Source: Candidatus Saccharimonadota bacterium (lineage in GTDB: Bacteria; Patescibacteriota; Saccharimonadia; Saccharimonadales; Saccharimonadaceae). From it: a stretch of DNA of 48,176 nucleotides. How positions within the stretch are numbered: position 1 is the stretch's first letter; every line of letters starts with the position of its first letter. Under the pieces are notes generated by a model. That model made no database searches, was not told the origin of the DNA, and saw only the letters and a program-made list of their open reading frames with translations. The stretch covers positions 1 to 48,176 of the forward strand of contig JAFWLS010000021.1 of the NCBI GenBank assembly GCA_017514045.1. The letters run 5' to 3'. Shown in pieces: positions 1 through 48,176 of the stretch. Position numbers and translations under genes: made by a program.

Positions 1-30
1 CCTGAGCCAGGATCAAACTCTCCATTAAAG
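1..30 (-). rRNA. 16S rRNA, 5' end only (partial)
   Basis: Read on the minus strand, positions 21-2 give the universal 16S 5' primer site AGAGTTTGATCCTGGCTCAG. The gene starts near position 30 and leaves the window to the left. The exact 5' nucleotide is an estimate from the usual distance to this motif. Too little is present for taxonomy. Confidence 0.93.
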
Positions 31-175
31 AAAATTTGATTACTCAAATAATAAATAAAATGAACTGACGATGATAGTTTTCTTATAAAAGAAAACATTT
101 AATTGCACAACTGAATTGTTAACAAACTCTAGGGACTCCGAAAGATACCATCCTCGCATTCTCTAGACTTCCCTA

Positions 176-204
176 AGTTTACCCCAAATAACAGGTTATG
201 TCAA
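176..204 (-). promoter_or_regulatory. rrn operon promoter
   Basis: TTGACA (204-199), a 17-nt spacer and TAAACT (181-176) face the 16S gene. The transcript would have a leader of about 140 nt, which includes a small hairpin at 77-82/91-96. The -35 box lies about 30 nt from the gyrA stop, and I see no intrinsic terminator between them, so gyrA transcription may run into the rRNA leader. Positions 31-232 hold nothing else I can name. Confidence 0.8.
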
Positions 205-232
205 GAGTTTTTTTGAAGATTTTTTCGATTTA

Positions 233-2815
233 CTATTTTTCTGCGTCAGGAGTTTTTGTTTCTTCTTCTATACTCTCTTCATCTGGGAGCACAATTCCAA
301 TCGAAGCCACCGTATCACCATCACCAAGACGCATAATTCGCACTCCTTGCGTCGCTCTACCAAGCGTCGGGATCTCTTTTACAGCCACACGAATCGTTTG
401 CCCCTTGCTAGACATCATAATCACATCCTTTGCGACCGGATCCAACGTATGGACTGCAACTATTGGTCCGGTTTTCGCAGTCACCGCTGCCACCTTAATT
501 CCTACGCCCCCTCTCTTATGCGCCGGGAAATTCGAAGCAAAAGTTGCTTTTCCGTAACCGTTTGCAGAGATAGCTAAAATCTTTTGTTTCGGATCGGTAA
601 TAATATCCATACCAACCACTTCATCGCGCGGACGTAGTCTCGCCCCACGAACTCCTCTAGCGGCACGTCCCATAGCCCGCACGTCTTTTTCATTAAATCT
701 AATGGCCTGACCAGCCGAAGTAGAAATCACAACGTCATTTTCACCAGTCGTTCCCTGTACCCACCTCAATTCGTCGCTCTCATCCAACTTAATAGCGATT
801 AGACCATTTGAGCGAATGTTCAAGAAATCTTTAATAGCCGTCTTCTTGATTGTTCCCTTTTTAGTGGCCATAAACAGATATCCGTTCTCTTCCAGACCAG
901 TTCCCTGTTTTATTATTGCGGTAATCTTCTCTTCCGGATGCATAGACAATAGGTTCACCGCTGCCGTGCCCTTAGCTGCTAACGTCGCCTGTGGCACTTC
1001 ATATGCCTTCAATCTAAAAATGCGTCCCTGATTCGTAAAGAATAACAAGAAATCATGAGAATTTGCGGTTATGATTTGCGCGATAACGTCCTCTTCCTTT
1101 GTTGTCATACCACGTTTACCTTTACCGCCTCTGTTTTGTTTTCTAAAATCATTCTGAGATACACGCTTCATGTAGTTCTGCGCGGTAAGCAAGATCACAC
1201 TCTCTTCCTCTGGAATAAGTTCTTCCTCGGCAAACTTCCCTACTTCGTGATTAATGATCTTACTCCTGCGTTTATCCCCGTATTTTTCTTTTAGAGCTAT
1301 CAACTCTTCCTTGATCACGCCCAAAATCTTCATCTCATCAGCCAAGATTTCCTCAAGCTTCTTAATCAACTCATGAAGCTCTTTGAGTTCTTCCTCGATC
1401 TTATCTCGTTCTAGTCCTTGGAGACGCCTCAATTGCATCTGCAAAATCGCCGTAGCCTGAATCTCAGAAAGGCCAAATCTCTTCATAAGCTGCTGGTCGG
1501 CATCATCATAGCTTGCGCGAATTACCTTAATCACCTCATCGATATTATCCAGAGCAATCTTCAAACCTTCAAGAATATGCGCGCGTTCCTTAGCTTTTCG
1601 AAGGTCAAACTCCGTTCTGCGACGTACGACCATCTGTCGATGTTTGATAAACTCACCCAAAATTTCTTTAAGTCCCAAAATTCTTGGCTGCAATCCATCA
1701 ACCAAAGCCAACATATTATAATGGAACGCTGTCTGAAGTGGCGTTAACTTATATAGCTGATTTAGAATCTTTTTGGGGAACGCATCTTTTTTCAGCTCAA
1801 CAACCACACGCACTGTTCCACGTGCAGACTCGTTCCTAACATCAGCAATGTGATCAAGTTTTTTATCATTCACGAGATCACGGACTTTATTCATAAAGTC
1901 TTCTTTGCTAACCCCATAGGGCATCTCGGTGACGACAATATTATACCGACCATTTTTGCGTTCTTCGATATTCGTCACGGCTCGAATCGTTACTGAACCC
2001 TTACCAGTGGCATAGGCAGACTTCATCGGCGCCCCACCATACACCTCTGCACCAGTCGGAAAATCTGGCCCCTTTACATATTTCATCAACTCCTCTAGAG
2101 AAATGTCAGGGTTATCAATCTGCGCCACTGTGGCATCGACGAGCTCTCCCAGATTATGCGGTGGGATATTTGTTGCCATACCAACAGCAATGCCCATCTG
2201 GCCATTGAGAAGAATGTTCGGAAGTGCCGCCGGCAAAACTACCGGCTCCTTCTCGCTACCGTCAAAGTTGTCGCGAAAATCCACCGTTTCTTTCTCTATA
2301 TCGGCAAGTAATTCAGCGCCCACCTTATCCATTCTAGCCTCAGTGTACCTAGACGCCGCTGGTTCATCGCCGTCGGCAGAACCAAAGTTACCTTGTCCCT
2401 CGATGAGCGTATAGCGCATTTTCCATGGTTGCGCTAGATTAACCATAGCCATATATATAGACGAATCGCCATGCGGATGGTATTTACCCATTACCTCACC
2501 GACAATTCTTGCGGATTTTACCGTAGCATGTGGGGCCTTCCAACCATTCTTATTCATCGCATAGAGTATGCGACGATTAACTGGTTTCAAACCATCGCGC
2601 ACATCTGGGAGTGCACGATCTACAATCACGGACATCGAATACTTTAAGAAGTATTCCTCCATCGTGCTCTCAACATTACGATTTTCTATACCTTTCAGAA
2701 TAGCCTCTGTGGTGCCTTCTGGTTCAGTACCAGGCATTTCACCACTCATATCTTGACTCTGTAGCTCTTCTGGGGTTTGGTCTTTCATGCTGTCGTTTTT
2801 CGCGTTATTGGGCAT
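233..2815 (-). CDS. gyrA: DNA gyrase subunit A
   Basis: GyrA is the DNA breakage-reunion subunit that, with GyrB, introduces negative supercoils. The 860-aa length fits the family. An acidic tail of about 35 residues precedes the winged-helix core; the catalytic tyrosine lies in AASRYTEAR (Y157), and the GyrA box appears as QNRGGKGKRG in the C-terminal pinwheel, which argues for gyrase over topoisomerase IV. The start ATG follows GGAG-rich Shine-Dalgarno sequence. The gene is 17 nt downstream of gyrB and probably co-transcribed. In the quinolone-determining region HPHGDSSIYM, the residue matching E. coli Asp87 is Met122, while the Ser83 equivalent (S118) is kept. Confidence 0.97.
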   Translation of the reverse strand: MPNNAKNDSMKDQTPEELQSQDMSGEMPGTEPEGTTEAILKGIENRNVESTMEEYFLKYSMSVIVDRALPDVRDGLKPVNRRILYAMNKNGWKAPHATVKSARIVGEVMGKYHPHGDSSIYMAMVNLAQPWKMRYTLIEGQGNFGSADGDEPAASRYTEARMDKVGAELLADIEKETVDFRDNFDGSEKEPVVLPAALPNILLNGQMGIAVGMATNIPPHNLGELVDATVAQIDNPDISLEELMKYVKGPDFPTGAEVYGGAPMKSAYATGKGSVTIRAVTNIEERKNGRYNIVVTEMPYGVSKEDFMNKVRDLVNDKKLDHIADVRNESARGTVRVVVELKKDAFPKKILNQLYKLTPLQTAFHYNMLALVDGLQPRILGLKEILGEFIKHRQMVVRRRTEFDLRKAKERAHILEGLKIALDNIDEVIKVIRASYDDADQQLMKRFGLSEIQATAILQMQLRRLQGLERDKIEEELKELHELIKKLEEILADEMKILGVIKEELIALKEKYGDKRRSKIINHEVGKFAEEELIPEEESVILLTAQNYMKRVSQNDFRKQNRGGKGKRGMTTKEEDVIAQIITANSHDFLLFFTNQGRIFRLKAYEVPQATLAAKGTAAVNLLSMHPEEKITAIIKQGTGLEENGYLFMATKKGTIKKTAIKDFLNIRSNGLIAIKLDESDELRWVQGTTGENDVVISTSAGQAIRFNEKDVRAMGRAARGVRGARLRPRDEVVGMDIITDPKQKILAISANGYGKATFASNFPAHKRGGVGIKVAAVTAKTGPIVAVHTLDPVAKDVIMMSSKGQTIRVAVKEIPTLGRATQGVRIMRLGDGDTVASIGIVLPDEESIEEETKTPDAEK

Positions 2816-2832
2816 ATCTTACTCCTCTCTCC

Positions 2833-4827
2833 TTAAAAGTCTAGGTCATCAAGGTCGACTTTAGCCGCCCCGGCCTGAATAAAGTTTTTTCTCAAATCCA
2901 CCTGATCTCCCATCAGCTTAGCAAACACTGCGTCGGCTTTCTCAGCATCTTCTATATGTACCTGCACCAATACGCGATTCTCTGGGTCCATTGTTGTCTC
3001 CCAAAGCTGTTTTGCATCCATCTCGCCAAGGCCCTTAAACCTCTGTTGTGCCGTATATCCAGCCTGCTTAAATCTCTCCTGCCCTTCATCGATTTTTGCA
3101 CCATTCGCCTTCTTCTCTTCGATTTTCTCCGTTAATTTTGCCTCCAATGCCGCCTCATCATACAGATAATCGATTTTTCTAGCATTCCCTGTCCCCTTTA
3201 TTAGACCGAACAGCGGTGGCTTGGCCAAATATACGTGCCCTTCTTCTATCACTTGCGGCATATATCGGAAAAAGAATGTCATTAGCAAAGTCGCAATATG
3301 AAGACCATCCACATCGGCATCTGTCATGAATACAATTTTGTCATATCTTAACCCGTTGATATCAAACTGTTCACCTATACCAACGCCAAGTCCCTTTATC
3401 AATGACACAAGCTCTGCATTCGCAAGCATCTTATCGAGTCGCGCTCTCTCAGTATTAAGTACCTTACCGCGAAGCGGTAGTACAGCCTGAATTTTTGGAT
3501 TACGACCTTCTTTAGCCGAACCCGCAGCAGAGTTCCCCTCTACGATAAATAGCTCGCACTCATCTCTATTCCTTGACGAACAATCCGCAAGCTTTGATGG
3601 CAAATTCAATCCATCGAATGCCCCCTTGCGAATAACATTATCTCTTGCAGCACGTGCCGCTTTACGAGCTCTTGCCGCTAATGCCGCTTTCTGAACAATC
3701 TTTTTGGCAATCTGTGGATTTTCCTCTAGATAATAGCCAAAATACTCAGTCATTACCTTATCCACATATCCACGCACCTCCGGATTACCGAGTTTGTTCT
3801 TTGTCTGCCCTTCAAATTGTGGGTCTGGAAGTTTAACCAGAATCACCGCCGTGAGACCTTCCTTAATGTCGTCACCTGTCAAATTATCCTCTTTCTCCTT
3901 TAAAAGACCATTCTTACGCGCATAATCATTTATCGTTCTGTTTAACCCAGTACGAAAACCAACTACATGCATACCTCCATCTGGCGTCAATACATTGTTA
4001 GCAAACGGCTTCATAATCTCAGCAAATGTATCGTTGTACTGAAGCGCAATCTCTATCTCGCTATCCGCAACCTTCTTTTCTACATAAAAAATGTCATCTG
4101 ACATCACCTCTTTGCCATTATTCAATCTCTTCACATAACTCCTGATCCCACCTTCAAAGTAAAACGATTCCTTAGCACCTGTTCTCTCGTCATTAACTTC
4201 GATCAGTATGCCTTTAGTCAAATAGGCTTGATGCCTTGCATAATTTGACACCCAATCATAATCAAATGTCGTAGTTTCCTTGAAAATCGCCGGATCCGGG
4301 TAAAATGTAATGGACGTGCCGCTTGGTCTTGGACTGCCGGCCGTCACCGTAAACGGTTTGGTCGTCTTACCCACTTCAAATTCAACCCTATGTGTTTTTC
4401 CATCTCTATATACTTCAGCAATCATCCTTGTCGAGAGAGCATTTACTACTGATGAACCGACGCCATGAAGGCCCGATGATACCTTATACCCGCCATCTCC
4501 AAACTTACCACCAGCATGGAGCACAGTAAGAACTGTCTCTAGCGTCGATAACCCTGTTTTTGGATGCTTATCTACAGGGATACCACGTCCATTATCGTCC
4601 ACCCTTACTCCGCCATCATTCAAAATCGTAATTGTAATCTTGTTTGCAAAACCAGCAATTGCCTCATCGATAGAGTTATCAGCAATTTCCTTAATCAAAT
4701 GATGAAGACCGTCGTAACCAGTTGAACCTATGTACATCCCCGGTCGTAATCTGACCGGTTCCAGCCCCTCCAGAACTCTAATTTCTGACGAATCATATTG
4801 CTCCGCCGCATTTTTACCTACTGGCAT
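2833..4827 (-). CDS. gyrB: DNA gyrase subunit B
   Basis: GyrB is the ATPase subunit of gyrase (664 aa). The N-terminal GHKL ATPase region carries EIADNSIDEA and the glycine-rich SGLHGVGSSVVNA; the TOPRIM domain carries FIVEGNSAAGSAK and MTDADVDGLHI; the C-terminal part has QRFKGLGEMD. The canonical TOPRIM sequence is EGDSAGGSAK, so Asp is replaced by Asn at residue 432 (E. coli D426 position) and one Gly by Ala. The start ATG has a GAGGT Shine-Dalgarno about 9 nt upstream. Together with gyrA downstream it forms a two-gene operon from its own promoter. Confidence 0.97.
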   Translation of the reverse strand: MPVGKNAAEQYDSSEIRVLEGLEPVRLRPGMYIGSTGYDGLHHLIKEIADNSIDEAIAGFANKITITILNDGGVRVDDNGRGIPVDKHPKTGLSTLETVLTVLHAGGKFGDGGYKVSSGLHGVGSSVVNALSTRMIAEVYRDGKTHRVEFEVGKTTKPFTVTAGSPRPSGTSITFYPDPAIFKETTTFDYDWVSNYARHQAYLTKGILIEVNDERTGAKESFYFEGGIRSYVKRLNNGKEVMSDDIFYVEKKVADSEIEIALQYNDTFAEIMKPFANNVLTPDGGMHVVGFRTGLNRTINDYARKNGLLKEKEDNLTGDDIKEGLTAVILVKLPDPQFEGQTKNKLGNPEVRGYVDKVMTEYFGYYLEENPQIAKKIVQKAALAARARKAARAARDNVIRKGAFDGLNLPSKLADCSSRNRDECELFIVEGNSAAGSAKEGRNPKIQAVLPLRGKVLNTERARLDKMLANAELVSLIKGLGVGIGEQFDINGLRYDKIVFMTDADVDGLHIATLLMTFFFRYMPQVIEEGHVYLAKPPLFGLIKGTGNARKIDYLYDEAALEAKLTEKIEEKKANGAKIDEGQERFKQAGYTAQQRFKGLGEMDAKQLWETTMDPENRVLVQVHIEDAEKADAVFAKLMGDQVDLRKNFIQAGAAKVDLDDLDF

Positions 4828-4861
4828 AGAAATTTACCTCTGTCTTTAAATAACTCCCCCT

Positions 4862-4890
4862 ATTATATCTGTTTTACTCTATTTTTTCAA
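4862..4890 (-). promoter_or_regulatory. gyrBA promoter
   Basis: TTGAAA (4890-4885), 17 nt, TATAAT (4867-4862). The -35 box overlaps the stop codon of the upstream ATPase gene. The leader to gyrB is about 30 nt and contains a Shine-Dalgarno sequence, so this gene is leadered, unlike many others in the window. Confidence 0.75.
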
Positions 4891-7739
4891 GGCCTTAGGC
4901 TTATTTTATCATCCGCTTTCCAGAACCCATCATCACCTTTATTTTCTCTTAAAGCCGCATCCCTAGATGGTGTATTTTTAATCAGTTCCTCAGCCTCAAT
5001 ATCCCTACGGTCAACTTGTCTTTCGCGATGCGAAGACTCCATTTCGCGTCCTGCAGAGGGATGAGGTTCATCGGACCCCATTTTATCCGTTTCCGTATCG
5101 TTGTTCTTTATTTCACTTTTTTTCCGAAGCCATGCTTCTAAGAAATTCTCTTCTCTTTCTTCTTTATCAGTAGTTTTATATACTCTTTGAGTATTTATCC
5201 GATCATTGTCCCTGTCTGTTTCTTCATTATCATTACCGTCAGTTACACTAGCCGCATCCTCGCCAGACCGCACTTTACCCTCCTTATTGCTAGCGGCTAA
5301 TCTCTGATCAATCTCCTTACTTACCTCCGCTCTAGGCCTGCCATATTTCGCCGCCGAATATGTCTTCAGGCTCTGAAGTACCTCTGGACTTTCTTTTCCT
5401 AAAACTGGCCATGTCATAGTAAACGGCGTACTTGGCATTCCGTACATCATCACTGTTGCCACAGCATGATAGTTCGGCGTCTTATGCAAATCCTCAGCCG
5501 TGAACGTAGGTGCAAATACTTTCTCTATCAACTCCGCATCCGTCACGCCCAACCGACCTGCAATAATTGTACCAACGTTTCCCAATACGCCCTCTCTTAT
5601 CTTGTCCGTCAACTGCGTCATAAACTGGTTAGCGACTATCAGGTTCAATCTAAACTTTCTTGCCTCAGAAAGAATGCTCTCAAAACTATCTGTTGAGAAA
5701 TTCTGAAACTCATCTACAAACAGACAGAAGTCTTTCCTATCATCCTCTGGTGTATCTACTCGGCTCATTGCCGCCGCTTGGAATTTCATCACAAAAATCA
5801 TACCGAGCAATTTGGAGTTCAATTCCCCCATCTTCCCCTTAGATAGATTAACAAGCAATATTTTATTGTTGTCCATAATATCACGGATATTAAATCCACT
5901 CTTCGTTTGCCCCAGTACATTCTTCATCATCGTATTGCTAATAAACGGCCCCCACTTAGATACAAACCATGTGGTTACTTCCCCTGCGTCATTACTTCTT
6001 TGTGACGCCGGAAATTCCTTTGTCCAATAATCGTACACTTGTCTATCTGTTACGTATTTCAACTTTGCCTTTACAAATTCTGGGTCAATAAAGACTCTCG
6101 GTATATCTATGAACGACGCTCCATTAGGGTCGGACATCAAGAGCAAAGCGGCATTTCTAAACATATGCTCTCCGCGTGGACCAAAGATGCCAGTATGACC
6201 CGGATCATAAAGGCTATAAAGCATATTGATACCTTCCTGAATGATAAAGTCTTTCTGATCCGCCGTTTGGTACTCAAACATGTTCATCCCTATAGGATTC
6301 TCCATGTCACCTGGGTCAAAGTATATTACGTCATCGACACGTTCTTTAGGCACCATCGAAAGAAGCTCTTCTGCGACATCACCGTGCGGATCTATAAATG
6401 CGAAGCCTCTACCCTCCTGCATATCTTGATACGCAATGTTCCTCAAAAACTTAGATTTACCCATGCCAGTAGATCCGATCACATACACATGTCGTCGTCT
6501 GTCCTCTACTGACAACCTTATCTCTTTTTTCTCACCACGAAACTCGTTAATGCCTATCAAAACTCCATCGTCAACTAGTTTCGCTGGCCCCTCTACCTGT
6601 TTAGTTAACTGTCGCATCACCTGACTCGTCGGAATTGCATTCTGCTCTGGCAGATGAAATATGCTCGCGAGTTCTACGGCATTCAACACATTATTCGTAG
6701 TCGTGAGAGGGAAATCTCTGAAGATATAGTCTCTGGCCAGTTTACGTATATCTTTAGCCATTTCATATTTAAAGCCGTTATATGCTGGCGAATCAAACTG
6801 TGAAAACGCCGTTACTACCCCACCAACCATAGCCTCTGCTCGCGATCGTCCTTGTTCACTACTCCCCACGATTCGAACTAATGTCTCAAAAGCAGCGTAC
6901 CTAGTCTTATCCTCAACGGCGCTAATCTCGTCTTGCTGTATGTTAGTCAAAACCTTTATTTCTTCGTGCTTTTCGTTGCTTTCCTGTGTCGACAATGGCT
7001 TCCATAACAACGCGAATATTTGTTCAATTCCGCTAAAAATGATGTTCGCTCCGCTCGTTGTTTTCTTTGTTTTCCCTTCTTTTATACTCTTCACCCACGT
7101 TTCAGAATTCTTAGTCCAAGCACCATCCTTCGGTCTAAACATTATCTGTACTCCCAGGCCTTCTCCGTCCTTAAGCGCCGACATCGTATTCAAAATGGCA
7201 GTGCTAGCGTCCCTCTTTGTCTGCTCGTAGGTGGCAATAGGATACACATACTCCTTCTTTAAGCTCAGTTCACCACCAGCTACACCGTCCAACTTGGCTG
7301 TTTTTGAAAAAATATTCTCTCTCTCCGTTTCCTCAACTCTTGCTGTCGGATATGCAGAAACAATCGCTTGTTTTACAGTCTCTGTCAATACGGCCGGAAC
7401 CACCGCAAAATATTTGATCATGCCACCACTTGCTACTATCTCAAACGAAATATGTTTTTGTCCAAAAATCCTTGCATTTTTCCCCTTAACCAATGTCGAC
7501 GCGATGATAGAATACATTACTTGCGCTTGGCTCACAGCTTCATTCACCACATCTCGTTCATCCCTACCGCCAGCCTGGATATCATCCGTAGTCGGAGGCA
7601 AATGTATCAACATGGCTATCATTTTGAGCCCACGTTCTGCTTCCTTTACCTCTCTCATTCGTTTAACTTTCAGTGCACGAACAATTATCGCGAACAACAT
7701 CAGAGCCACGCCACCAAGAATCAAGAAAACAGTCGTCAT
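4887..7739 (-). CDS. membrane-anchored VirB4/VirD4-like (TraG/HerA-type) ATPase
   Basis: A 950-aa protein with one N-terminal membrane segment (about residues 3-21), a region of about 380 residues without a recognised motif, then a P-loop ATPase: Walker A GSTGMGKS at 422-429, followed by FAFIDPHGD, and Walker B FCLFVDEFQNF near residue 690 with downstream VANQFMTQL. These match conjugative coupling proteins and type IV secretion DUF87/TraG ATPases, which use ATP to move DNA or protein. The last 150 residues are charged and probably disordered. No other secretion genes lie nearby except two small genes upstream. Saccharibacteria commonly encode such ATPases, but the substrate is unknown. The start codon is 2 nt beyond the stop of the 66-aa gene, suggesting translational coupling. 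Confidence 0.8.
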   Translation of the reverse strand: MTTVFLILGGVALMLFAIIVRALKVKRMREVKEAERGLKMIAMLIHLPPTTDDIQAGGRDERDVVNEAVSQAQVMYSIIASTLVKGKNARIFGQKHISFEIVASGGMIKYFAVVPAVLTETVKQAIVSAYPTARVEETERENIFSKTAKLDGVAGGELSLKKEYVYPIATYEQTKRDASTAILNTMSALKDGEGLGVQIMFRPKDGAWTKNSETWVKSIKEGKTKKTTSGANIIFSGIEQIFALLWKPLSTQESNEKHEEIKVLTNIQQDEISAVEDKTRYAAFETLVRIVGSSEQGRSRAEAMVGGVVTAFSQFDSPAYNGFKYEMAKDIRKLARDYIFRDFPLTTTNNVLNAVELASIFHLPEQNAIPTSQVMRQLTKQVEGPAKLVDDGVLIGINEFRGEKKEIRLSVEDRRRHVYVIGSTGMGKSKFLRNIAYQDMQEGRGFAFIDPHGDVAEELLSMVPKERVDDVIYFDPGDMENPIGMNMFEYQTADQKDFIIQEGINMLYSLYDPGHTGIFGPRGEHMFRNAALLLMSDPNGASFIDIPRVFIDPEFVKAKLKYVTDRQVYDYWTKEFPASQRSNDAGEVTTWFVSKWGPFISNTMMKNVLGQTKSGFNIRDIMDNNKILLVNLSKGKMGELNSKLLGMIFVMKFQAAAMSRVDTPEDDRKDFCLFVDEFQNFSTDSFESILSEARKFRLNLIVANQFMTQLTDKIREGVLGNVGTIIAGRLGVTDAELIEKVFAPTFTAEDLHKTPNYHAVATVMMYGMPSTPFTMTWPVLGKESPEVLQSLKTYSAAKYGRPRAEVSKEIDQRLAASNKEGKVRSGEDAASVTDGNDNEETDRDNDRINTQRVYKTTDKEEREENFLEAWLRKKSEIKNNDTETDKMGSDEPHPSAGREMESSHRERQVDRRDIEAEELIKNTPSRDAALRENKGDDGFWKADDKISLRP

Positions 7740-7741
7740 TA

Positions 7742-7942
7742 CTATTGCTTTCCTTCTCTAACGCGCCCAAACGCCTTTAATATCAAAGAATCACTCATAT
7801 CCTGTATCTTTACATTCAACATATATGGATCATCGGCATATTCCTTCTCAATTTTTCGAATCTCCTTCAGACCCTCCTCACCCATCTCCTTTCTGAGTGA
7901 AGTATTATCTCGAGCCAACGCATCCTCAAACTCATTATACAT
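7742..7942 (-). CDS. small hypothetical protein (66 aa)
   Basis: I do not recognise this family. The protein is charged and helical-looking (MYNEFEDALARDN...), with no membrane segment. It lies immediately upstream of the large ATPase, with 2 nt between stop and next start, so it is likely its operon partner. A -10 box TAAAAT preceded by TGA (7954-7949) ends 6 nt before the ATG, predicting a leaderless mRNA and supporting this start. Confidence 0.65.
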   Translation of the reverse strand: MYNEFEDALARDNTSLRKEMGEEGLKEIRKIEKEYADDPYMLNVKIQDMSDSLILKAFGRVREGKQ

Positions 7943-7960
7943 ATGCTTATTTTATCACAT

Positions 7961-8317
7961 TTATGCTCGTTTATATATTAAAAAACATCCTAAAAATACA
8001 AATATCGCCACAAGAGCTATTGTTAAAAGATTTACAGATCGAGCGACCAGTAATATGATCGGACCAAAGGCCACTACCGTGGCATACATATACGTTTTAT
8101 TTTCAGATATTTCTTTGTCTTTGCCATTCTTATCTTTTAGTATTCTCTGAAAAATTTTTACTAATTCAACCATCAATCCAAATAGAGCTATAAAAATCAT
8201 TGTAAAAAATACTAAAACACCTAAAACACCCGCTTCTTTAGGGGTGGTATAATTCAACATAAACAATATGCCAAAAAGTGAAAAAATGCTAAGAATTGGT
8301 ATGATTCTGCCACGCAT
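7961..8317 (-). CDS. small membrane protein (118 aa), unknown function
   Basis: Three hydrophobic segments are visible (about residues 5-22, 30-53 and 75-115), with a charged loop (FQRILKDKNGKDKEISENK) between the second and third. No family is recognised. TACAAT with an upstream TGT (8330-8325) ends 7 nt before the ATG, so the transcript should start at or one base from the start codon. The gene is 18 nt upstream of the 66-aa gene, and may belong to the same transcription unit as the ATPase. A candidate structured RNA lies just upstream on the same strand. Confidence 0.65.
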   Translation of the reverse strand: MRGRIIPILSIFSLFGILFMLNYTTPKEAGVLGVLVFFTMIFIALFGLMVELVKIFQRILKDKNGKDKEISENKTYMYATVVAFGPIILLVARSVNLLTIALVAIFVFLGCFLIYKRA

Positions 8318-8384
8318 ACATACTATTGTAACACACTTATGTTAAAGTGTATATTGGCGCCCCCAAGTTAAAATACATGGATCA

Positions 8385-8630
8385 AAGCGGGGGGATTATC
8401 CGGCTAATTAAAACTTACTATAGGCCGCAATCCTTATCCCCGCTTCAAATCACTTGACCGCTCCACGATTGTGGAGCATAGGTCCTAATTAGTTCCCTAC
8501 TCGTTCTAATTATGGTGAATGTACTAACGAGTCAAGACCTAACGCGCTTCGGCTTTGTTGACGAAGCTCTAGGTAATTCCTAAAAATGTAATTTATGGCT
8601 AGAAATTACCTTTTCGCACCGCCAACGGTG
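8385..8630 (-). ncRNA. candidate multi-hairpin structured RNA, family unassigned
   Basis: No ORF of note occupies this stretch, but it folds into a row of helices: 8385-8392/8438-8445 (8 bp) continued by 8393-8397/8429-8433 and 8401-8404/8424-8427; 8460-8466/8471-8477 (7 bp, GATT loop); 8479-8484/8536-8541 enclosing 8499-8505/8526-8532; 8546-8551/8562-8567; 8571-8578/8604-8611; and 8617-8621/8626-8630. The minus strand is preferred because a promoter-like TTGATT-17-TAGTAT lies upstream at 8729-8701; a weaker TTGTAA-18-TATATT exists on the plus strand at 8326-8355. It does not match tmRNA, RNase P or SRP RNA. I see no clear terminator, so it could also be a long leader of the 118-aa gene. Confidence 0.5.
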
Positions 8631-8700
8631 ATCTCTATTTGTATTTCATTTTAATGTTCTCATTTATTTTTAATGTTGATTTTTGTCATTCGACAACCTC

Positions 8701-8729
8701 ATACTAGCATAAATTTGTTACAAAATCAA
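8701..8729 (-). promoter_or_regulatory. possible promoter for the multi-hairpin RNA
   Basis: TTGATT (8729-8724), a 17-nt spacer and TAGTAT (8706-8701), giving a start near 8694. Moderate match only. Confidence 0.4.
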
Positions 8730-8860
8730 TACTTTTGTACAACAATTTCAATATATTTTTTACAACAAAAGCATCTTTTGTCTCTGTTGTAACCCTCATT
8801 ATAAAACGTTGTATTTTTAACACATCATCAACAAAAAAATCGATCTCCCCTTGTGGAAAA
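8715..8860. promoter_or_regulatory. AT-rich cluster of TACAACA repeats with one DnaA-box-like site
   Basis: TACAACA occurs at 8738-8744 and 8761-8767, its inverse TGTTGTA at 8785-8791, GTTGTA at 8808-8813, and the palindrome TTGTTACAA at 8715-8723. A minus-strand TTTTCCACA (8860-8852) fits the DnaA-box consensus TTWTNCACA. No gene occupies this stretch. It could be a regulator-binding region for the flanking RNA promoters; a single DnaA box is too little to call an origin. Confidence 0.35.
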
Positions 8861-8897
8861 CTTTCTCAAAATCATAAAAAATTTATGCAAAAAAGTA

Positions 8898-8926
8898 TTG
8901 ACACAAGCATTTTTGCGCGTTATGAT
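8898..8926 (+). promoter_or_regulatory. near-consensus promoter for a small RNA
   Basis: TTGACA (8898-8903), exactly 17 nt, TATGAT (8921-8926). Apart from the rrn promoter and the promoter at 34704-34732 this is the best full-length -35/-10 match in the window. No ORF follows; the predicted start is about 8933. Confidence 0.8.
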
Positions 8927-8932
8927 GGTATT

Positions 8933-9048
8933 AGCTTTTGAATAAAAATATTATTCAAAAGCCAAAAATAAACACATTTTAGCCAAAAATAACTCCACAC
9001 TCTACACGAAAGACCGGTTTTCCTCGCAGTTACCGGTCTTTCTTTTTA
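8933..9048 (+). ncRNA. candidate small RNA of about 115 nt
   Basis: The transcript would begin with a perfect 12-bp hairpin (GCTTTTGAATAA, loop, inverse repeat; about 8934-8962), continue as about 45 nt of unstructured A/C-rich sequence containing AGCCAAAAATAA twice, and end in a strong intrinsic terminator (9009-9018/9032-9041 plus T-tract). No start codon with a Shine-Dalgarno or a conserved peptide is visible. The hairpin/single-strand/terminator layout is typical of base-pairing sRNAs, but no target is proposed here. Confidence 0.6.
9009..9048 (+). terminator. intrinsic terminator of the small RNA
   Basis: Ten-bp stem AAAGACCGGT (9009-9018) with ACCGGTCTTT (9032-9041), 13-nt loop, then TCTTTTT on the plus strand. 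Confidence 0.85.
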
Positions 9049-9067
9049 CTTCACTTTCTTCAATTAC

Positions 9068-9097
9068 AAAAATACACCCCTGTTAATCCTGGGTGTA
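9068..9097 (-). terminator. intrinsic terminator of tmRNA
   Basis: Stem TACACCC/GGGTGTA (9097-9091 with 9079-9073 on the minus strand), followed by TTTTTG on the minus strand. It also has a T-tract on the plus side and could act in both directions. Confidence 0.75.
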
Positions 9098-9119
9098 TAA
9101 TTTTTTTGCTCAAATCAAT

Positions 9120-9476
9120 TGGTGGAGCTGCCGGATACTGCCTCCGGGTCCGAAAAATTACTGGATATCATTCTACGTGCATAGTTGCTTGTTTTGTCTT
9201 GGCTAATCGTACAAAGCAGCAAACAACAAAACTTCGTACTACCATGACAATATTTTCGTGGTCATCTTTGTCGTAAAACAACCCTTAATCCCGTTATATA
9301 ATAATTCCTTCCCTACGGAATCTTAGAAAGAAACCAGCCTATAAAATCAATTAGGCATAAGCAGGCATGTAAGCTACACGCTTGCCAATAGTGTTTTCAG
9401 CACTTATTTAACACTTACGGTGTTCAATCGTCACGCTTGATATCTGTTAATAATCCGTCTAAGCTTTTTCAGCCCC
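9120..9476 (-). ncRNA. ssrA: transfer-messenger RNA (tmRNA)
   Basis: tmRNA rescues stalled ribosomes with SmpB and tags the nascent peptide. The 5' end GGGGCTG (9476-9470) pairs with CAGCTCC (9130-9124), followed by an encoded ACCA end (9123-9120); the D-arm-like AGACGGATT follows the 5' strand, and helix 2 is supported by GATATCA pairing with TGATATC. A proposed tag frame at 9386-9351 reads GKRVAYMPAYA then TAA, with the stop inside a GCCTA/TAGGC helix 5, as usual in tmRNAs; the resume codon is inferred. The T-stem CCGGA/TCCGG is perfect, but its loop is GGCAGTA, not the expected TTCRANN. A separate promoter and terminator flank the gene. Confidence 0.93.
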
Positions 9477-9486
9477 AACTGCTAAT

Positions 9487-9515
9487 ATTATATCACGCCT
9501 ACCCTTATTTGTCTA
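9487..9515 (-). promoter_or_regulatory. tmRNA promoter
   Basis: TAGACA (9515-9510), 17 nt, TATAAT (9492-9487); the mature 5' end lies 10 nt further down, so a short 5' leader is probably trimmed. The same TAGACA -35 box is used by rnpB. Confidence 0.8.
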
Positions 9516-9539
9516 TTCTGACCTCCAAACCGCTTCTCC

Positions 9540-9568
9540 TTGCAAACTCCTTATTCATCCTCTATTCT
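9540..9568 (+). promoter_or_regulatory. comM promoter, leaderless geometry
   Basis: TTGCAA (9540-9545), 17 nt, TATTCT (9563-9568). The -10 ends 6 nt before the ATG at 9575. It diverges from the tmRNA promoter. Confidence 0.7.
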
Positions 9569-9574
9569 AAAGAT

Positions 9575-11092
9575 ATGATTGCTAAGACTCATTCGGCCAT
9601 ACCCTACGGCTATGAAGGTCGTGTCGTGGAGGTAGAAGGCGACATTAACAAAGGTCTCCCGGCATTCAACATCGTCGGAATGGCCAACAAAACTATCACA
9701 GAAGCTCGAGAGCGAGTTAAGAGTGCCCTCATCAACTCTGACTTTTCCTTCCCTGACAAGAAAGTTACTATCAATTTGGCTCCCGCAGATCTTTTGAAAG
9801 ATGGCTCATATCTAGATCTCCCTATCGCGCTTACTGTTATGACTTTATCTCGACAACTTCTCCAAGACGATCTAAATGAGAAACTCTTTGTCGGAGAGCT
9901 ATCCCTTAACGGTGCTCTTCGCCCTATTCATGGTATCATTAACATCGTAGAAACAGCCCGTACGGCAGGCATTAACGAAGTTTATTTACCTATAGATAAT
10001 CTCCCACAAGCCTCCCTGATATCTGGTGTCAAACTAATCGGCGTCCGAAACTTACGCGAACTTTTTCTTCACTTAAAGGGCGAAAAAACAATCGTTAATT
10101 CTCCTCAACAAAATGTTGTAAAAAACACAGGAACAGATTCAAATGCTCCTATTCTCGATCATGTCCGCGGACAAGCTCTCGCCAAGCGCGCTATCTCCAT
10201 TGCTATTGCTGGCCATCATAATATTATCATCTCGGGTCCTCCAGGCGCCGGTAAAACTTTATTGGCTCGTGCTGCGGCAAATCTACTTCCCCAACCATCC
10301 CCGGAGGAACAAATTGCTATCACTAAAATCCACTCCATCACAGGCGAGACCGATAATATCATATACGATCGTCCTTTTCGCGCCCCACACCATACAGCCT
10401 CTCCGGTCTCAATCATAGGCGGCGGGAATAAAGCCGAACCTGGCGAGATTTCCCTTGCACACCTAGGTGTCTTATTTCTTGACGAGATTCCCGAATTTCC
10501 CCGTTCCGTCCTAGAAGCATTACGACAACCCCTCGAGGACCGCAAAATTTCAATCTCACGTGCAAATTCTAAAACTACCTATCCAGCAGACTTTATGCTC
10601 ATCGCCACCATGAATCCATGTCCATGCGGTTATCTTGGTGATCCAAACCACGAATGCACCTGCACGCAAGCACAAATTAACAACTACCAGAAAAAACTAT
10701 CTGGCCCGCTCTTCGATCGCATTGATATGAATATCACCGTTACCAAAGTCGATAACGCCGATCTTCGTTGCAAAACGTCTACAATCCTCAAAGAACCCAC
10801 CGAACATAGTGTTGTAAAAAATAAAATAAAAGAGGCGCTCAACCGTCAACGTACCCGATACGGGCATAGTGGAGTCTACAATTCCTCTCTCTCTTCTCAT
10901 CAAGTTTCTACTCTTCTTCATCTGACACCATCTGCCGAAAAACTCTTGGAGTCTGCTTCCGAGAAACTAAATCTCTCCGCCCGTTCATACTTCAAAGTCA
11001 TTAAAGTTGCTCAGACGATTGCCGACCTTGAAGGAATGGATGTAATTGATGCGCCTCAGCTTTCTGAAGCCCTCAATTATCGTAAACGCTAA
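9575..11092 (+). CDS. comM: ComM/YifB-family AAA+ ATPase (Mg-chelatase-like)
   Basis: ComM is a hexameric helicase that promotes branch migration during integration of transformed DNA. The N-terminal domain (about residues 1-170) is the YifB/ChlI-like domain, with IPYGYEGRVVEVEGDINKG; the ATPase has Walker A GPPGAGKT, FRAPHHTASPVSIIGGG, Walker B LFLDEIPEF, and the Cys motif MNPCPCGYLGDPNHECTC typical of the family. The reading frame is open upstream to 9437, but those codons overlap tmRNA; the ATG at 9575 is chosen because family homologs begin with this MIAKTHSA-like segment and because the promoter spacing fits. Length 505 aa is normal. It suggests natural competence together with the pilus operon. 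Confidence 0.93.
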   Translation: MIAKTHSAIPYGYEGRVVEVEGDINKGLPAFNIVGMANKTITEARERVKSALINSDFSFPDKKVTINLAPADLLKDGSYLDLPIALTVMTLSRQLLQDDLNEKLFVGELSLNGALRPIHGIINIVETARTAGINEVYLPIDNLPQASLISGVKLIGVRNLRELFLHLKGEKTIVNSPQQNVVKNTGTDSNAPILDHVRGQALAKRAISIAIAGHHNIIISGPPGAGKTLLARAAANLLPQPSPEEQIAITKIHSITGETDNIIYDRPFRAPHHTASPVSIIGGGNKAEPGEISLAHLGVLFLDEIPEFPRSVLEALRQPLEDRKISISRANSKTTYPADFMLIATMNPCPCGYLGDPNHECTCTQAQINNYQKKLSGPLFDRIDMNITVTKVDNADLRCKTSTILKEPTEHSVVKNKIKEALNRQRTRYGHSGVYNSSLSSHQVSTLLHLTPSAEKLLESASEKLNLSARSYFKVIKVAQTIADLEGMDVIDAPQLSEALNYRKR

Positions 11093-11117
11093 TCTTCAGG
11101 AAAACTCGGTCTACCCC

Positions 11118-11145
11118 TTGCAATTCTAGGATTTTTTAGTATAAT
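11118..11145 (+). promoter_or_regulatory. promoter of the infC-rpmI-rplT-rpmB operon
   Basis: TTGCAA (11118-11123), 16 nt, TATAAT (11140-11145). The predicted leader is about 27 nt and carries AGGA before the infC start. Confidence 0.8.
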
Positions 11146-11178
11146 GGACAGATAAGGTAAGAAGAAAGGATCACTCCC

Positions 11179-11700
11179 ATTAGTAAAAACAACCCACGCA
11201 CTAAAATCAACGGAGAAATCCGTTACCCACAAGTTCGCGTAATTGGATCTAATGGAGAACAGCTCGGTATTATGTCGAGTCGTGACGCCCAACTTCTCGC
11301 TAGAGATGCCGGTGTTGATCTCGTAGAAATTGCTGCGAATGCCAACCCGCCGGTTGTCAAAATCATCGATTGGGGCAAATACCAATACCAAAAGATGAAA
11401 GAGGAAGCCAAGAATCGCAAGAAAGCTCGAGAAAAGCAGTCCGAGCTAAAGCAAATGAAGATTGGTCTCAAAATTAGCGATAATGACCTTAACATCAAAG
11501 TCCGCAAAATTAAAGGATTTCTTGAAGACGGCGATCACGTCAAGATCATGATTGTCTTTCGTGGACGCGAGATGGCTCATAAAGAAGTTGGACAAGAACT
11601 ACTCAATAAAGTTCTTGACCTACTCGAGAATGATGCCATTGTTGAAGGAAAACCTCAATTTAACGGACGCAATCTCTCGGTCGGAATACGGAAGAAGTAA
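11179..11700 (+). CDS. infC: translation initiation factor IF-3
   Basis: IF-3 binds the 30S subunit and checks start-codon selection. The ATG at 11272 is internal; the coding frame continues upstream to an ATT at 11179, giving the family N-terminus (NNPRTKINGEIRYPQVRVIG) and 173 aa in total. An AGGA lies 8 nt before that ATT. infC genes in many bacteria start with ATT/ATA/ATC, which permits autoregulation because IF-3 rejects such codons. The C-terminal domain contains DGDHVKIMIVFRGREM. First gene of a ribosomal operon, followed by a 99-nt gap with three small hairpins. Confidence 0.95.
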   Translation: MSKNNPRTKINGEIRYPQVRVIGSNGEQLGIMSSRDAQLLARDAGVDLVEIAANANPPVVKIIDWGKYQYQKMKEEAKNRKKAREKQSELKQMKIGLKISDNDLNIKVRKIKGFLEDGDHVKIMIVFRGREMAHKEVGQELLNKVLDLLENDAIVEGKPQFNGRNLSVGIRKK

Positions 11701-11799
11701 TTTCCTACTTCCACGGTTCCCCGTTAGCACCTTGTGCCACTACAGGCATCCGCGATGAATCGTCGCAATAATACTAAATCTAAACCTAAAGGAATATTT

Positions 11800-11994
11800 A
11801 TGCCAAAACTAAAAACGCATAAAGGTACTGCAAAACGTATCAAAATCAGTGGTTCCGGTAAGCTCATACGAAGCAGAGCTTTTGGCAACCATATTCTGGC
11901 TAAAAAGTCGAAGGCTAGAAAACGCAACATGAAAACCGCCGCTGCAATCAACGGCAAAATCAAGAAAAACGTTAAAACTGCCTTAGGAGTCTAA
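11800..11994 (+). CDS. rpmI: ribosomal protein bL35
   Basis: [15 protein letters not shown] is the typical bL35 start; 64 aa. The frame is open upstream to 11734, but AGGA sits 7 nt before the ATG at 11800. The 11701-11799 stretch between infC and this gene contains small inverted repeats (for instance ACGG/CCGT and GCAC/GTGC); in other bacteria the corresponding leader is bound by L20, which I cannot confirm here. Confidence 0.96.
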
Positions 11995-11996
11995 CC

Positions 11997-12344
11997 ATGA
12001 GAGTCAAACGCGGCGTTCCTGCCCACGCTAAACACAAGAAAACTCTGCAAGCCGCCAAGGGCATGCAGCATTACCGCACTCGTAGCTATCGCCTCGCCAA
12101 GCAAGGCGTCATCAAGTCACTTCGCTACGCCTATCGCGATCGCCGAAACAAAAAACGCGATTTTAGATCACTCTGGATCACTCGTATTAATAACGCTTCA
12201 CGTGAACTCGGTCTTTCCTATTCTCAGCTCATCGCTGGCATGAAAAAGAAAGGCATCAGTCTTGACCGCAAGGTCCTAGCCGACCTCGCAGTCAACCAAC
12301 CAGAAGCTTTCAAAGCAATCGTTAATACCGTAAAGGAGAAATAA
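11997..12344 (+). CDS. rplT: ribosomal protein bL20
   Basis: A 115-aa basic protein with family motifs [14 protein letters not shown] and [13 protein letters not shown]; it is needed early in 50S assembly and is the repressor of this operon in many bacteria. Its AGGAG Shine-Dalgarno overlaps the end of rpmI. Confidence 0.97.
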
Positions 12345-12345
12345 C

Positions 12346-12537
12346 ATGGCTATCTGTGAAATCACCGGTAAAGGTAAAATGTACGGCCACAATGTTTCTT
12401 TCTCCCAGAGAAAGACTCGCAAGGTCTTCAAGCCAAACGTCTCTAAGCGCACTTTGGTCATTAATGGCCAAAAAGTCAAAGCGAATGTCTCCACGTCCGC
12501 CCTCCGCACCTTGAAGAAAAAGGGCCTAATCAAATAA
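12346..12537 (+). CDS. rpmB: ribosomal protein bL28
   Basis: The 63-aa sequence MAICEITGKGKMYGHNVSFS matches bL28; start 1 nt after the rplT stop, with GGAG upstream. The family often has CxxC pairs; here only one cysteine (C4) is present, so this is a zinc-less form. Placement directly after rplT is not the common gene order. Confidence 0.95.
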   Translation: MAICEITGKGKMYGHNVSFSQRKTRKVFKPNVSKRTLVINGQKVKANVSTSALRTLKKKGLIK

Positions 12538-12556
12538 ACTCAAAACGACGTTTAAT

Positions 12557-12585
12557 CAAAAAACTCCCCTCTTGGGGAGCTTTTT
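12557..12585. terminator. bidirectional terminator between rpmB and rnpB
   Basis: CTCCCC (12564-12569), TCTT loop, GGGGAG (12574-12579), with a T-tract on both strands. Serves convergent rpmB and rnpB. Confidence 0.88.
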
Positions 12586-12589
12586 GATA

Positions 12590-12947
12590 ATTGAGCTATC
12601 TGTAAGCCGGATTTTGTAATTCTCCTAAGAGAATCGGCAATCATCTATCTAGGCGCTCGGTTACCCGAACACTCGAGCGGTGAACGTGCGTCTCCGAACA
12701 AGAGCCAGTAGCACTCCTTGCAGCAAGTAGGGTTTGCCTCCGGTATATGTCACCATACACCGCTGTGAGCTCTTACCTCACTCTTTTCACCTTTTCCATT
12801 TTCGCTAGTAAAACCAACAAAATTGGTAGTATTGTCTCTGTGGTACTTTCCCTGCCCTCACGGGCGGTCGCCGTTAGCGACTACTTTGTCCTACGCTGTC
12901 CGGACTTTCCTCTTGAGCCAGGCTCAAGCGATTGCCTTTCAAGCTCC
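12590..12947 (-). ncRNA. rnpB: RNase P RNA
   Basis: RNase P RNA is the ribozyme that matures tRNA 5' ends. On the minus strand the hallmarks appear in order: GAGGAAAGTCCGGAC near the 5' end, a central GGAGGCAAACCC, AGATAGATGATTGCC, and AAATCCGGCTTACAG at the 3' end. Helix P1 is GAGCT (12946-12942) with AGCTC (12597-12593). The length of about 358 nt fits type A RNA. The 5' end directly follows the stop codon of the RNase HI fusion gene. Confidence 0.96.
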
Positions 12948-12950
12948 TGC

Positions 12951-13811
12951 TTATTTTAACACATCTCTGTCGAAATGTCTATCTATAGCTAAGTTTGCCT
13001 CTTCATCAGCTTGTTCATTCTGATCCCGTTTCACATGTACGAACGACACTGCTTCAAAATTCTTTGCTACCTTGTCTCTTATGTCAGCATAAATAGGCAG
13101 TAAATCCCTATTTTTTATTTTATAAATTCCGTTCATCTGATTTATCATCATCAGATTATCACCAACAAACCTCACTCGTTTTAATCCCAATTCCATCGCT
13201 TGTTCTACTCCGGATCTAAGCGCATAATACTCAGCCACTCGACTAGTAGCGAACCCTATAAATTCACCACCTCTTTTTAACACTTCGCCATCTTCACCAA
13301 CTATATAATACCCAATGCCCGCTGGCCCGGGGTTACCACGGCTACTACCATCTACATACACAGTCGCGCCATTTACGGATTCGCGGTAATTCCCTACTGC
13401 TACAACTTCGTCTTTTTCTAGTTCGAGCACAGCAGATGTCGCATCATCGATTCTAGCCTTAGACAATTCATCCCTTTTCATAAATTTGTATGCTGAATAT
13501 CTCTCGCTCGGTCTAATCTTAGCGGCACTAGCGACTCCCAGTTCGTACACTATATAAAGATTAGCCATCTGACTAACTCCAGAGAAGGCCAAAAAGGTAA
13601 CTACATCTGTCAACTTCAATTCTTTCACTTCTACACCAAGATATTCCAACACAGTCCTAGCCATCGCCTCCTCTGGTTGTTCGCCAAACTTAATCTTTCC
13701 CGTCGGCAACTCCCAAAAAACAGGCTCTGCGCTACGGCCTGTTCTACGTTTCATCAAAAGTATTTCCCCGTCCTCTCTCAGTATTCCGACAACTCTAACT
13801 CGTTGTTTCAT
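12951..13811 (-). CDS. fusion of a degenerate Nudix domain and RNase HI
   Basis: Residues 1-130 form a Nudix fold: the box GX5EX7REUXEEXGU is present as G38, E44, R52, E56 and G59, but the first Glu of REU is Thr53 and the last Glu is Tyr57, so hydrolase activity is doubtful. Residues 148-280 are RNase HI: YVDGSSRGNPGPAG (D154), AEYYAL (E194), VGDNLMMINQ (D218) and NEQADEEAN (D269) supply all four catalytic acids, so cleavage of RNA in RNA-DNA hybrids is expected. The hybrid-binding domain of eukaryotic RNase H1 is absent; the Nudix part may act as a substrate-recognition module. Downstream is rnpB; upstream is a candidate 6S-like RNA. Confidence 0.88.
   Translation of the reverse strand: MKQRVRVVGILREDGEILLMKRRTGRSAEPVFWELPTGKIKFGEQPEEAMARTVLEYLGVEVKELKLTDVVTFLAFSGVSQMANLYIVYELGVASAAKIRPSERYSAYKFMKRDELSKARIDDATSAVLELEKDEVVAVGNYRESVNGATVYVDGSSRGNPGPAGIGYYIVGEDGEVLKRGGEFIGFATSRVAEYYALRSGVEQAMELGLKRVRFVGDNLMMINQMNGIYKIKNRDLLPIYADIRDKVAKNFEAVSFVHVKRDQNEQADEEANLAIDRHFDRDVLK
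12953..12981 (-). promoter_or_regulatory. rnpB promoter inside the upstream coding region
   Basis: TAGACA (12981-12976), 17 nt, TAAAAT (12958-12953), predicting a start near 12946. The -35 and most of the spacer lie in the last codons of the Nudix/RNase HI gene. Confidence 0.7.
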
Positions 13812-13831
13812 CCCACCACTATTTTCCTATA

Positions 13832-13973
13832 AAACTTTGTCCTCCACCGGCCTTGTGTTTTCCCTGCTGATTTGCAAGGTGGGTAAAATCTTATGCGCAG
13901 TCTCCACGGAGGCTTGCCACGAAATCCCTTAAACATGACTATACAGAGAAAATCATGCTACCGGTGAAGGTAC
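13832..13973 (-). ncRNA. candidate 6S-like rod-shaped RNA
   Basis: The minus-strand sequence folds into one long rod: closing stem CCTTCACCGG (13970-13961) with CCGGTGGAGG (13850-13841); an 8/7-nt internal loop; TTTTCTCTG (13952-13944) with CAGGGAAAA (13866-13858); a large asymmetric bubble; then GATTT/AAATC and GCAAG/CTTGC towards the tip. Length about 140 nt and the central bubble resemble 6S RNA, which binds RNA polymerase holoenzyme. A TATAAT at 13985-13980 lies 6-7 nt before the start, and AAAGTTTTATAG follows the closing stem. It could instead be a leader of the Nudix/RNase HI gene 20 nt further on. Confidence 0.5.
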
Positions 13974-13979
13974 AATCTC

Positions 13980-14008
13980 ATTATATCAGTTTAATGACCA
14001 ATAATCCA
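13980..14008 (-). promoter_or_regulatory. promoter of the 6S-like RNA
   Basis: TATAAT (13985-13980) with a weak TGGATT -35 box 17 nt upstream. Confidence 0.55.
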
Positions 14009-14623
14009 GTAGAATCCTTTAATAATTCCATCCATCACGTCATACATCACCGAAGAGAATACCCCTCCGCCCACCAATATTAATATATATATAACATATA
14101 TACCCATCGGCTCCATTCTTTCCATCAGTTCCCTAATTTTATCTGGCATCAAAACATATAGTATTCTCGACCCATCAAGTGGTGGTATTGGTATCAAATT
14201 AAACACCCCAAATCCTAAATTTACTAGCATCATCTCTAGCAGAATAGTATATATTAAGCCATTAGCGAAAGTAATTCCGCCAAGCTCAATTATCAAAAAA
14301 CTCACAAAAGCCAAAATAAAGTTAACCAACGGCCCCACCAAAGCTACCAGCGCCATTCCCCATGCTCCCCATTTAAGTCTACGCGCGTTAACCGGTACTG
14401 GCTTTGCGCCACCAAAAACTACCCCGCCCATAATATACGATATCAATGGTAATATCACCGACATGAACGGATCCAAATGCTTTATCGGATTCAGCGTCAA
14501 TCTTCCGTCATCCCTAGCGGTTGTATCTCCCAACGCAAAAGCCACTACGCCGTGTGCTAATTCGTGCAGCATCATCGAAAAAACTATCACGCAGAGAACA
14601 ATCACTACACCTAATACGTCCAT
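13991..14623 (-). CDS. M50-family site-2-type metalloprotease
   Basis: An integral membrane zinc protease of the S2P/SpoIVFB class, which cleaves proteins within the membrane. The zinc motif HELAHG lies in the first membrane segment (H20, E21, H24 from the chosen start), and the second metal motif is PPLDGSRIL near residue 155. About five to six hydrophobic segments are visible. The frame extends to a GTG at 14641, but AAAGGAGG lies just before the ATG at 14623, so that start is preferred although the spacing is short (4 nt). No PDZ domain, so it is of the compact type. Substrate unknown. Confidence 0.85.
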   Translation of the reverse strand: MDVLGVVIVLCVIVFSMMLHELAHGVVAFALGDTTARDDGRLTLNPIKHLDPFMSVILPLISYIMGGVVFGGAKPVPVNARRLKWGAWGMALVALVGPLVNFILAFVSFLIIELGGITFANGLIYTILLEMMLVNLGFGVFNLIPIPPLDGSRILYVLMPDKIRELMERMEPMGIYVIYILILVGGGVFSSVMYDVMDGIIKGFYWIIGH

Positions 14624-14656
14624 ACCACCTCCTTTTGACACATATATATTATATAA

Positions 14657-15106
14657 CTAGTTCAATGCTACCACTTCCAATGTTACTGGAAGCGAATCAA
14701 GACTTTTTATCTTATACTTTTTCTCTGTACGCGCCGCAACTTTAAGCTCACTAACCATACCGTCTACATTCCCCATCGCGATCACGACCTTTGGCCCAAT
14801 CTCTCTAATCGCTCTCACGGATGAAGTACAAAGTACATCAGACACCCCAAGATCATCTAACCCCTCTTCTATTCCCCCAATTATTCCAACATGCACACCG
14901 CCAATTTCTGCATCATATATTACTTTTCCTTCACTAATCGCAATTCCTCGAATAGTCACATCACCTACCTCGAATTCACCAGGACCATGTATTAATCCTA
15001 CTGCCAAATTTCCAGAAATCGTGCCATCTGCCACATTAAGCGTTACACTCGTTTTCTTGGTAACGATAGTAACAGCATCAGGATTCTTACTTTCAATTTC
15101 AAACAT
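14657..15106 (-). CDS. small MBL-fold-like protein lacking metal ligands
   Basis: 149 aa. The segment GLIHGPGEFEVGDVTIRGI resembles the UlaG/metallo-beta-lactamase-fold proteins common in Patescibacteria, but the HxHxDH zinc motif is absent and only two histidines occur (both in the first two thirds). It is therefore probably non-catalytic or highly divergent. It sits in a minus-strand run thrS-miaA-regulator-this gene, with 6 nt from the regulator stop and an AAGGAGTAGGAG Shine-Dalgarno. Confidence 0.6.
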   Translation of the reverse strand: MFEIESKNPDAVTIVTKKTSVTLNVADGTISGNLAVGLIHGPGEFEVGDVTIRGIAISEGKVIYDAEIGGVHVGIIGGIEEGLDDLGVSDVLCTSSVRAIREIGPKVVIAMGNVDGMVSELKVAARTEKKYKIKSLDSLPVTLEVVALN

Positions 15107-15112
15107 TTTCTC

Positions 15113-15718
15113 CTACTCCTTAATTAGCTTATCTGGATCGATCAACTCTGATACGTCCATCTCCAATATATCCAATACGAACCTATCTCGCACACTCTTT
15201 CTGTATAGGAAATCCTCAATCGAAAAAATCACATAGTTCAATGGCTTCCCCATCTTCTTCTCTATCAATTCTGCCCAGTGTGTCAATTTCTTAGTCTTAT
15301 CATCGCCAACGATCAGAAGATCTACACCTTCCTGACCAGGTAGTCTATTTGTAAGCAACATACCAGCTAAATACTTTTTAACTGGCTTCACATACTCTTC
15401 CCAACTACTCCCCTTAACATCACTAACCTTAGAGGAGCTCACCTTCTTAGTAAAAATCTCATTGAGAGCATGCGCATACGGGTGTTTCATATTGGCCGAA
15501 TAATAGACTTTATTATCAAAAGTCTCATTTTTTACCACACCAACACTTTCAAGATTGAGCAATTCTCTTCTTACCGAGTTAATCTGTTCGCCAATCACAC
15601 GCGTAATCTCGCGCACATAAAATGATTTGTCTGTATTATCAAATAAAAGATTTAAAAGCTTTGCCCGTGTCTTTGAACCGAACAATTTTTCTACTGGAGT
15701 ACTATTTTCTTTGCTCAT
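15113..15718 (-). CDS. winged-helix regulator with nucleotidyltransferase-like C-terminus
   Basis: Residues 1-80 form an ArsR/MarR-like winged helix: LFGSKTRAKLLNLLF, SFYVREITRVIG and LESVGVVKNE. The C-terminal half (VDLLIVGDDKTKKLTHWAELIEKKM) looks like the minimal nucleotidyltransferase fold often fused to such helices in Patescibacteria, though the GSx10DxD signature is not clear. The target genes are unknown. Its start codon lies inside the 3' end of miaA (17-nt overlap), so translation is likely coupled. Confidence 0.7.
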   Translation of the reverse strand: MSKENSTPVEKLFGSKTRAKLLNLLFDNTDKSFYVREITRVIGEQINSVRRELLNLESVGVVKNETFDNKVYYSANMKHPYAHALNEIFTKKVSSSKVSDVKGSSWEEYVKPVKKYLAGMLLTNRLPGQEGVDLLIVGDDKTKKLTHWAELIEKKMGKPLNYVIFSIEDFLYRKSVRDRFVLDILEMDVSELIDPDKLIKE

Positions 15719-16508
15719 TCTGAATACATTTTATCACAATCTCTTTCACTTTTTCAAGCGGGAGCCAAACAATTTCAGTATTTCTTTTAAACCACGTCAT
15801 CTGGCGCTTAGCTAAATGCCAATCATCAATCACGAAAAGCTCTATTGCCTCTTCACGTGTTATCTCGCCCTGTAAAAATCGCCAAACAAACTGATATATA
15901 TTGCTAGTCATTGCCCTATTGCCCCAACCATACTCTTTCACTAGTCTTCTTGTTTCGTCATACAGGCTCTCGCTAAACATCTGTTCAGCCCGATCGCGTA
16001 GTCGCTTCCTTAATTCGTCAGGTTTCCAACTAATTCCAAAAATTTTATACTCTTCGTTTATAATCTGTCTGTCCGGATAATTCTTTGTATCGCTTTGATC
16101 CAGACTACCAGTTTGTCCGTTCAAATTATTTATACGTTCGCCGCGTTTCCTATCGTAACCTTTTCCTTTTGTCTCAAATTTATAATCATAGATTAGCGCA
16201 TCGACATAAAGCCCCGTTCCTCCCACTATCATTGGTGTTTTATGGGCTTTCTTAATCTCTTCGATTTTTTCTTCCGCATATTTTTTCCAATCCACTACGG
16301 TAAAACGTTCCCCCGGATTAACGAGATCGAAGCCGTAGTGTAATATCCCCCCTCTCTCTTCAATCGTTGGCTTTGCCGTCCCGATATCCATACCTTTATA
16401 AATAGTTCTTGAATCAGCAGAAATAATCACTCCGTCAATTTCTTTAGCGATAGCAATAGAAACCCCCGTCTTCCCTGAGCCGGTGGGTCCTATAATTACC
16501 GGAATCAT
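15702..16508 (-). CDS. miaA: tRNA dimethylallyltransferase
   Basis: MiaA transfers a dimethylallyl group to A37 of tRNAs that read UNN codons. The P-loop GPTGSGKT is at residues 7-14, followed by ISADSRTIYKGMDIGTAKPT and GGTGLYVDALI; the C-terminal helical part contains MTWFKRNTEIVWL. At 268 aa it is shorter than the E. coli enzyme (316). The ATG overlaps the thrS stop by one base (TAATG). Confidence 0.94.
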   Translation of the reverse strand: MIPVIIGPTGSGKTGVSIAIAKEIDGVIISADSRTIYKGMDIGTAKPTIEERGGILHYGFDLVNPGERFTVVDWKKYAEEKIEEIKKAHKTPMIVGGTGLYVDALIYDYKFETKGKGYDRKRGERINNLNGQTGSLDQSDTKNYPDRQIINEEYKIFGISWKPDELRKRLRDRAEQMFSESLYDETRRLVKEYGWGNRAMTSNIYQFVWRFLQGEITREEAIELFVIDDWHLAKRQMTWFKRNTEIVWLPLEKVKEIVIKCIQNEQRK

Positions 16509-18271
16509 TATTTCAATCCCTTAATATAGTCCGCGAGCTTAGTTAATTTTACTTTTTCTTCCTTGTCTTTTAGTCTCACTGACACTTCCTCAGCTTGTCT
16601 ATCCTTTTCGCCTACAATCAAAACCATCGGGATCTTATATTCAGTAGCGCGTTTGATCTTCTTACCAAGAGAATCATCTGAATTGTCAATCGTATATCTA
16701 AGCTCGCTATTTTTAATCGGATCATTTAGAACAATTCCTTTTAAAACGTCTTCGACTTTTTTAGCATAGTCATTAACCGACTCATTAACAGTCAGTACCC
16801 TCACTTGCTCTGGGGCCATCCAAAACGGGAACCAACCAGCCGTATGCTCAATATAGACACTCAGAAAACGCTCAATCGAACCAATCAGAGCACAATGTAT
16901 CATAATCGGGGTCTTCTTAGTGCCATCTGCTGCAGTATATTCCAAGCCAAAGCGCTGAGGCATAGCATAATCCAACTGTACAGTAGCGAGTTGCCATTCG
17001 CGACCCAATGCGTCTTCAGCCATAAAGTCCATCTTAGGACCATACATAGCCGCTTCACCTATACCGATAAAGTATTCCATCTTAAACTTTTCTGCCATCT
17101 TCTGGATCGATTTCTGAGCCTTCTCCCACATTTCTGGATCGCCGATATAGCCATCACCATCGTCGCGGAACGATAAGCGCAACTTCAACTTCATACCAAT
17201 TCTTGCATACAGATCCTTAGCCGCTTCAATTAATTCTCCAAACACACCCTCGACTTGCTCGTCTGTACAAAATATGTGCGAATCATCCTGAGTAATAGAG
17301 CGTACGCGCGACAGCCCACCCAGCTCGCCCTTACGTTCGTCACGATAAACCATCGTAGTTTCAAGATACTTAATTGGAAGCTCTTTATAAGAGCGCGGGA
17401 GGCTAGCGAATATTTGGCTATGATGTGGACAGCTAACCGGTTTTACTGCAAGTTCATCGCCAGATTCAGAACTAGTAAATCGAAGCAGTTCCGGAAACTT
17501 TTCAAAGTGACCTGAAGCCTTGTAAAGATCCACATTAGCGATATGCGGTATACAAACTTTCTTGTATCCACAACGTAGACGATAGCCTTGAGTAAAATCG
17601 TTCAATACGTCACGAAGAATAGTGCCTCGTGGAGTAAATAGTGGCAAGCCAGCGCCAACGAGATCCGAAAAACAAAACAGATCCATTTCCCTGCCCAATT
17701 TACGGTGGTCTCTAGCCTTAGCTTCCTCCTGCTGTTTGATATACGCCTCTAATTCATCTTTCGTTTCAAAAGCCACACCATAAATGCGCGTTAGCATTTC
17801 ACGTTTTTCATCACCTCGCCAATAAGCTCCAGCCACACGCATCAATTTAAATGCGCCGATCTCTTTCATCGATTTAACATGTGGCCCCTTACAAAGGTCA
17901 GCAAAAACCACTTTTCCATTAGGAGAAACCATGTCGTAAAAAGAAATCGTCTCATCATCAGGCAAATCGTTTATGAGTTCAACTTTATACTTTTGATGGT
18001 TCTTCTTAGCCCAATCTAGCGCTTCCTCGCGCGATTCTTCCCTGCGCACCATCTTACACCCTTGTGCAATAATTCCACGCATCTTCTTCTCAATTTTAGG
18101 CAAATCTGCATCGGAAATCTTAGTATCTCCAAAATCAATATCGTAATAAAAACCACTTTCAATTGAAGGACCCACGCCAAATGTTGTTGTCGGATAAAGC
18201 TCCTTCACCGCTGCAGCCAAAACATGGCTTAGCGTATGACGCATTTTATCTACTTCATTTTGCTTTTCCAT
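16508..18271 (-). CDS. thrS: threonyl-tRNA synthetase without TGS domain
   Basis: Class II synthetase charging tRNA-Thr (587 aa). The N-terminus starts directly with the editing domain (HTLSHVLAAAV, H12 and H16), so the TGS domain of about 60 residues found in E. coli is absent. The catalytic core holds the zinc ligands in VSCPHHSQ, HIFC and MIHCALIGSIERF, and the anticodon-binding domain ends the protein. Start supported by AAAGGGATAAAGCT. First gene of thrS-miaA-regulator-MBL operon; tRNA-Val lies just upstream on the same strand. Confidence 0.95.
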   Translation of the reverse strand: MEKQNEVDKMRHTLSHVLAAAVKELYPTTTFGVGPSIESGFYYDIDFGDTKISDADLPKIEKKMRGIIAQGCKMVRREESREEALDWAKKNHQKYKVELINDLPDDETISFYDMVSPNGKVVFADLCKGPHVKSMKEIGAFKLMRVAGAYWRGDEKREMLTRIYGVAFETKDELEAYIKQQEEAKARDHRKLGREMDLFCFSDLVGAGLPLFTPRGTILRDVLNDFTQGYRLRCGYKKVCIPHIANVDLYKASGHFEKFPELLRFTSSESGDELAVKPVSCPHHSQIFASLPRSYKELPIKYLETTMVYRDERKGELGGLSRVRSITQDDSHIFCTDEQVEGVFGELIEAAKDLYARIGMKLKLRLSFRDDGDGYIGDPEMWEKAQKSIQKMAEKFKMEYFIGIGEAAMYGPKMDFMAEDALGREWQLATVQLDYAMPQRFGLEYTAADGTKKTPIMIHCALIGSIERFLSVYIEHTAGWFPFWMAPEQVRVLTVNESVNDYAKKVEDVLKGIVLNDPIKNSELRYTIDNSDDSLGKKIKRATEYKIPMVLIVGEKDRQAEEVSVRLKDKEEKVKLTKLADYIKGLK

Positions 18272-18298
18272 AGCTTTATCCCTTTAGTTATACAATAA

Positions 18299-18375
18299 TG
18301 GTGGGTCGCAAGGGGCTCGAACCCCTGACCTCCTCGGTGTAAACGAGGCGCTCTAGCCAACTGAGCTAGCGACCC
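18299..18375 (-). tRNA. tRNA-Val (anticodon TAC)
   Basis: Acceptor GGGTCGC/GCGACCC, D-arm, anticodon stem CCTCG/CGAGG with loop TTTACAC, T-loop TTCGAGC, and an encoded ACCA end. A TATAAT lies about 18 nt upstream of the 5' end. Confidence 0.97.
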
Positions 18376-18438
18376 ATATATTCATAAATTATAACGCATT
18401 TCCTTCATTTACGCTATAGTTGCAATAAGAAAATATGC

Positions 18439-18444
18439 TATAAT
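18439..18444 (+). promoter_or_regulatory. extended -10 promoter, leaderless geometry
   Basis: TGC followed by TATAAT (18439-18444); the -10 ends 6 nt before the ATG at 18451. Same sequence context ATGCTATAAT as at the recombinase and DUF1653 promoters. Confidence 0.7.
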
Positions 18445-18450
18445 ATGCTT

Positions 18451-18711
18451 ATGTTAGACAGAATTAGAAAAAATCGTTTTTTATCATCAATCATAATGGC
18501 CCTTGCTGCTTTCATAGCAGCCATGATTATCTGGCCACTTTTTGATCTTCTCTGGGCCAAGATTATCACTCATAGCGAATTTATTTATACCTTCAGAGAA
18601 TACGTCGTCGAACCGGCAATTTTCGCCGTTATTTTCGGAATTATCGCCTACTTTATTTGGAAACCTGAAACCAAATTCGATAGAAAATCAGAAAAGCACC
18701 CAAAAAAATAA
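18451..18711 (+). CDS. small membrane protein (86 aa), unknown function
   Basis: Two hydrophobic segments (about residues 12-32 and 46-70) and a positively charged tail (KFDRKSEKHPKK). No recognised family. The upstream ATG at 18445 directly abuts the -10 box, so the ATG at 18451 is the likely start of a leaderless message. It stands alone on the plus strand and converges with the CYTH operon. Confidence 0.6.
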   Translation: MLDRIRKNRFLSSIIMALAAFIAAMIIWPLFDLLWAKIITHSEFIYTFREYVVEPAIFAVIFGIIAYFIWKPETKFDRKSEKHPKK

Positions 18712-18726
18712 CACTATCTCTTCACC

Positions 18727-18807
18727 CTAAAACTCCCTCGGTATAGTTTTTTGATCCGATAACTTTTTCCAATCCGTCTCACCATGTCTTACTAGATTCA
18801 ATCTCAT
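18727..18807 (-). pseudogene. remnant of a histidine phosphatase (phosphoglycerate-mutase-like) gene
   Basis: The 26 codons from ATG 18807 read MRLNLVRHGETDW and then stop at TAG 18729-18727. LVRHGETDW is the catalytic RHG signature that opens the histidine phosphatase superfamily, normally about 200 aa. The ATG overlaps the CYTH stop as ATGA, a classic coupled arrangement, so this was once the next gene of the operon. The rest is gone and the convergent 86-aa gene begins within 20 nt. Confidence 0.65.
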
Positions 18808-19391
18808 ACCTTGCTCTTTCTCTTCTTTCCCTTTAGTCCATCAGGTTTTCGTTCAAATACAATCTCCGGCCATTTTCTCGCGTCTTTCGAGAACACGCCA
18901 TCATAATACATCTCATAAATATCGTCAACTGACCCATAAATCGCTTTTTTAATATCGAATCCTAATTTCCTACTTATCTCTAATGTTTTCTCTACAGTCG
19001 GGCCCTCAATCTCTACGTACGTTGGTAACCAAGGCCAAGTATCTATATCAATCTCAACATCATCAAGTTCCCACGTTTCGCGAAGAGACTCCTCATATTT
19101 CTTCGCTTTGAGTCCACACTCTTTCATAAAAATAATCATATTCTCGTAATTATCTATAGTCACATTCACCTCTTTTGCACCAGTTATAGTATGATCGTCA
19201 AATCGTTTGTAAGTCGCAACAATCTTGTCACCTTCGTCACGTACTCGAGCAAACGCATGTTCTCCCTGATCAAACACTACTCTTTTCATCATTCTTTCGG
19301 GCACCAACAGCTTAGCTGAAAGATGCTGAAGTTTTTTTCTCAGGCTATCCTTGTTTATATCCAAAAAAACTGCCTCAATCTCCGGCTTCAT
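18804..19391 (-). CDS. CYTH-domain protein (class IV adenylate cyclase/thiamine triphosphatase-like)
   Basis: 195 aa. CYTH enzymes act on triphosphorylated substrates with a metal inside a beta tunnel. Here the leading motif is EIEAVF in place of ExExK; FARVRDEGDKIVATYKRF, EVNVTID and the late VEIDIDTWPWLPTYVEIEG agree with the family. The missing first Lys may alter substrate choice. The gene overlaps the DUF1653 gene by 4 nt (ATGA) and formerly continued into a phosphatase gene. Confidence 0.78.
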   Translation of the reverse strand: MKPEIEAVFLDINKDSLRKKLQHLSAKLLVPERMMKRVVFDQGEHAFARVRDEGDKIVATYKRFDDHTITGAKEVNVTIDNYENMIIFMKECGLKAKKYEESLRETWELDDVEIDIDTWPWLPTYVEIEGPTVEKTLEISRKLGFDIKKAIYGSVDDIYEMYYDGVFSKDARKWPEIVFERKPDGLKGKKRKSKV

Positions 19392-19630
19392 AATTCCTCT
19401 GCCTCCACCTCCTCAAATCTCCACTTTTGCTGAACATCCGGGTACCGCTCGTGATCAACTTCGCTCATAAACATATCCAGTGGTCTCACATATAGTTCAC
19501 CATCGCCATACATCTGACGATATATTACATAATCCGACAAGTCCTCAGAATATTTTGCTATACCCTCAACTCTATATTTCTTTCCTTTAAAGTGTCGATA
19601 AACGCCATTCACCTTCAGACTTCTGCTCAT
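19388..19630 (-). CDS. DUF1653 protein
   Basis: 80 aa with the family signature VYRHFKGKKYRVEGIAKYSED and YVRPLDMFMSEV. Function unknown. It overlaps the CYTH start by 4 nt. An AAAGGA 12 nt before the ATG serves as its ribosome site, inside the small upstream ORF at 19633-19671. Confidence 0.85.
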   Translation of the reverse strand: MSRSLKVNGVYRHFKGKKYRVEGIAKYSEDLSDYVIYRQMYGDGELYVRPLDMFMSEVDHERYPDVQQKWRFEEVEAEEL

Positions 19631-19632
19631 TT

Positions 19633-19671
19633 CTATCTATATCCTTTCATACTAATCGTCTTAGAAACCAT
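19633..19671 (-). CDS. possible 12-codon leader peptide
   Basis: An ATG at 19671 begins MVSKTISMKGYR then TAG. It has by far the best Shine-Dalgarno of this region, AAAAGGAGGT (19690-19681) at 9 nt, and is the first start codon of the transcript. The stop is 2 nt before the DUF1653 ATG, so re-initiation or coupling is plausible. It may also be a chance reading frame. Confidence 0.4.
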   Translation of the reverse strand: MVSKTISMKGYR

Positions 19672-19694
19672 TTGCTGCCAACCTCCTTTTACTC

Positions 19695-19720
19695 ATTATA
19701 GCATATAGGCGAATTTCGCC
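19695..19720 (-). promoter_or_regulatory. DUF1653-CYTH promoter with spacer palindrome
   Basis: TGC-TATAAT (19700-19695) forms an extended -10. Just upstream, 19708-19720 holds the palindrome GGCGAA-A-TTCGCC in the spacer, a possible operator. The remaining gap to 19848 shows nothing I can name. Confidence 0.5.
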
Positions 19721-19848
19721 CGAACAATCACATAGTCTATCGCTACATATCATGAGCAAAATAATTATACAAAGTAATCGTGAAGTCTACTGGCTCCACA
19801 AACACCTCTAGAACTCTCACCTAAGCAATAATATGCAGAATTATAAAA

Positions 19849-21336
19849 TTAATTGTTCACTCCATGATGTGCAAGAAATGATTCAGCTGTCATTGGTAGA
19901 AATACATATCCATTTGCTTGACCATACTGTATAATTCTTTCTACGGCATCTACTGAAAATCCTTTTATGTCATGTTGCAAAACAACATATCGACCGTCTC
20001 CTAATCTTGAAACTACGTTATTATACACTTGGTCTGCTGTTGATGCCCCTCCGGCATCTCCAGACGATACATTCCAGTCTACATATTGAAATCCTCTACG
20101 CCCTACTTCACCTACTAATTCACTCATAATACCTCGTTGATACTGTGCGCTAATTGTGTTTGAACTCCCTCCAGGAAACCTAATCAATGTTGGCTCATAC
20201 CCGGTAATTCGCTTTACTCTATCTCGAATAGCATATAGGTCCGCAAAATAATTCCCTACACTCGAATACACGTACGCATAATCATGTGAGTTAGTATGCA
20301 GCGCCACGGTATGTCCCTCATCATATTCCCGTTTAATCAAAGCATCGTCCCCTCTACCCGTCACAAAAAACGTTACCTTAACACCATACTTAGCCAATAT
20401 ATCCAACAATCTCCCCGTATGTTCCCCGGGTCCATCATCAAAAGTCAGATATACAATTCTATTGCTATCCTCTGGACTAACTACCTTTACCGTACGATAC
20501 TTCTCGCTTTCGTTACCCGTCTCGTCTTTTGCCTTATACTTCATTATGTATTCTCCAGGTTCGTTAGTATTAATGGTTCCTTCCGTCGCTACATCAACGT
20601 CTCCGTCGCAATTATCTACAGCCGTTGCTCCCTCATCTTCATACTCAGACCCACGTACAATCGTCTTAGCTTCTAATCCATTGACGTTGATTTCTGGAGC
20701 TAATGCGTCCTCCACTAATCCTACGACAGTTTTTATAGTTCTATTTCCACTTTCATCAGACACAGCTATAATCACCATTCCGTTACCGTCAAACATTGTC
20801 TCGATCCTATCTGTTAAGTCACCGTCATGCCTATCCTCAGCTTTCATCTTTATCTGCGGTATCTTACCGTTCGGGCAAACCAAAACTTTCCTTTCGCTTT
20901 CTCCTAATTCATCCAAATCAGCCAATTCAAGCTCTGGAGGTGTTGTGTCGACTACTCTTATCGTCGCCTCCCTCTCCACGTGTCTATTTTTGAAGTGTGC
21001 CGAATATTGCACCTTGTACTCACCTAGTTCCTCCATATCAACCTCTCCACTCATCTCCATATCCAACCGCTCGCAACTCAAAAAAGTGCCAAAACATACT
21101 TCGCCATTCTCTATTACGAGTTCCCCTTCATATTCAACATTTTTTTCCCACGAAAAACCAAAAAACCTAAATTTAGGTGTCAACGCCCATGCTCCCACCG
21201 CCGAAATAAGTGCAGCGCTTAGGCCGATCAAGACTATCACCCAGGCCTTCAATCTTTTCTGCCCTTTATTGGTGTTTTCATTGTCCGAGGCTTCAACAAG
21301 TTTAGTCTCTTCATCGGCAAGTTTGCTTTTGTTCAC
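19849..21336 (-). CDS. membrane-anchored polysaccharide deacetylase with Ig-like domains
   Basis: A NodB-fold deacetylase removes acetyl groups from peptidoglycan or another glycan on the cell surface. From the chosen start: membrane segment near residues 31-53, two DUF5011-like Ig modules (TIRVVDTTPPELEL..., DEGATAVDNCDGDV...), then the catalytic domain with TFDDGP (motif 1), HTNSHDY (motif 2), RFPGGSS (motif 3) and VVLQHD. All main metal and catalytic positions are present. The frame is open to a TTG at 21354, but TATAAT (21348-21343) lies inside that extension and ends 6 nt before GTG 21336; the GTG is therefore preferred, giving 495 aa and a leaderless message. Confidence 0.88.
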   Translation of the reverse strand: MNKSKLADEETKLVEASDNENTNKGQKRLKAWVIVLIGLSAALISAVGAWALTPKFRFFGFSWEKNVEYEGELVIENGEVCFGTFLSCERLDMEMSGEVDMEELGEYKVQYSAHFKNRHVEREATIRVVDTTPPELELADLDELGESERKVLVCPNGKIPQIKMKAEDRHDGDLTDRIETMFDGNGMVIIAVSDESGNRTIKTVVGLVEDALAPEINVNGLEAKTIVRGSEYEDEGATAVDNCDGDVDVATEGTINTNEPGEYIMKYKAKDETGNESEKYRTVKVVSPEDSNRIVYLTFDDGPGEHTGRLLDILAKYGVKVTFFVTGRGDDALIKREYDEGHTVALHTNSHDYAYVYSSVGNYFADLYAIRDRVKRITGYEPTLIRFPGGSSNTISAQYQRGIMSELVGEVGRRGFQYVDWNVSSGDAGGASTADQVYNNVVSRLGDGRYVVLQHDIKGFSVDAVERIIQYGQANGYVFLPMTAESFLAHHGVNN

Positions 21337-21393
21337 AAGCCTATTATATACCAATTTATCAAAAACAAAGACGCCTTACGTATCGAATAAGAA

Positions 21394-24096
21394 TCACAAC
21401 CTCTTATCTACAAATATAATCGATTCGCTATTTACTTCCACTTTTTTCAATTGTGAACGTCTGGCAGCCACGCCCAACACCACAATACCCGTCACAACAA
21501 TCAAAGCCAGAACGCCATTACTGTGATAATTGGCTCTTTCAAAATCCCTCTTCAATTTAAAACCAGTGTTCGGTACATTCGGGACCGTATCGCCACTCGT
21601 ATCTGGTACGTCAGGCACTATCACATCTTCCAAATAAACAAATAAATCGTAAACCCTTTCTGTGCCATCTTCCGCAGTAACTGTTATCGTCATCACTTTC
21701 ACATCCTCATCAACAACAGTAGATTCCGTATAAACCGTAGCGCTCTCGTCTTCGGTGTCACCAATCACCAGAACATCTAAGCCATCTTCAAAAGCGCCTT
21801 TATCGTATCCGGCAGGAATAACCACCTCATACTCGGTTATTTCCTTATCAAACTCTGGTTCAATCTCAGCGTATTTGATCACCCCATTTACCTTATACTG
21901 AACTTCAAGTGAAGACAAATATGCATTATCTGACTGTACAGGCGGCTCTGGTCCAGGCTGCGGCTCAGATTCATCAGCAAACACTGCATAGATCGTCTTG
22001 TCCTCATTTAATGTTATCCTACTATTGGCATCATATTGCTTTTCACTAGCCTCAGCAGAATCCGCCCAACCCTCAAATATTTTGTCAGCTTTAGTTGGCG
22101 CTACATCTGGAACCGTCACCTCGCAATTAGTTTCAGTAGTTGTACAGCTCGTCGTTATAACACTACCGCCCGGGAACAAACCTCCATTCGAATCCAAAGT
22201 TAATGTAAATGTCGTTTCTCTTGGAGCGTCAACTGTGAAAACATTTATCACTTCTATAGAACGGTCGAAATTGTTCATATCTCTTTCGGCAACAAGCTTT
22301 ATAGCATACTCACCATCTACCTCAACATCACCCGCAAACGTATATTTATTCACACCAAAATACGCATTTATACTGCCATTCTTCACAAATCCGTCAACAG
22401 TACCATCACGACTCACATAAACATCATAGTTCTCACGACCATCATCGTCCATAATTGCGCTAAAAGATAGCGTTTTAAGCAGCTCATGGCCATGAGAATT
22501 AAATTCAAACACTAATTCCTTACTCCCAGCCTCAATAGCGGCTTGTTCATAATCATCAACCGAGTAATAATGATCATAGCTATCCAATCTTTCAACCGAA
22601 TTAAATGTCAACAGCTCGTTAAATGCAGAGTTATATCCGATGTAAAAATTGTCATGCTCTAATATAGTTACAATATCATCACCGCTAGTAACCATATTTT
22701 CGTGCGGCTCTTCTCCATAAGAATTTTGCAAGATAAAGGCACCCAATTTGTCTACGCCATTATCCTTATATGCCCAGTTGTCGTCCCATCCAACAATGGT
22801 CATTTGATGAGCCATCTCGGAGCGGCAAACAAACGATTGACTAGATACATCATACCCTCTATCAATTATCGTTCCATCAACCTGATAAACCCCATTTTCG
22901 TCCGGCACTGGATTCCCGTCACCGTCTTTGTCAAAATCTATATACATACAATTATCTGGGTCAACAAATGTTGCAACAGAAACAGCACCATACTTTTTTA
23001 TATTATTCTTTATAGTATTCACAATCGCAGTTTTTGTGCTACTTTCCCCATAATCACTATCGAATGCAAAATCCGCACCTGTCACTACAAACGCGGTGGC
23101 CCTTTCGTCATTCATATCTGCATGGTTCTGTTTTTCTGAGTATGCCCCCTTCCCGTCTAGAACATTTAGAGAAAGATTCCAAATATCCTCGTATTTTGAA
23201 ATAACCGACAACCTACTATCATTACTTTTAACTACACCTGTAAAATCTCTTTCATTCATCAACCCTAACGGATTCATCAGCGCCACAAGCATATTATAAA
23301 CATCCGCCGCCCCACCTAATTCCCTCTCGTGCCCAGTGGTTGTAAGTCTATCATATAGCAAATTAGTCCTCCCGGCCGCCACATCACCCACTTTATAAGC
23401 ATTACTCGCTGATACGTTTTGATAATCTATATGCTTTGGCGAAATCTCCTTCTCTGCAGAGTTTACCGCTAATCCATTCCTAGCCACATAGTATTCTATA
23501 GGCGATGTCATAGCGTAGACCCAGCACAGATTCTCACTGTTCTGATTTTTTACCCTAATATCATAACCAAACGATTGTTCGCGCGAGTTATAGTAGCTTT
23601 CCGAACCAGTACCAACACCACGAGACAAGCTCCTAGACGCGCCGCCAAAACTATTCGGCATCCTTAAAGCTATCTTCCCCGATGAAGAAGTATTCCTAGC
23701 CCTGAAGTCCTCTATGAGGTAATCTTTTATAGAATACTCGTCTTCAGCATCCTCTAACTCATCTTTGACTTCTGGTTCTTCCTCGTCTTCATCGTCCGCA
23801 TCTTCTTCCATGTCTTCATTGGCCATACCCTCTTCTTCATCGATCTCTTCCTTTTCACTTTCACCGCCAGACAATTCATCATCGTCACCTATCAGTTCAT
23901 CACTTTCGTCTTGAATCATGCTAATATCGCCATTTTCTTCACCCTCTTCAGCAAATGTCAAAGTAGCGACCACCGGTACAGCTAATGCTAATACCCCAGC
24001 AAGTAAAAAGTATTTATATTGACTAGCAAATCCCGTCAGACGCGTAAACACACGTTTTATGACAGAAATCTGCAACGCAGAATGAGAAGTATTCAT
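21394..24096 (-). CDS. large secreted papain-like (C1) cysteine protease, surface anchored
   Basis: 900 aa. Signal/TM segment about residues 30-48, acidic linker 50-120, then a C1 peptidase: oxyanion Gln185, Cys191 (QNSENLCWVYA), His430 (EMAHQMTIVGWDD) and Asn458 (LQNSYG). A calcium-type loop DFDKDGDGNPVPDE lies near 388. Then an InlB/Listeria-Bacteroides repeat (LTLDSNGG...FEGWAD...AVFADE), a cadherin-like sandwich module (LSSLEVQY...YDLFVYLED), VPNTGF near 841-846, a membrane segment about 861-878 and a basic tail. PNTG followed by TM and arginines recalls a sortase signal, but the 15-residue gap is long. Likely acts on host or competitor proteins. Start has AGGGAA 4-5 nt upstream. Confidence 0.82.
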   Translation of the reverse strand: MNTSHSALQISVIKRVFTRLTGFASQYKYFLLAGVLALAVPVVATLTFAEEGEENGDISMIQDESDELIGDDDELSGGESEKEEIDEEEGMANEDMEEDADDEDEEEPEVKDELEDAEDEYSIKDYLIEDFRARNTSSSGKIALRMPNSFGGASRSLSRGVGTGSESYYNSREQSFGYDIRVKNQNSENLCWVYAMTSPIEYYVARNGLAVNSAEKEISPKHIDYQNVSASNAYKVGDVAAGRTNLLYDRLTTTGHERELGGAADVYNMLVALMNPLGLMNERDFTGVVKSNDSRLSVISKYEDIWNLSLNVLDGKGAYSEKQNHADMNDERATAFVVTGADFAFDSDYGESSTKTAIVNTIKNNIKKYGAVSVATFVDPDNCMYIDFDKDGDGNPVPDENGVYQVDGTIIDRGYDVSSQSFVCRSEMAHQMTIVGWDDNWAYKDNGVDKLGAFILQNSYGEEPHENMVTSGDDIVTILEHDNFYIGYNSAFNELLTFNSVERLDSYDHYYSVDDYEQAAIEAGSKELVFEFNSHGHELLKTLSFSAIMDDDGRENYDVYVSRDGTVDGFVKNGSINAYFGVNKYTFAGDVEVDGEYAIKLVAERDMNNFDRSIEVINVFTVDAPRETTFTLTLDSNGGLFPGGSVITTSCTTTETNCEVTVPDVAPTKADKIFEGWADSAEASEKQYDANSRITLNEDKTIYAVFADESEPQPGPEPPVQSDNAYLSSLEVQYKVNGVIKYAEIEPEFDKEITEYEVVIPAGYDKGAFEDGLDVLVIGDTEDESATVYTESTVVDEDVKVMTITVTAEDGTERVYDLFVYLEDVIVPDVPDTSGDTVPNVPNTGFKLKRDFERANYHSNGVLALIVVTGIVVLGVAARRSQLKKVEVNSESIIFVDKRL

Positions 24097-24173
24097 ATTA
24101 TTCCCTGCTTATAACTCTTATACTTAATATAATACCCGTCAAAAAGCTACAAGTCAATTACAATAATGGTTAA

Positions 24174-25025
24174 TTACACCCCAACCACAAGCTGAACACC
24201 AAATTCTTCTTTTATCTCTCTCTCGATAGTTTCAGACATTCTAGACAACTCTTTGGCGGTCATTTTACCATTTACTTTTATCTTGACCACCCCACTTACA
24301 TCCTCTGGACCATAATCATAAAGCGACATCTTCTTTATGCTTTTCACTCCATCAACCGCTTTAATTTTTTCACGAATTCTCCTAGCTAATTTCTCGTCCA
24401 CCCTCCTACCAATGATATCCGATATGCCTTCGCTAAGAATCTTAAAAGCTGACCGCACTATAAAAATAGAAATAGCGAGCCCAATCCACCCATCAATCGA
24501 TACATTGAATATTAAACTCACCGCCGCCCCAACTAATGTGCCGAAACTTAAAAGTGCATCAAATAGCGCATCAATACCAGATCCCTCCAAACTGCGCGAC
24601 TTTGTATTTTTACCTACTTTTCGCAAATGTCTACCATAGATAATTTTTGCAATAACCGTTACAAAAATCACCACAATCGTCCAAATAGAATAATTTGCAA
24701 CCTCAGGTTTAATTATTCTCGGCAAGCTTTCAAACGCCGCTCCTATGCCAACACTGAGGATAATAAGCCCTACGATCGCTCCAGCAATATATTCAATTCT
24801 CCCATGCCCATGAGGGTGCTTCCTGTCCGGCTTTTTTTGAGCTAATCTTACACCAACAAGCGTTACAATAGCCGACATCATGTCTGTTAAATTATTTACC
24901 GCATCTGTCAAAACCGACACCGATCCGGCAAGCACTCCCATCACTGCCTTCATTATCACCAAAACGAAATTCAAAATTATTCCCAAACCACTCGCTCGTG
25001 AAATTTTGTCGGCACGATTATCCAT
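24174..25025 (-). CDS. cation diffusion facilitator, probable manganese exporter
   Basis: CDF proteins export divalent metals in exchange for protons. Six membrane segments and a C-terminal ferredoxin-like domain are visible. The transport site reads NNLTD (NxxxD) in the second segment and DALFD (DxxxD) in the fifth, an N-D-D-D pattern described for MntE-type manganese exporters as opposed to the H-D-H-D of zinc exporters. A His-rich loop KHPHGHGRIEY is present. ATG 25034 overlaps the -10 TATAAT (25038-25033); ATG 25025, 7 nt after the -10, is the preferred leaderless start (283 aa). Confidence 0.87.
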   Translation of the reverse strand: MDNRADKISRASGLGIILNFVLVIMKAVMGVLAGSVSVLTDAVNNLTDMMSAIVTLVGVRLAQKKPDRKHPHGHGRIEYIAGAIVGLIILSVGIGAAFESLPRIIKPEVANYSIWTIVVIFVTVIAKIIYGRHLRKVGKNTKSRSLEGSGIDALFDALLSFGTLVGAAVSLIFNVSIDGWIGLAISIFIVRSAFKILSEGISDIIGRRVDEKLARRIREKIKAVDGVKSIKKMSLYDYGPEDVSGVVKIKVNGKMTAKELSRMSETIEREIKEEFGVQLVVGV

Positions 25026-25040
25026 AAACACCATTATAAC

Positions 25041-25068
25041 AAAAAATAAGCCCCTCGAGGGGCTTATT
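25041..25068 (-). terminator. greA terminator, abutting the CDF promoter
   Basis: Perfect stem AATAAGCCCC/GGGGCTTATT (25068-25059 with 25054-25045), TCGA loop, then TTTTTTG on the minus strand; the CDF -10 box begins 3 nt beyond the tract. Confidence 0.9.
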
Positions 25069-25518
25069 TTATTCTACGCTAACTATCTTACCTTTATTGC
25101 CGTTCGGAAGCGCATATTCATCACCTGCTCGCTTTCCTAATAAAGCCTTACCTATCGGGCTCTGATCGGAGACCTTTCCTTCAAGTGGATTTGCCTCAAC
25201 AGGGCCCACGATAGAATACGTATACTTCTTTCCAGAAAGTGATACGGTCACTCTAGCGCCAATTCCCACTTTTTCGTGCCCTCGATTCGCGATAATCTTT
25301 ACGTTCTTAAGAATATCCTCAATTTCAGCAATTCTGCTCTCATTAAGTTTTTGCTCGCCACGTGCCGCCGAATAGTCTTCATTTTCCGATAAATCACCAA
25401 AAGCCCTCGCAGTAGCAATCTTCTCTTTGATAGTCTCACGCTCTTTAATACGCTTTTTTAGCTCTTTTTCTAGTTCTGCCTTCCCCTCTTTGGTCAAAGC
25501 AACGGTCTTCTTTCGCAT
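25069..25518 (-). CDS. greA: transcription elongation factor GreA
   Basis: GreA rescues backtracked RNA polymerase by stimulating transcript cleavage. 149 aa: N-terminal coiled coil with ARAFGDLSENEDYSAAR (the acidic tip residues D and E present) and a C-terminal FKBP-like domain (VSDQSPIGKALLGKRAGDE). AAGGAGGT precedes the ATG; a 7-bp hairpin GAAGTAT/ATACTTC stands just before the Shine-Dalgarno. Follows proS. Confidence 0.95.
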   Translation of the reverse strand: MRKKTVALTKEGKAELEKELKKRIKERETIKEKIATARAFGDLSENEDYSAARGEQKLNESRIAEIEDILKNVKIIANRGHEKVGIGARVTVSLSGKKYTYSIVGPVEANPLEGKVSDQSPIGKALLGKRAGDEYALPNGNKGKIVSVE

Positions 25519-25569
25519 ATAGCACCTCCTTCAGGAAGTATAAACGTTTTCAATAATACTTCATAGAGT

Positions 25570-26805
25570 TTACAGAGTCTCTACAAATTTGTCAATAGAA
25601 ATTCGCTCAACTTTCCCTGTTGCTCGATGAGTTACTTCTACTTCTCCAGATTCAAGTGTTCTATCAGATATGATCACTCTATATGGGATGCCAAGAAGCT
25701 CTGCATCGCTCATCTTTTCGCCAAATCTTGCGTCTCTATCATCAAGAATCATTTCATTCTTCAGGCCATACTTCTCGTAGATTTCTATTGCCTTCTCAGT
25801 GCCCTTATCGCCCATTGCCAAAATATAATATCTATACGGAGCAATCTCTTCAGGCCAGACTAGTCCTTTATCATCAGCATATTTTTCAACAATGACACCA
25901 AGTACCCTACTCACACCAATTCCATAGCAACCCATAAAGACGGTTTCTTGCTTTCCGTCTTTATTTTGAAACTTCAATCCCAATGGTTCACTATATTTAT
26001 ACTTCAACGTAAAGATGTTCCCTACTTCTGCTCCATTATCTTCGCTCAACTCCTCGCGAGTTACTCCAAGATCGCTTAGCACATCATCTTCAAGAACTTC
26101 CTTATTAAGCACCACGGACTTGTCTTTATTATAATAAATCGTATCCTCGCCCACTGGAAGCAATGTTTGATACTCGTGTGAATATTTAGAGAAAACGCCA
26201 CCACTCGCAAAAGTCTCGTAAGTATCGTCGCCTATTCCTAATCTCCTATAGATATTTTTATACGCTTTTTCGACTTGCGCATATATTTTTTTATGCGTTT
26301 CTTCATCCGGCGCAAATGAATATAGATCTTTCATCAAGAACTCTCGCGTGCGCAATATACCGCTCTTAGCCCTAAGTTCATTCCTAAACTTTGTCTGAAA
26401 TTGATAAACCAATGCCGGCAAATCGCGATAGCTCGACACATAATCTCTCATCAAATTCGTCAACGGTTCCTCATGTGTTGGCGCCAATCCTAATTCTCCA
26501 CCACTAGCTAGCTCAGTCTTAAACCAGACATCCATTTTTTGATCAGCCCATCTGTCAGTTTTCTTCCATGGCTCCGGATTCTGAAGCGCCGTTAATTGCA
26601 TTTCCTCCGCCCCGATTGCATCCAACTCCTCTCTAATCACTTTCTTAATCTTTTCGATCACACGCAGCCCCATTGGCAAATAATCGTAAACGCCAGCCAT
26701 CTCCTTATGAATATATCCTGCACGGATTAAAAGTTGTGCGTTTTTTGCCGTTTCATCCTTTGGCGCCTCGCGTAATGTTTTCACAAAAGTCTTTGATAAT
26801 CTCAT
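25570..26805 (-). CDS. proS: prolyl-tRNA synthetase, compact form
   Basis: Class II synthetase for tRNA-Pro. 411 aa is much shorter than the E. coli enzyme (572). Motif 2 FRNELRAKSGILRTREFLMKDLYSF leads, after only about 120 residues, to motif 3 GCYGIGVSR, so the insertion editing domain is absent or reduced to a linker. The C-terminal anticodon domain contains RDARFGEKMSDAELLGIPYRVIIS. The frame starts as TTG at 26814, but ATG 26805 fits the family; TATAAT (26820-26815) ends 9 nt before it, leaving a leader of about 3 nt at most. Confidence 0.95.
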   Translation of the reverse strand: MRLSKTFVKTLREAPKDETAKNAQLLIRAGYIHKEMAGVYDYLPMGLRVIEKIKKVIREELDAIGAEEMQLTALQNPEPWKKTDRWADQKMDVWFKTELASGGELGLAPTHEEPLTNLMRDYVSSYRDLPALVYQFQTKFRNELRAKSGILRTREFLMKDLYSFAPDEETHKKIYAQVEKAYKNIYRRLGIGDDTYETFASGGVFSKYSHEYQTLLPVGEDTIYYNKDKSVVLNKEVLEDDVLSDLGVTREELSEDNGAEVGNIFTLKYKYSEPLGLKFQNKDGKQETVFMGCYGIGVSRVLGVIVEKYADDKGLVWPEEIAPYRYYILAMGDKGTEKAIEIYEKYGLKNEMILDDRDARFGEKMSDAELLGIPYRVIISDRTLESGEVEVTHRATGKVERISIDKFVETL

Positions 26806-26830
26806 AATACCCAAATTATATCATAAAACA

Positions 26831-26856
26831 AAAAACACGGCCCTACAAAGGGCCGT
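26831..26856 (-). terminator. terminator of the 112-aa gene
   Basis: ACGGCCC (26856-26850) with GGGCCGT (26843-26837), 6-nt loop, then GTTTTTTG. Confidence 0.9.
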
Positions 26857-26873
26857 ATAAATAATGTGCTTGT

Positions 26874-27212
26874 TTAATCTTCTCCGATGATGAAAGTCAT
26901 CTCTTCAGTCTTCCTTTTGAGAACAATGACTTCCTCGTCCTTCGGGTAACCCGGAGTCATGAAGGCCAGATATATGGTGTCATTTGGCTCAAACCACATT
27001 CTCTGAAGACGGCTCATGGTTGAGCCTAGAAACAGATTTCTCAGATGGCCAATGCCATCCCCGCGTTTGTACTCAGCATTTCTCTTGTTTTCCAGAGCAA
27101 TTTGAGCAAGTTTGAAACAAGCTTTTGCTCTATCTTTCTCCTCAGGAAACTCAAACATCAAATTACCGTCTTCGTCTCGAACAATCTTTACTATGATCCT
27201 ACCGTCAACCAT
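26874..27212 (-). CDS. hypothetical protein (112 aa)
   Basis: No family recognised. Soluble, mixed alpha/beta appearance, with a central stretch RNLFLGSTMSRLQRMWFEPN. The frame begins at TTG 27218, but GGAGG lies 9 nt before ATG 27212. It is a single-gene unit with its own strong promoter, a leader of about 65 nt and an intrinsic terminator. Codon choice (more NNG and CTG) looks unlike the neighbouring genes but like the 537-aa gene at 32910-34523, whose promoter is also similar. Confidence 0.65.
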   Translation of the reverse strand: MVDGRIIVKIVRDEDGNLMFEFPEEKDRAKACFKLAQIALENKRNAEYKRGDGIGHLRNLFLGSTMSRLQRMWFEPNDTIYLAFMTPGYPKDEEVIVLKRKTEEMTFIIGED

Positions 27213-27282
27213 AAACAACCCCCTCCTTCAATAGACCTAAAAGTCAAACAACAAAACTAGTCTAAAACTAGCTCATAACCCT

Positions 27283-27311
27283 ATTATACCACAAAATCCA
27301 ATTTTTGTAAA
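27283..27311 (-). promoter_or_regulatory. strong promoter of the 112-aa gene
   Basis: TTTACA (27311-27306), 17 nt, TATAAT (27288-27283), with TGG before the -10. The spacer half ATTTTGTGG closely matches that of the promoter at 34704-34732. Confidence 0.82.
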
Positions 27312-27320
27312 GACTTTACG

Positions 27321-28955
27321 CTATTTTTTGACGACTTTTTTAGTAACGTCAAAATTCTCCATATATTTCCCTATCAGTAGCCTCGTCTGAGAATAATACG
27401 CTGCCGCTGACGAATAAACCAATGCAATTATCGGTGCTAAAATCCACTGCAGAACCATCATTATCTTCTTCGATTTCCTATATCGCGCCGGTCTTTCTGG
27501 CAGCATCCTAAGGCTCATTAAGACCGTGACAAAAATGCCAATACTGGCAACCGTCTGGACTACAGACACCACCATTGGGAGATTAAACACCGTCATACCC
27601 CTATCACTCAGATTAATAATCATTGGTACCCATCCACCAAAAGCCACGATTGGCGCTATCATCGCCCCAGTCACGTGAGAATCAAGCAATCTGACAAACT
27701 TCGGAAAGGTTTTAAAGAAAGGAACCTCCCTATTCTTATCAAACAACAAATTACCCACATAAGCCACATCGCTCGCCCCATAGTCCCATCTCCTAAGCTG
27801 AATAAACTGCGCCTTCAGAGTTTCTCTGAATGTTTCGTCTAGCACCGCATCCTGTCCGATCGGCACTCTTACTGGTACTACATCATAATTTCCCTTATAG
27901 AAGAAATAGCTGCGCCAATATTGATGCCCATCCTCCACAATTGTCCGTTTACTCCAATAATTCATATCTTCAAGCGCGGCTAGTGGCTGAGAATGACTGG
28001 CGAAATTTCGGAGTGCATGTGGCCTCATCGTCTGAATCACGTTAAAAAATGAATTAGACACCGCAATCACTCGCATTGGCGCTGCAGCATCCCAAATATT
28101 ATTAGTAAACACACAAACTGGTTGATAACTCCTATGTTGTCTAGTTTCACTATCTCTCACACAGTATTCATACGCCAACGCGTCAAGATATTTTTCGCTC
28201 ACGCGATTGTCGCTATCGATCGTCGTGACAACCACCTTTTCCCTATTGATGTGTTTCTGAACAATATATCTACTCAATGCCTCCCCCGCATAGCAAAGGT
28301 TTGGCCCCTTACCTTTTATCTCCCCCTTCAGCCCATCTGGATGCTTTACAATAATAAAATCTTTGAATGTGTCTTTAAACTGTTTTTTGAGCTCTTTTGC
28401 CGTCTCTTCGATTTCCTTACCTCCCCGTTCCTCATAACCTAACACAAAGATTATCTTATTATTCGGCCAACTCGTATCTCTCACCGCCTCAATACTTGGT
28501 TTCATTGTCTCTATTCCCTCGTTATAAGCCACCATTATCACAGCATGGTATATTTCGCTCGGCCGCAAATATTTTTGTTTTGCTTCCGGGTCGCTAGTTA
28601 TTCTTTTCAAGTTTCGTATATGTTCCGCAAAATTATATTCTTCCGAGTCATTATTATGCAGTTTCTCGTACGCTTCATGTGGGTTTTCCAAGTCCTCACA
28701 TCGTCTTCTCCAATCAACCTCACAAGCTGATTTCATTGTATTGAATCCATTATATGTCCGGTAAGCAATACCCACGGCCTTCACTAAAGTCATTGATATA
28801 ACCGCAATCAAATATACGGCTCCCGCAATAGGGCTAAAATACGACAGAACGAATAAAAGAATTACCCCTATATAAGAAATAGCGCCGGGAAGGATTTCTA
28901 GAAAACGATACTTTTTTGTCCGCTTTCCAAGCGGTATTTCGAGACTACGTCTCAT
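27321..28955 (-). CDS. membrane family-2 glycosyltransferase
   Basis: A cellulose-synthase-like processive glycosyltransferase that probably builds a surface polysaccharide (544 aa). Two N-terminal membrane segments (about 23-65), a GT-A core with VAYNEG, DSDNR (DxD-type metal site), VEDGHQYW (acceptor-side acid) and QLRRW (the QxxRW motif), then three to four C-terminal membrane segments. No PilZ domain. It overlaps none of its neighbours, lies 1 nt after the 134-aa membrane gene, and has AGGGGAG upstream of its ATG. Confidence 0.88.
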   Translation of the reverse strand: MRRSLEIPLGKRTKKYRFLEILPGAISYIGVILLFVLSYFSPIAGAVYLIAVISMTLVKAVGIAYRTYNGFNTMKSACEVDWRRRCEDLENPHEAYEKLHNNDSEEYNFAEHIRNLKRITSDPEAKQKYLRPSEIYHAVIMVAYNEGIETMKPSIEAVRDTSWPNNKIIFVLGYEERGGKEIEETAKELKKQFKDTFKDFIIVKHPDGLKGEIKGKGPNLCYAGEALSRYIVQKHINREKVVVTTIDSDNRVSEKYLDALAYEYCVRDSETRQHRSYQPVCVFTNNIWDAAAPMRVIAVSNSFFNVIQTMRPHALRNFASHSQPLAALEDMNYWSKRTIVEDGHQYWRSYFFYKGNYDVVPVRVPIGQDAVLDETFRETLKAQFIQLRRWDYGASDVAYVGNLLFDKNREVPFFKTFPKFVRLLDSHVTGAMIAPIVAFGGWVPMIINLSDRGMTVFNLPMVVSVVQTVASIGIFVTVLMSLRMLPERPARYRKSKKIMMVLQWILAPIIALVYSSAAAYYSQTRLLIGKYMENFDVTKKVVKK

Positions 28956-29360
28956 TTATATCTCCCCTAGTAGCCTCATAAGAAGTAAAAACGCTCCGGC
29001 CGCAACCAAAATTGAGAGCAATAACATTAGGATAGCAAAACCTTTCCCGCGACGGTTATATATTTGAATTGCAAATAAATTATGCAGTATTCCAAGGATA
29101 ACTCCGAGAATTGGGAAAACTATCATTTCCGACCAGCCCCCAGTACGATAACCACCAGAGTTCCAAAGCGACAAGAATTCACCGCCAGTGAAACCACCTA
29201 TGTCCGAATAACCAATATACATCGTCGTTCCACCAGCCTTAAAGTGAAGAAAAGTATGCAGAATCAAAAGCAAACCCATTGCAAACAATATCAACATCAT
29301 CAAAAGTACTCCCTTATCCTTCTGAAAAACCTTCTTCAACCCCGCACCGATATCCTTCAT
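28956..29360 (-). CDS. small membrane protein (134 aa), glycosyltransferase partner
   Basis: Three hydrophobic segments (about 17-37, 80-97 and 108-131) and an extracytoplasmic loop rich in Gly. No known family. Immediately upstream of the glycosyltransferase with 0 nt between, so likely an accessory subunit. TGG-TATAAT (29375-29370) ends 9 nt before the ATG, leaving almost no leader. Confidence 0.65.
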   Translation of the reverse strand: MKDIGAGLKKVFQKDKGVLLMMLILFAMGLLLILHTFLHFKAGGTTMYIGYSDIGGFTGGEFLSLWNSGGYRTGGWSEMIVFPILGVILGILHNLFAIQIYNRRGKGFAILMLLLSILVAAGAFLLLMRLLGEI

Positions 29361-29392
29361 AATACTTATATTATACCATACATATTTTAGTC

Positions 29393-29421
29393 TTGAAAAA
29401 AACCGGTTTTTAATATATAAT
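29393..29421 (+). promoter_or_regulatory. tRNA-Asp promoter
   Basis: TTGAAA (29393-29398), 17 nt, TATAAT (29416-29421), 11 nt before the tRNA. Confidence 0.78.
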
Positions 29422-29432
29422 CACCTCTAGCT

Positions 29433-29509
29433 GGATTCGTAGCTCAGTTGGTTAGAGCGCTGCCCTGTCACGGCAGAGGTCGCGAGTTCGAGTCTCGTCG
29501 GATCCGCCA
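29433..29509 (+). tRNA. tRNA-Asp (anticodon GTC)
   Basis: Acceptor GGATTCG/CGGATCC, anticodon loop CTGTCAC, T-loop TTCGAGT, CCA encoded at 29507-29509. Confidence 0.97.
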
Positions 29510-29549
29510 GATAATAAAAGAAAGCCCAAAGGGCTTTATTTTATTATCT
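29509..29549 (+). terminator. terminator after tRNA-Asp
   Basis: AAAGCCC (29521-29527) with GGGCTTT (29531-29537), extended by AGATAATAAAA/TTTTATTATCT to an 18-bp stem with one mismatch; T-rich tail. Confidence 0.85.
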
Positions 29550-29659
29550 GCTGTTCCAGACGAGTCACGAACGTAGTTCGCCTTTTCAAGGAGTCTGAGA
29601 TAAATCTAAAATTTATTTTATATTTATCGAAACGACGCAGAAAAGAGAGTCTCGCGACA

Positions 29660-29807
29660 GTGAGACGACGACTCGTCGGGGACACAGCGCAAAGCGACCG
29701 ATTTCTCGTCGGAGGGATCACGGCGAATCGGTTCTCGTCCGAGACGCCGCAGGCGAGAAGGTCGCAAAGCGACCAATTTCTCGTCGGATAGATCACGGCG
29801 AGACGAC
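29660..29807. repeat. imperfect repeat cluster downstream of tRNA-Asp
   Basis: A 39-nt direct repeat occurs at 29688-29726 and 29763-29801 with 3 mismatches (75-nt offset), and degenerate copies lie between and before. Each unit combines CTCGTCGGA-like sequence (29672, 29705, 29734, 29780) with a small hairpin of the GTCGC-AAA-GCGAC kind. The core CTCGTCGGAT also occurs in the T-arm/acceptor of the adjacent tRNA-Asp. The cluster is GC-rich in an AT-rich gap (29550-29830) that has no credible gene. Confidence 0.7.
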
Positions 29808-29837
29808 AACTCGAAACAGTTATTTATTTCAAAAACC

Positions 29838-29867
29838 TTGCGAAACCAATTTTGCTTATGTTATACT
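29838..29867 (+). promoter_or_regulatory. promoter of the DUF5684 gene
   Basis: TTGCGA (29838-29843), 18 nt, TATACT (29862-29867) preceded by TGT. Confidence 0.6.
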
Positions 29868-29898
29868 TAAATTAATTAACATAAGGAGTTAGAAACCC

Positions 29899-30402
29899 AT
29901 GTACACAACAACAACTTATCCAGGCTTGACCAGTGGCGATGCTGCTACTCTCGGAGGAATCCTCGGTGGCATGCTCGCAACATACGGCATATTAGCGCTC
30001 GTCATCTGCATCCTGCTTATTATCGCCATGTGGAAGATTTTCGCCAAAGCTGGCGAACCAGGCTGGAAATCGCTCATTCCAATTTATAACGTCTACACCC
30101 TTTGTAAGATCATTGGTCTCAACTTCTGGATTTACGTCCTCGCAATTCCTGTTGGCCTAGGTATTCTCAGTACCATAGCTGCAAGCACCGGCAGCGCCGT
30201 ATTCGTCACCATAGTTTCCATCGCGACCGGTATCTATATGCTCTATCTTGCTATTATCGAAGCAATCAAACTCGGTAACGCTTTCGGCAAGAGCACCGCT
30301 TTCAAGGTCTGTCTCTTCTTCTTCACCCCAATTTGCTACCTAATCCTTGGTTTTGGCAAAGACAAATACGTCGGGAAGAAAGCAGTAGCCAAGAATAAAT
30401 AA
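29899..30402 (+). CDS. DUF5684 membrane protein
   Basis: 167 aa. An N-terminal membrane segment (about 27-46) is followed by the family signature MWKIFAKAGEPGWKSLIPIYNVYTL, then two to three further segments (75-97, 100-125, 138-152) and a Lys-rich tail. The family is widespread in small-genome bacteria and sometimes linked to signal peptidase; its role is unknown. AAGGAG lies 11 nt before the ATG. Single-gene unit with its own terminator. Confidence 0.8.
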   Translation: MYTTTTYPGLTSGDAATLGGILGGMLATYGILALVICILLIIAMWKIFAKAGEPGWKSLIPIYNVYTLCKIIGLNFWIYVLAIPVGLGILSTIAASTGSAVFVTIVSIATGIYMLYLAIIEAIKLGNAFGKSTAFKVCLFFFTPICYLILGFGKDKYVGKKAVAKNK

Positions 30403-30420
30403 CCATTTTCTATAAAAATA

Positions 30421-30446
30421 ATCCCCCGTTACCGGGGGATTTTTTA
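30421..30446 (+). terminator. terminator of the DUF5684 gene
   Basis: ATCCCCCG (30421-30428), TTAC, CGGGGGAT (30433-30440), then TTTTT. Confidence 0.92.
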
Positions 30447-30454
30447 TCGACATC

Positions 30455-30530
30455 TGGAGCCGATGGCAGGGTTCGAACCTGTGACCTGCTCGTTACGAAT
30501 GAGCTGCTCTACCAGCTGAGCTACATCGGC
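30455..30530 (-). tRNA. tRNA-Thr (anticodon CGT)
   Basis: Acceptor GCCGATG/CATCGGC, D-stem GCTC/GAGC, anticodon loop TTCGTAA, T-loop TTCGAAC, encoded TCCA end. The anticodon stem GCTCA/CGAGC has an A-C mismatch at 31-39. Confidence 0.95.
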
Positions 30531-30627
30531 ATGCCTCCTATTTTATCACACTTTCAGCATAAAACAGCCCTAGTTGCATTTGAAACAAAAAATATATAAA
30601 ATTAAATTATCTAAACGGAGGAACTAT

Positions 30628-31314
30628 ATGAAAAAATACATTGCCGAATTTATCGGCACACTAGTGTTGGTGTTAATCGGCTGTGGAACAGCTATGATAG
30701 TAGGCTGTGATCCACTCCAGGGTAGCGGATACATCTTGACCGCATTTGCATTCGGTCTTGCACTACTCACAATGGCCTACAGCATTGGTAACATATCTGG
30801 ATGCCATATCAATCCAGCCGTCTCCTTGTCAATGCTCCTTACTGGGCAACTCAAAAAGAAAGAATTCTTTGCCTATGTAGGTGCCCAGGTCCTCGGCGCT
30901 CTTGCCGGTACCTGCATCCTTGCCCTCGTCTTCAGCAGCAACGGCACCCCAGACATGACTGGCGCATTCGGTTCAAACGGCCTAGCTGGGGTTAACGACA
31001 ATGCCTGGATTGGCTTACTAGTTGAAATAGTTCTAACCTTTATCTTCATAATCTCAATCCTAGGAGTCACCTCGAAAAAACCCGGCCACGGCAATATTGC
31101 GGGTCTCATTATTGCCCTTTCCCTTGTAGCGGTCCACATTCTTGGCATCGGTCTCACAGGAACAAGCGTGAATCCAGCTCGCTCAATTGGTCCTGCGCTC
31201 TTTGCACTATTCAGTGGCAATAGCGCGCCAATAAGTGTTATTTGGATCTTCATAGTCGGCCCACTTATCGGCTCAGTCCTTGCTACCTACACCTATCGCT
31301 ACTTAGAAAAATAA
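30628..31314 (+). CDS. aquaporin/MIP-family channel
   Basis: Six-segment water or glycerol channel of 228 aa. Both half-helix motifs are intact: NISGCHINPAVS and GTSVNPARS. The N-terminus MKKYIAEFIGTLVLVLIGCGTA resembles AqpZ, and the arginine after the second NPA is present; the pore-lining residues suggest water more than glycerol but I cannot be sure. The frame is open to 30574, but GGAGG lies 7 nt before ATG 30628. Single-gene unit followed by a strong terminator. Confidence 0.93.
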   Translation: MKKYIAEFIGTLVLVLIGCGTAMIVGCDPLQGSGYILTAFAFGLALLTMAYSIGNISGCHINPAVSLSMLLTGQLKKKEFFAYVGAQVLGALAGTCILALVFSSNGTPDMTGAFGSNGLAGVNDNAWIGLLVEIVLTFIFIISILGVTSKKPGHGNIAGLIIALSLVAVHILGIGLTGTSVNPARSIGPALFALFSGNSAPISVIWIFIVGPLIGSVLATYTYRYLEK

Positions 31315-31332
31315 TCTGTCATTGTAGCGCGC

Positions 31333-31364
31333 AAAACAGGGTGCAACTCCACCCTGTTTTTATT
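31333..31364 (+). terminator. aquaporin terminator
   Basis: AAAACAGGGTG (31333-31343) with CACCCTGTTTT (31350-31360), 6-nt loop. Confidence 0.9.
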
Positions 31365-31388
31365 AACACGGGGCCAAAGTGATCTATC

Positions 31389-31410
31389 AAAAAATCTCCT
31401 CAACCGGAGA
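31389..31410 (-). terminator. terminator after tRNA-Gly
   Basis: TCTCC (31410-31406) with GGAGA (31399-31395), 6-nt loop, then TTTTTTG on the minus strand. Confidence 0.78.
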
Positions 31411-31419
31411 CCTATTAAC

Positions 31420-31494
31420 TGGTGCGGGTAGAGGGAGTCGGACCCTCGTTTCATCCTTGGGAAGGATGCATAATAGCCGTTATACGATACCCGC
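31420..31494 (-). tRNA. tRNA-Gly (anticodon CCC)
   Basis: Acceptor GCGGGTA/TACCCGC, anticodon stem CATCC/GGATG with loop TTCCCAA, T-loop TCCGACT, encoded ACCA end. Confidence 0.96.
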
Positions 31495-31537
31495 AATAAC
31501 CCTTATTATATCACACTAATTTAGAGATTAGCCGAAC

Positions 31538-32575
31538 TTAACTATTTTTCCCACTATCATTTAGATCAGTGAGAACAATATATTCGCGAATTGAGCCCGC
31601 AGACTTCATCTGCTCAAATCTTTTAGAAAATTCCGTAAATTTCACATACAGACTCACATAACTCACTTGCATATCTGTTTTATCAACTGTCTTTACGAAA
31701 TAATAGCCGTCCCCATTGCTAGACAAGAACCTTTTACTCATAGTCCCACTTGTCATAGACATAGCCTTACTAGCGCGTCCGCCATCAACATTTTTATTGT
31801 CTATTAAACCACCCGTACTCGTATATTCAACCTTGTCACCAAGTTCTTCTTTAACCTTCTTGAAATCACCACCATTACTAGACAACTTTGATTCGACTTC
31901 GAGTGCTATTTTTTCGGCTTCTGTATCAATTTTTTGTTCAACTTTACTTCTCATAATAGAAAGATATAGCATCCGTTCATACTCATCCTTTGAGAGACCA
32001 AAATTTGTGTTCAGAACCTTTAAAAAACTTTCTTCGCTTCTTTCGGCACCGCCCACCTTTCGATGCTCGTCAAATGCCTTTTGAATTTCGCTTGAAGAAA
32101 CTTCAATGCCTAGTTCTTCACCCAATTTCAACGCATACGTTAATTCTTCTGCCTGCGTTAAAGCCTGTCTTTTATAGCTATTCTCCACCGTTTTATAATC
32201 TTCTTCCCTCGCATCAAATGCTGACTGTTGATCTAGAGCCTCTAATGTGCTTCTTGCTGTCATCAAATAGTCGGAAAACTTCACATCTTTACCATCCACA
32301 CTCGCTACCGGTACCGGCACTACAAGAGATATACGATACATAATATCACCCATGTCTTGGAACTTATATAACATTGCCCAACCAATCGCTATCAATGCAG
32401 CTACACCAACTACTGCAACGATCACAGTATTGATCACAAGCTTATGCTTCGCATATTGGAGTGGATACTTAAACTTACGCCCCCTAGATAGAACTTCCTC
32501 TCTACGCTCTTCGACCTTCTCTTTTTCAGTCTTATGCGCTGCGTCATCGGCCTTTCTCAATGATTTTAAATTCAT
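31538..32575 (-). CDS. SurA-like membrane-anchored peptidyl-prolyl isomerase/foldase
   Basis: 345 aa. A charged cytoplasmic N-terminus (about 45 residues), one membrane segment (49-70), a SurA_N-like helical chaperone region (residues 90-230, ALTQAEELTYALKLGEELGIEVSSSEIQKAF) and a C-terminal part with the outline of a parvulin domain (GGDFKKVKEEL, FVKTVDK) but without clear catalytic residues. It probably assists folding of exported proteins, like PrsA/SurA. TGA-TATAAT (32587-32582) ends exactly 6 nt before the ATG, predicting a leaderless message; the promoter is shared symmetrically with tRNA-Arg. Confidence 0.75.
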   Translation of the reverse strand: MNLKSLRKADDAAHKTEKEKVEERREEVLSRGRKFKYPLQYAKHKLVINTVIVAVVGVAALIAIGWAMLYKFQDMGDIMYRISLVVPVPVASVDGKDVKFSDYLMTARSTLEALDQQSAFDAREEDYKTVENSYKRQALTQAEELTYALKLGEELGIEVSSSEIQKAFDEHRKVGGAERSEESFLKVLNTNFGLSKDEYERMLYLSIMRSKVEQKIDTEAEKIALEVESKLSSNGGDFKKVKEELGDKVEYTSTGGLIDNKNVDGGRASKAMSMTSGTMSKRFLSSNGDGYYFVKTVDKTDMQVSYVSLYVKFTEFSKRFEQMKSAGSIREYIVLTDLNDSGKNS

Positions 32576-32581
32576 ATCCTT

Positions 32582-32609
32582 ATTATATCACAGAACCCTG
32601 TGTTATAAT
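32582..32609. promoter_or_regulatory. symmetric bidirectional promoter
   Basis: A near-perfect inverted repeat: ATTATATCACAG (32582-32593), AACC, CTGTGTTATAAT (32598-32609), 11 of 12 arm positions matching. Each arm holds an outward-facing extended -10 (TGA-TATAAT to the left for the SurA-like gene, TGT-TATAAT to the right for tRNA-Arg). Confidence 0.75.
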
Positions 32610-32615
32610 ATATTC

Positions 32616-32690
32616 ACAGCTCGACCACCACTTATCGACTTTTACATTTTAAAAGCATAGTGGAAGTAGATTTTTATCGAACTCGAGCTG
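32616..32690 (+). ncRNA. structured leader (or small RNA) before tRNA-Arg
   Basis: From the predicted start at about 32616 the transcript folds with a closing stem CAGCTCGA (32617-32624) and TCGAGCTG (32683-32690) around an inner hairpin (CCAC..TAT/ATAGTGG and CTTTT/AAAAG). TTTTAG follows the stem. No ORF is present. tRNA-Arg begins 14 nt later with no promoter of its own, so the two are co-transcribed, at least in part. Confidence 0.5.
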
Positions 32691-32703
32691 TTTTAGTTCT
32701 AAC

Positions 32704-32780
32704 GGCCTGGTAGCTCAATTGGATAGAGCAGTTCCGTCCTAAGGAAAAGGTTGCGCGTTCGACTCGCGCCCGGGTCACCA
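32704..32780 (+). tRNA. tRNA-Arg (anticodon CCT)
   Basis: Acceptor GGCCTGG/CCGGGTC, anticodon loop GTCCTAA, T-loop TTCGACT, encoded ACCA end. Confidence 0.96.
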
Positions 32781-32798
32781 AAATATCGTATCAAAAAA

Positions 32799-32822
32799 CT
32801 CTCTTTAAAAGAGAGCTTTTTT
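32799..32822 (+). terminator. terminator after tRNA-Arg
   Basis: CTCTCT (32799-32804) with AGAGAG (32810-32815), then CTTTTTT. Confidence 0.85.
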
Positions 32823-32858
32823 AAAAACAGGATCATCTCAAATACAAAACATGAAGTC

Positions 32859-32883
32859 GCCTCGGCGGATTATCCGCCGAGGC
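32859..32883 (-). terminator. strong hairpin downstream of the Pro/Thr-repeat gene
   Basis: Perfect 11-bp GC-rich stem GCCTCGGCGGA/TCCGCCGAGGC with a 3-nt loop. It lacks a good T-tract, so it may stabilise the mRNA 3' end or be a weak terminator. Confidence 0.55.
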
Positions 32884-32909
32884 ATAAGGTACAAAATCAT
32901 CATCACAGA

Positions 32910-34523
32910 TTAAATTGAATCGGGGTCAAAACTATCATCTGCGACCCCTTCCGGTTTTTCCTTCGGGACATTGTGTCCCGGATCGGCCGGCGGAGGAGTG
33001 TTTTTATCCTCTCGAATCGGCGTAGGTGCAGGCACCTCGCAGTTCTCTGTCGGCCGTACTTTTGCCGTCGGTACAGGTGTCGGCTTAGGTGTAGGTTTAG
33101 GTGTAGGAGTCGGTTTTACCGGAGTAGATTCGACATGATCCGTTGTATGCGGATCTTCCGAATTTTCCGGATTGACCGGCCCTCCACCAACCGTCGGCGT
33201 TGGCCTATCGTCAGGATTCTTAGTAGGACGCGGCGTAGGCGTCGGCTTGGGCGTCGGAGTAGGGGTAGGCGTCGGCTTGGGCGTCGGAGTAGGAGTAGGC
33301 GTCGGCTTGGGCGTCGGAGTAGGGGTAGGCGTCGGCTTGGGCGTCGGAGTAGGAGTTTCATTAGCTTTCACTCCAATCTTCCACTTCCAAGTTCCTCCCT
33401 CGGTGAAATTTACATAGGCTTTACTGGAATAATCACTTGGATTAGCCCCTGCAACCCTGCAAGCCACCTGGAAAGCCTTCTTGTTAGAAACAAAATTCTT
33501 TCCATCCCCGTCATAGAAGGTTACCAGAAGGTCCGGTTTGTGATTCGTATCTCCCTTCCGCCTAGCAAAGAGTTCAGGAAGTTTCTTGTTGCTCTGCCAC
33601 CGCATCATTACTTCGAGCGCCCAATTTTTGGAAATCTCAATACTTCCAGCATCGAGCTTCTCGAAGAAGTACGTCAGCGTTTCGTTTGCAAGCTTGTCGT
33701 ACTTTGCAGACGAAAGTTCAGCCACAGACTGGGCGTACTTGTTCGCCTCATTCATATCTTTGAATTGCTCCAGTTCCATCTGGAACCTAAACCAAGTCAA
33801 AGACCATGGATCGCTCACAGCATATTTCAACCATGTAGTGATCTTAGACGACCATGTCTCCCCAGTAATTGCCATCGCAAACGCTTCTGGCACTTCCTTC
33901 TTCTTTTCATCCGCCAGGAACCACTGGTCATTGTCTTTCTTCCATCCACCTTCGTAGGTAAATATCTCGATAGCAACTTTATCCTTGGTCCCCTTAATCA
34001 TGGATTCTACAGCAGAAACCGCAGTTCCAGATTTCTTCGCAGATGCAGCAGCAGTCTTAGTCTCCTTCGCAGGTACAGCCGTAGCCTCGACCTCTTTTTC
34101 AGTAGTCTTAGCCGGTGCGACCGTAGGTGTTACGTCGGACTTTTCAACTGGAGCAGTAACAGCCCTTTCTGTCGGCTTTTCAGATGGTACTTCCGTTGAG
34201 GCCTCAGCAGGCTTTTCGGTAGATACCGTCTTCGCAGCCATTACGACCGGCGTTTCCGCCGTCTCCATAGCTACAGATGCATCAGTCTCCGGAGGCGCAG
34301 TCGCGGTCACGGTAACAATCGTATGCTCTGCCGTCTTCGGAGCCCAACCAGACCGATTGAAAATCTGGTTCCAGTTGGTTGACAGATACAGTAAAACCAG
34401 AAGGACCGCCGCCACAATAAAGATGGCCAAAACCACCTTTCTCCAGGAAACCTGGTTCGTCGCCTCCTCTGCCTCATGTTTTCCCCTCCGCTCCTGCGGA
34501 GAGTTCCTTTCATTATTACTCAT
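32910..34523 (-). CDS. type II membrane protein with Pro/Thr repeat tail, unknown function
   Basis: 537 aa. Charged cytoplasmic head (1-27), one membrane segment (29-47), an Ala/Thr/Glu/Pro linker (65-170), a globular domain (about 175-388; W- and K-rich, with GGWKKDNDQWFLADEKKK and WALEVMMRWQSNKKLPELF), then about 150 residues dominated by PTPTPKPT repeats, probably an extended wall-spanning or glycosylated stalk. No known domain is recognised. The start has AGGGAGGG 7-9 nt upstream. Isolated transcription unit with a consensus promoter and a 170-nt leader. Codon use resembles the 112-aa gene at 26874 more than the surrounding genes. Confidence 0.75.
   Translation of the reverse strand: MSNNERNSPQERRGKHEAEEATNQVSWRKVVLAIFIVAAVLLVLLYLSTNWNQIFNRSGWAPKTAEHTIVTVTATAPPETDASVAMETAETPVVMAAKTVSTEKPAEASTEVPSEKPTERAVTAPVEKSDVTPTVAPAKTTEKEVEATAVPAKETKTAAASAKKSGTAVSAVESMIKGTKDKVAIEIFTYEGGWKKDNDQWFLADEKKKEVPEAFAMAITGETWSSKITTWLKYAVSDPWSLTWFRFQMELEQFKDMNEANKYAQSVAELSSAKYDKLANETLTYFFEKLDAGSIEISKNWALEVMMRWQSNKKLPELFARRKGDTNHKPDLLVTFYDGDGKNFVSNKKAFQVACRVAGANPSDYSSKAYVNFTEGGTWKWKIGVKANETPTPTPKPTPTPTPTPKPTPTPTPTPKPTPTPTPTPKPTPTPRPTKNPDDRPTPTVGGGPVNPENSEDPHTTDHVESTPVKPTPTPKPTPKPTPVPTAKVRPTENCEVPAPTPIREDKNTPPPADPGHNVPKEKPEGVADDSFDPDSI
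33241..33360. repeat. 30-bp coding tandem repeat, four copies
   Basis: Units start at 33241, 33271, 33301 and 33331 and encode ten residues of the Pro/Thr/Lys tail. Units alternate between AGGGG and AGGAG at one site, so the real duplication step was 60 bp. Such arrays vary in copy number between strains. Confidence 0.92.
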
Positions 34524-34703
34524 TTTTTATACCCTCCCTATAAATTTTTTCGAGTAAAACTGTTGTGAAGCTTTAATCTATATAAAAACTGTGATGATGG
34601 TTCAGACACTGTGTTTGTGTCTGAGATGGTCCGGTTTTAATGAGCGTCCATATCGGACTCGCAGTCTTTTACCTCTGTCTAACACTCCGGTATAAACACA
34701 TAC

Positions 34704-34732
34704 ATTATAGCACAAAATGCAAAAAATGTCAA
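34704..34732 (-). promoter_or_regulatory. consensus promoter of the Pro/Thr-repeat gene
   Basis: TTGACA (34732-34727), 17 nt, TATAAT (34709-34704): a perfect consensus, with TGC before the -10. The leader (about 34697-34524) contains a hairpin TCAGACAC/GTGTCTGA near 34600-34622. Positions 34733-34799 hold nothing I can name. Confidence 0.9.
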
Positions 34733-34789
34733 GGTTATGCTAAGAGATAGCCCCAGTTTAACCACTATCTTCTCAATCTTTTAATACAA

Positions 34790-34819
34790 GAACAAACAGG
34801 GGCGCAGTTTCCTGCGCCC
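34790..34819 (-). terminator. ndk terminator
   Basis: GGGCGCAG (34819-34812), GAAA loop, CTGCGCCC (34807-34800), then CTGTTTGTT. Confidence 0.85.
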
Positions 34820-34839
34820 ATGTTCCAATTATTTAATGT

Positions 34840-35355
34840 TTAGCGCGTATATTTCTCATTCAGATCAGAGTAATCGTATAGTTCACTTTCATCAAACCAC
34901 AGATCAATCTCCTTCTTTGCTTCATCTGGGCTTCCGGACGCATGAATAAGATTCGGCACTCCGATCCCCTTCGCGTCGCTATAACCAAAGGACATGTGCG
35001 AATAATCGCCTCTGATTGTTCCCATCTCAGCAGATTTCGGTTCGGTCGGACCTACAATCTTACGAACTAGCGGGACGCATTCTACACCTTCTAGGACCAT
35101 CGCAATCACCGGTCCAGTCATCATATAAGCTACATTATAATGAAATGCTTGTTCGCCACGGCGAGTAATCATCTTGCCGATATCCTCATAATGAGCTCTG
35201 TAATGATCCTCGCTTGGCATGACCATCTTCATACCAACGATCTTTAACCCTACGCGTTCAAATCTCTGAAGAATCTCTCCAACCAAACCACGCTGTACGG
35301 CATCAGGTTTACATACAACTAAGCTTCTTTGAATTAGATCTTTCTCTTTTCCCAT
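34840..35355 (-). CDS. ndk: nucleoside diphosphate kinase
   Basis: NDK balances nucleoside triphosphate pools by phosphate transfer through a phosphohistidine. VVCKPDAVQRGLVGEI opens the protein and NLIHASGSPDEAKKEI carries the catalytic histidine. At 171 aa it is longer than the usual 140-150, with extra residues around the GDYSHMSFGYSDAKGIGVP loop and at the C-terminus. The frame extends to 35385, but GAAAGGAG precedes ATG 35355. Confidence 0.95.
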   Translation of the reverse strand: MGKEKDLIQRSLVVCKPDAVQRGLVGEILQRFERVGLKIVGMKMVMPSEDHYRAHYEDIGKMITRRGEQAFHYNVAYMMTGPVIAMVLEGVECVPLVRKIVGPTEPKSAEMGTIRGDYSHMSFGYSDAKGIGVPNLIHASGSPDEAKKEIDLWFDESELYDYSDLNEKYTR

Positions 35356-35417
35356 ATTTTTCTCCTTTCGAGTATTATATAACAATCATCAGATGAATTC
35401 CAGACCCTCAATATTCC

Positions 35418-35444
35418 AACAAAAGAGGCGCTTTTCACGCCTCT
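35418..35444 (-). terminator. terminator of the 68-aa gene
   Basis: AGAGGCG (35444-35438) with CGCCTCT (35430-35424), 7-nt loop, then TTTGTT. Confidence 0.82.
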
Positions 35445-35463
35445 AGTATTGTCGACTATCTAA

Positions 35464-35670
35464 TTAATCTCTAAGGAGCACTAAAAGTAATGCGGCCACC
35501 AACATACAAACCACTACCGAAAGAATAGTGATAACTGTTATATGTAGCCTCAGTTCTCTATTGCCTCGAATACACTCCCGCGGCGTACATTCGTTAACAG
35601 GTTTGTGTTTCACTTGAGCGGAAGCCCTGCTAGTAGTTTTTACCCCCCTCTTTTTCGTCTTATTAGCCAT
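35464..35670 (-). CDS. small single-pass membrane protein (68 aa)
   Basis: Basic N-terminus (MANKTKKRGVKTTSRAS) with two cysteines (NECTPRECIRGN), then one membrane segment (about 43-66). No recognised family. TGG-TATAAT (35717-35712) lies about 40 nt upstream and AAGG precedes the start. Its own terminator makes it a single-gene unit. Confidence 0.6.
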   Translation of the reverse strand: MANKTKKRGVKTTSRASAQVKHKPVNECTPRECIRGNRELRLHITVITILSVVVCMLVAALLLVLLRD

Positions 35671-35766
35671 TATTTGATGCCTTTACCTTAATGTTAATGG
35701 TTATTTATCTAATTATACCACACATGTTATCGCGCGCCCCTATCAGACCTTCCGTCAAAACCATGC

Positions 35767-35772
35767 TATAAT
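35767..35772 (+). promoter_or_regulatory. extended -10 promoter of the recombinase, leaderless geometry
   Basis: TGC-TATAAT (35767-35772), ending 6 nt before the ATG at 35779; no good -35 box. Confidence 0.7.
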
Positions 35773-35778
35773 ACACTT

Positions 35779-36732
35779 ATGATAGCGGTCCAAACAGACA
35801 TTAACTCTCTTATCGATGATTTTCTTGAACATCTAGAAGTCGAACGCGGCCGTTCCCAAAAGACCGTCGAAAACTACCGTCTGTATCTATATCGCTTTTA
35901 TGAAATATGCACCGAGATACTCGACAAAGACGACATCAAGCCCAACGAAATTGACGCTGAGCTTCTTCGCAAGTATCGTCTCAAGCTTAATCGCTACACT
36001 AACGATGTCCGTAATGAAGGTTTATCGGCCCTTACGCAGTCTTACCATCTTATCGCCCTTCGAGGTTTTCTCAAATATCTCGCCCGTCGCGAGATTAAGA
36101 CACTCGACCCTAGTCTTGTAGATCTTCCTCGTGCCACCAGAAAGCAGGTTACCTTCCTCCATTATGACGAAATCGAAGATTTACTAAACGCCATACCCGC
36201 TGATACTGAGTCCGGTTTAAGAGATCGTGCCATCATTGAGCTTCTTTTCTCTGGAGGTCTACGCGTTTCTGAGCTCATCAATCTCAACCGTGACTCTATC
36301 AACCTTGACCGACGAGAGTTCATAGTCCGCGGTAAAGGTAAAAAAGATCGACCTATTTTTATCAGCGAGGCAGCTGCCAATGCCACCCGCGATTATCTCG
36401 CCACTCGCAGCGATTCTCTCCCCGCTCTCTTTCTCAATAATTCTCGCAATCTAAACACCGTTGATACCTCTGGCAACTATCGTCGTCTTACTCCTCGTTC
36501 GGTTCAAAGAATTATCGAAAAATACGCCAAACTTGCTGGCATTACCAAACACGTCACTCCACATACGCTTCGTCATTCTTTTGCCACCGATCTTCTCATG
36601 AACGGTGCTGATCTTCGTTCCGTTCAGGCTATGCTCGGTCATGCTAATATCTCAACCACCCAAATCTATACTCACGTCACCGACCCGCATCTCCGCGAAA
36701 TACACGAAAAATTCCACTCCGAAACGTCTTAA
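35779..36732 (+). CDS. XerC/D-type tyrosine recombinase
   Basis: 317 aa. An N-terminal SAM-like core-binding domain (about 8-115) and a catalytic domain with the full set of residues: Arg in GGLRVSEL, Lys in VRGKGKKDRP, HxxR in PHTLRHSFA, His in LGHANIS and Tyr in IYTHV. Length and motifs suit chromosome dimer resolution at dif, and no phage or integron genes lie nearby. The only recombinase in the window; whether a XerD partner exists elsewhere cannot be seen. Confidence 0.92.
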   Translation: MIAVQTDINSLIDDFLEHLEVERGRSQKTVENYRLYLYRFYEICTEILDKDDIKPNEIDAELLRKYRLKLNRYTNDVRNEGLSALTQSYHLIALRGFLKYLARREIKTLDPSLVDLPRATRKQVTFLHYDEIEDLLNAIPADTESGLRDRAIIELLFSGGLRVSELINLNRDSINLDRREFIVRGKGKKDRPIFISEAAANATRDYLATRSDSLPALFLNNSRNLNTVDTSGNYRRLTPRSVQRIIEKYAKLAGITKHVTPHTLRHSFATDLLMNGADLRSVQAMLGHANISTTQIYTHVTDPHLREIHEKFHSETS

Positions 36733-36745
36733 CTAAATCCTCACG

Positions 36746-37528
36746 CTAAAAGCTCAAATAGTGCATAATTACATCCTCGAGCACAACTATCGCCACAAAT
36801 GCTATTACTAGAAACGGCCCAAACGCCGCTTTTTTCTTCCCAAGTCCAACCATAACAATACTACCGATAAAATTCGCCAAAAAAAGTTCGACCAAAGCCA
36901 ACTGCCATTTTCCAAGTGCCAAACCAATTGCAAGGCACAACATCCAATCCCCCTCTCCCACTAGCCTCTCCTTGGAAAAAAGATATAGCAAATAATACGT
37001 TCCAGCAAGCAACGCCACGCTTCCTAGTAACGACAATATACCATTCATAGATACACCTGTTTGTACAATCCCCAAAACCGCAAGCGCAAGTCCCATGATT
37101 ATCACATATACCAACACTACTACCGGCATCTCCTGCCATTTCGCGTCATAAATTGCTAATAGTAACATCCCCACTATCATCAAAAGTACTAACGAAAACC
37201 CTATATAATTTATAGTTCCAGCGCTCAAAAATCTCCACGCAATCAATCCGAAACTAACAGCCCCGAATACTTCAGCTAAAATTTCCGCCTTACCAATCTT
37301 TTTTCCGCACTTTCGGCATTTTCCTCCCTGCAAAATCCAACTTATAATCGGAATATTTTCATACCAAGTCAACCTTTTGCCACAATTAAGGCATACCGAT
37401 CTTCTTCCAGGGTCTTTCTTTCCCTCTTCTTTCAGCCTTATTCTCCAAGCCTGACAACACGCAAAGCTCCCAAAAGCCGCTCCGAATATTGCACTAAATA
37501 CAATCACAATTATTCTAAGATATTCCAT
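36746..37528 (-). CDS. pilD: type IV prepilin peptidase
   Basis: An integral membrane aspartyl protease that cuts and often N-methylates prepilins. 260 aa with about seven membrane segments. The cytoplasmic loop holds two CxxC pairs (CLNCGKRL and CRKCGKKI) that bind zinc; the catalytic aspartates are in LLAIYDAKWQEMP and LVGEGDWML (GxGD). ATG 37534 falls 1 nt after the -10 box; ATG 37528, 7 nt after TATAAT (37541-37536), is the preferred leaderless start. Downstream of the pilus operon, transcribed separately. The recombinase ends 13 nt away, convergent. Confidence 0.93.
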   Translation of the reverse strand: MEYLRIIVIVFSAIFGAAFGSFACCQAWRIRLKEEGKKDPGRRSVCLNCGKRLTWYENIPIISWILQGGKCRKCGKKIGKAEILAEVFGAVSFGLIAWRFLSAGTINYIGFSLVLLMIVGMLLLAIYDAKWQEMPVVVLVYVIIMGLALAVLGIVQTGVSMNGILSLLGSVALLAGTYYLLYLFSKERLVGEGDWMLCLAIGLALGKWQLALVELFLANFIGSIVMVGLGKKKAAFGPFLVIAFVAIVVLEDVIMHYLSF

Positions 37529-37604
37529 TACCATTATTATACACTAAATCTATCATCCCCTAATTAAATCAAACTTCCTAGTATTTTTAAGATTCAGATG
37601 CAAT

Positions 37605-37631
37605 CAAAAACGGGCGCGTTTTGCGCGCCCG
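37605..37631 (-). terminator. terminator of the pilus operon
   Basis: CGGGCGCG (37631-37624 on the minus strand) with CGCGCCCG (37618-37611), 5-nt loop, then TTTTTG. Confidence 0.93.
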
Positions 37632-37653
37632 CATGCGAACAATGAGCGAAATA

Positions 37654-38859
37654 TTAAGTAATAGAAGTAACGAGTGAGTAAATCGGGAGCAGCGTACCAG
37701 CAATGACGATACCAATCAATCCGGCCATAATCACCATCAAGAACGGCTCAATCATCGTTGAAATATTCGCAATTTTTTCATCTAGTTCGTTTTCGTAAAC
37801 CTCAGCCGCCTTCCCAATCATTTCATCAATTTTACCAGACTGTTCTCCAATACTAATCATCTGAGGCACCAACGGTAATACATAGTCGAGATCTTGCACG
37901 CTCTCAGAAAGTGCCTTACCGGACTTTACTTTTTCTCCAGCAGCGTTGAACTGTTGTTCCATATAATAATTAGAAGTTGCCCTAGCGCTAATATGTATCG
38001 CATCTAGCATCGATACGCCAGTGCCCAACAACATTTCCATCGTACGGCTAAAGCGTGTCATATAAAGCCTCTGGAATAGTGTTTTGAACAACGGAACATT
38101 CAACTTAAACAACGCAAAGGTTCTCTTGCCAGCATCAGTACGTCTATAAATATTAATCCCATAAATAATTAGTCCTATTACACCTAGAACGATATACCAT
38201 CTCATAGCAAAGAAATCAGATATAGACACCAAAGCCTTAGTAAGGCCAGGCAATACCTTATTCATGTCCTCATAAAGCTTGCGCACCTCTGGCACGACTA
38301 AGATCATCATGAAAGCAAGTACGGCAATAATCACTATAAAGATAATTCCTGGATACACCATCGCACCGCGAATTTTAGAAATCATGTTCGAATCTTTTTC
38401 GTCTTGCGCTGCCAAACGTGCCAACGCTGTATCAAGCGTACCAGACATTTCGCCGGCCGCTACAAGCGACAAATAAACATCGTTAAATACATCCGGATGC
38501 TGCGCTAGAGAATCAGAAAGAGACTTGCCCGCCTCTACGCTAGCGGTAACATCCTCAATTACTGCCTTCATTGATTGCGATGTAGCTTGTTCCGCTGCTG
38601 TCTTGAGCGACCTAGACATTGGAAGGCCAGCGCCAATAAGTGTTGCAAACTGTCTCGTGAAAATAATACGATCCTTAGTCGCAACCTTATTTTTCAGCTT
38701 TGCTATAATGCCCCTCTTATCCTCTTCTTCGATCCTCTGCGGTACGTAACCTTGTTCAACCAAAAGTTTCCCAGCTTCACGCTCGTTTTCGGCCTGAATT
38801 ACGCCAGAAACTGTTTTTCTGGAAGCTTTCTCAGTTGCTTTATAATTAAATCTCTTCAT
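37654..38859 (-). CDS. pilC: type IV pilus inner-membrane platform protein
   Basis: PilC/GspF platform that couples the cytoplasmic motors to pilin assembly (401 aa). Two T2SSF domains: cytoplasmic helices FTRQFATLIGAGLPMSRSLKTAAEQ and FSRTMEMLLGTGVSMLDAIHISA, each followed by a membrane segment; three membrane helices in all. Last gene of the operon, 2 nt after pilT. Confidence 0.95.
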   Translation of the reverse strand: MKRFNYKATEKASRKTVSGVIQAENEREAGKLLVEQGYVPQRIEEEDKRGIIAKLKNKVATKDRIIFTRQFATLIGAGLPMSRSLKTAAEQATSQSMKAVIEDVTASVEAGKSLSDSLAQHPDVFNDVYLSLVAAGEMSGTLDTALARLAAQDEKDSNMISKIRGAMVYPGIIFIVIIAVLAFMMILVVPEVRKLYEDMNKVLPGLTKALVSISDFFAMRWYIVLGVIGLIIYGINIYRRTDAGKRTFALFKLNVPLFKTLFQRLYMTRFSRTMEMLLGTGVSMLDAIHISARATSNYYMEQQFNAAGEKVKSGKALSESVQDLDYVLPLVPQMISIGEQSGKIDEMIGKAAEVYENELDEKIANISTMIEPFLMVIMAGLIGIVIAGTLLPIYSLVTSIT

Positions 38860-38861
38860 TT

Positions 38862-39935
38862 CTAACCTCTTACTAGCCTATCAAAGTTTTCTACGTCGAC
38901 GGCATAGTCGCGCGCTTCATTATAAGCCACGGTACCACTCTTGACGAGCTTCGCAAGCGTGCTGTCCATTGTTTGCATTCCAGCGCTTGCGCCAGTTTGA
39001 ATCATCGAATCAATTTGATGAGTTTTACCATCACGTATAAGTGATCGAATGGCCGAATTAGCTATCATAATTTCTGCCGCCGCGATGCGACCGCCACCGA
39101 TCGCCGGCACTAACCTCTGAGCACAAATCGCCATCAGAATATTAGAAAGTTGTGAACGTACCTGTGGCTGTTGATGAGCCGGGAATACATCTATCATGCG
39201 GTCCACGGACTGAGCCGCAGAATTAGTATGCAGAGTCGCCAATACCAAATGTCCGGTCTCAGCGATAGTGATAGCGGAAGATATCGTCTCCAGATCACGC
39301 ATTTCGCCTAGAAGCACCACATCCGGATCTTCACGAAGTGCACTTCTGAGCGCCGCGGAGAATGAAAATGTATCATAATGCACTTCCCTTTGCACTACTA
39401 CGGATCGCTGTGATTTATGCGTAAATTCAATCGGATCTTCAATCGTCAAAATATGCAAAGCTTTCTCACGATTTATCTTATCTACAATCGCAGCAAGCGT
39501 TGTCGATTTACCAGAACCGGTAGGGCCAGTCACTAGCACTAAACCACGAGGAAAATCAGCAAAATTCTCTACCACTCCAGGAAGGCCTAGCTCGTTAATC
39601 GTCTGAATCCTATTTGGGATCAAGCGAAACGCACAAGCTAAATTACCTCTTTCATGGAAAGCGTTTGCACGAAAACGTCCAAGTTCGCCAAAAGCAAATG
39701 AGTAATCAAATTCCTTATCCTTAAGTAGAATCTTTTGCTGAGATTCATCGAGCGTCGCGAATATTAAACTCTCAACCATCTGAGGAGTTAACGCCGGCTG
39801 ACTAGCCATTGCAACAAGTTGGCCATCAACACGTAAAACCGGCGGCAATCCCACCTGTATATGTATGTCGGAAGCGTTCTTTCGGATACATTCCTCCAGC
39901 AACGTTTCTATTCTTGGCCCACTTCCATTCTCCAT
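38862..39935 (-). CDS. pilT: type IV pilus retraction ATPase
   Basis: Hexameric ATPase that powers pilus disassembly (357 aa). Walker A GPTGSGKSTT, the Asp box and Walker B DPDVVLLGEMRDLETI, and the retraction-type C-terminal motif AIRSLIRDGKTHQIDSMIQT. A TGG-TAAAAT box (39947-39942) ends 6 nt before its ATG, so pilT-pilC probably have an internal leaderless promoter, allowing retraction to be controlled apart from extension. Confidence 0.95.
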   Translation of the reverse strand: MENGSGPRIETLLEECIRKNASDIHIQVGLPPVLRVDGQLVAMASQPALTPQMVESLIFATLDESQQKILLKDKEFDYSFAFGELGRFRANAFHERGNLACAFRLIPNRIQTINELGLPGVVENFADFPRGLVLVTGPTGSGKSTTLAAIVDKINREKALHILTIEDPIEFTHKSQRSVVVQREVHYDTFSFSAALRSALREDPDVVLLGEMRDLETISSAITIAETGHLVLATLHTNSAAQSVDRMIDVFPAHQQPQVRSQLSNILMAICAQRLVPAIGGGRIAAAEIMIANSAIRSLIRDGKTHQIDSMIQTGASAGMQTMDSTLAKLVKSGTVAYNEARDYAVDVENFDRLVRG

Positions 39936-40009
39936 AATTACATTTTACCACAAGCTTTTTATAATTTATAGCTATTTTTATCTTAATTCGCCCCAACAAA
40001 CAGCATAAA

Positions 40010-41776
40010 TTATGCCAAATCAGATGCTACGCGGTCTACCTCCTTTAGAGTTGTTATACCAGATAAAGCCTTAAGCATTCCATCCTGTCGCATCGTGATA
40101 CAGCCTTTTGCCTTAGCCACCTTCATAATATCACCAGCTGTTGCTCGAGCCACAATTAGCTTCTGAATATCATCATCAACTTCAATTGCTTCATATAGAC
40201 CTGCGCGTCCAACATAGCCACCAGGTGCTTCTCTTGTTTCTACGCCTTTTACAAGAGGATACCCCTTAGCGTTATAGATAGGCAAACCAGGATATCCCAA
40301 ATCCTCTGATAAAGCCGGTACCTCCTCTTGAGTCTTTGGCAATATCTTTCCTAAAACATCGTTTATCTCCTGCGTTTCGACGTCCCCCGACTGGTATACT
40401 TCCTTTTTTTCAGATACACGACGAACCAAACGCTGCCCAATTACCGTATTAAGTGTCGAAGCAATCAAGAATGGCTCAATACCCATATCTAGCAAACGCG
40501 GCAGAATACCAGCAGCAGAGTTTGTGTGCAATGTAGAAAATACCAAGTGCCCCGTAAGCGCAGCTTGCACGGCCAGATTTGCAGTTTCACCATCGCGAAT
40601 CTCTCCTACCATTACCACGTCCGGATCTTGACGCAAAATCGAACGAAGCCCGGACGCAAAAGTAAGGCCAGCATCCACATTCACCTGTATCTGATTGACA
40701 CCGTCCATTTTGTACTCAACTGGGTCTTCAAGCGTAACAATATTAATCGCTTCAGATTTAATCTTCTTAATCAAAGCATAAAGCGTAGTCGACTTACCAG
40801 AACCAGTAGGGCCAGAAGTCAAAATCATTCCATTTGGTTTTTCGATACCAGCAGTAACCGCTCTAAGCGCTCGCCCAGTCATACCCATCTTCTCAACTTC
40901 CATAGCCGTTCCGGTTTTATCGAGAAGACGAATTACGACTTGTTCACCCCACACAACAGGAGAAATCGCAATACGCAAATCTATCTCTTTATCATCTACC
41001 GCTACTGTAAACTGACCATCCTGCGGCACACGGTGCTCATCAATTTTCAAATTGGATAAAATTTTTATACGGGACACTAACGCCGGCTCAATTGCTTTTG
41101 GCAAATCCATTACTTGTCTAAGCACGCCATCTATGCGGCACCGAATTACCAAAGAGTTTTCTAATGGCTCAATATGGATATCCGACGCTTTTGATTTAGC
41201 CGCGTAATCCAAAATCGATGTGAGCGCCTTAGAAATCGGTGAATCTTGAGTAATCGTCTTCACATTGGCACTATGAGTCTTCTGTGCCTGTTCTTCCTGC
41301 GACACCTTTGCGGCTTTGTTAACACTAGAGAAATCACTACGGTACTGAATCAGAATAGCACGTATGCCTTCTTCGCTCGCCATTACGGTTCGAATTGGTT
41401 TTTTTACTAAGGTCGCAAGATAATCCGTAGCCTGAACGTTCGTCACATCAAGCATAGCTACCGTCAACCGCCCATCAACATCCGACAATGGCACGGCCAT
41501 GCTTCGCTCTGCCACATCTTGTGGCAAATTCATCAAAATTTCTTGGTCAATCTTTACATTCTTTAGATTCACATACGGCACTTTCATTACATTTGCCGTT
41601 GCATGCGTGATAGTCTCGTTATTCGTTAATTTCTGCGCAACAAGAGCCGCCAAAATCGGCTGCTTTGATACCGCAATACTCTGTCTTGCCGCATTGACTT
41701 TATCAACATCAATCAGCCCTTCATCCTGTAGCAGCGATACTACCCTTTCTTGAATATCTTTAGTTAAGAGCGCCAT
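40010..41776 (-). CDS. pilB: type IV pilus extension ATPase
   Basis: 588 aa. N-terminal MshEN-type domain (residues 1-150, binds regulators such as c-di-GMP in some relatives), then the ATPase: Walker A GPTGSGKSTT, Asp box TLEDPVEYKMDGVNQIQVN, Walker B DPDVVMVGEIRDGETA. The four-cysteine zinc element of many GspE/PilB proteins is not visible; that segment instead carries an acidic insert (SEKKEVYQSGDVETQEINDV). GGGGAG precedes the ATG. The 74-nt gap to pilT contains the pilT promoter. Confidence 0.95.
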   Translation of the reverse strand: MALLTKDIQERVVSLLQDEGLIDVDKVNAARQSIAVSKQPILAALVAQKLTNNETITHATANVMKVPYVNLKNVKIDQEILMNLPQDVAERSMAVPLSDVDGRLTVAMLDVTNVQATDYLATLVKKPIRTVMASEEGIRAILIQYRSDFSSVNKAAKVSQEEQAQKTHSANVKTITQDSPISKALTSILDYAAKSKASDIHIEPLENSLVIRCRIDGVLRQVMDLPKAIEPALVSRIKILSNLKIDEHRVPQDGQFTVAVDDKEIDLRIAISPVVWGEQVVIRLLDKTGTAMEVEKMGMTGRALRAVTAGIEKPNGMILTSGPTGSGKSTTLYALIKKIKSEAINIVTLEDPVEYKMDGVNQIQVNVDAGLTFASGLRSILRQDPDVVMVGEIRDGETANLAVQAALTGHLVFSTLHTNSAAGILPRLLDMGIEPFLIASTLNTVIGQRLVRRVSEKKEVYQSGDVETQEINDVLGKILPKTQEEVPALSEDLGYPGLPIYNAKGYPLVKGVETREAPGGYVGRAGLYEAIEVDDDIQKLIVARATAGDIMKVAKAKGCITMRQDGMLKALSGITTLKEVDRVASDLA

Positions 41777-41778
41777 CG

Positions 41779-42282
41779 CTAGCTCCCCGAAACGGTCTCT
41801 TGCCTCGCAGGATCTTGCGTATTATTGGCGTTATTCTGATTTTGCTGGTACTCGTTAACGCTATTTTCGACTTCTTCTCGTTGCTGAGCGGTCGTACCGT
41901 TAGCATAGCCCTCATTCTTATTTATCTCAGCATTCTCTTCGTTGCTTAAACCCTGATTTTCCTGTAAATAGTCGCTTTCTGTCCGTCCAGTATCAGTTTG
42001 CATAGCATCCTGACCGCAACTTCTCTTCTCTTCTTCACTCAAAACACCATTCTGATCCTGATCCACGCAAGAGCCTACATATACTTCTACGGTCGGATTA
42101 ACAGCGGCCGAGTTAAATATATCCGCATCTGGCAACACCAAACCACTGGCGTCATAATCCAAGTATTCAAATTTTACCGACATGTCTTTTGGATCACCAA
42201 GAATAGAGTTAACCGCCACATACGCAAGTATCGTTACAAAAACCGCAATAAAGCCAACTGTCACATAATCAGATACTTTCAT
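41779..42282 (-). CDS. pilus-operon membrane protein with an EF-hand loop
   Basis: 167 aa. One N-terminal membrane segment (9-29), then an extracytoplasmic domain with two cysteines (SCVDQDQ... and RSCGQD) flanking DQDQNGVLSEEE, a textbook 12-residue EF-hand calcium loop (D1, D3, N5, G6, S9, E12). The tail is rich in Asn, Gln and Glu and likely disordered. No named pilus family fits. Position between pilO-like and pilB genes (1-nt overlap upstream, 2 nt to pilB) argues for a role in the pilus machine; PilP would be expected here in Gram-negatives. Confidence 0.65.
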   Translation of the reverse strand: MKVSDYVTVGFIAVFVTILAYVAVNSILGDPKDMSVKFEYLDYDASGLVLPDADIFNSAAVNPTVEVYVGSCVDQDQNGVLSEEEKRSCGQDAMQTDTGRTESDYLQENQGLSNEENAEINKNEGYANGTTAQQREEVENSVNEYQQNQNNANNTQDPARQETVSGS

Positions 42283-43181
42283 TATTCATTCCCTCCACTC
42301 TTATTTTTTACAACTTTTCCGTTACCCTTAACTTCTTCAAGTACTTCATCAAGCGAAGAAGCTTCAGTATAATACGCCTCCGCCATCGCTTCCAGCTTTA
42401 ACGAATCGCCACTTCTTTCAATTTTAGCAGTCTTAATATTATATTCGCGAATAGATTTCTCAAGGTTATTCAAAACGCGCATTGTATTGTCAGCCGAAGA
42501 CTCGACCTGCAAATTAATACCAATCGAACCAATTCCTTCCATTGAACTCACACCAACTTCTTTAGGAGTAATTCCTTCCGGAATATAGCTAGACATAGTA
42601 AATATTTTGTTCAAACTCGCACCCACCGCCAACGGATTAGCCGCCGAAGGCAAAGCGTCCGGAATTACACGAAGCGCAGAGCACATTGCAATTCTTTCTA
42701 GATATGCCTCCCTCTCCTTATCGTTTGTCTGCACGCGGTATTTCTCAATAAGGTCTTCTACACTTACCTTCTGATTAGTCGAAGAATCAAAACAAATCGA
42801 CAAACCTTTTCGCGCCACGCTTTCGAGATTTTCATTCTTGGAAAGCTCCATAATCACTTGGTATCGGAGTGTATCTGCCCCTAAGCGAGACAGATCCTCA
42901 TCGTCCGGATTACAACTTTCCAATTCAGATACAGTATAAATCTTCCCGCTTGGAGCTCGACATATACCAATCTTTTCGATTGCCTTGCTATATCCATCAA
43001 TTGCCTTATTCTTTTCGGAAATAACCTTACTATTAAACGCAATATATTTTAAGAAATACACGGAGAAAACCAGACATACGCCCAAAATTAGAGAAGCACA
43101 AGCCACTGCGCCCAACATTACTCGCTGTGATTTGCTTATCTTTATTCTTTTTGCTAGTGCTACTCCTTCTTTCTTTGCCAT
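42282..43181 (-). CDS. pilO: PilO-like alignment subunit
   Basis: 299 aa, assigned by position and shape: short cytoplasmic N-terminus, one membrane segment (about 22-48), a coiled region, and a C-terminal ferredoxin-like part (GIGSIGINLQVESSADNTMRVLNNLEKSIREY) as in PilO. An insert of about 110 residues with paired cysteines (CRAPSGKIYTVSELESC) is not typical. One-base overlap with the next gene. Confidence 0.7.
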   Translation of the reverse strand: MAKKEGVALAKRIKISKSQRVMLGAVACASLILGVCLVFSVYFLKYIAFNSKVISEKNKAIDGYSKAIEKIGICRAPSGKIYTVSELESCNPDDEDLSRLGADTLRYQVIMELSKNENLESVARKGLSICFDSSTNQKVSVEDLIEKYRVQTNDKEREAYLERIAMCSALRVIPDALPSAANPLAVGASLNKIFTMSSYIPEGITPKEVGVSSMEGIGSIGINLQVESSADNTMRVLNNLEKSIREYNIKTAKIERSGDSLKLEAMAEAYYTEASSLDEVLEEVKGNGKVVKNKSGGNE

Positions 43182-43191
43182 GTCTTTTCTC

Positions 43192-44322
43192 CTATTCTTC
43201 AGTATCTATTACCTTAGCTTGCTCCGCGAACATATCGCCAACTTGCATGAATGAATCTGTCACATTTTGATGCCCAGATGGTAAAATCGTAATCACATGC
43301 TTATTCTTGAAACTAAATATATCAGGATTTAGATGAAGAACAGCACTAAACATAAGCACTAACGATCCACCCGTCTGCTTACCGTTCGTCGAGTTGGTAA
43401 TTTCGATTCCATCCGGAGCCATCATGCATTCGTTACTCACATTACTGCTCCAGTTTACCGTACTATCAGTTTCCTCTCCGCTGTAAGTAATACATTCGCT
43501 CTTGAAATGTGGAACTTCTTCGATAACTCCATCTGTCTTCATAAAGCCTTTCCTATACCAATCAGTAAATTGTGGGGTTCTATAAATCCATACTAGATCG
43601 GTTCCATCAGGCTCACCAGAAGTGTTGATGTCCTGAATCTGTTTCTTAGTAGCAGTGTTTCCAGAGCCTTCATATCCATCGTCGTCCGCCTGCACTGGAT
43701 CGCAACCCTCTGCACCCTTAGCCCATTTAGCACGAATACTACCTTTTTCATCGGTATACGGTATCCCATTTGAGTTAGATTCAAAGATACACATCGACGG
43801 AATTTCATTCCCCTCACTATTTACATAACGTCCGTAATCATACTTCATAAGCTTAATTGACTTCGTGAATGACTCAAGAACACGATAATCTATGCCGTCT
43901 GTATTTGGTCCAGCATTCGCTTGTCCATCAAACGTTAACTGGGCTGTATCCATGTTTACATCAAGCGAAGAAATCTTAATTTCATCGCCATTTTCCTGCT
44001 GCACAATCGAGTGCAAGACAGTAAACACTCTCGAAAGTAATTTCTTGTTGTTACTTATAGTCTGAAGATCCGACAATTGCTTCTGCACCGTCAACAAATT
44101 ATCTAACCCTTCGTATCTCTCGATCGTATCAGACATAGCCTTTAGTCGTGTATCTTGCCCATTAACTGTTATATCTTGTCCGATCTTTACAACAAACAAA
44201 ATCACCACAATAGCGGCTGCAATAGCAGATACAGCTGCCGATGCAAAAAGCACTACATTACGCTTCTTCTGCGTATTAATCATTTCAGCTTTAACATCAG
44301 GGACTAGATTAATCTCAAACAT
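43192..44322 (-). CDS. pilN: PilN-like alignment subunit
   Basis: 376 aa. The N-terminus MFEINLVPDVKAEM is the conserved PilN peptide that binds PilM; a membrane segment (24-47), a coiled coil and a periplasmic-type domain follow. It is about twice the usual PilN length (180-200): residues 150-330 form an insert with several cysteines (SMCIFESN, GAEGCDP, SECITYSG, NECMMAPDG), probably disulfide-bonded outside the cell. Overlaps pilM by one base. Confidence 0.78.
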   Translation of the reverse strand: MFEINLVPDVKAEMINTQKKRNVVLFASAAVSAIAAAIVVILFVVKIGQDITVNGQDTRLKAMSDTIERYEGLDNLLTVQKQLSDLQTISNNKKLLSRVFTVLHSIVQQENGDEIKISSLDVNMDTAQLTFDGQANAGPNTDGIDYRVLESFTKSIKLMKYDYGRYVNSEGNEIPSMCIFESNSNGIPYTDEKGSIRAKWAKGAEGCDPVQADDDGYEGSGNTATKKQIQDINTSGEPDGTDLVWIYRTPQFTDWYRKGFMKTDGVIEEVPHFKSECITYSGEETDSTVNWSSNVSNECMMAPDGIEITNSTNGKQTGGSLVLMFSAVLHLNPDIFSFKNKHVITILPSGHQNVTDSFMQVGDMFAEQAKVIDTEE

Positions 44323-45368
44323 TATTGATTACTCCTTTCGGCCAAACCAATCGCTACGGCAAACTCACTTGCTACATTGATAAGTGCACTTTGCTGCTCT
44401 GACGAAACACGCACCATCTGCCAAGGATTCCCCTGCATCGTTGGCACATCGGTCTTTGCCTCAATATACTCAGCAATGAATGGAATAATCTCGGCAAATC
44501 CAGACAGAATAATACCACCCACCTTCACATTCATATACTTACCCTGGAAGAACAAAACAGACTTTGTGAGCTCGGAAGCGAACGCCTCTAGCGTCGAATC
44601 TAGCGCCTTGAACACCTGACCTTCAATCTTGTCTTGTGCCAAACCAAATTTCAAAATAAACTGTCTAGCTTGGTCTTCACGGACAGAAAGCGAACCGGCT
44701 ACAGTTTTAACTAGCGAGTCGAAACCGCCCGGAATTGAACGGACCAATCTAGGAGCACCGCGAAATACTACTACAAGATCCGTGGATCTTTCGCCAAGAT
44801 CTACAATCATGCGCGCATCTGCCACACCGGCTGGGATCAAGGCACGTGCCATTGCTAGCGGCTCAGGTTCCATCGCAATCACGTTGAGCCCCATTCCTTC
44901 AATTTTTTCGAGAGTAGCTTCTGCATAATCATTAGCCGTCGAGGAAATCAAGACCTCAGCCTTGGCCGGATCGTTCGGAGAAGGACCTAGCACTACGAAA
45001 TCAGCCTTCGCTTCATCGACCGCCATTGGAATATATTGATCCAGTTGATATTTAATCGTCTTAACCAAATCTTTCGGATCTTGATTATCAACCTCAACCA
45101 CCGCTGTAAAAGTCTTACCAGCGGGCAAACCCAAAGCAATATTCTTAGTTCGTATTCCGGCTTGATTCAATGCCGTAAGCACAACATCTTGAAATTTTTT
45201 CTTTCCAGCCTCACTAGAATCTTGCAATAATTTTTCATCTACCGGAACATAGGCGTACTTCTGTAAAGACCACCCCTTTTGTTGGTCGCCACTCAATTGA
45301 ACTATGCGAATCGAGGTAGTCCCGATATCCATCGCGAAGAAATCGCCCACTCCTTGTAATAGTTTCAT
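44322..45368 (-). CDS. pilM: PilM actin-like ATPase
   Basis: Cytoplasmic actin-fold protein that docks with PilN (348 aa). The phosphate-1 motif is AMDIGTTSIRIVQL, phosphate-2 is IVDLGERSTDLVVV, and the adenosine motif is GGIILSGFAEIIPF. First gene of the seven-gene operon. Of two overlapping -10 boxes, TATAAT at 45381-45376 ends 7 nt before the ATG, so the operon message is probably leaderless. Confidence 0.93.
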   Translation of the reverse strand: MKLLQGVGDFFAMDIGTTSIRIVQLSGDQQKGWSLQKYAYVPVDEKLLQDSSEAGKKKFQDVVLTALNQAGIRTKNIALGLPAGKTFTAVVEVDNQDPKDLVKTIKYQLDQYIPMAVDEAKADFVVLGPSPNDPAKAEVLISSTANDYAEATLEKIEGMGLNVIAMEPEPLAMARALIPAGVADARMIVDLGERSTDLVVVFRGAPRLVRSIPGGFDSLVKTVAGSLSVREDQARQFILKFGLAQDKIEGQVFKALDSTLEAFASELTKSVLFFQGKYMNVKVGGIILSGFAEIIPFIAEYIEAKTDVPTMQGNPWQMVRVSSEQQSALINVASEFAVAIGLAERSNQ

Positions 45369-45393
45369 ATATTATATTATATGCTTATGTTTT

Positions 45394-45948
45394 TTATTTT
45401 GCAAGAGACAATAAATAAAATCGTTCCAGGTTCCCACTTTTTCCCGCTAAACTGTTGTCGCGTTTCCCGACCACAATAAAACCATTATTTTGCGCCCAGC
45501 TCTCAAATTCCCGCATCAGCTCTCTACGAATCTTTTCGTTCTTCACTACTCCCCTCACAAGCTGTTTCGAATCCGCTTCAAATTGCGGCTTGAGCATCAC
45601 TAAAAATTCTGCATCTTTCCCAACCAATTCTTGTTTAGCATATTCGAGCACTGGTCTTAAACTGATAAATGACACATCAGCTAACACCACGTCGATATTC
45701 TCTTTGGTCTTAAAATCGAATACATCGGTTTTCTCATGTAATTCGATTTTAGGATCAAAGCGCAGCGGTATCTTCATTTGATTCGTTCCCTTCTCGACCG
45801 CAATTACCTTCTTCGCCCCTCGTCTCAGCGCATATTCCGTAAACCCACCAGTGCTCGACCCGATATCAAGCACAGTCTTCCCACGAAAATCAAAATGAAA
45901 CGCCTTCACCGCATTTTCAATTTTATATTCTGCTCTACCAACCACCAT
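45394..45948 (-). CDS. TlyA/FtsJ-like rRNA methyltransferase without S4 domain
   Basis: 184 aa. A Rossmann methyltransferase with the SAM motif VLDIGSSTGGFTEYALRRGA, catalytic-type ADVSFISL and LKPQFE. TlyA 2'-O-methyltransferases normally carry an S4 RNA-binding domain of about 60 residues in front. Here an in-frame TAA lies 2 codons before the ATG and no S4 coding is visible upstream, so the domain has been lost or is encoded elsewhere. Substrate specificity may therefore differ from TlyA. Confidence 0.8.
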   Translation of the reverse strand: MVVGRAEYKIENAVKAFHFDFRGKTVLDIGSSTGGFTEYALRRGAKKVIAVEKGTNQMKIPLRFDPKIELHEKTDVFDFKTKENIDVVLADVSFISLRPVLEYAKQELVGKDAEFLVMLKPQFEADSKQLVRGVVKNEKIRRELMREFESWAQNNGFIVVGKRDNSLAGKSGNLERFYLLSLAK

Positions 45949-45997
45949 AACAAATTATTTGTTCAATTTTTATTCGTCGCTAAATCAAGGACGGCGC

Positions 45998-46035
45998 CTA
46001 GAAGAAAGGTGGCGGACAAGCAGTCCATCACCTTT
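45998..46035 (-). terminator. probable efp terminator
   Basis: AAAGGTG (46035-46029 on the minus strand) with CACCTTT (46011-46005), enclosing GGAC/GTCC, then CTTCT. Modest T-tract. Confidence 0.6.
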
Positions 46036-46048
46036 CGAATAGATCATT

Positions 46049-46609
46049 TTACTTCTTACGTTCGCGATACGCGTATGTCTCCGTATCGACATTAATAACG
46101 TCACCAACTTTAATGAAAGCCGGGACTTTTACTACCACGCCCGTCTCGAGCGTAGCATCCTTCATTACGCTAGTTGAAGTATCACCCTTAACGGCAGTCT
46201 CGGTATAAGTTACTTCGAGCCAAAGATTCTTCGGAAGCGCAAGATTAATTGGAGTACCATTATAGAATTGGATGTCCATCTCGTCACCCTCTTTCATAAA
46301 GTCTTTTGCATCACCAACCATATCAGCCATCAATTCGTATTGTTCAAAAGTCTCTGGATCCATGAAATAAAACTTTTCGTCATCCTTATAAAGATATTGC
46401 ACCTTACGAGTAGTAACCTCGGCCGGCTCAATCTTCTCTTGGCCTTTAAACGTCTTAGGAAGCAACGCTCCCGTGATCAAATTTTTTACTTTCACGTTCA
46501 CGATAGAGCCGCCACGTCCCATCACTTTCTGTGAATACTCGACCACTTTATATGGTTGCCCATCAAGCGTAATAAGTACGTTCTTCTTCAAATCCGTAGG
46601 TCCGTACAT
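46049..46609 (-). CDS. efp: elongation factor P
   Basis: EF-P relieves ribosome stalling at polyproline, which suits a genome with the PTPTPKP protein at 32910. 186 aa, three beta-barrel domains. The tip of domain I reads KVMGRGGSIVNVK, so residue 32 is Arg, where many bacteria have a modified Lys. The frame extends to 46681, but GAGGT 8 nt before ATG 46609 and the family N-terminus support the later start. Confidence 0.94.
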   Translation of the reverse strand: MYGPTDLKKNVLITLDGQPYKVVEYSQKVMGRGGSIVNVKVKNLITGALLPKTFKGQEKIEPAEVTTRKVQYLYKDDEKFYFMDPETFEQYELMADMVGDAKDFMKEGDEMDIQFYNGTPINLALPKNLWLEVTYTETAVKGDTSTSVMKDATLETGVVVKVPAFIKVGDVINVDTETYAYRERKK

Positions 46610-46645
46610 ATAATAAACCTCTTTTACTTTATATAATTTAAAATT

Positions 46646-46753
46646 GCTCAGGATAGACAAGATACAATGGAGCAGGAGCAACGGAACAAGTCGTGCTTAT
46701 CGGTGCGACGAGTAAATAGCGCATCTGCCGTGCCGTAGCTCGCTATCCTGAGT
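46646..46753 (-). ncRNA. structured element between rpsR and efp
   Basis: CTCAGGATAG (46752-46743 reading from the minus strand) pairs perfectly with CTATCCTGAG (46656-46647), enclosing about 86 nt with shorter helices such as GTCG/CGAC. It starts 5 nt after the rpsR stop. It could be a processing or termination element in the rpsR 3' region, or an efp leader. It does not fold as a tRNA: no D-arm or T-loop consensus is present. Confidence 0.45.
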
Positions 46754-46757
46754 GATT

Positions 46758-46955
46758 TTAATTTGCCGAAACAAATGGCAATAAAGCCAAATGTCTTGCT
46801 CTTTTTACTGCCACTGCAAGTTGTCTCTGCTGCTTAGCAGTAAGGCCAGTTCTAGCACTTGCCTCAATCCTACCATAAGGATCAAGAAACTTCTGCAAAG
46901 TCTTCACATCCTTATAGTCAAAATAGATGTTTGGATCAACTTTAAACCTTCTCAT
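46758..46955 (-). CDS. rpsR: ribosomal protein bS18
   Basis: 65 aa with [37 protein letters not shown], diagnostic for bS18. AAAGGGAATCA precedes the ATG. Third gene of rpsF-ssb-rpsR; rplI, which often follows, is not here. Confidence 0.97.
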
Positions 46956-47026
46956 TGATTCCCTTTTCTAGTTTAAATTTAATATTAAAGCTTACACATT
47001 TAGTGTTTGCTACCCGATTCTACTAA

Positions 47027-47470
47027 TTAGAATGGGATTTCTGATAAATCGATTTCCTCGTCTCCACCCTGTGGCTCATCCTGAACGACCGGTTCTTCGC
47101 CTCTCGAGCTAGCACCACGTCCGCCTTCAGAACTATTCGCTGGTCCGGTGAAGTTAAAATCTTCTACTACGATTTCTACGCGACTACGTTTCTGTCCAGA
47201 ATTTTTATCCTCCCAACTGCGTTGGTCCAAACGTCCAGAGACTAAAACTCCTGAGCCTTTCTTGGCATATTGACCAATCATCTCACCGAGTTTGCCCCAA
47301 GCCGAACAATCAATGAATGACACAGATTCTTGTTGATTGCCGCTAGAATCTCTAAACACACGATTTACCGCCACGGAAAAAGAGCATACGCTCGCCCCGT
47401 TTGGTGTCGTCCTTAATTCTGGGTCTCTTGTTAAATTGCCTGTAATAATAGCTTTACTAAAGCCACGCAT
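47027..47470 (-). CDS. ssb: single-stranded DNA-binding protein
   Basis: 147 aa. OB fold with ITGNLTRDPELRTTPNGASVCSFSVAVNR and SFIDCSAWGKLGE, a Gly/Ser/Glu-rich linker, and the acidic partner-binding tip DLSEIPF (canonical DDDIPF). GGAGGAATAAT precedes the ATG; 3 nt after rpsF. Confidence 0.96.
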   Translation of the reverse strand: MRGFSKAIITGNLTRDPELRTTPNGASVCSFSVAVNRVFRDSSGNQQESVSFIDCSAWGKLGEMIGQYAKKGSGVLVSGRLDQRSWEDKNSGQKRSRVEIVVEDFNFTGPANSSEGGRGASSRGEEPVVQDEPQGGDEEIDLSEIPF

Positions 47471-47473
47471 ATA

Positions 47474-47842
47474 TTATTCCTCCTCAGTTTTTTCTTCTTG
47501 TGCTTCATCTGCATGCTCGGCACGGCGCTCAGCTCTTTTGGCTTCAAGCTTGAGTTTACGCTCGTCAACCGCAACCAACAGATAACGTAGTACTTCATCC
47601 ACGATGTTTAGTGTGCTGGAGATTTTTGCAGGCGCTTCAGCCGGCAAATCAAGCTCCATATAGTAGTAAACAGCATAATCCTGTCCTTTGATGGCATAGG
47701 CAAGTTTTTTCTTGCCCTCATTGGTCTCTTTCGTGACCTTACCACCATTAGCAGCAACTAGCTCTTTGACTTTACTAACCACCGTATCGAGATTCATCTC
47801 AAGATCTGGATGAACTAAGAACGTAAGTTCGTATTGTTTCAC
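47474..47842 (-). CDS. rpsF: ribosomal protein bS6
   Basis: 122 aa starting MKQYELTFLVHPDLEMNLD, with GKKKLAYAIKGQDYAVYYYMELD; an acidic C-terminal extension (EHADEAQEEKTEEE) follows. AAAGGAGC lies 6 nt before the start. First gene of rpsF-ssb-rpsR. Confidence 0.96.
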   Translation of the reverse strand: MKQYELTFLVHPDLEMNLDTVVSKVKELVAANGGKVTKETNEGKKKLAYAIKGQDYAVYYYMELDLPAEAPAKISSTLNIVDEVLRYLLVAVDERKLKLEAKRAERRAEHADEAQEEKTEEE

Positions 47843-47862
47843 GATTTGCTCCTTTGGTTAAC

Positions 47863-47886
47863 GGGAATGCGACTCTATCCATTCCC
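47863..47886 (-). promoter_or_regulatory. rpsF leader hairpin
   Basis: GGGAATG (47886-47880) with CATTCCC (47869-47863), 10-nt loop, followed by CGTTAACC and the Shine-Dalgarno. In many bacteria S6-S18 represses translation by binding a hairpin at this place; the CCG signature of that motif is at best partial here. A TATAAT box lies about 30-40 nt upstream. Confidence 0.45.
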
Positions 47887-47962
47887 TGAGTTAATATTAT
47901 ATATATTATATCACAAGATAATTATTTTTCCAGAGGAATTAAACCAGAGCTAGTTACTCTTC

Positions 47963-48175
47963 CTATTCTTCCTCTTCCCCACTATCCTTGCGTTTCTTAC
48001 CAAGTAGGATTAATAAGCCAGAAGTAGTAGCAAGACCAGCACCGACTAGAGCGACTATACCAAAGATATCCGAATCGTCCATGTTGCCTGGTCTAGTAGT
48101 AGCGACAGTTTCTACCGGGTTAGTCTCATCATCACTAGATTTCTTGACGCCAAGTGGAGAGGTATTAGTGGCTTC
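47963..48175 (-). CDS. C-terminus of a surface protein (partial)
   Basis: The last 70 codons of a gene that begins beyond the right edge: a Thr/Ser/Asp-rich stretch (EATNTSPLGVKKSSDDETN), TTRPGNMDDSD, one membrane segment (DIFGIVALVGAGLATTSGLL...) and the basic/acidic tail GKKRKDSGEEEE, then TAG. The layout is that of a C-terminally anchored surface protein; no LPxTG motif is visible, although RPGN occurs where a sorting motif would sit. Confidence 0.7.
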   Translation of the reverse strand, partial: EATNTSPLGVKKSSDDETNPVETVATTRPGNMDDSDIFGIVALVGAGLATTSGLLILLGKKRKDSGEEEE

Positions 48176-48176
48176 A

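Follow-up and report, generated by a model that had tools for sequence, protein, structure and literature searches.

The window, that is, the whole 48,176-nt stretch of DNA that was analysed, contains on its minus strand a segment (8385-8630) that is very likely part of a real and previously unnamed RNA gene of about 335 nt, running from about 8694 to 8360. As listed in Table 1, this gene lies between a tmRNA gene and the gene of a small membrane protein, and RNase P RNA is found in the adjoining region. Expression of the RNA is inferred, there being no transcriptome data, and its ends are inferred as well: the transcription start is expected near 8694 from the position of a promoter, on sequence alone, and the 3′ end was placed at ACUUGGGGG (8360-8368), the final block of conserved sequence. 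This second end is uncertain because no terminator was recognised within the window sequence itself.

Table 1. Features of the RNA locus and its surroundings (window coordinates)
Feature	Position	Strand	Description
RNase P RNA	12588-12947	-	Rfam match, adjoining region
tmRNA	9120-9476	-	Rfam match
Second candidate small RNA	8898-9050	+	
Promoter of the RNA (putative)	8701-8729	-	-35 TTGATT (8724-8729), 17-nt spacer, -10 TAGTAT (8701-8706)
Whole RNA (ends inferred)	8360-8694	-	about 335 nt; homology and structure
Short ORF	8635-8649	-	AUGAAAUACAAAUAG (MKYK-stop), just upstream of H1
Hairpin H1	8557-8626	-	foot GUUGGCGG/UCGUCAAC, upper stem of 11 bp, loop with the antisense element; present in the predicted fold of the full-length RNA
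Antisense element	8588-8602	-	CUAGCCAUAAAUUAC, complement of the infA mRNA start GUAAUUUAUGGCUAG; target at G000:C10:11291-11306, outside the window
Possible pseudoknot P2	8546-8567	-	GCUUCG (8562-8567, 3′ side of H1) with CGAAGC (8546-8551); perfect 6-nt inverted repeat
3′ domain, multi-helix	8382-8549	-	match of models R1/R2; covariation; R2 match
Hairpin A	8460-8477	-	GCUCCAC/GUGGAGC, then conserved GGUCA; 7-nt perfect repeat
Hairpin B	8385-8445	-	AAGCGGGGAUAAGGAUUGCGG..CCGGAUAAUCCCCCCGCUU; 8-nt perfect repeat at base; order-wide element with covariation
118-aa small membrane protein gene	7961-8317	-	conserved neighbour; possible own TACAAT box (8325-8330)

Promoter, fold and covariation of the RNA

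The minus strand of 8340-8645 was predicted to fold at -97.6 kcal/mol, compared to -72.2 +/- 4.6 kcal/mol for shuffled sequences (z -5.6), and 0 of 100 shuffles was as good; the plus strand of the same segment gave a z of -4.3. Inverted repeats within 8385-8614 include arms of 12 nt (92% matched), 8 nt, 7 nt, 7 nt and 6 nt. The putative promoter has 8 of 12 consensus matches, which is under the threshold of the consensus promoter scan, and hence it was not listed by that scan. Across 56 distinct copies from relatives, the promoter type TTGATT-N17-TATGCTAATAT was found in nearly all, with the same arrangement and the same distance to the hairpin, and the order of parts was likewise nearly always promoter, A-rich stretch, often a short ORF, H1, multi-helix 3′ domain and membrane-protein gene.

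A sequence-only reading of this DNA had claimed an ordered multi-hairpin segment at 8385-8630, preceded by a minus-strand promoter, with no match to tmRNA, RNase P, SRP or 6S RNA. The ordered segment held, given the fold energy and the inverted repeats, although its coordinates were too short, as the promoter, the H1 foot (to 8626), the short ORF and the conserved sequence down to about 8360 show. The promoter also held, in that TTGATT-N17-TAGTAT is present in nearly all relatives, though below the scan threshold. No Rfam family matches at the locus, and the tmRNA and RNase P models match elsewhere. Specifically, Rfam 15 gave no match at the window locus, permissive E-values yielding chance matches only, and none at the RNA in the g47, g53 and g48 homologs or in homologs from other families.

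In hairpin H1 the stem covaries and the loop is constant. Among 142 distinct copies, nearly all retain 10 to 11 of the 11 upper-stem pairs, and compensatory changes give stem variants such as GGUAAUU/AAUUACC, GCUUAUU/AGUAAGC, GGCAAUU/AAUUGCC and GGUUAUU/AAUAACC. The strands of P2 show correlated changes in relatives (GCUC/GAGC, GCUUC/GAAGC, GCUUG/CAAGC), which were read by eye and not scored; it is possible that they form a pseudoknot, or that they pair in place of the H1 foot. For the 3′ domain, an alignment of 36 sequences has 30 pairs, of which 22 have two-sided compensation; 94.5% of cells were paired, compared to 35-49% after sliding, and the covariation score was 0.436 versus 0.218 in shuffles. 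Hairpin A of this domain corresponds to an order-wide element, CGCUC..GAGCGGUCAGUCA.

Several variant architectures were also seen. A subgroup of the genus (loci L027, L039, L043, L045, L047 and L049) has a different H1 foot, UUCC..GGAA, and in the same loci H1 is separated from the 3′ domain by inserts of several hundred nt. At L048, L050, L051, L052, L270 and L272 an extra hairpin of about 40 nt interrupts H1, after the antisense loop and before the 3′ stem. The assembly of the window contains a second, diverged copy of the RNA (L031, G000 contig C5, 1250-1540) with its own tmRNA and a TraG-like gene; this copy and genome G054 have identical hairpin regions, and another species is therefore a possible source of the contig.

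Complementarity of the H1 loop to the infA start

The loop of H1, CUAGCCAUAAAUUAC, is a perfect 15-nt complement to the leader, start codon and first codons of infA, which encodes the initiation factor IF-1, in the genus of the window (g1) and in a related genus (g47). The first sign of this link was a set of weak extra blastn matches, all over one 20-nt piece, the H1 loop. The reverse complement of the loop, TGTAATTTATGGCTAG, was found in 69 of 70 genomes of the genus when one mismatch was allowed, typically in exactly two places, the RNA and infA, whereas a reversed-pattern control gave 2 matches in all. When 20 further sites were fetched, 17 proved to be infA starts (MASQKEVIKLTGKVVEALPN...), 1 was a copy of the RNA and 2 were incidental extra sites. 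In the listed rows for 174 genomes of the genus, the infA site reads GTAATTTATGGCTAG almost without exception.

The infA mRNA appears to be near-leaderless: a TATGAT/TAAGAT box stands about 5-6 nt ahead of the matching sequence, and there is no Shine-Dalgarno (SD) sequence. The pairing would span the entire 7-nt leader, the AUG and codons 2 to 3. The loop itself is identical in 136 of 142 distinct copies, and the other six (five types) have only A-to-G or C-to-U changes, all of which still allow pairing via G-U wobble; the infA partners of these variant loops were unchanged where seen. In g47, IF-1 has an N-terminal extension and the H1 stem is changed, yet both the loop and the infA GTAATTTATGGCTAG are retained. 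Codon 2 of infA is GCT wherever the loop exists, and is GCG, GCC, GCA or GCT in genera without it. A conserved seed with 15-16 nt of perfect complementarity to a distant target, the infA start, is shown in g1 and g47, and this seed is predicted by the folding model to be single-stranded, the loop being mostly unpaired at 0.75-1.0 in the full-transcript prediction, where its first 3-4 nt close the loop.

In support of the link, in nine genomes from other genera of the family, which lack the loop and have a different H1, the best complementarity of the RNA to the genome's own infA start was only at the level of shuffles.

There are limits to this evidence. No two-sided compensatory change between loop and target was seen, because both sides are nearly invariant; it was looked for in other genera, where the loop is absent. 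In the sole listed genome with an altered infA leader (G302, ATAATTTATGG), no assembled copy of the RNA was found. Co-folding of the RNA with infA gave only -3.9 kcal/mol, a weak energy that is due to the fact that simple co-folding opens the hairpin, pairing of a loop to a linear strand being outside the model of that program. A near-leaderless infA with the leader TGTAAYTT-AUG is family-wide and also occurs without the loop (L152, L156, L159, L165, L167, L168 and L172); therefore, part of the leader conservation has another cause.

A short ORF at the foot of H1

Upstream of H1, 95 of 122 copies from the genus have an ORF of 2 to 13 codons that is preceded by an SD sequence, compared to 15% after shuffling. 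The peptides are rich in K, R and P, and 74 of the 95 start with MK. Of 94 copies, all except six have the stop codon 23-36 nt ahead of the loop, a position corresponding to the H1 foot, and in 52 the distance is 25 nt. No such ORF was recognised in about a fifth of the g1 copies and in most g47 copies.

Distribution of the RNA and its neighbours

Searches by blastn with the minus-strand sequence gave matches in nearly all of 60 genomes of the same genus and hardly any outside it. Every named record that carries the loop belongs to Candidatus Saccharibacteria, apart from one bin labelled as an unclassified bacterium, and ruminant gut is the source of many of them. Three covariance models were used: R1, representing the genus; R2, R1 with divergent members added; and R3, built from 11 homologs, none of them from the family of the window. 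R1 found the RNA almost only inside its own family; with R2, it turned up in 26 of 50 genera within the family and also in seven other families of the order. The homologs found with R2 are compact: their 5′ part is A-rich, and hairpin A and then hairpin B (GGACGRUAAGCGCU..UAGUAAU..AGCGGAUUUAYCGUCC) come after it. A clear intrinsic terminator often follows, with the same small membrane-protein gene beyond it.

Within the order, R3 matched 118 of 196 genomes, and at the genus level 83 of 108, essentially always once per genome, with E-values down to 1e-21. Although built without the family of the window, R3 recovers the window locus (8384-8478, minus strand, E 5e-4). The RNA was also present in 3 of 3 genomes of a sister order; in the single one of these whose surroundings were examined, a terminator is present and the downstream gene is again the same. 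From the recovery by R3 across the order and the occurrence in the sister order, we conclude that there is, very probably, a class-wide RNA family, absent from Rfam, in the class that contains the Saccharibacteria. Signs that the RNA is a separate transcript are the conserved promoter and the terminators in relatives; no terminator was seen in the window, and there are no expression data.

Outside the class, L331 (G555) and L324 (G521) gave weak model matches, with an A-rich AAAAACAAAAAC and a hairpin-B-like terminator. The gene neighbour is not shared in these two genomes; the RNA may reach further into the phylum.

The small membrane protein has the motif T[NTS]P followed by LPxxLLxxPF or GPxGxLxFF, and its gene is a constant downstream neighbour of the RNA across the order and in the sister order (L295-L330, L323). 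The tmRNA was found near the RNA within the genus, upstream, in either orientation and at about 250 to 1500 nt, and a full tmRNA was beside the RNA in just 1 of 19 loci from other genera and families. The position next to tmRNA, which the sequence-only reading had pointed out, is thus true at the window locus and not general, and the association was dropped as a general rule. The tmRNA of the window scored 81 bits in the Rfam scan, yet it was missed by ARAGORN.

The second candidate small RNA (Table 1) lies on the plus strand between the tmRNA and the infA-linked RNA. It has a promoter TTGACA-17-TATGAT (11 of 12 matches), a strong hairpin and a terminator-like hairpin GACCGGTTTTCCTCGCAGTTACCGGTC with a T-tract. 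The loop of the latter, CCUCGCAGUU, is nearly invariant genus-wide, with matched changes in the stem; it includes CCUC, so an SD-type target is possible.

Discussion

The function that we consider most probable, and likely on the present evidence, is that of a trans-acting antisense RNA that blocks the translation of IF-1, possibly gated by the short upstream ORF (uORF). RNA structure, strand preference, conservation and complementarity to infA were computed and are shown; expression, duplex formation, repression and gating by the uORF are inferred, without functional data. In this model, an independently transcribed, single-copy RNA would present the 15-nt loop of H1, which would pair with the 5′ end of the infA mRNA over its 7-nt leader, AUG and codons 2 to 3. 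Such pairing would bury the sole ribosome entry point of the mRNA and so block IF-1 synthesis. The block is expected because the infA mRNA is near-leaderless, lacks an SD sequence and has no other entry point, and repression would be the natural outcome of a pairing that covers the leader, the AUG and codons 2 to 3.

The short ORF suggests a possible extension of this model, which is an inference and not a result. A ribosome terminating on the Lys-rich ORF of 2-13 codons would cover the foot of H1 and could open the foot or the pseudoknot; presentation of the loop would thereby be tied to initiation capacity, giving a feedback loop on IF-1. A bolder reading is that a class-wide housekeeping RNA became, in one lineage, an autoregulatory sensor of initiation, in which ribosomes terminating on the ORF set the exposure of an IF-1-silencing loop. 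We consider this reading less likely than not. If true, it would be, to our knowledge, the first antisense control of IF-1 and the first small RNA (sRNA) acting on a leaderless-type mRNA.

Among other explanations, the one closest to the preferred reading keeps the pairing of the RNA with infA and changes its outcome to protection of the 5′ end from decay, delivery of the mRNA to the ribosome, or remodelling of the RNA by the infA mRNA as a trigger. In its favour, pairing begins at the inferred 5′ end of the infA mRNA, the RNA carries GGUAAUUU beside the loop, so that strand exchange with the infA mRNA is possible, and the uORF at the H1 foot suggests a switch. However, the AUG itself would be paired, which normally blocks initiation, and the near-leaderless mRNA has no other entry site; we therefore regard this outcome as unlikely. 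Less likely still is that the RNA serves the 118-aa membrane-protein gene downstream of it as a 5′ leader or attenuator, an alternative that the sequence-only reading had left open. The gene follows the RNA immediately, on the same strand, throughout the order and in the sister order, and in several families a terminator lies between the two, as in an attenuator. Despite this order-wide adjacency, the leader reading is not favoured: the class-wide RNA often ends in a strong terminator, as seen in many relatives, in relatives a TATAAT/TACAAT box of the gene's own stands a few nt ahead of its ATG, and the conservation of the infA loop would be left unexplained. The other alternative of that reading, an undescribed lineage-specific structured RNA, is supported by the lack of an Rfam match, by syntenic homologs and by strong covariation; the complementarity to infA, the most informative feature, had been missed.

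It is very unlikely that the RNA is a structured RNA with an unrelated housekeeping role and that its match to infA merely reflects a binding or start-site consensus common to both. The core of the RNA is older and wider than the loop, and the conservation of the infA leader is also wider than the loop, as this explanation would have it; on the other hand, the 15-16 nt reverse complement is unique to infA in each genome, and the match survives through wobble and is absent where the hairpin differs. Finally, the plus strand could be the one used, with TGTAATTTATGGCTAG as the start of a mini-protein (MARNYLFA...) copied from the infA start region and the structure incidental. Most copies do read ATG GCT AGA AAT TAC CTT TTC on the plus strand. 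The content of the reading frame shifts between relatives, with early stops, it is the minus strand that agrees with the G-U pairs and with the compensatory changes in the stem, and the conserved promoter is on the minus strand; the mini-ORF was rejected on its early stops and the minus-strand covariation, and this reading is all but excluded.

The preferred reading, antisense repression of infA, can be compared with known systems. Trans-encoded antisense sRNAs of the RyhB and OxyS type pair with the translation start region. The RNA described here shares with them a separate transcript (inferred here), a short conserved single-stranded seed to a start region and a target elsewhere in the genome. 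It differs in being large and multi-helix, in its seed, the apical loop of a 5′ hairpin that an older RNA has acquired, in its target, which is near-leaderless and encodes a core initiation factor, and in the short ORF that ends at the H1 foot. The raiA motif RNA (PMC11706538) is also a conserved, complex, medium-sized bacterial RNA, but it is reported from other phyla and gave no match in any of our Rfam scans, although inclusion of the raiA model in the Rfam copy was not confirmed. 6S RNA (RF00013) is likewise single-copy, independently transcribed and of comparable size; it forms one rod with a central bubble, in contrast to the several separate hairpins found here. The 6S covariance model gives no match at the locus, and identity with 6S was rejected. 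In 15 genomes tested, none had a 6S RNA over the cut-off, whereas control genomes do score; nothing indicates that the RNA replaces 6S. The tmRNA (RF00023) is a neighbour in the family of the window, and both RNAs have a short reading frame beside structure; the tmRNA model matches at its own position in Table 1 and not at the RNA locus, and the orientation and distance of this neighbour vary.

The literature was searched and no description of such an RNA was found. The main text of a human-microbiome survey (PMC8040213) does not mention the group, and an unnamed candidate in its tables is not excluded. In a review of leaderless mRNA translation (PMC9031893), the control of such mRNAs by sRNAs is given as unknown, and the link to infA is a concrete case in which to test it.

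The non-coding RNA biology of Saccharibacteria, and of the whole Candidate Phyla Radiation, is almost blank. A single-copy RNA common to essentially the whole class, as is very probable here, would be an addition to the known core genes of these reduced genomes, and its link to infA in the lineage of the window offers a specific, testable target at the centre of translation.
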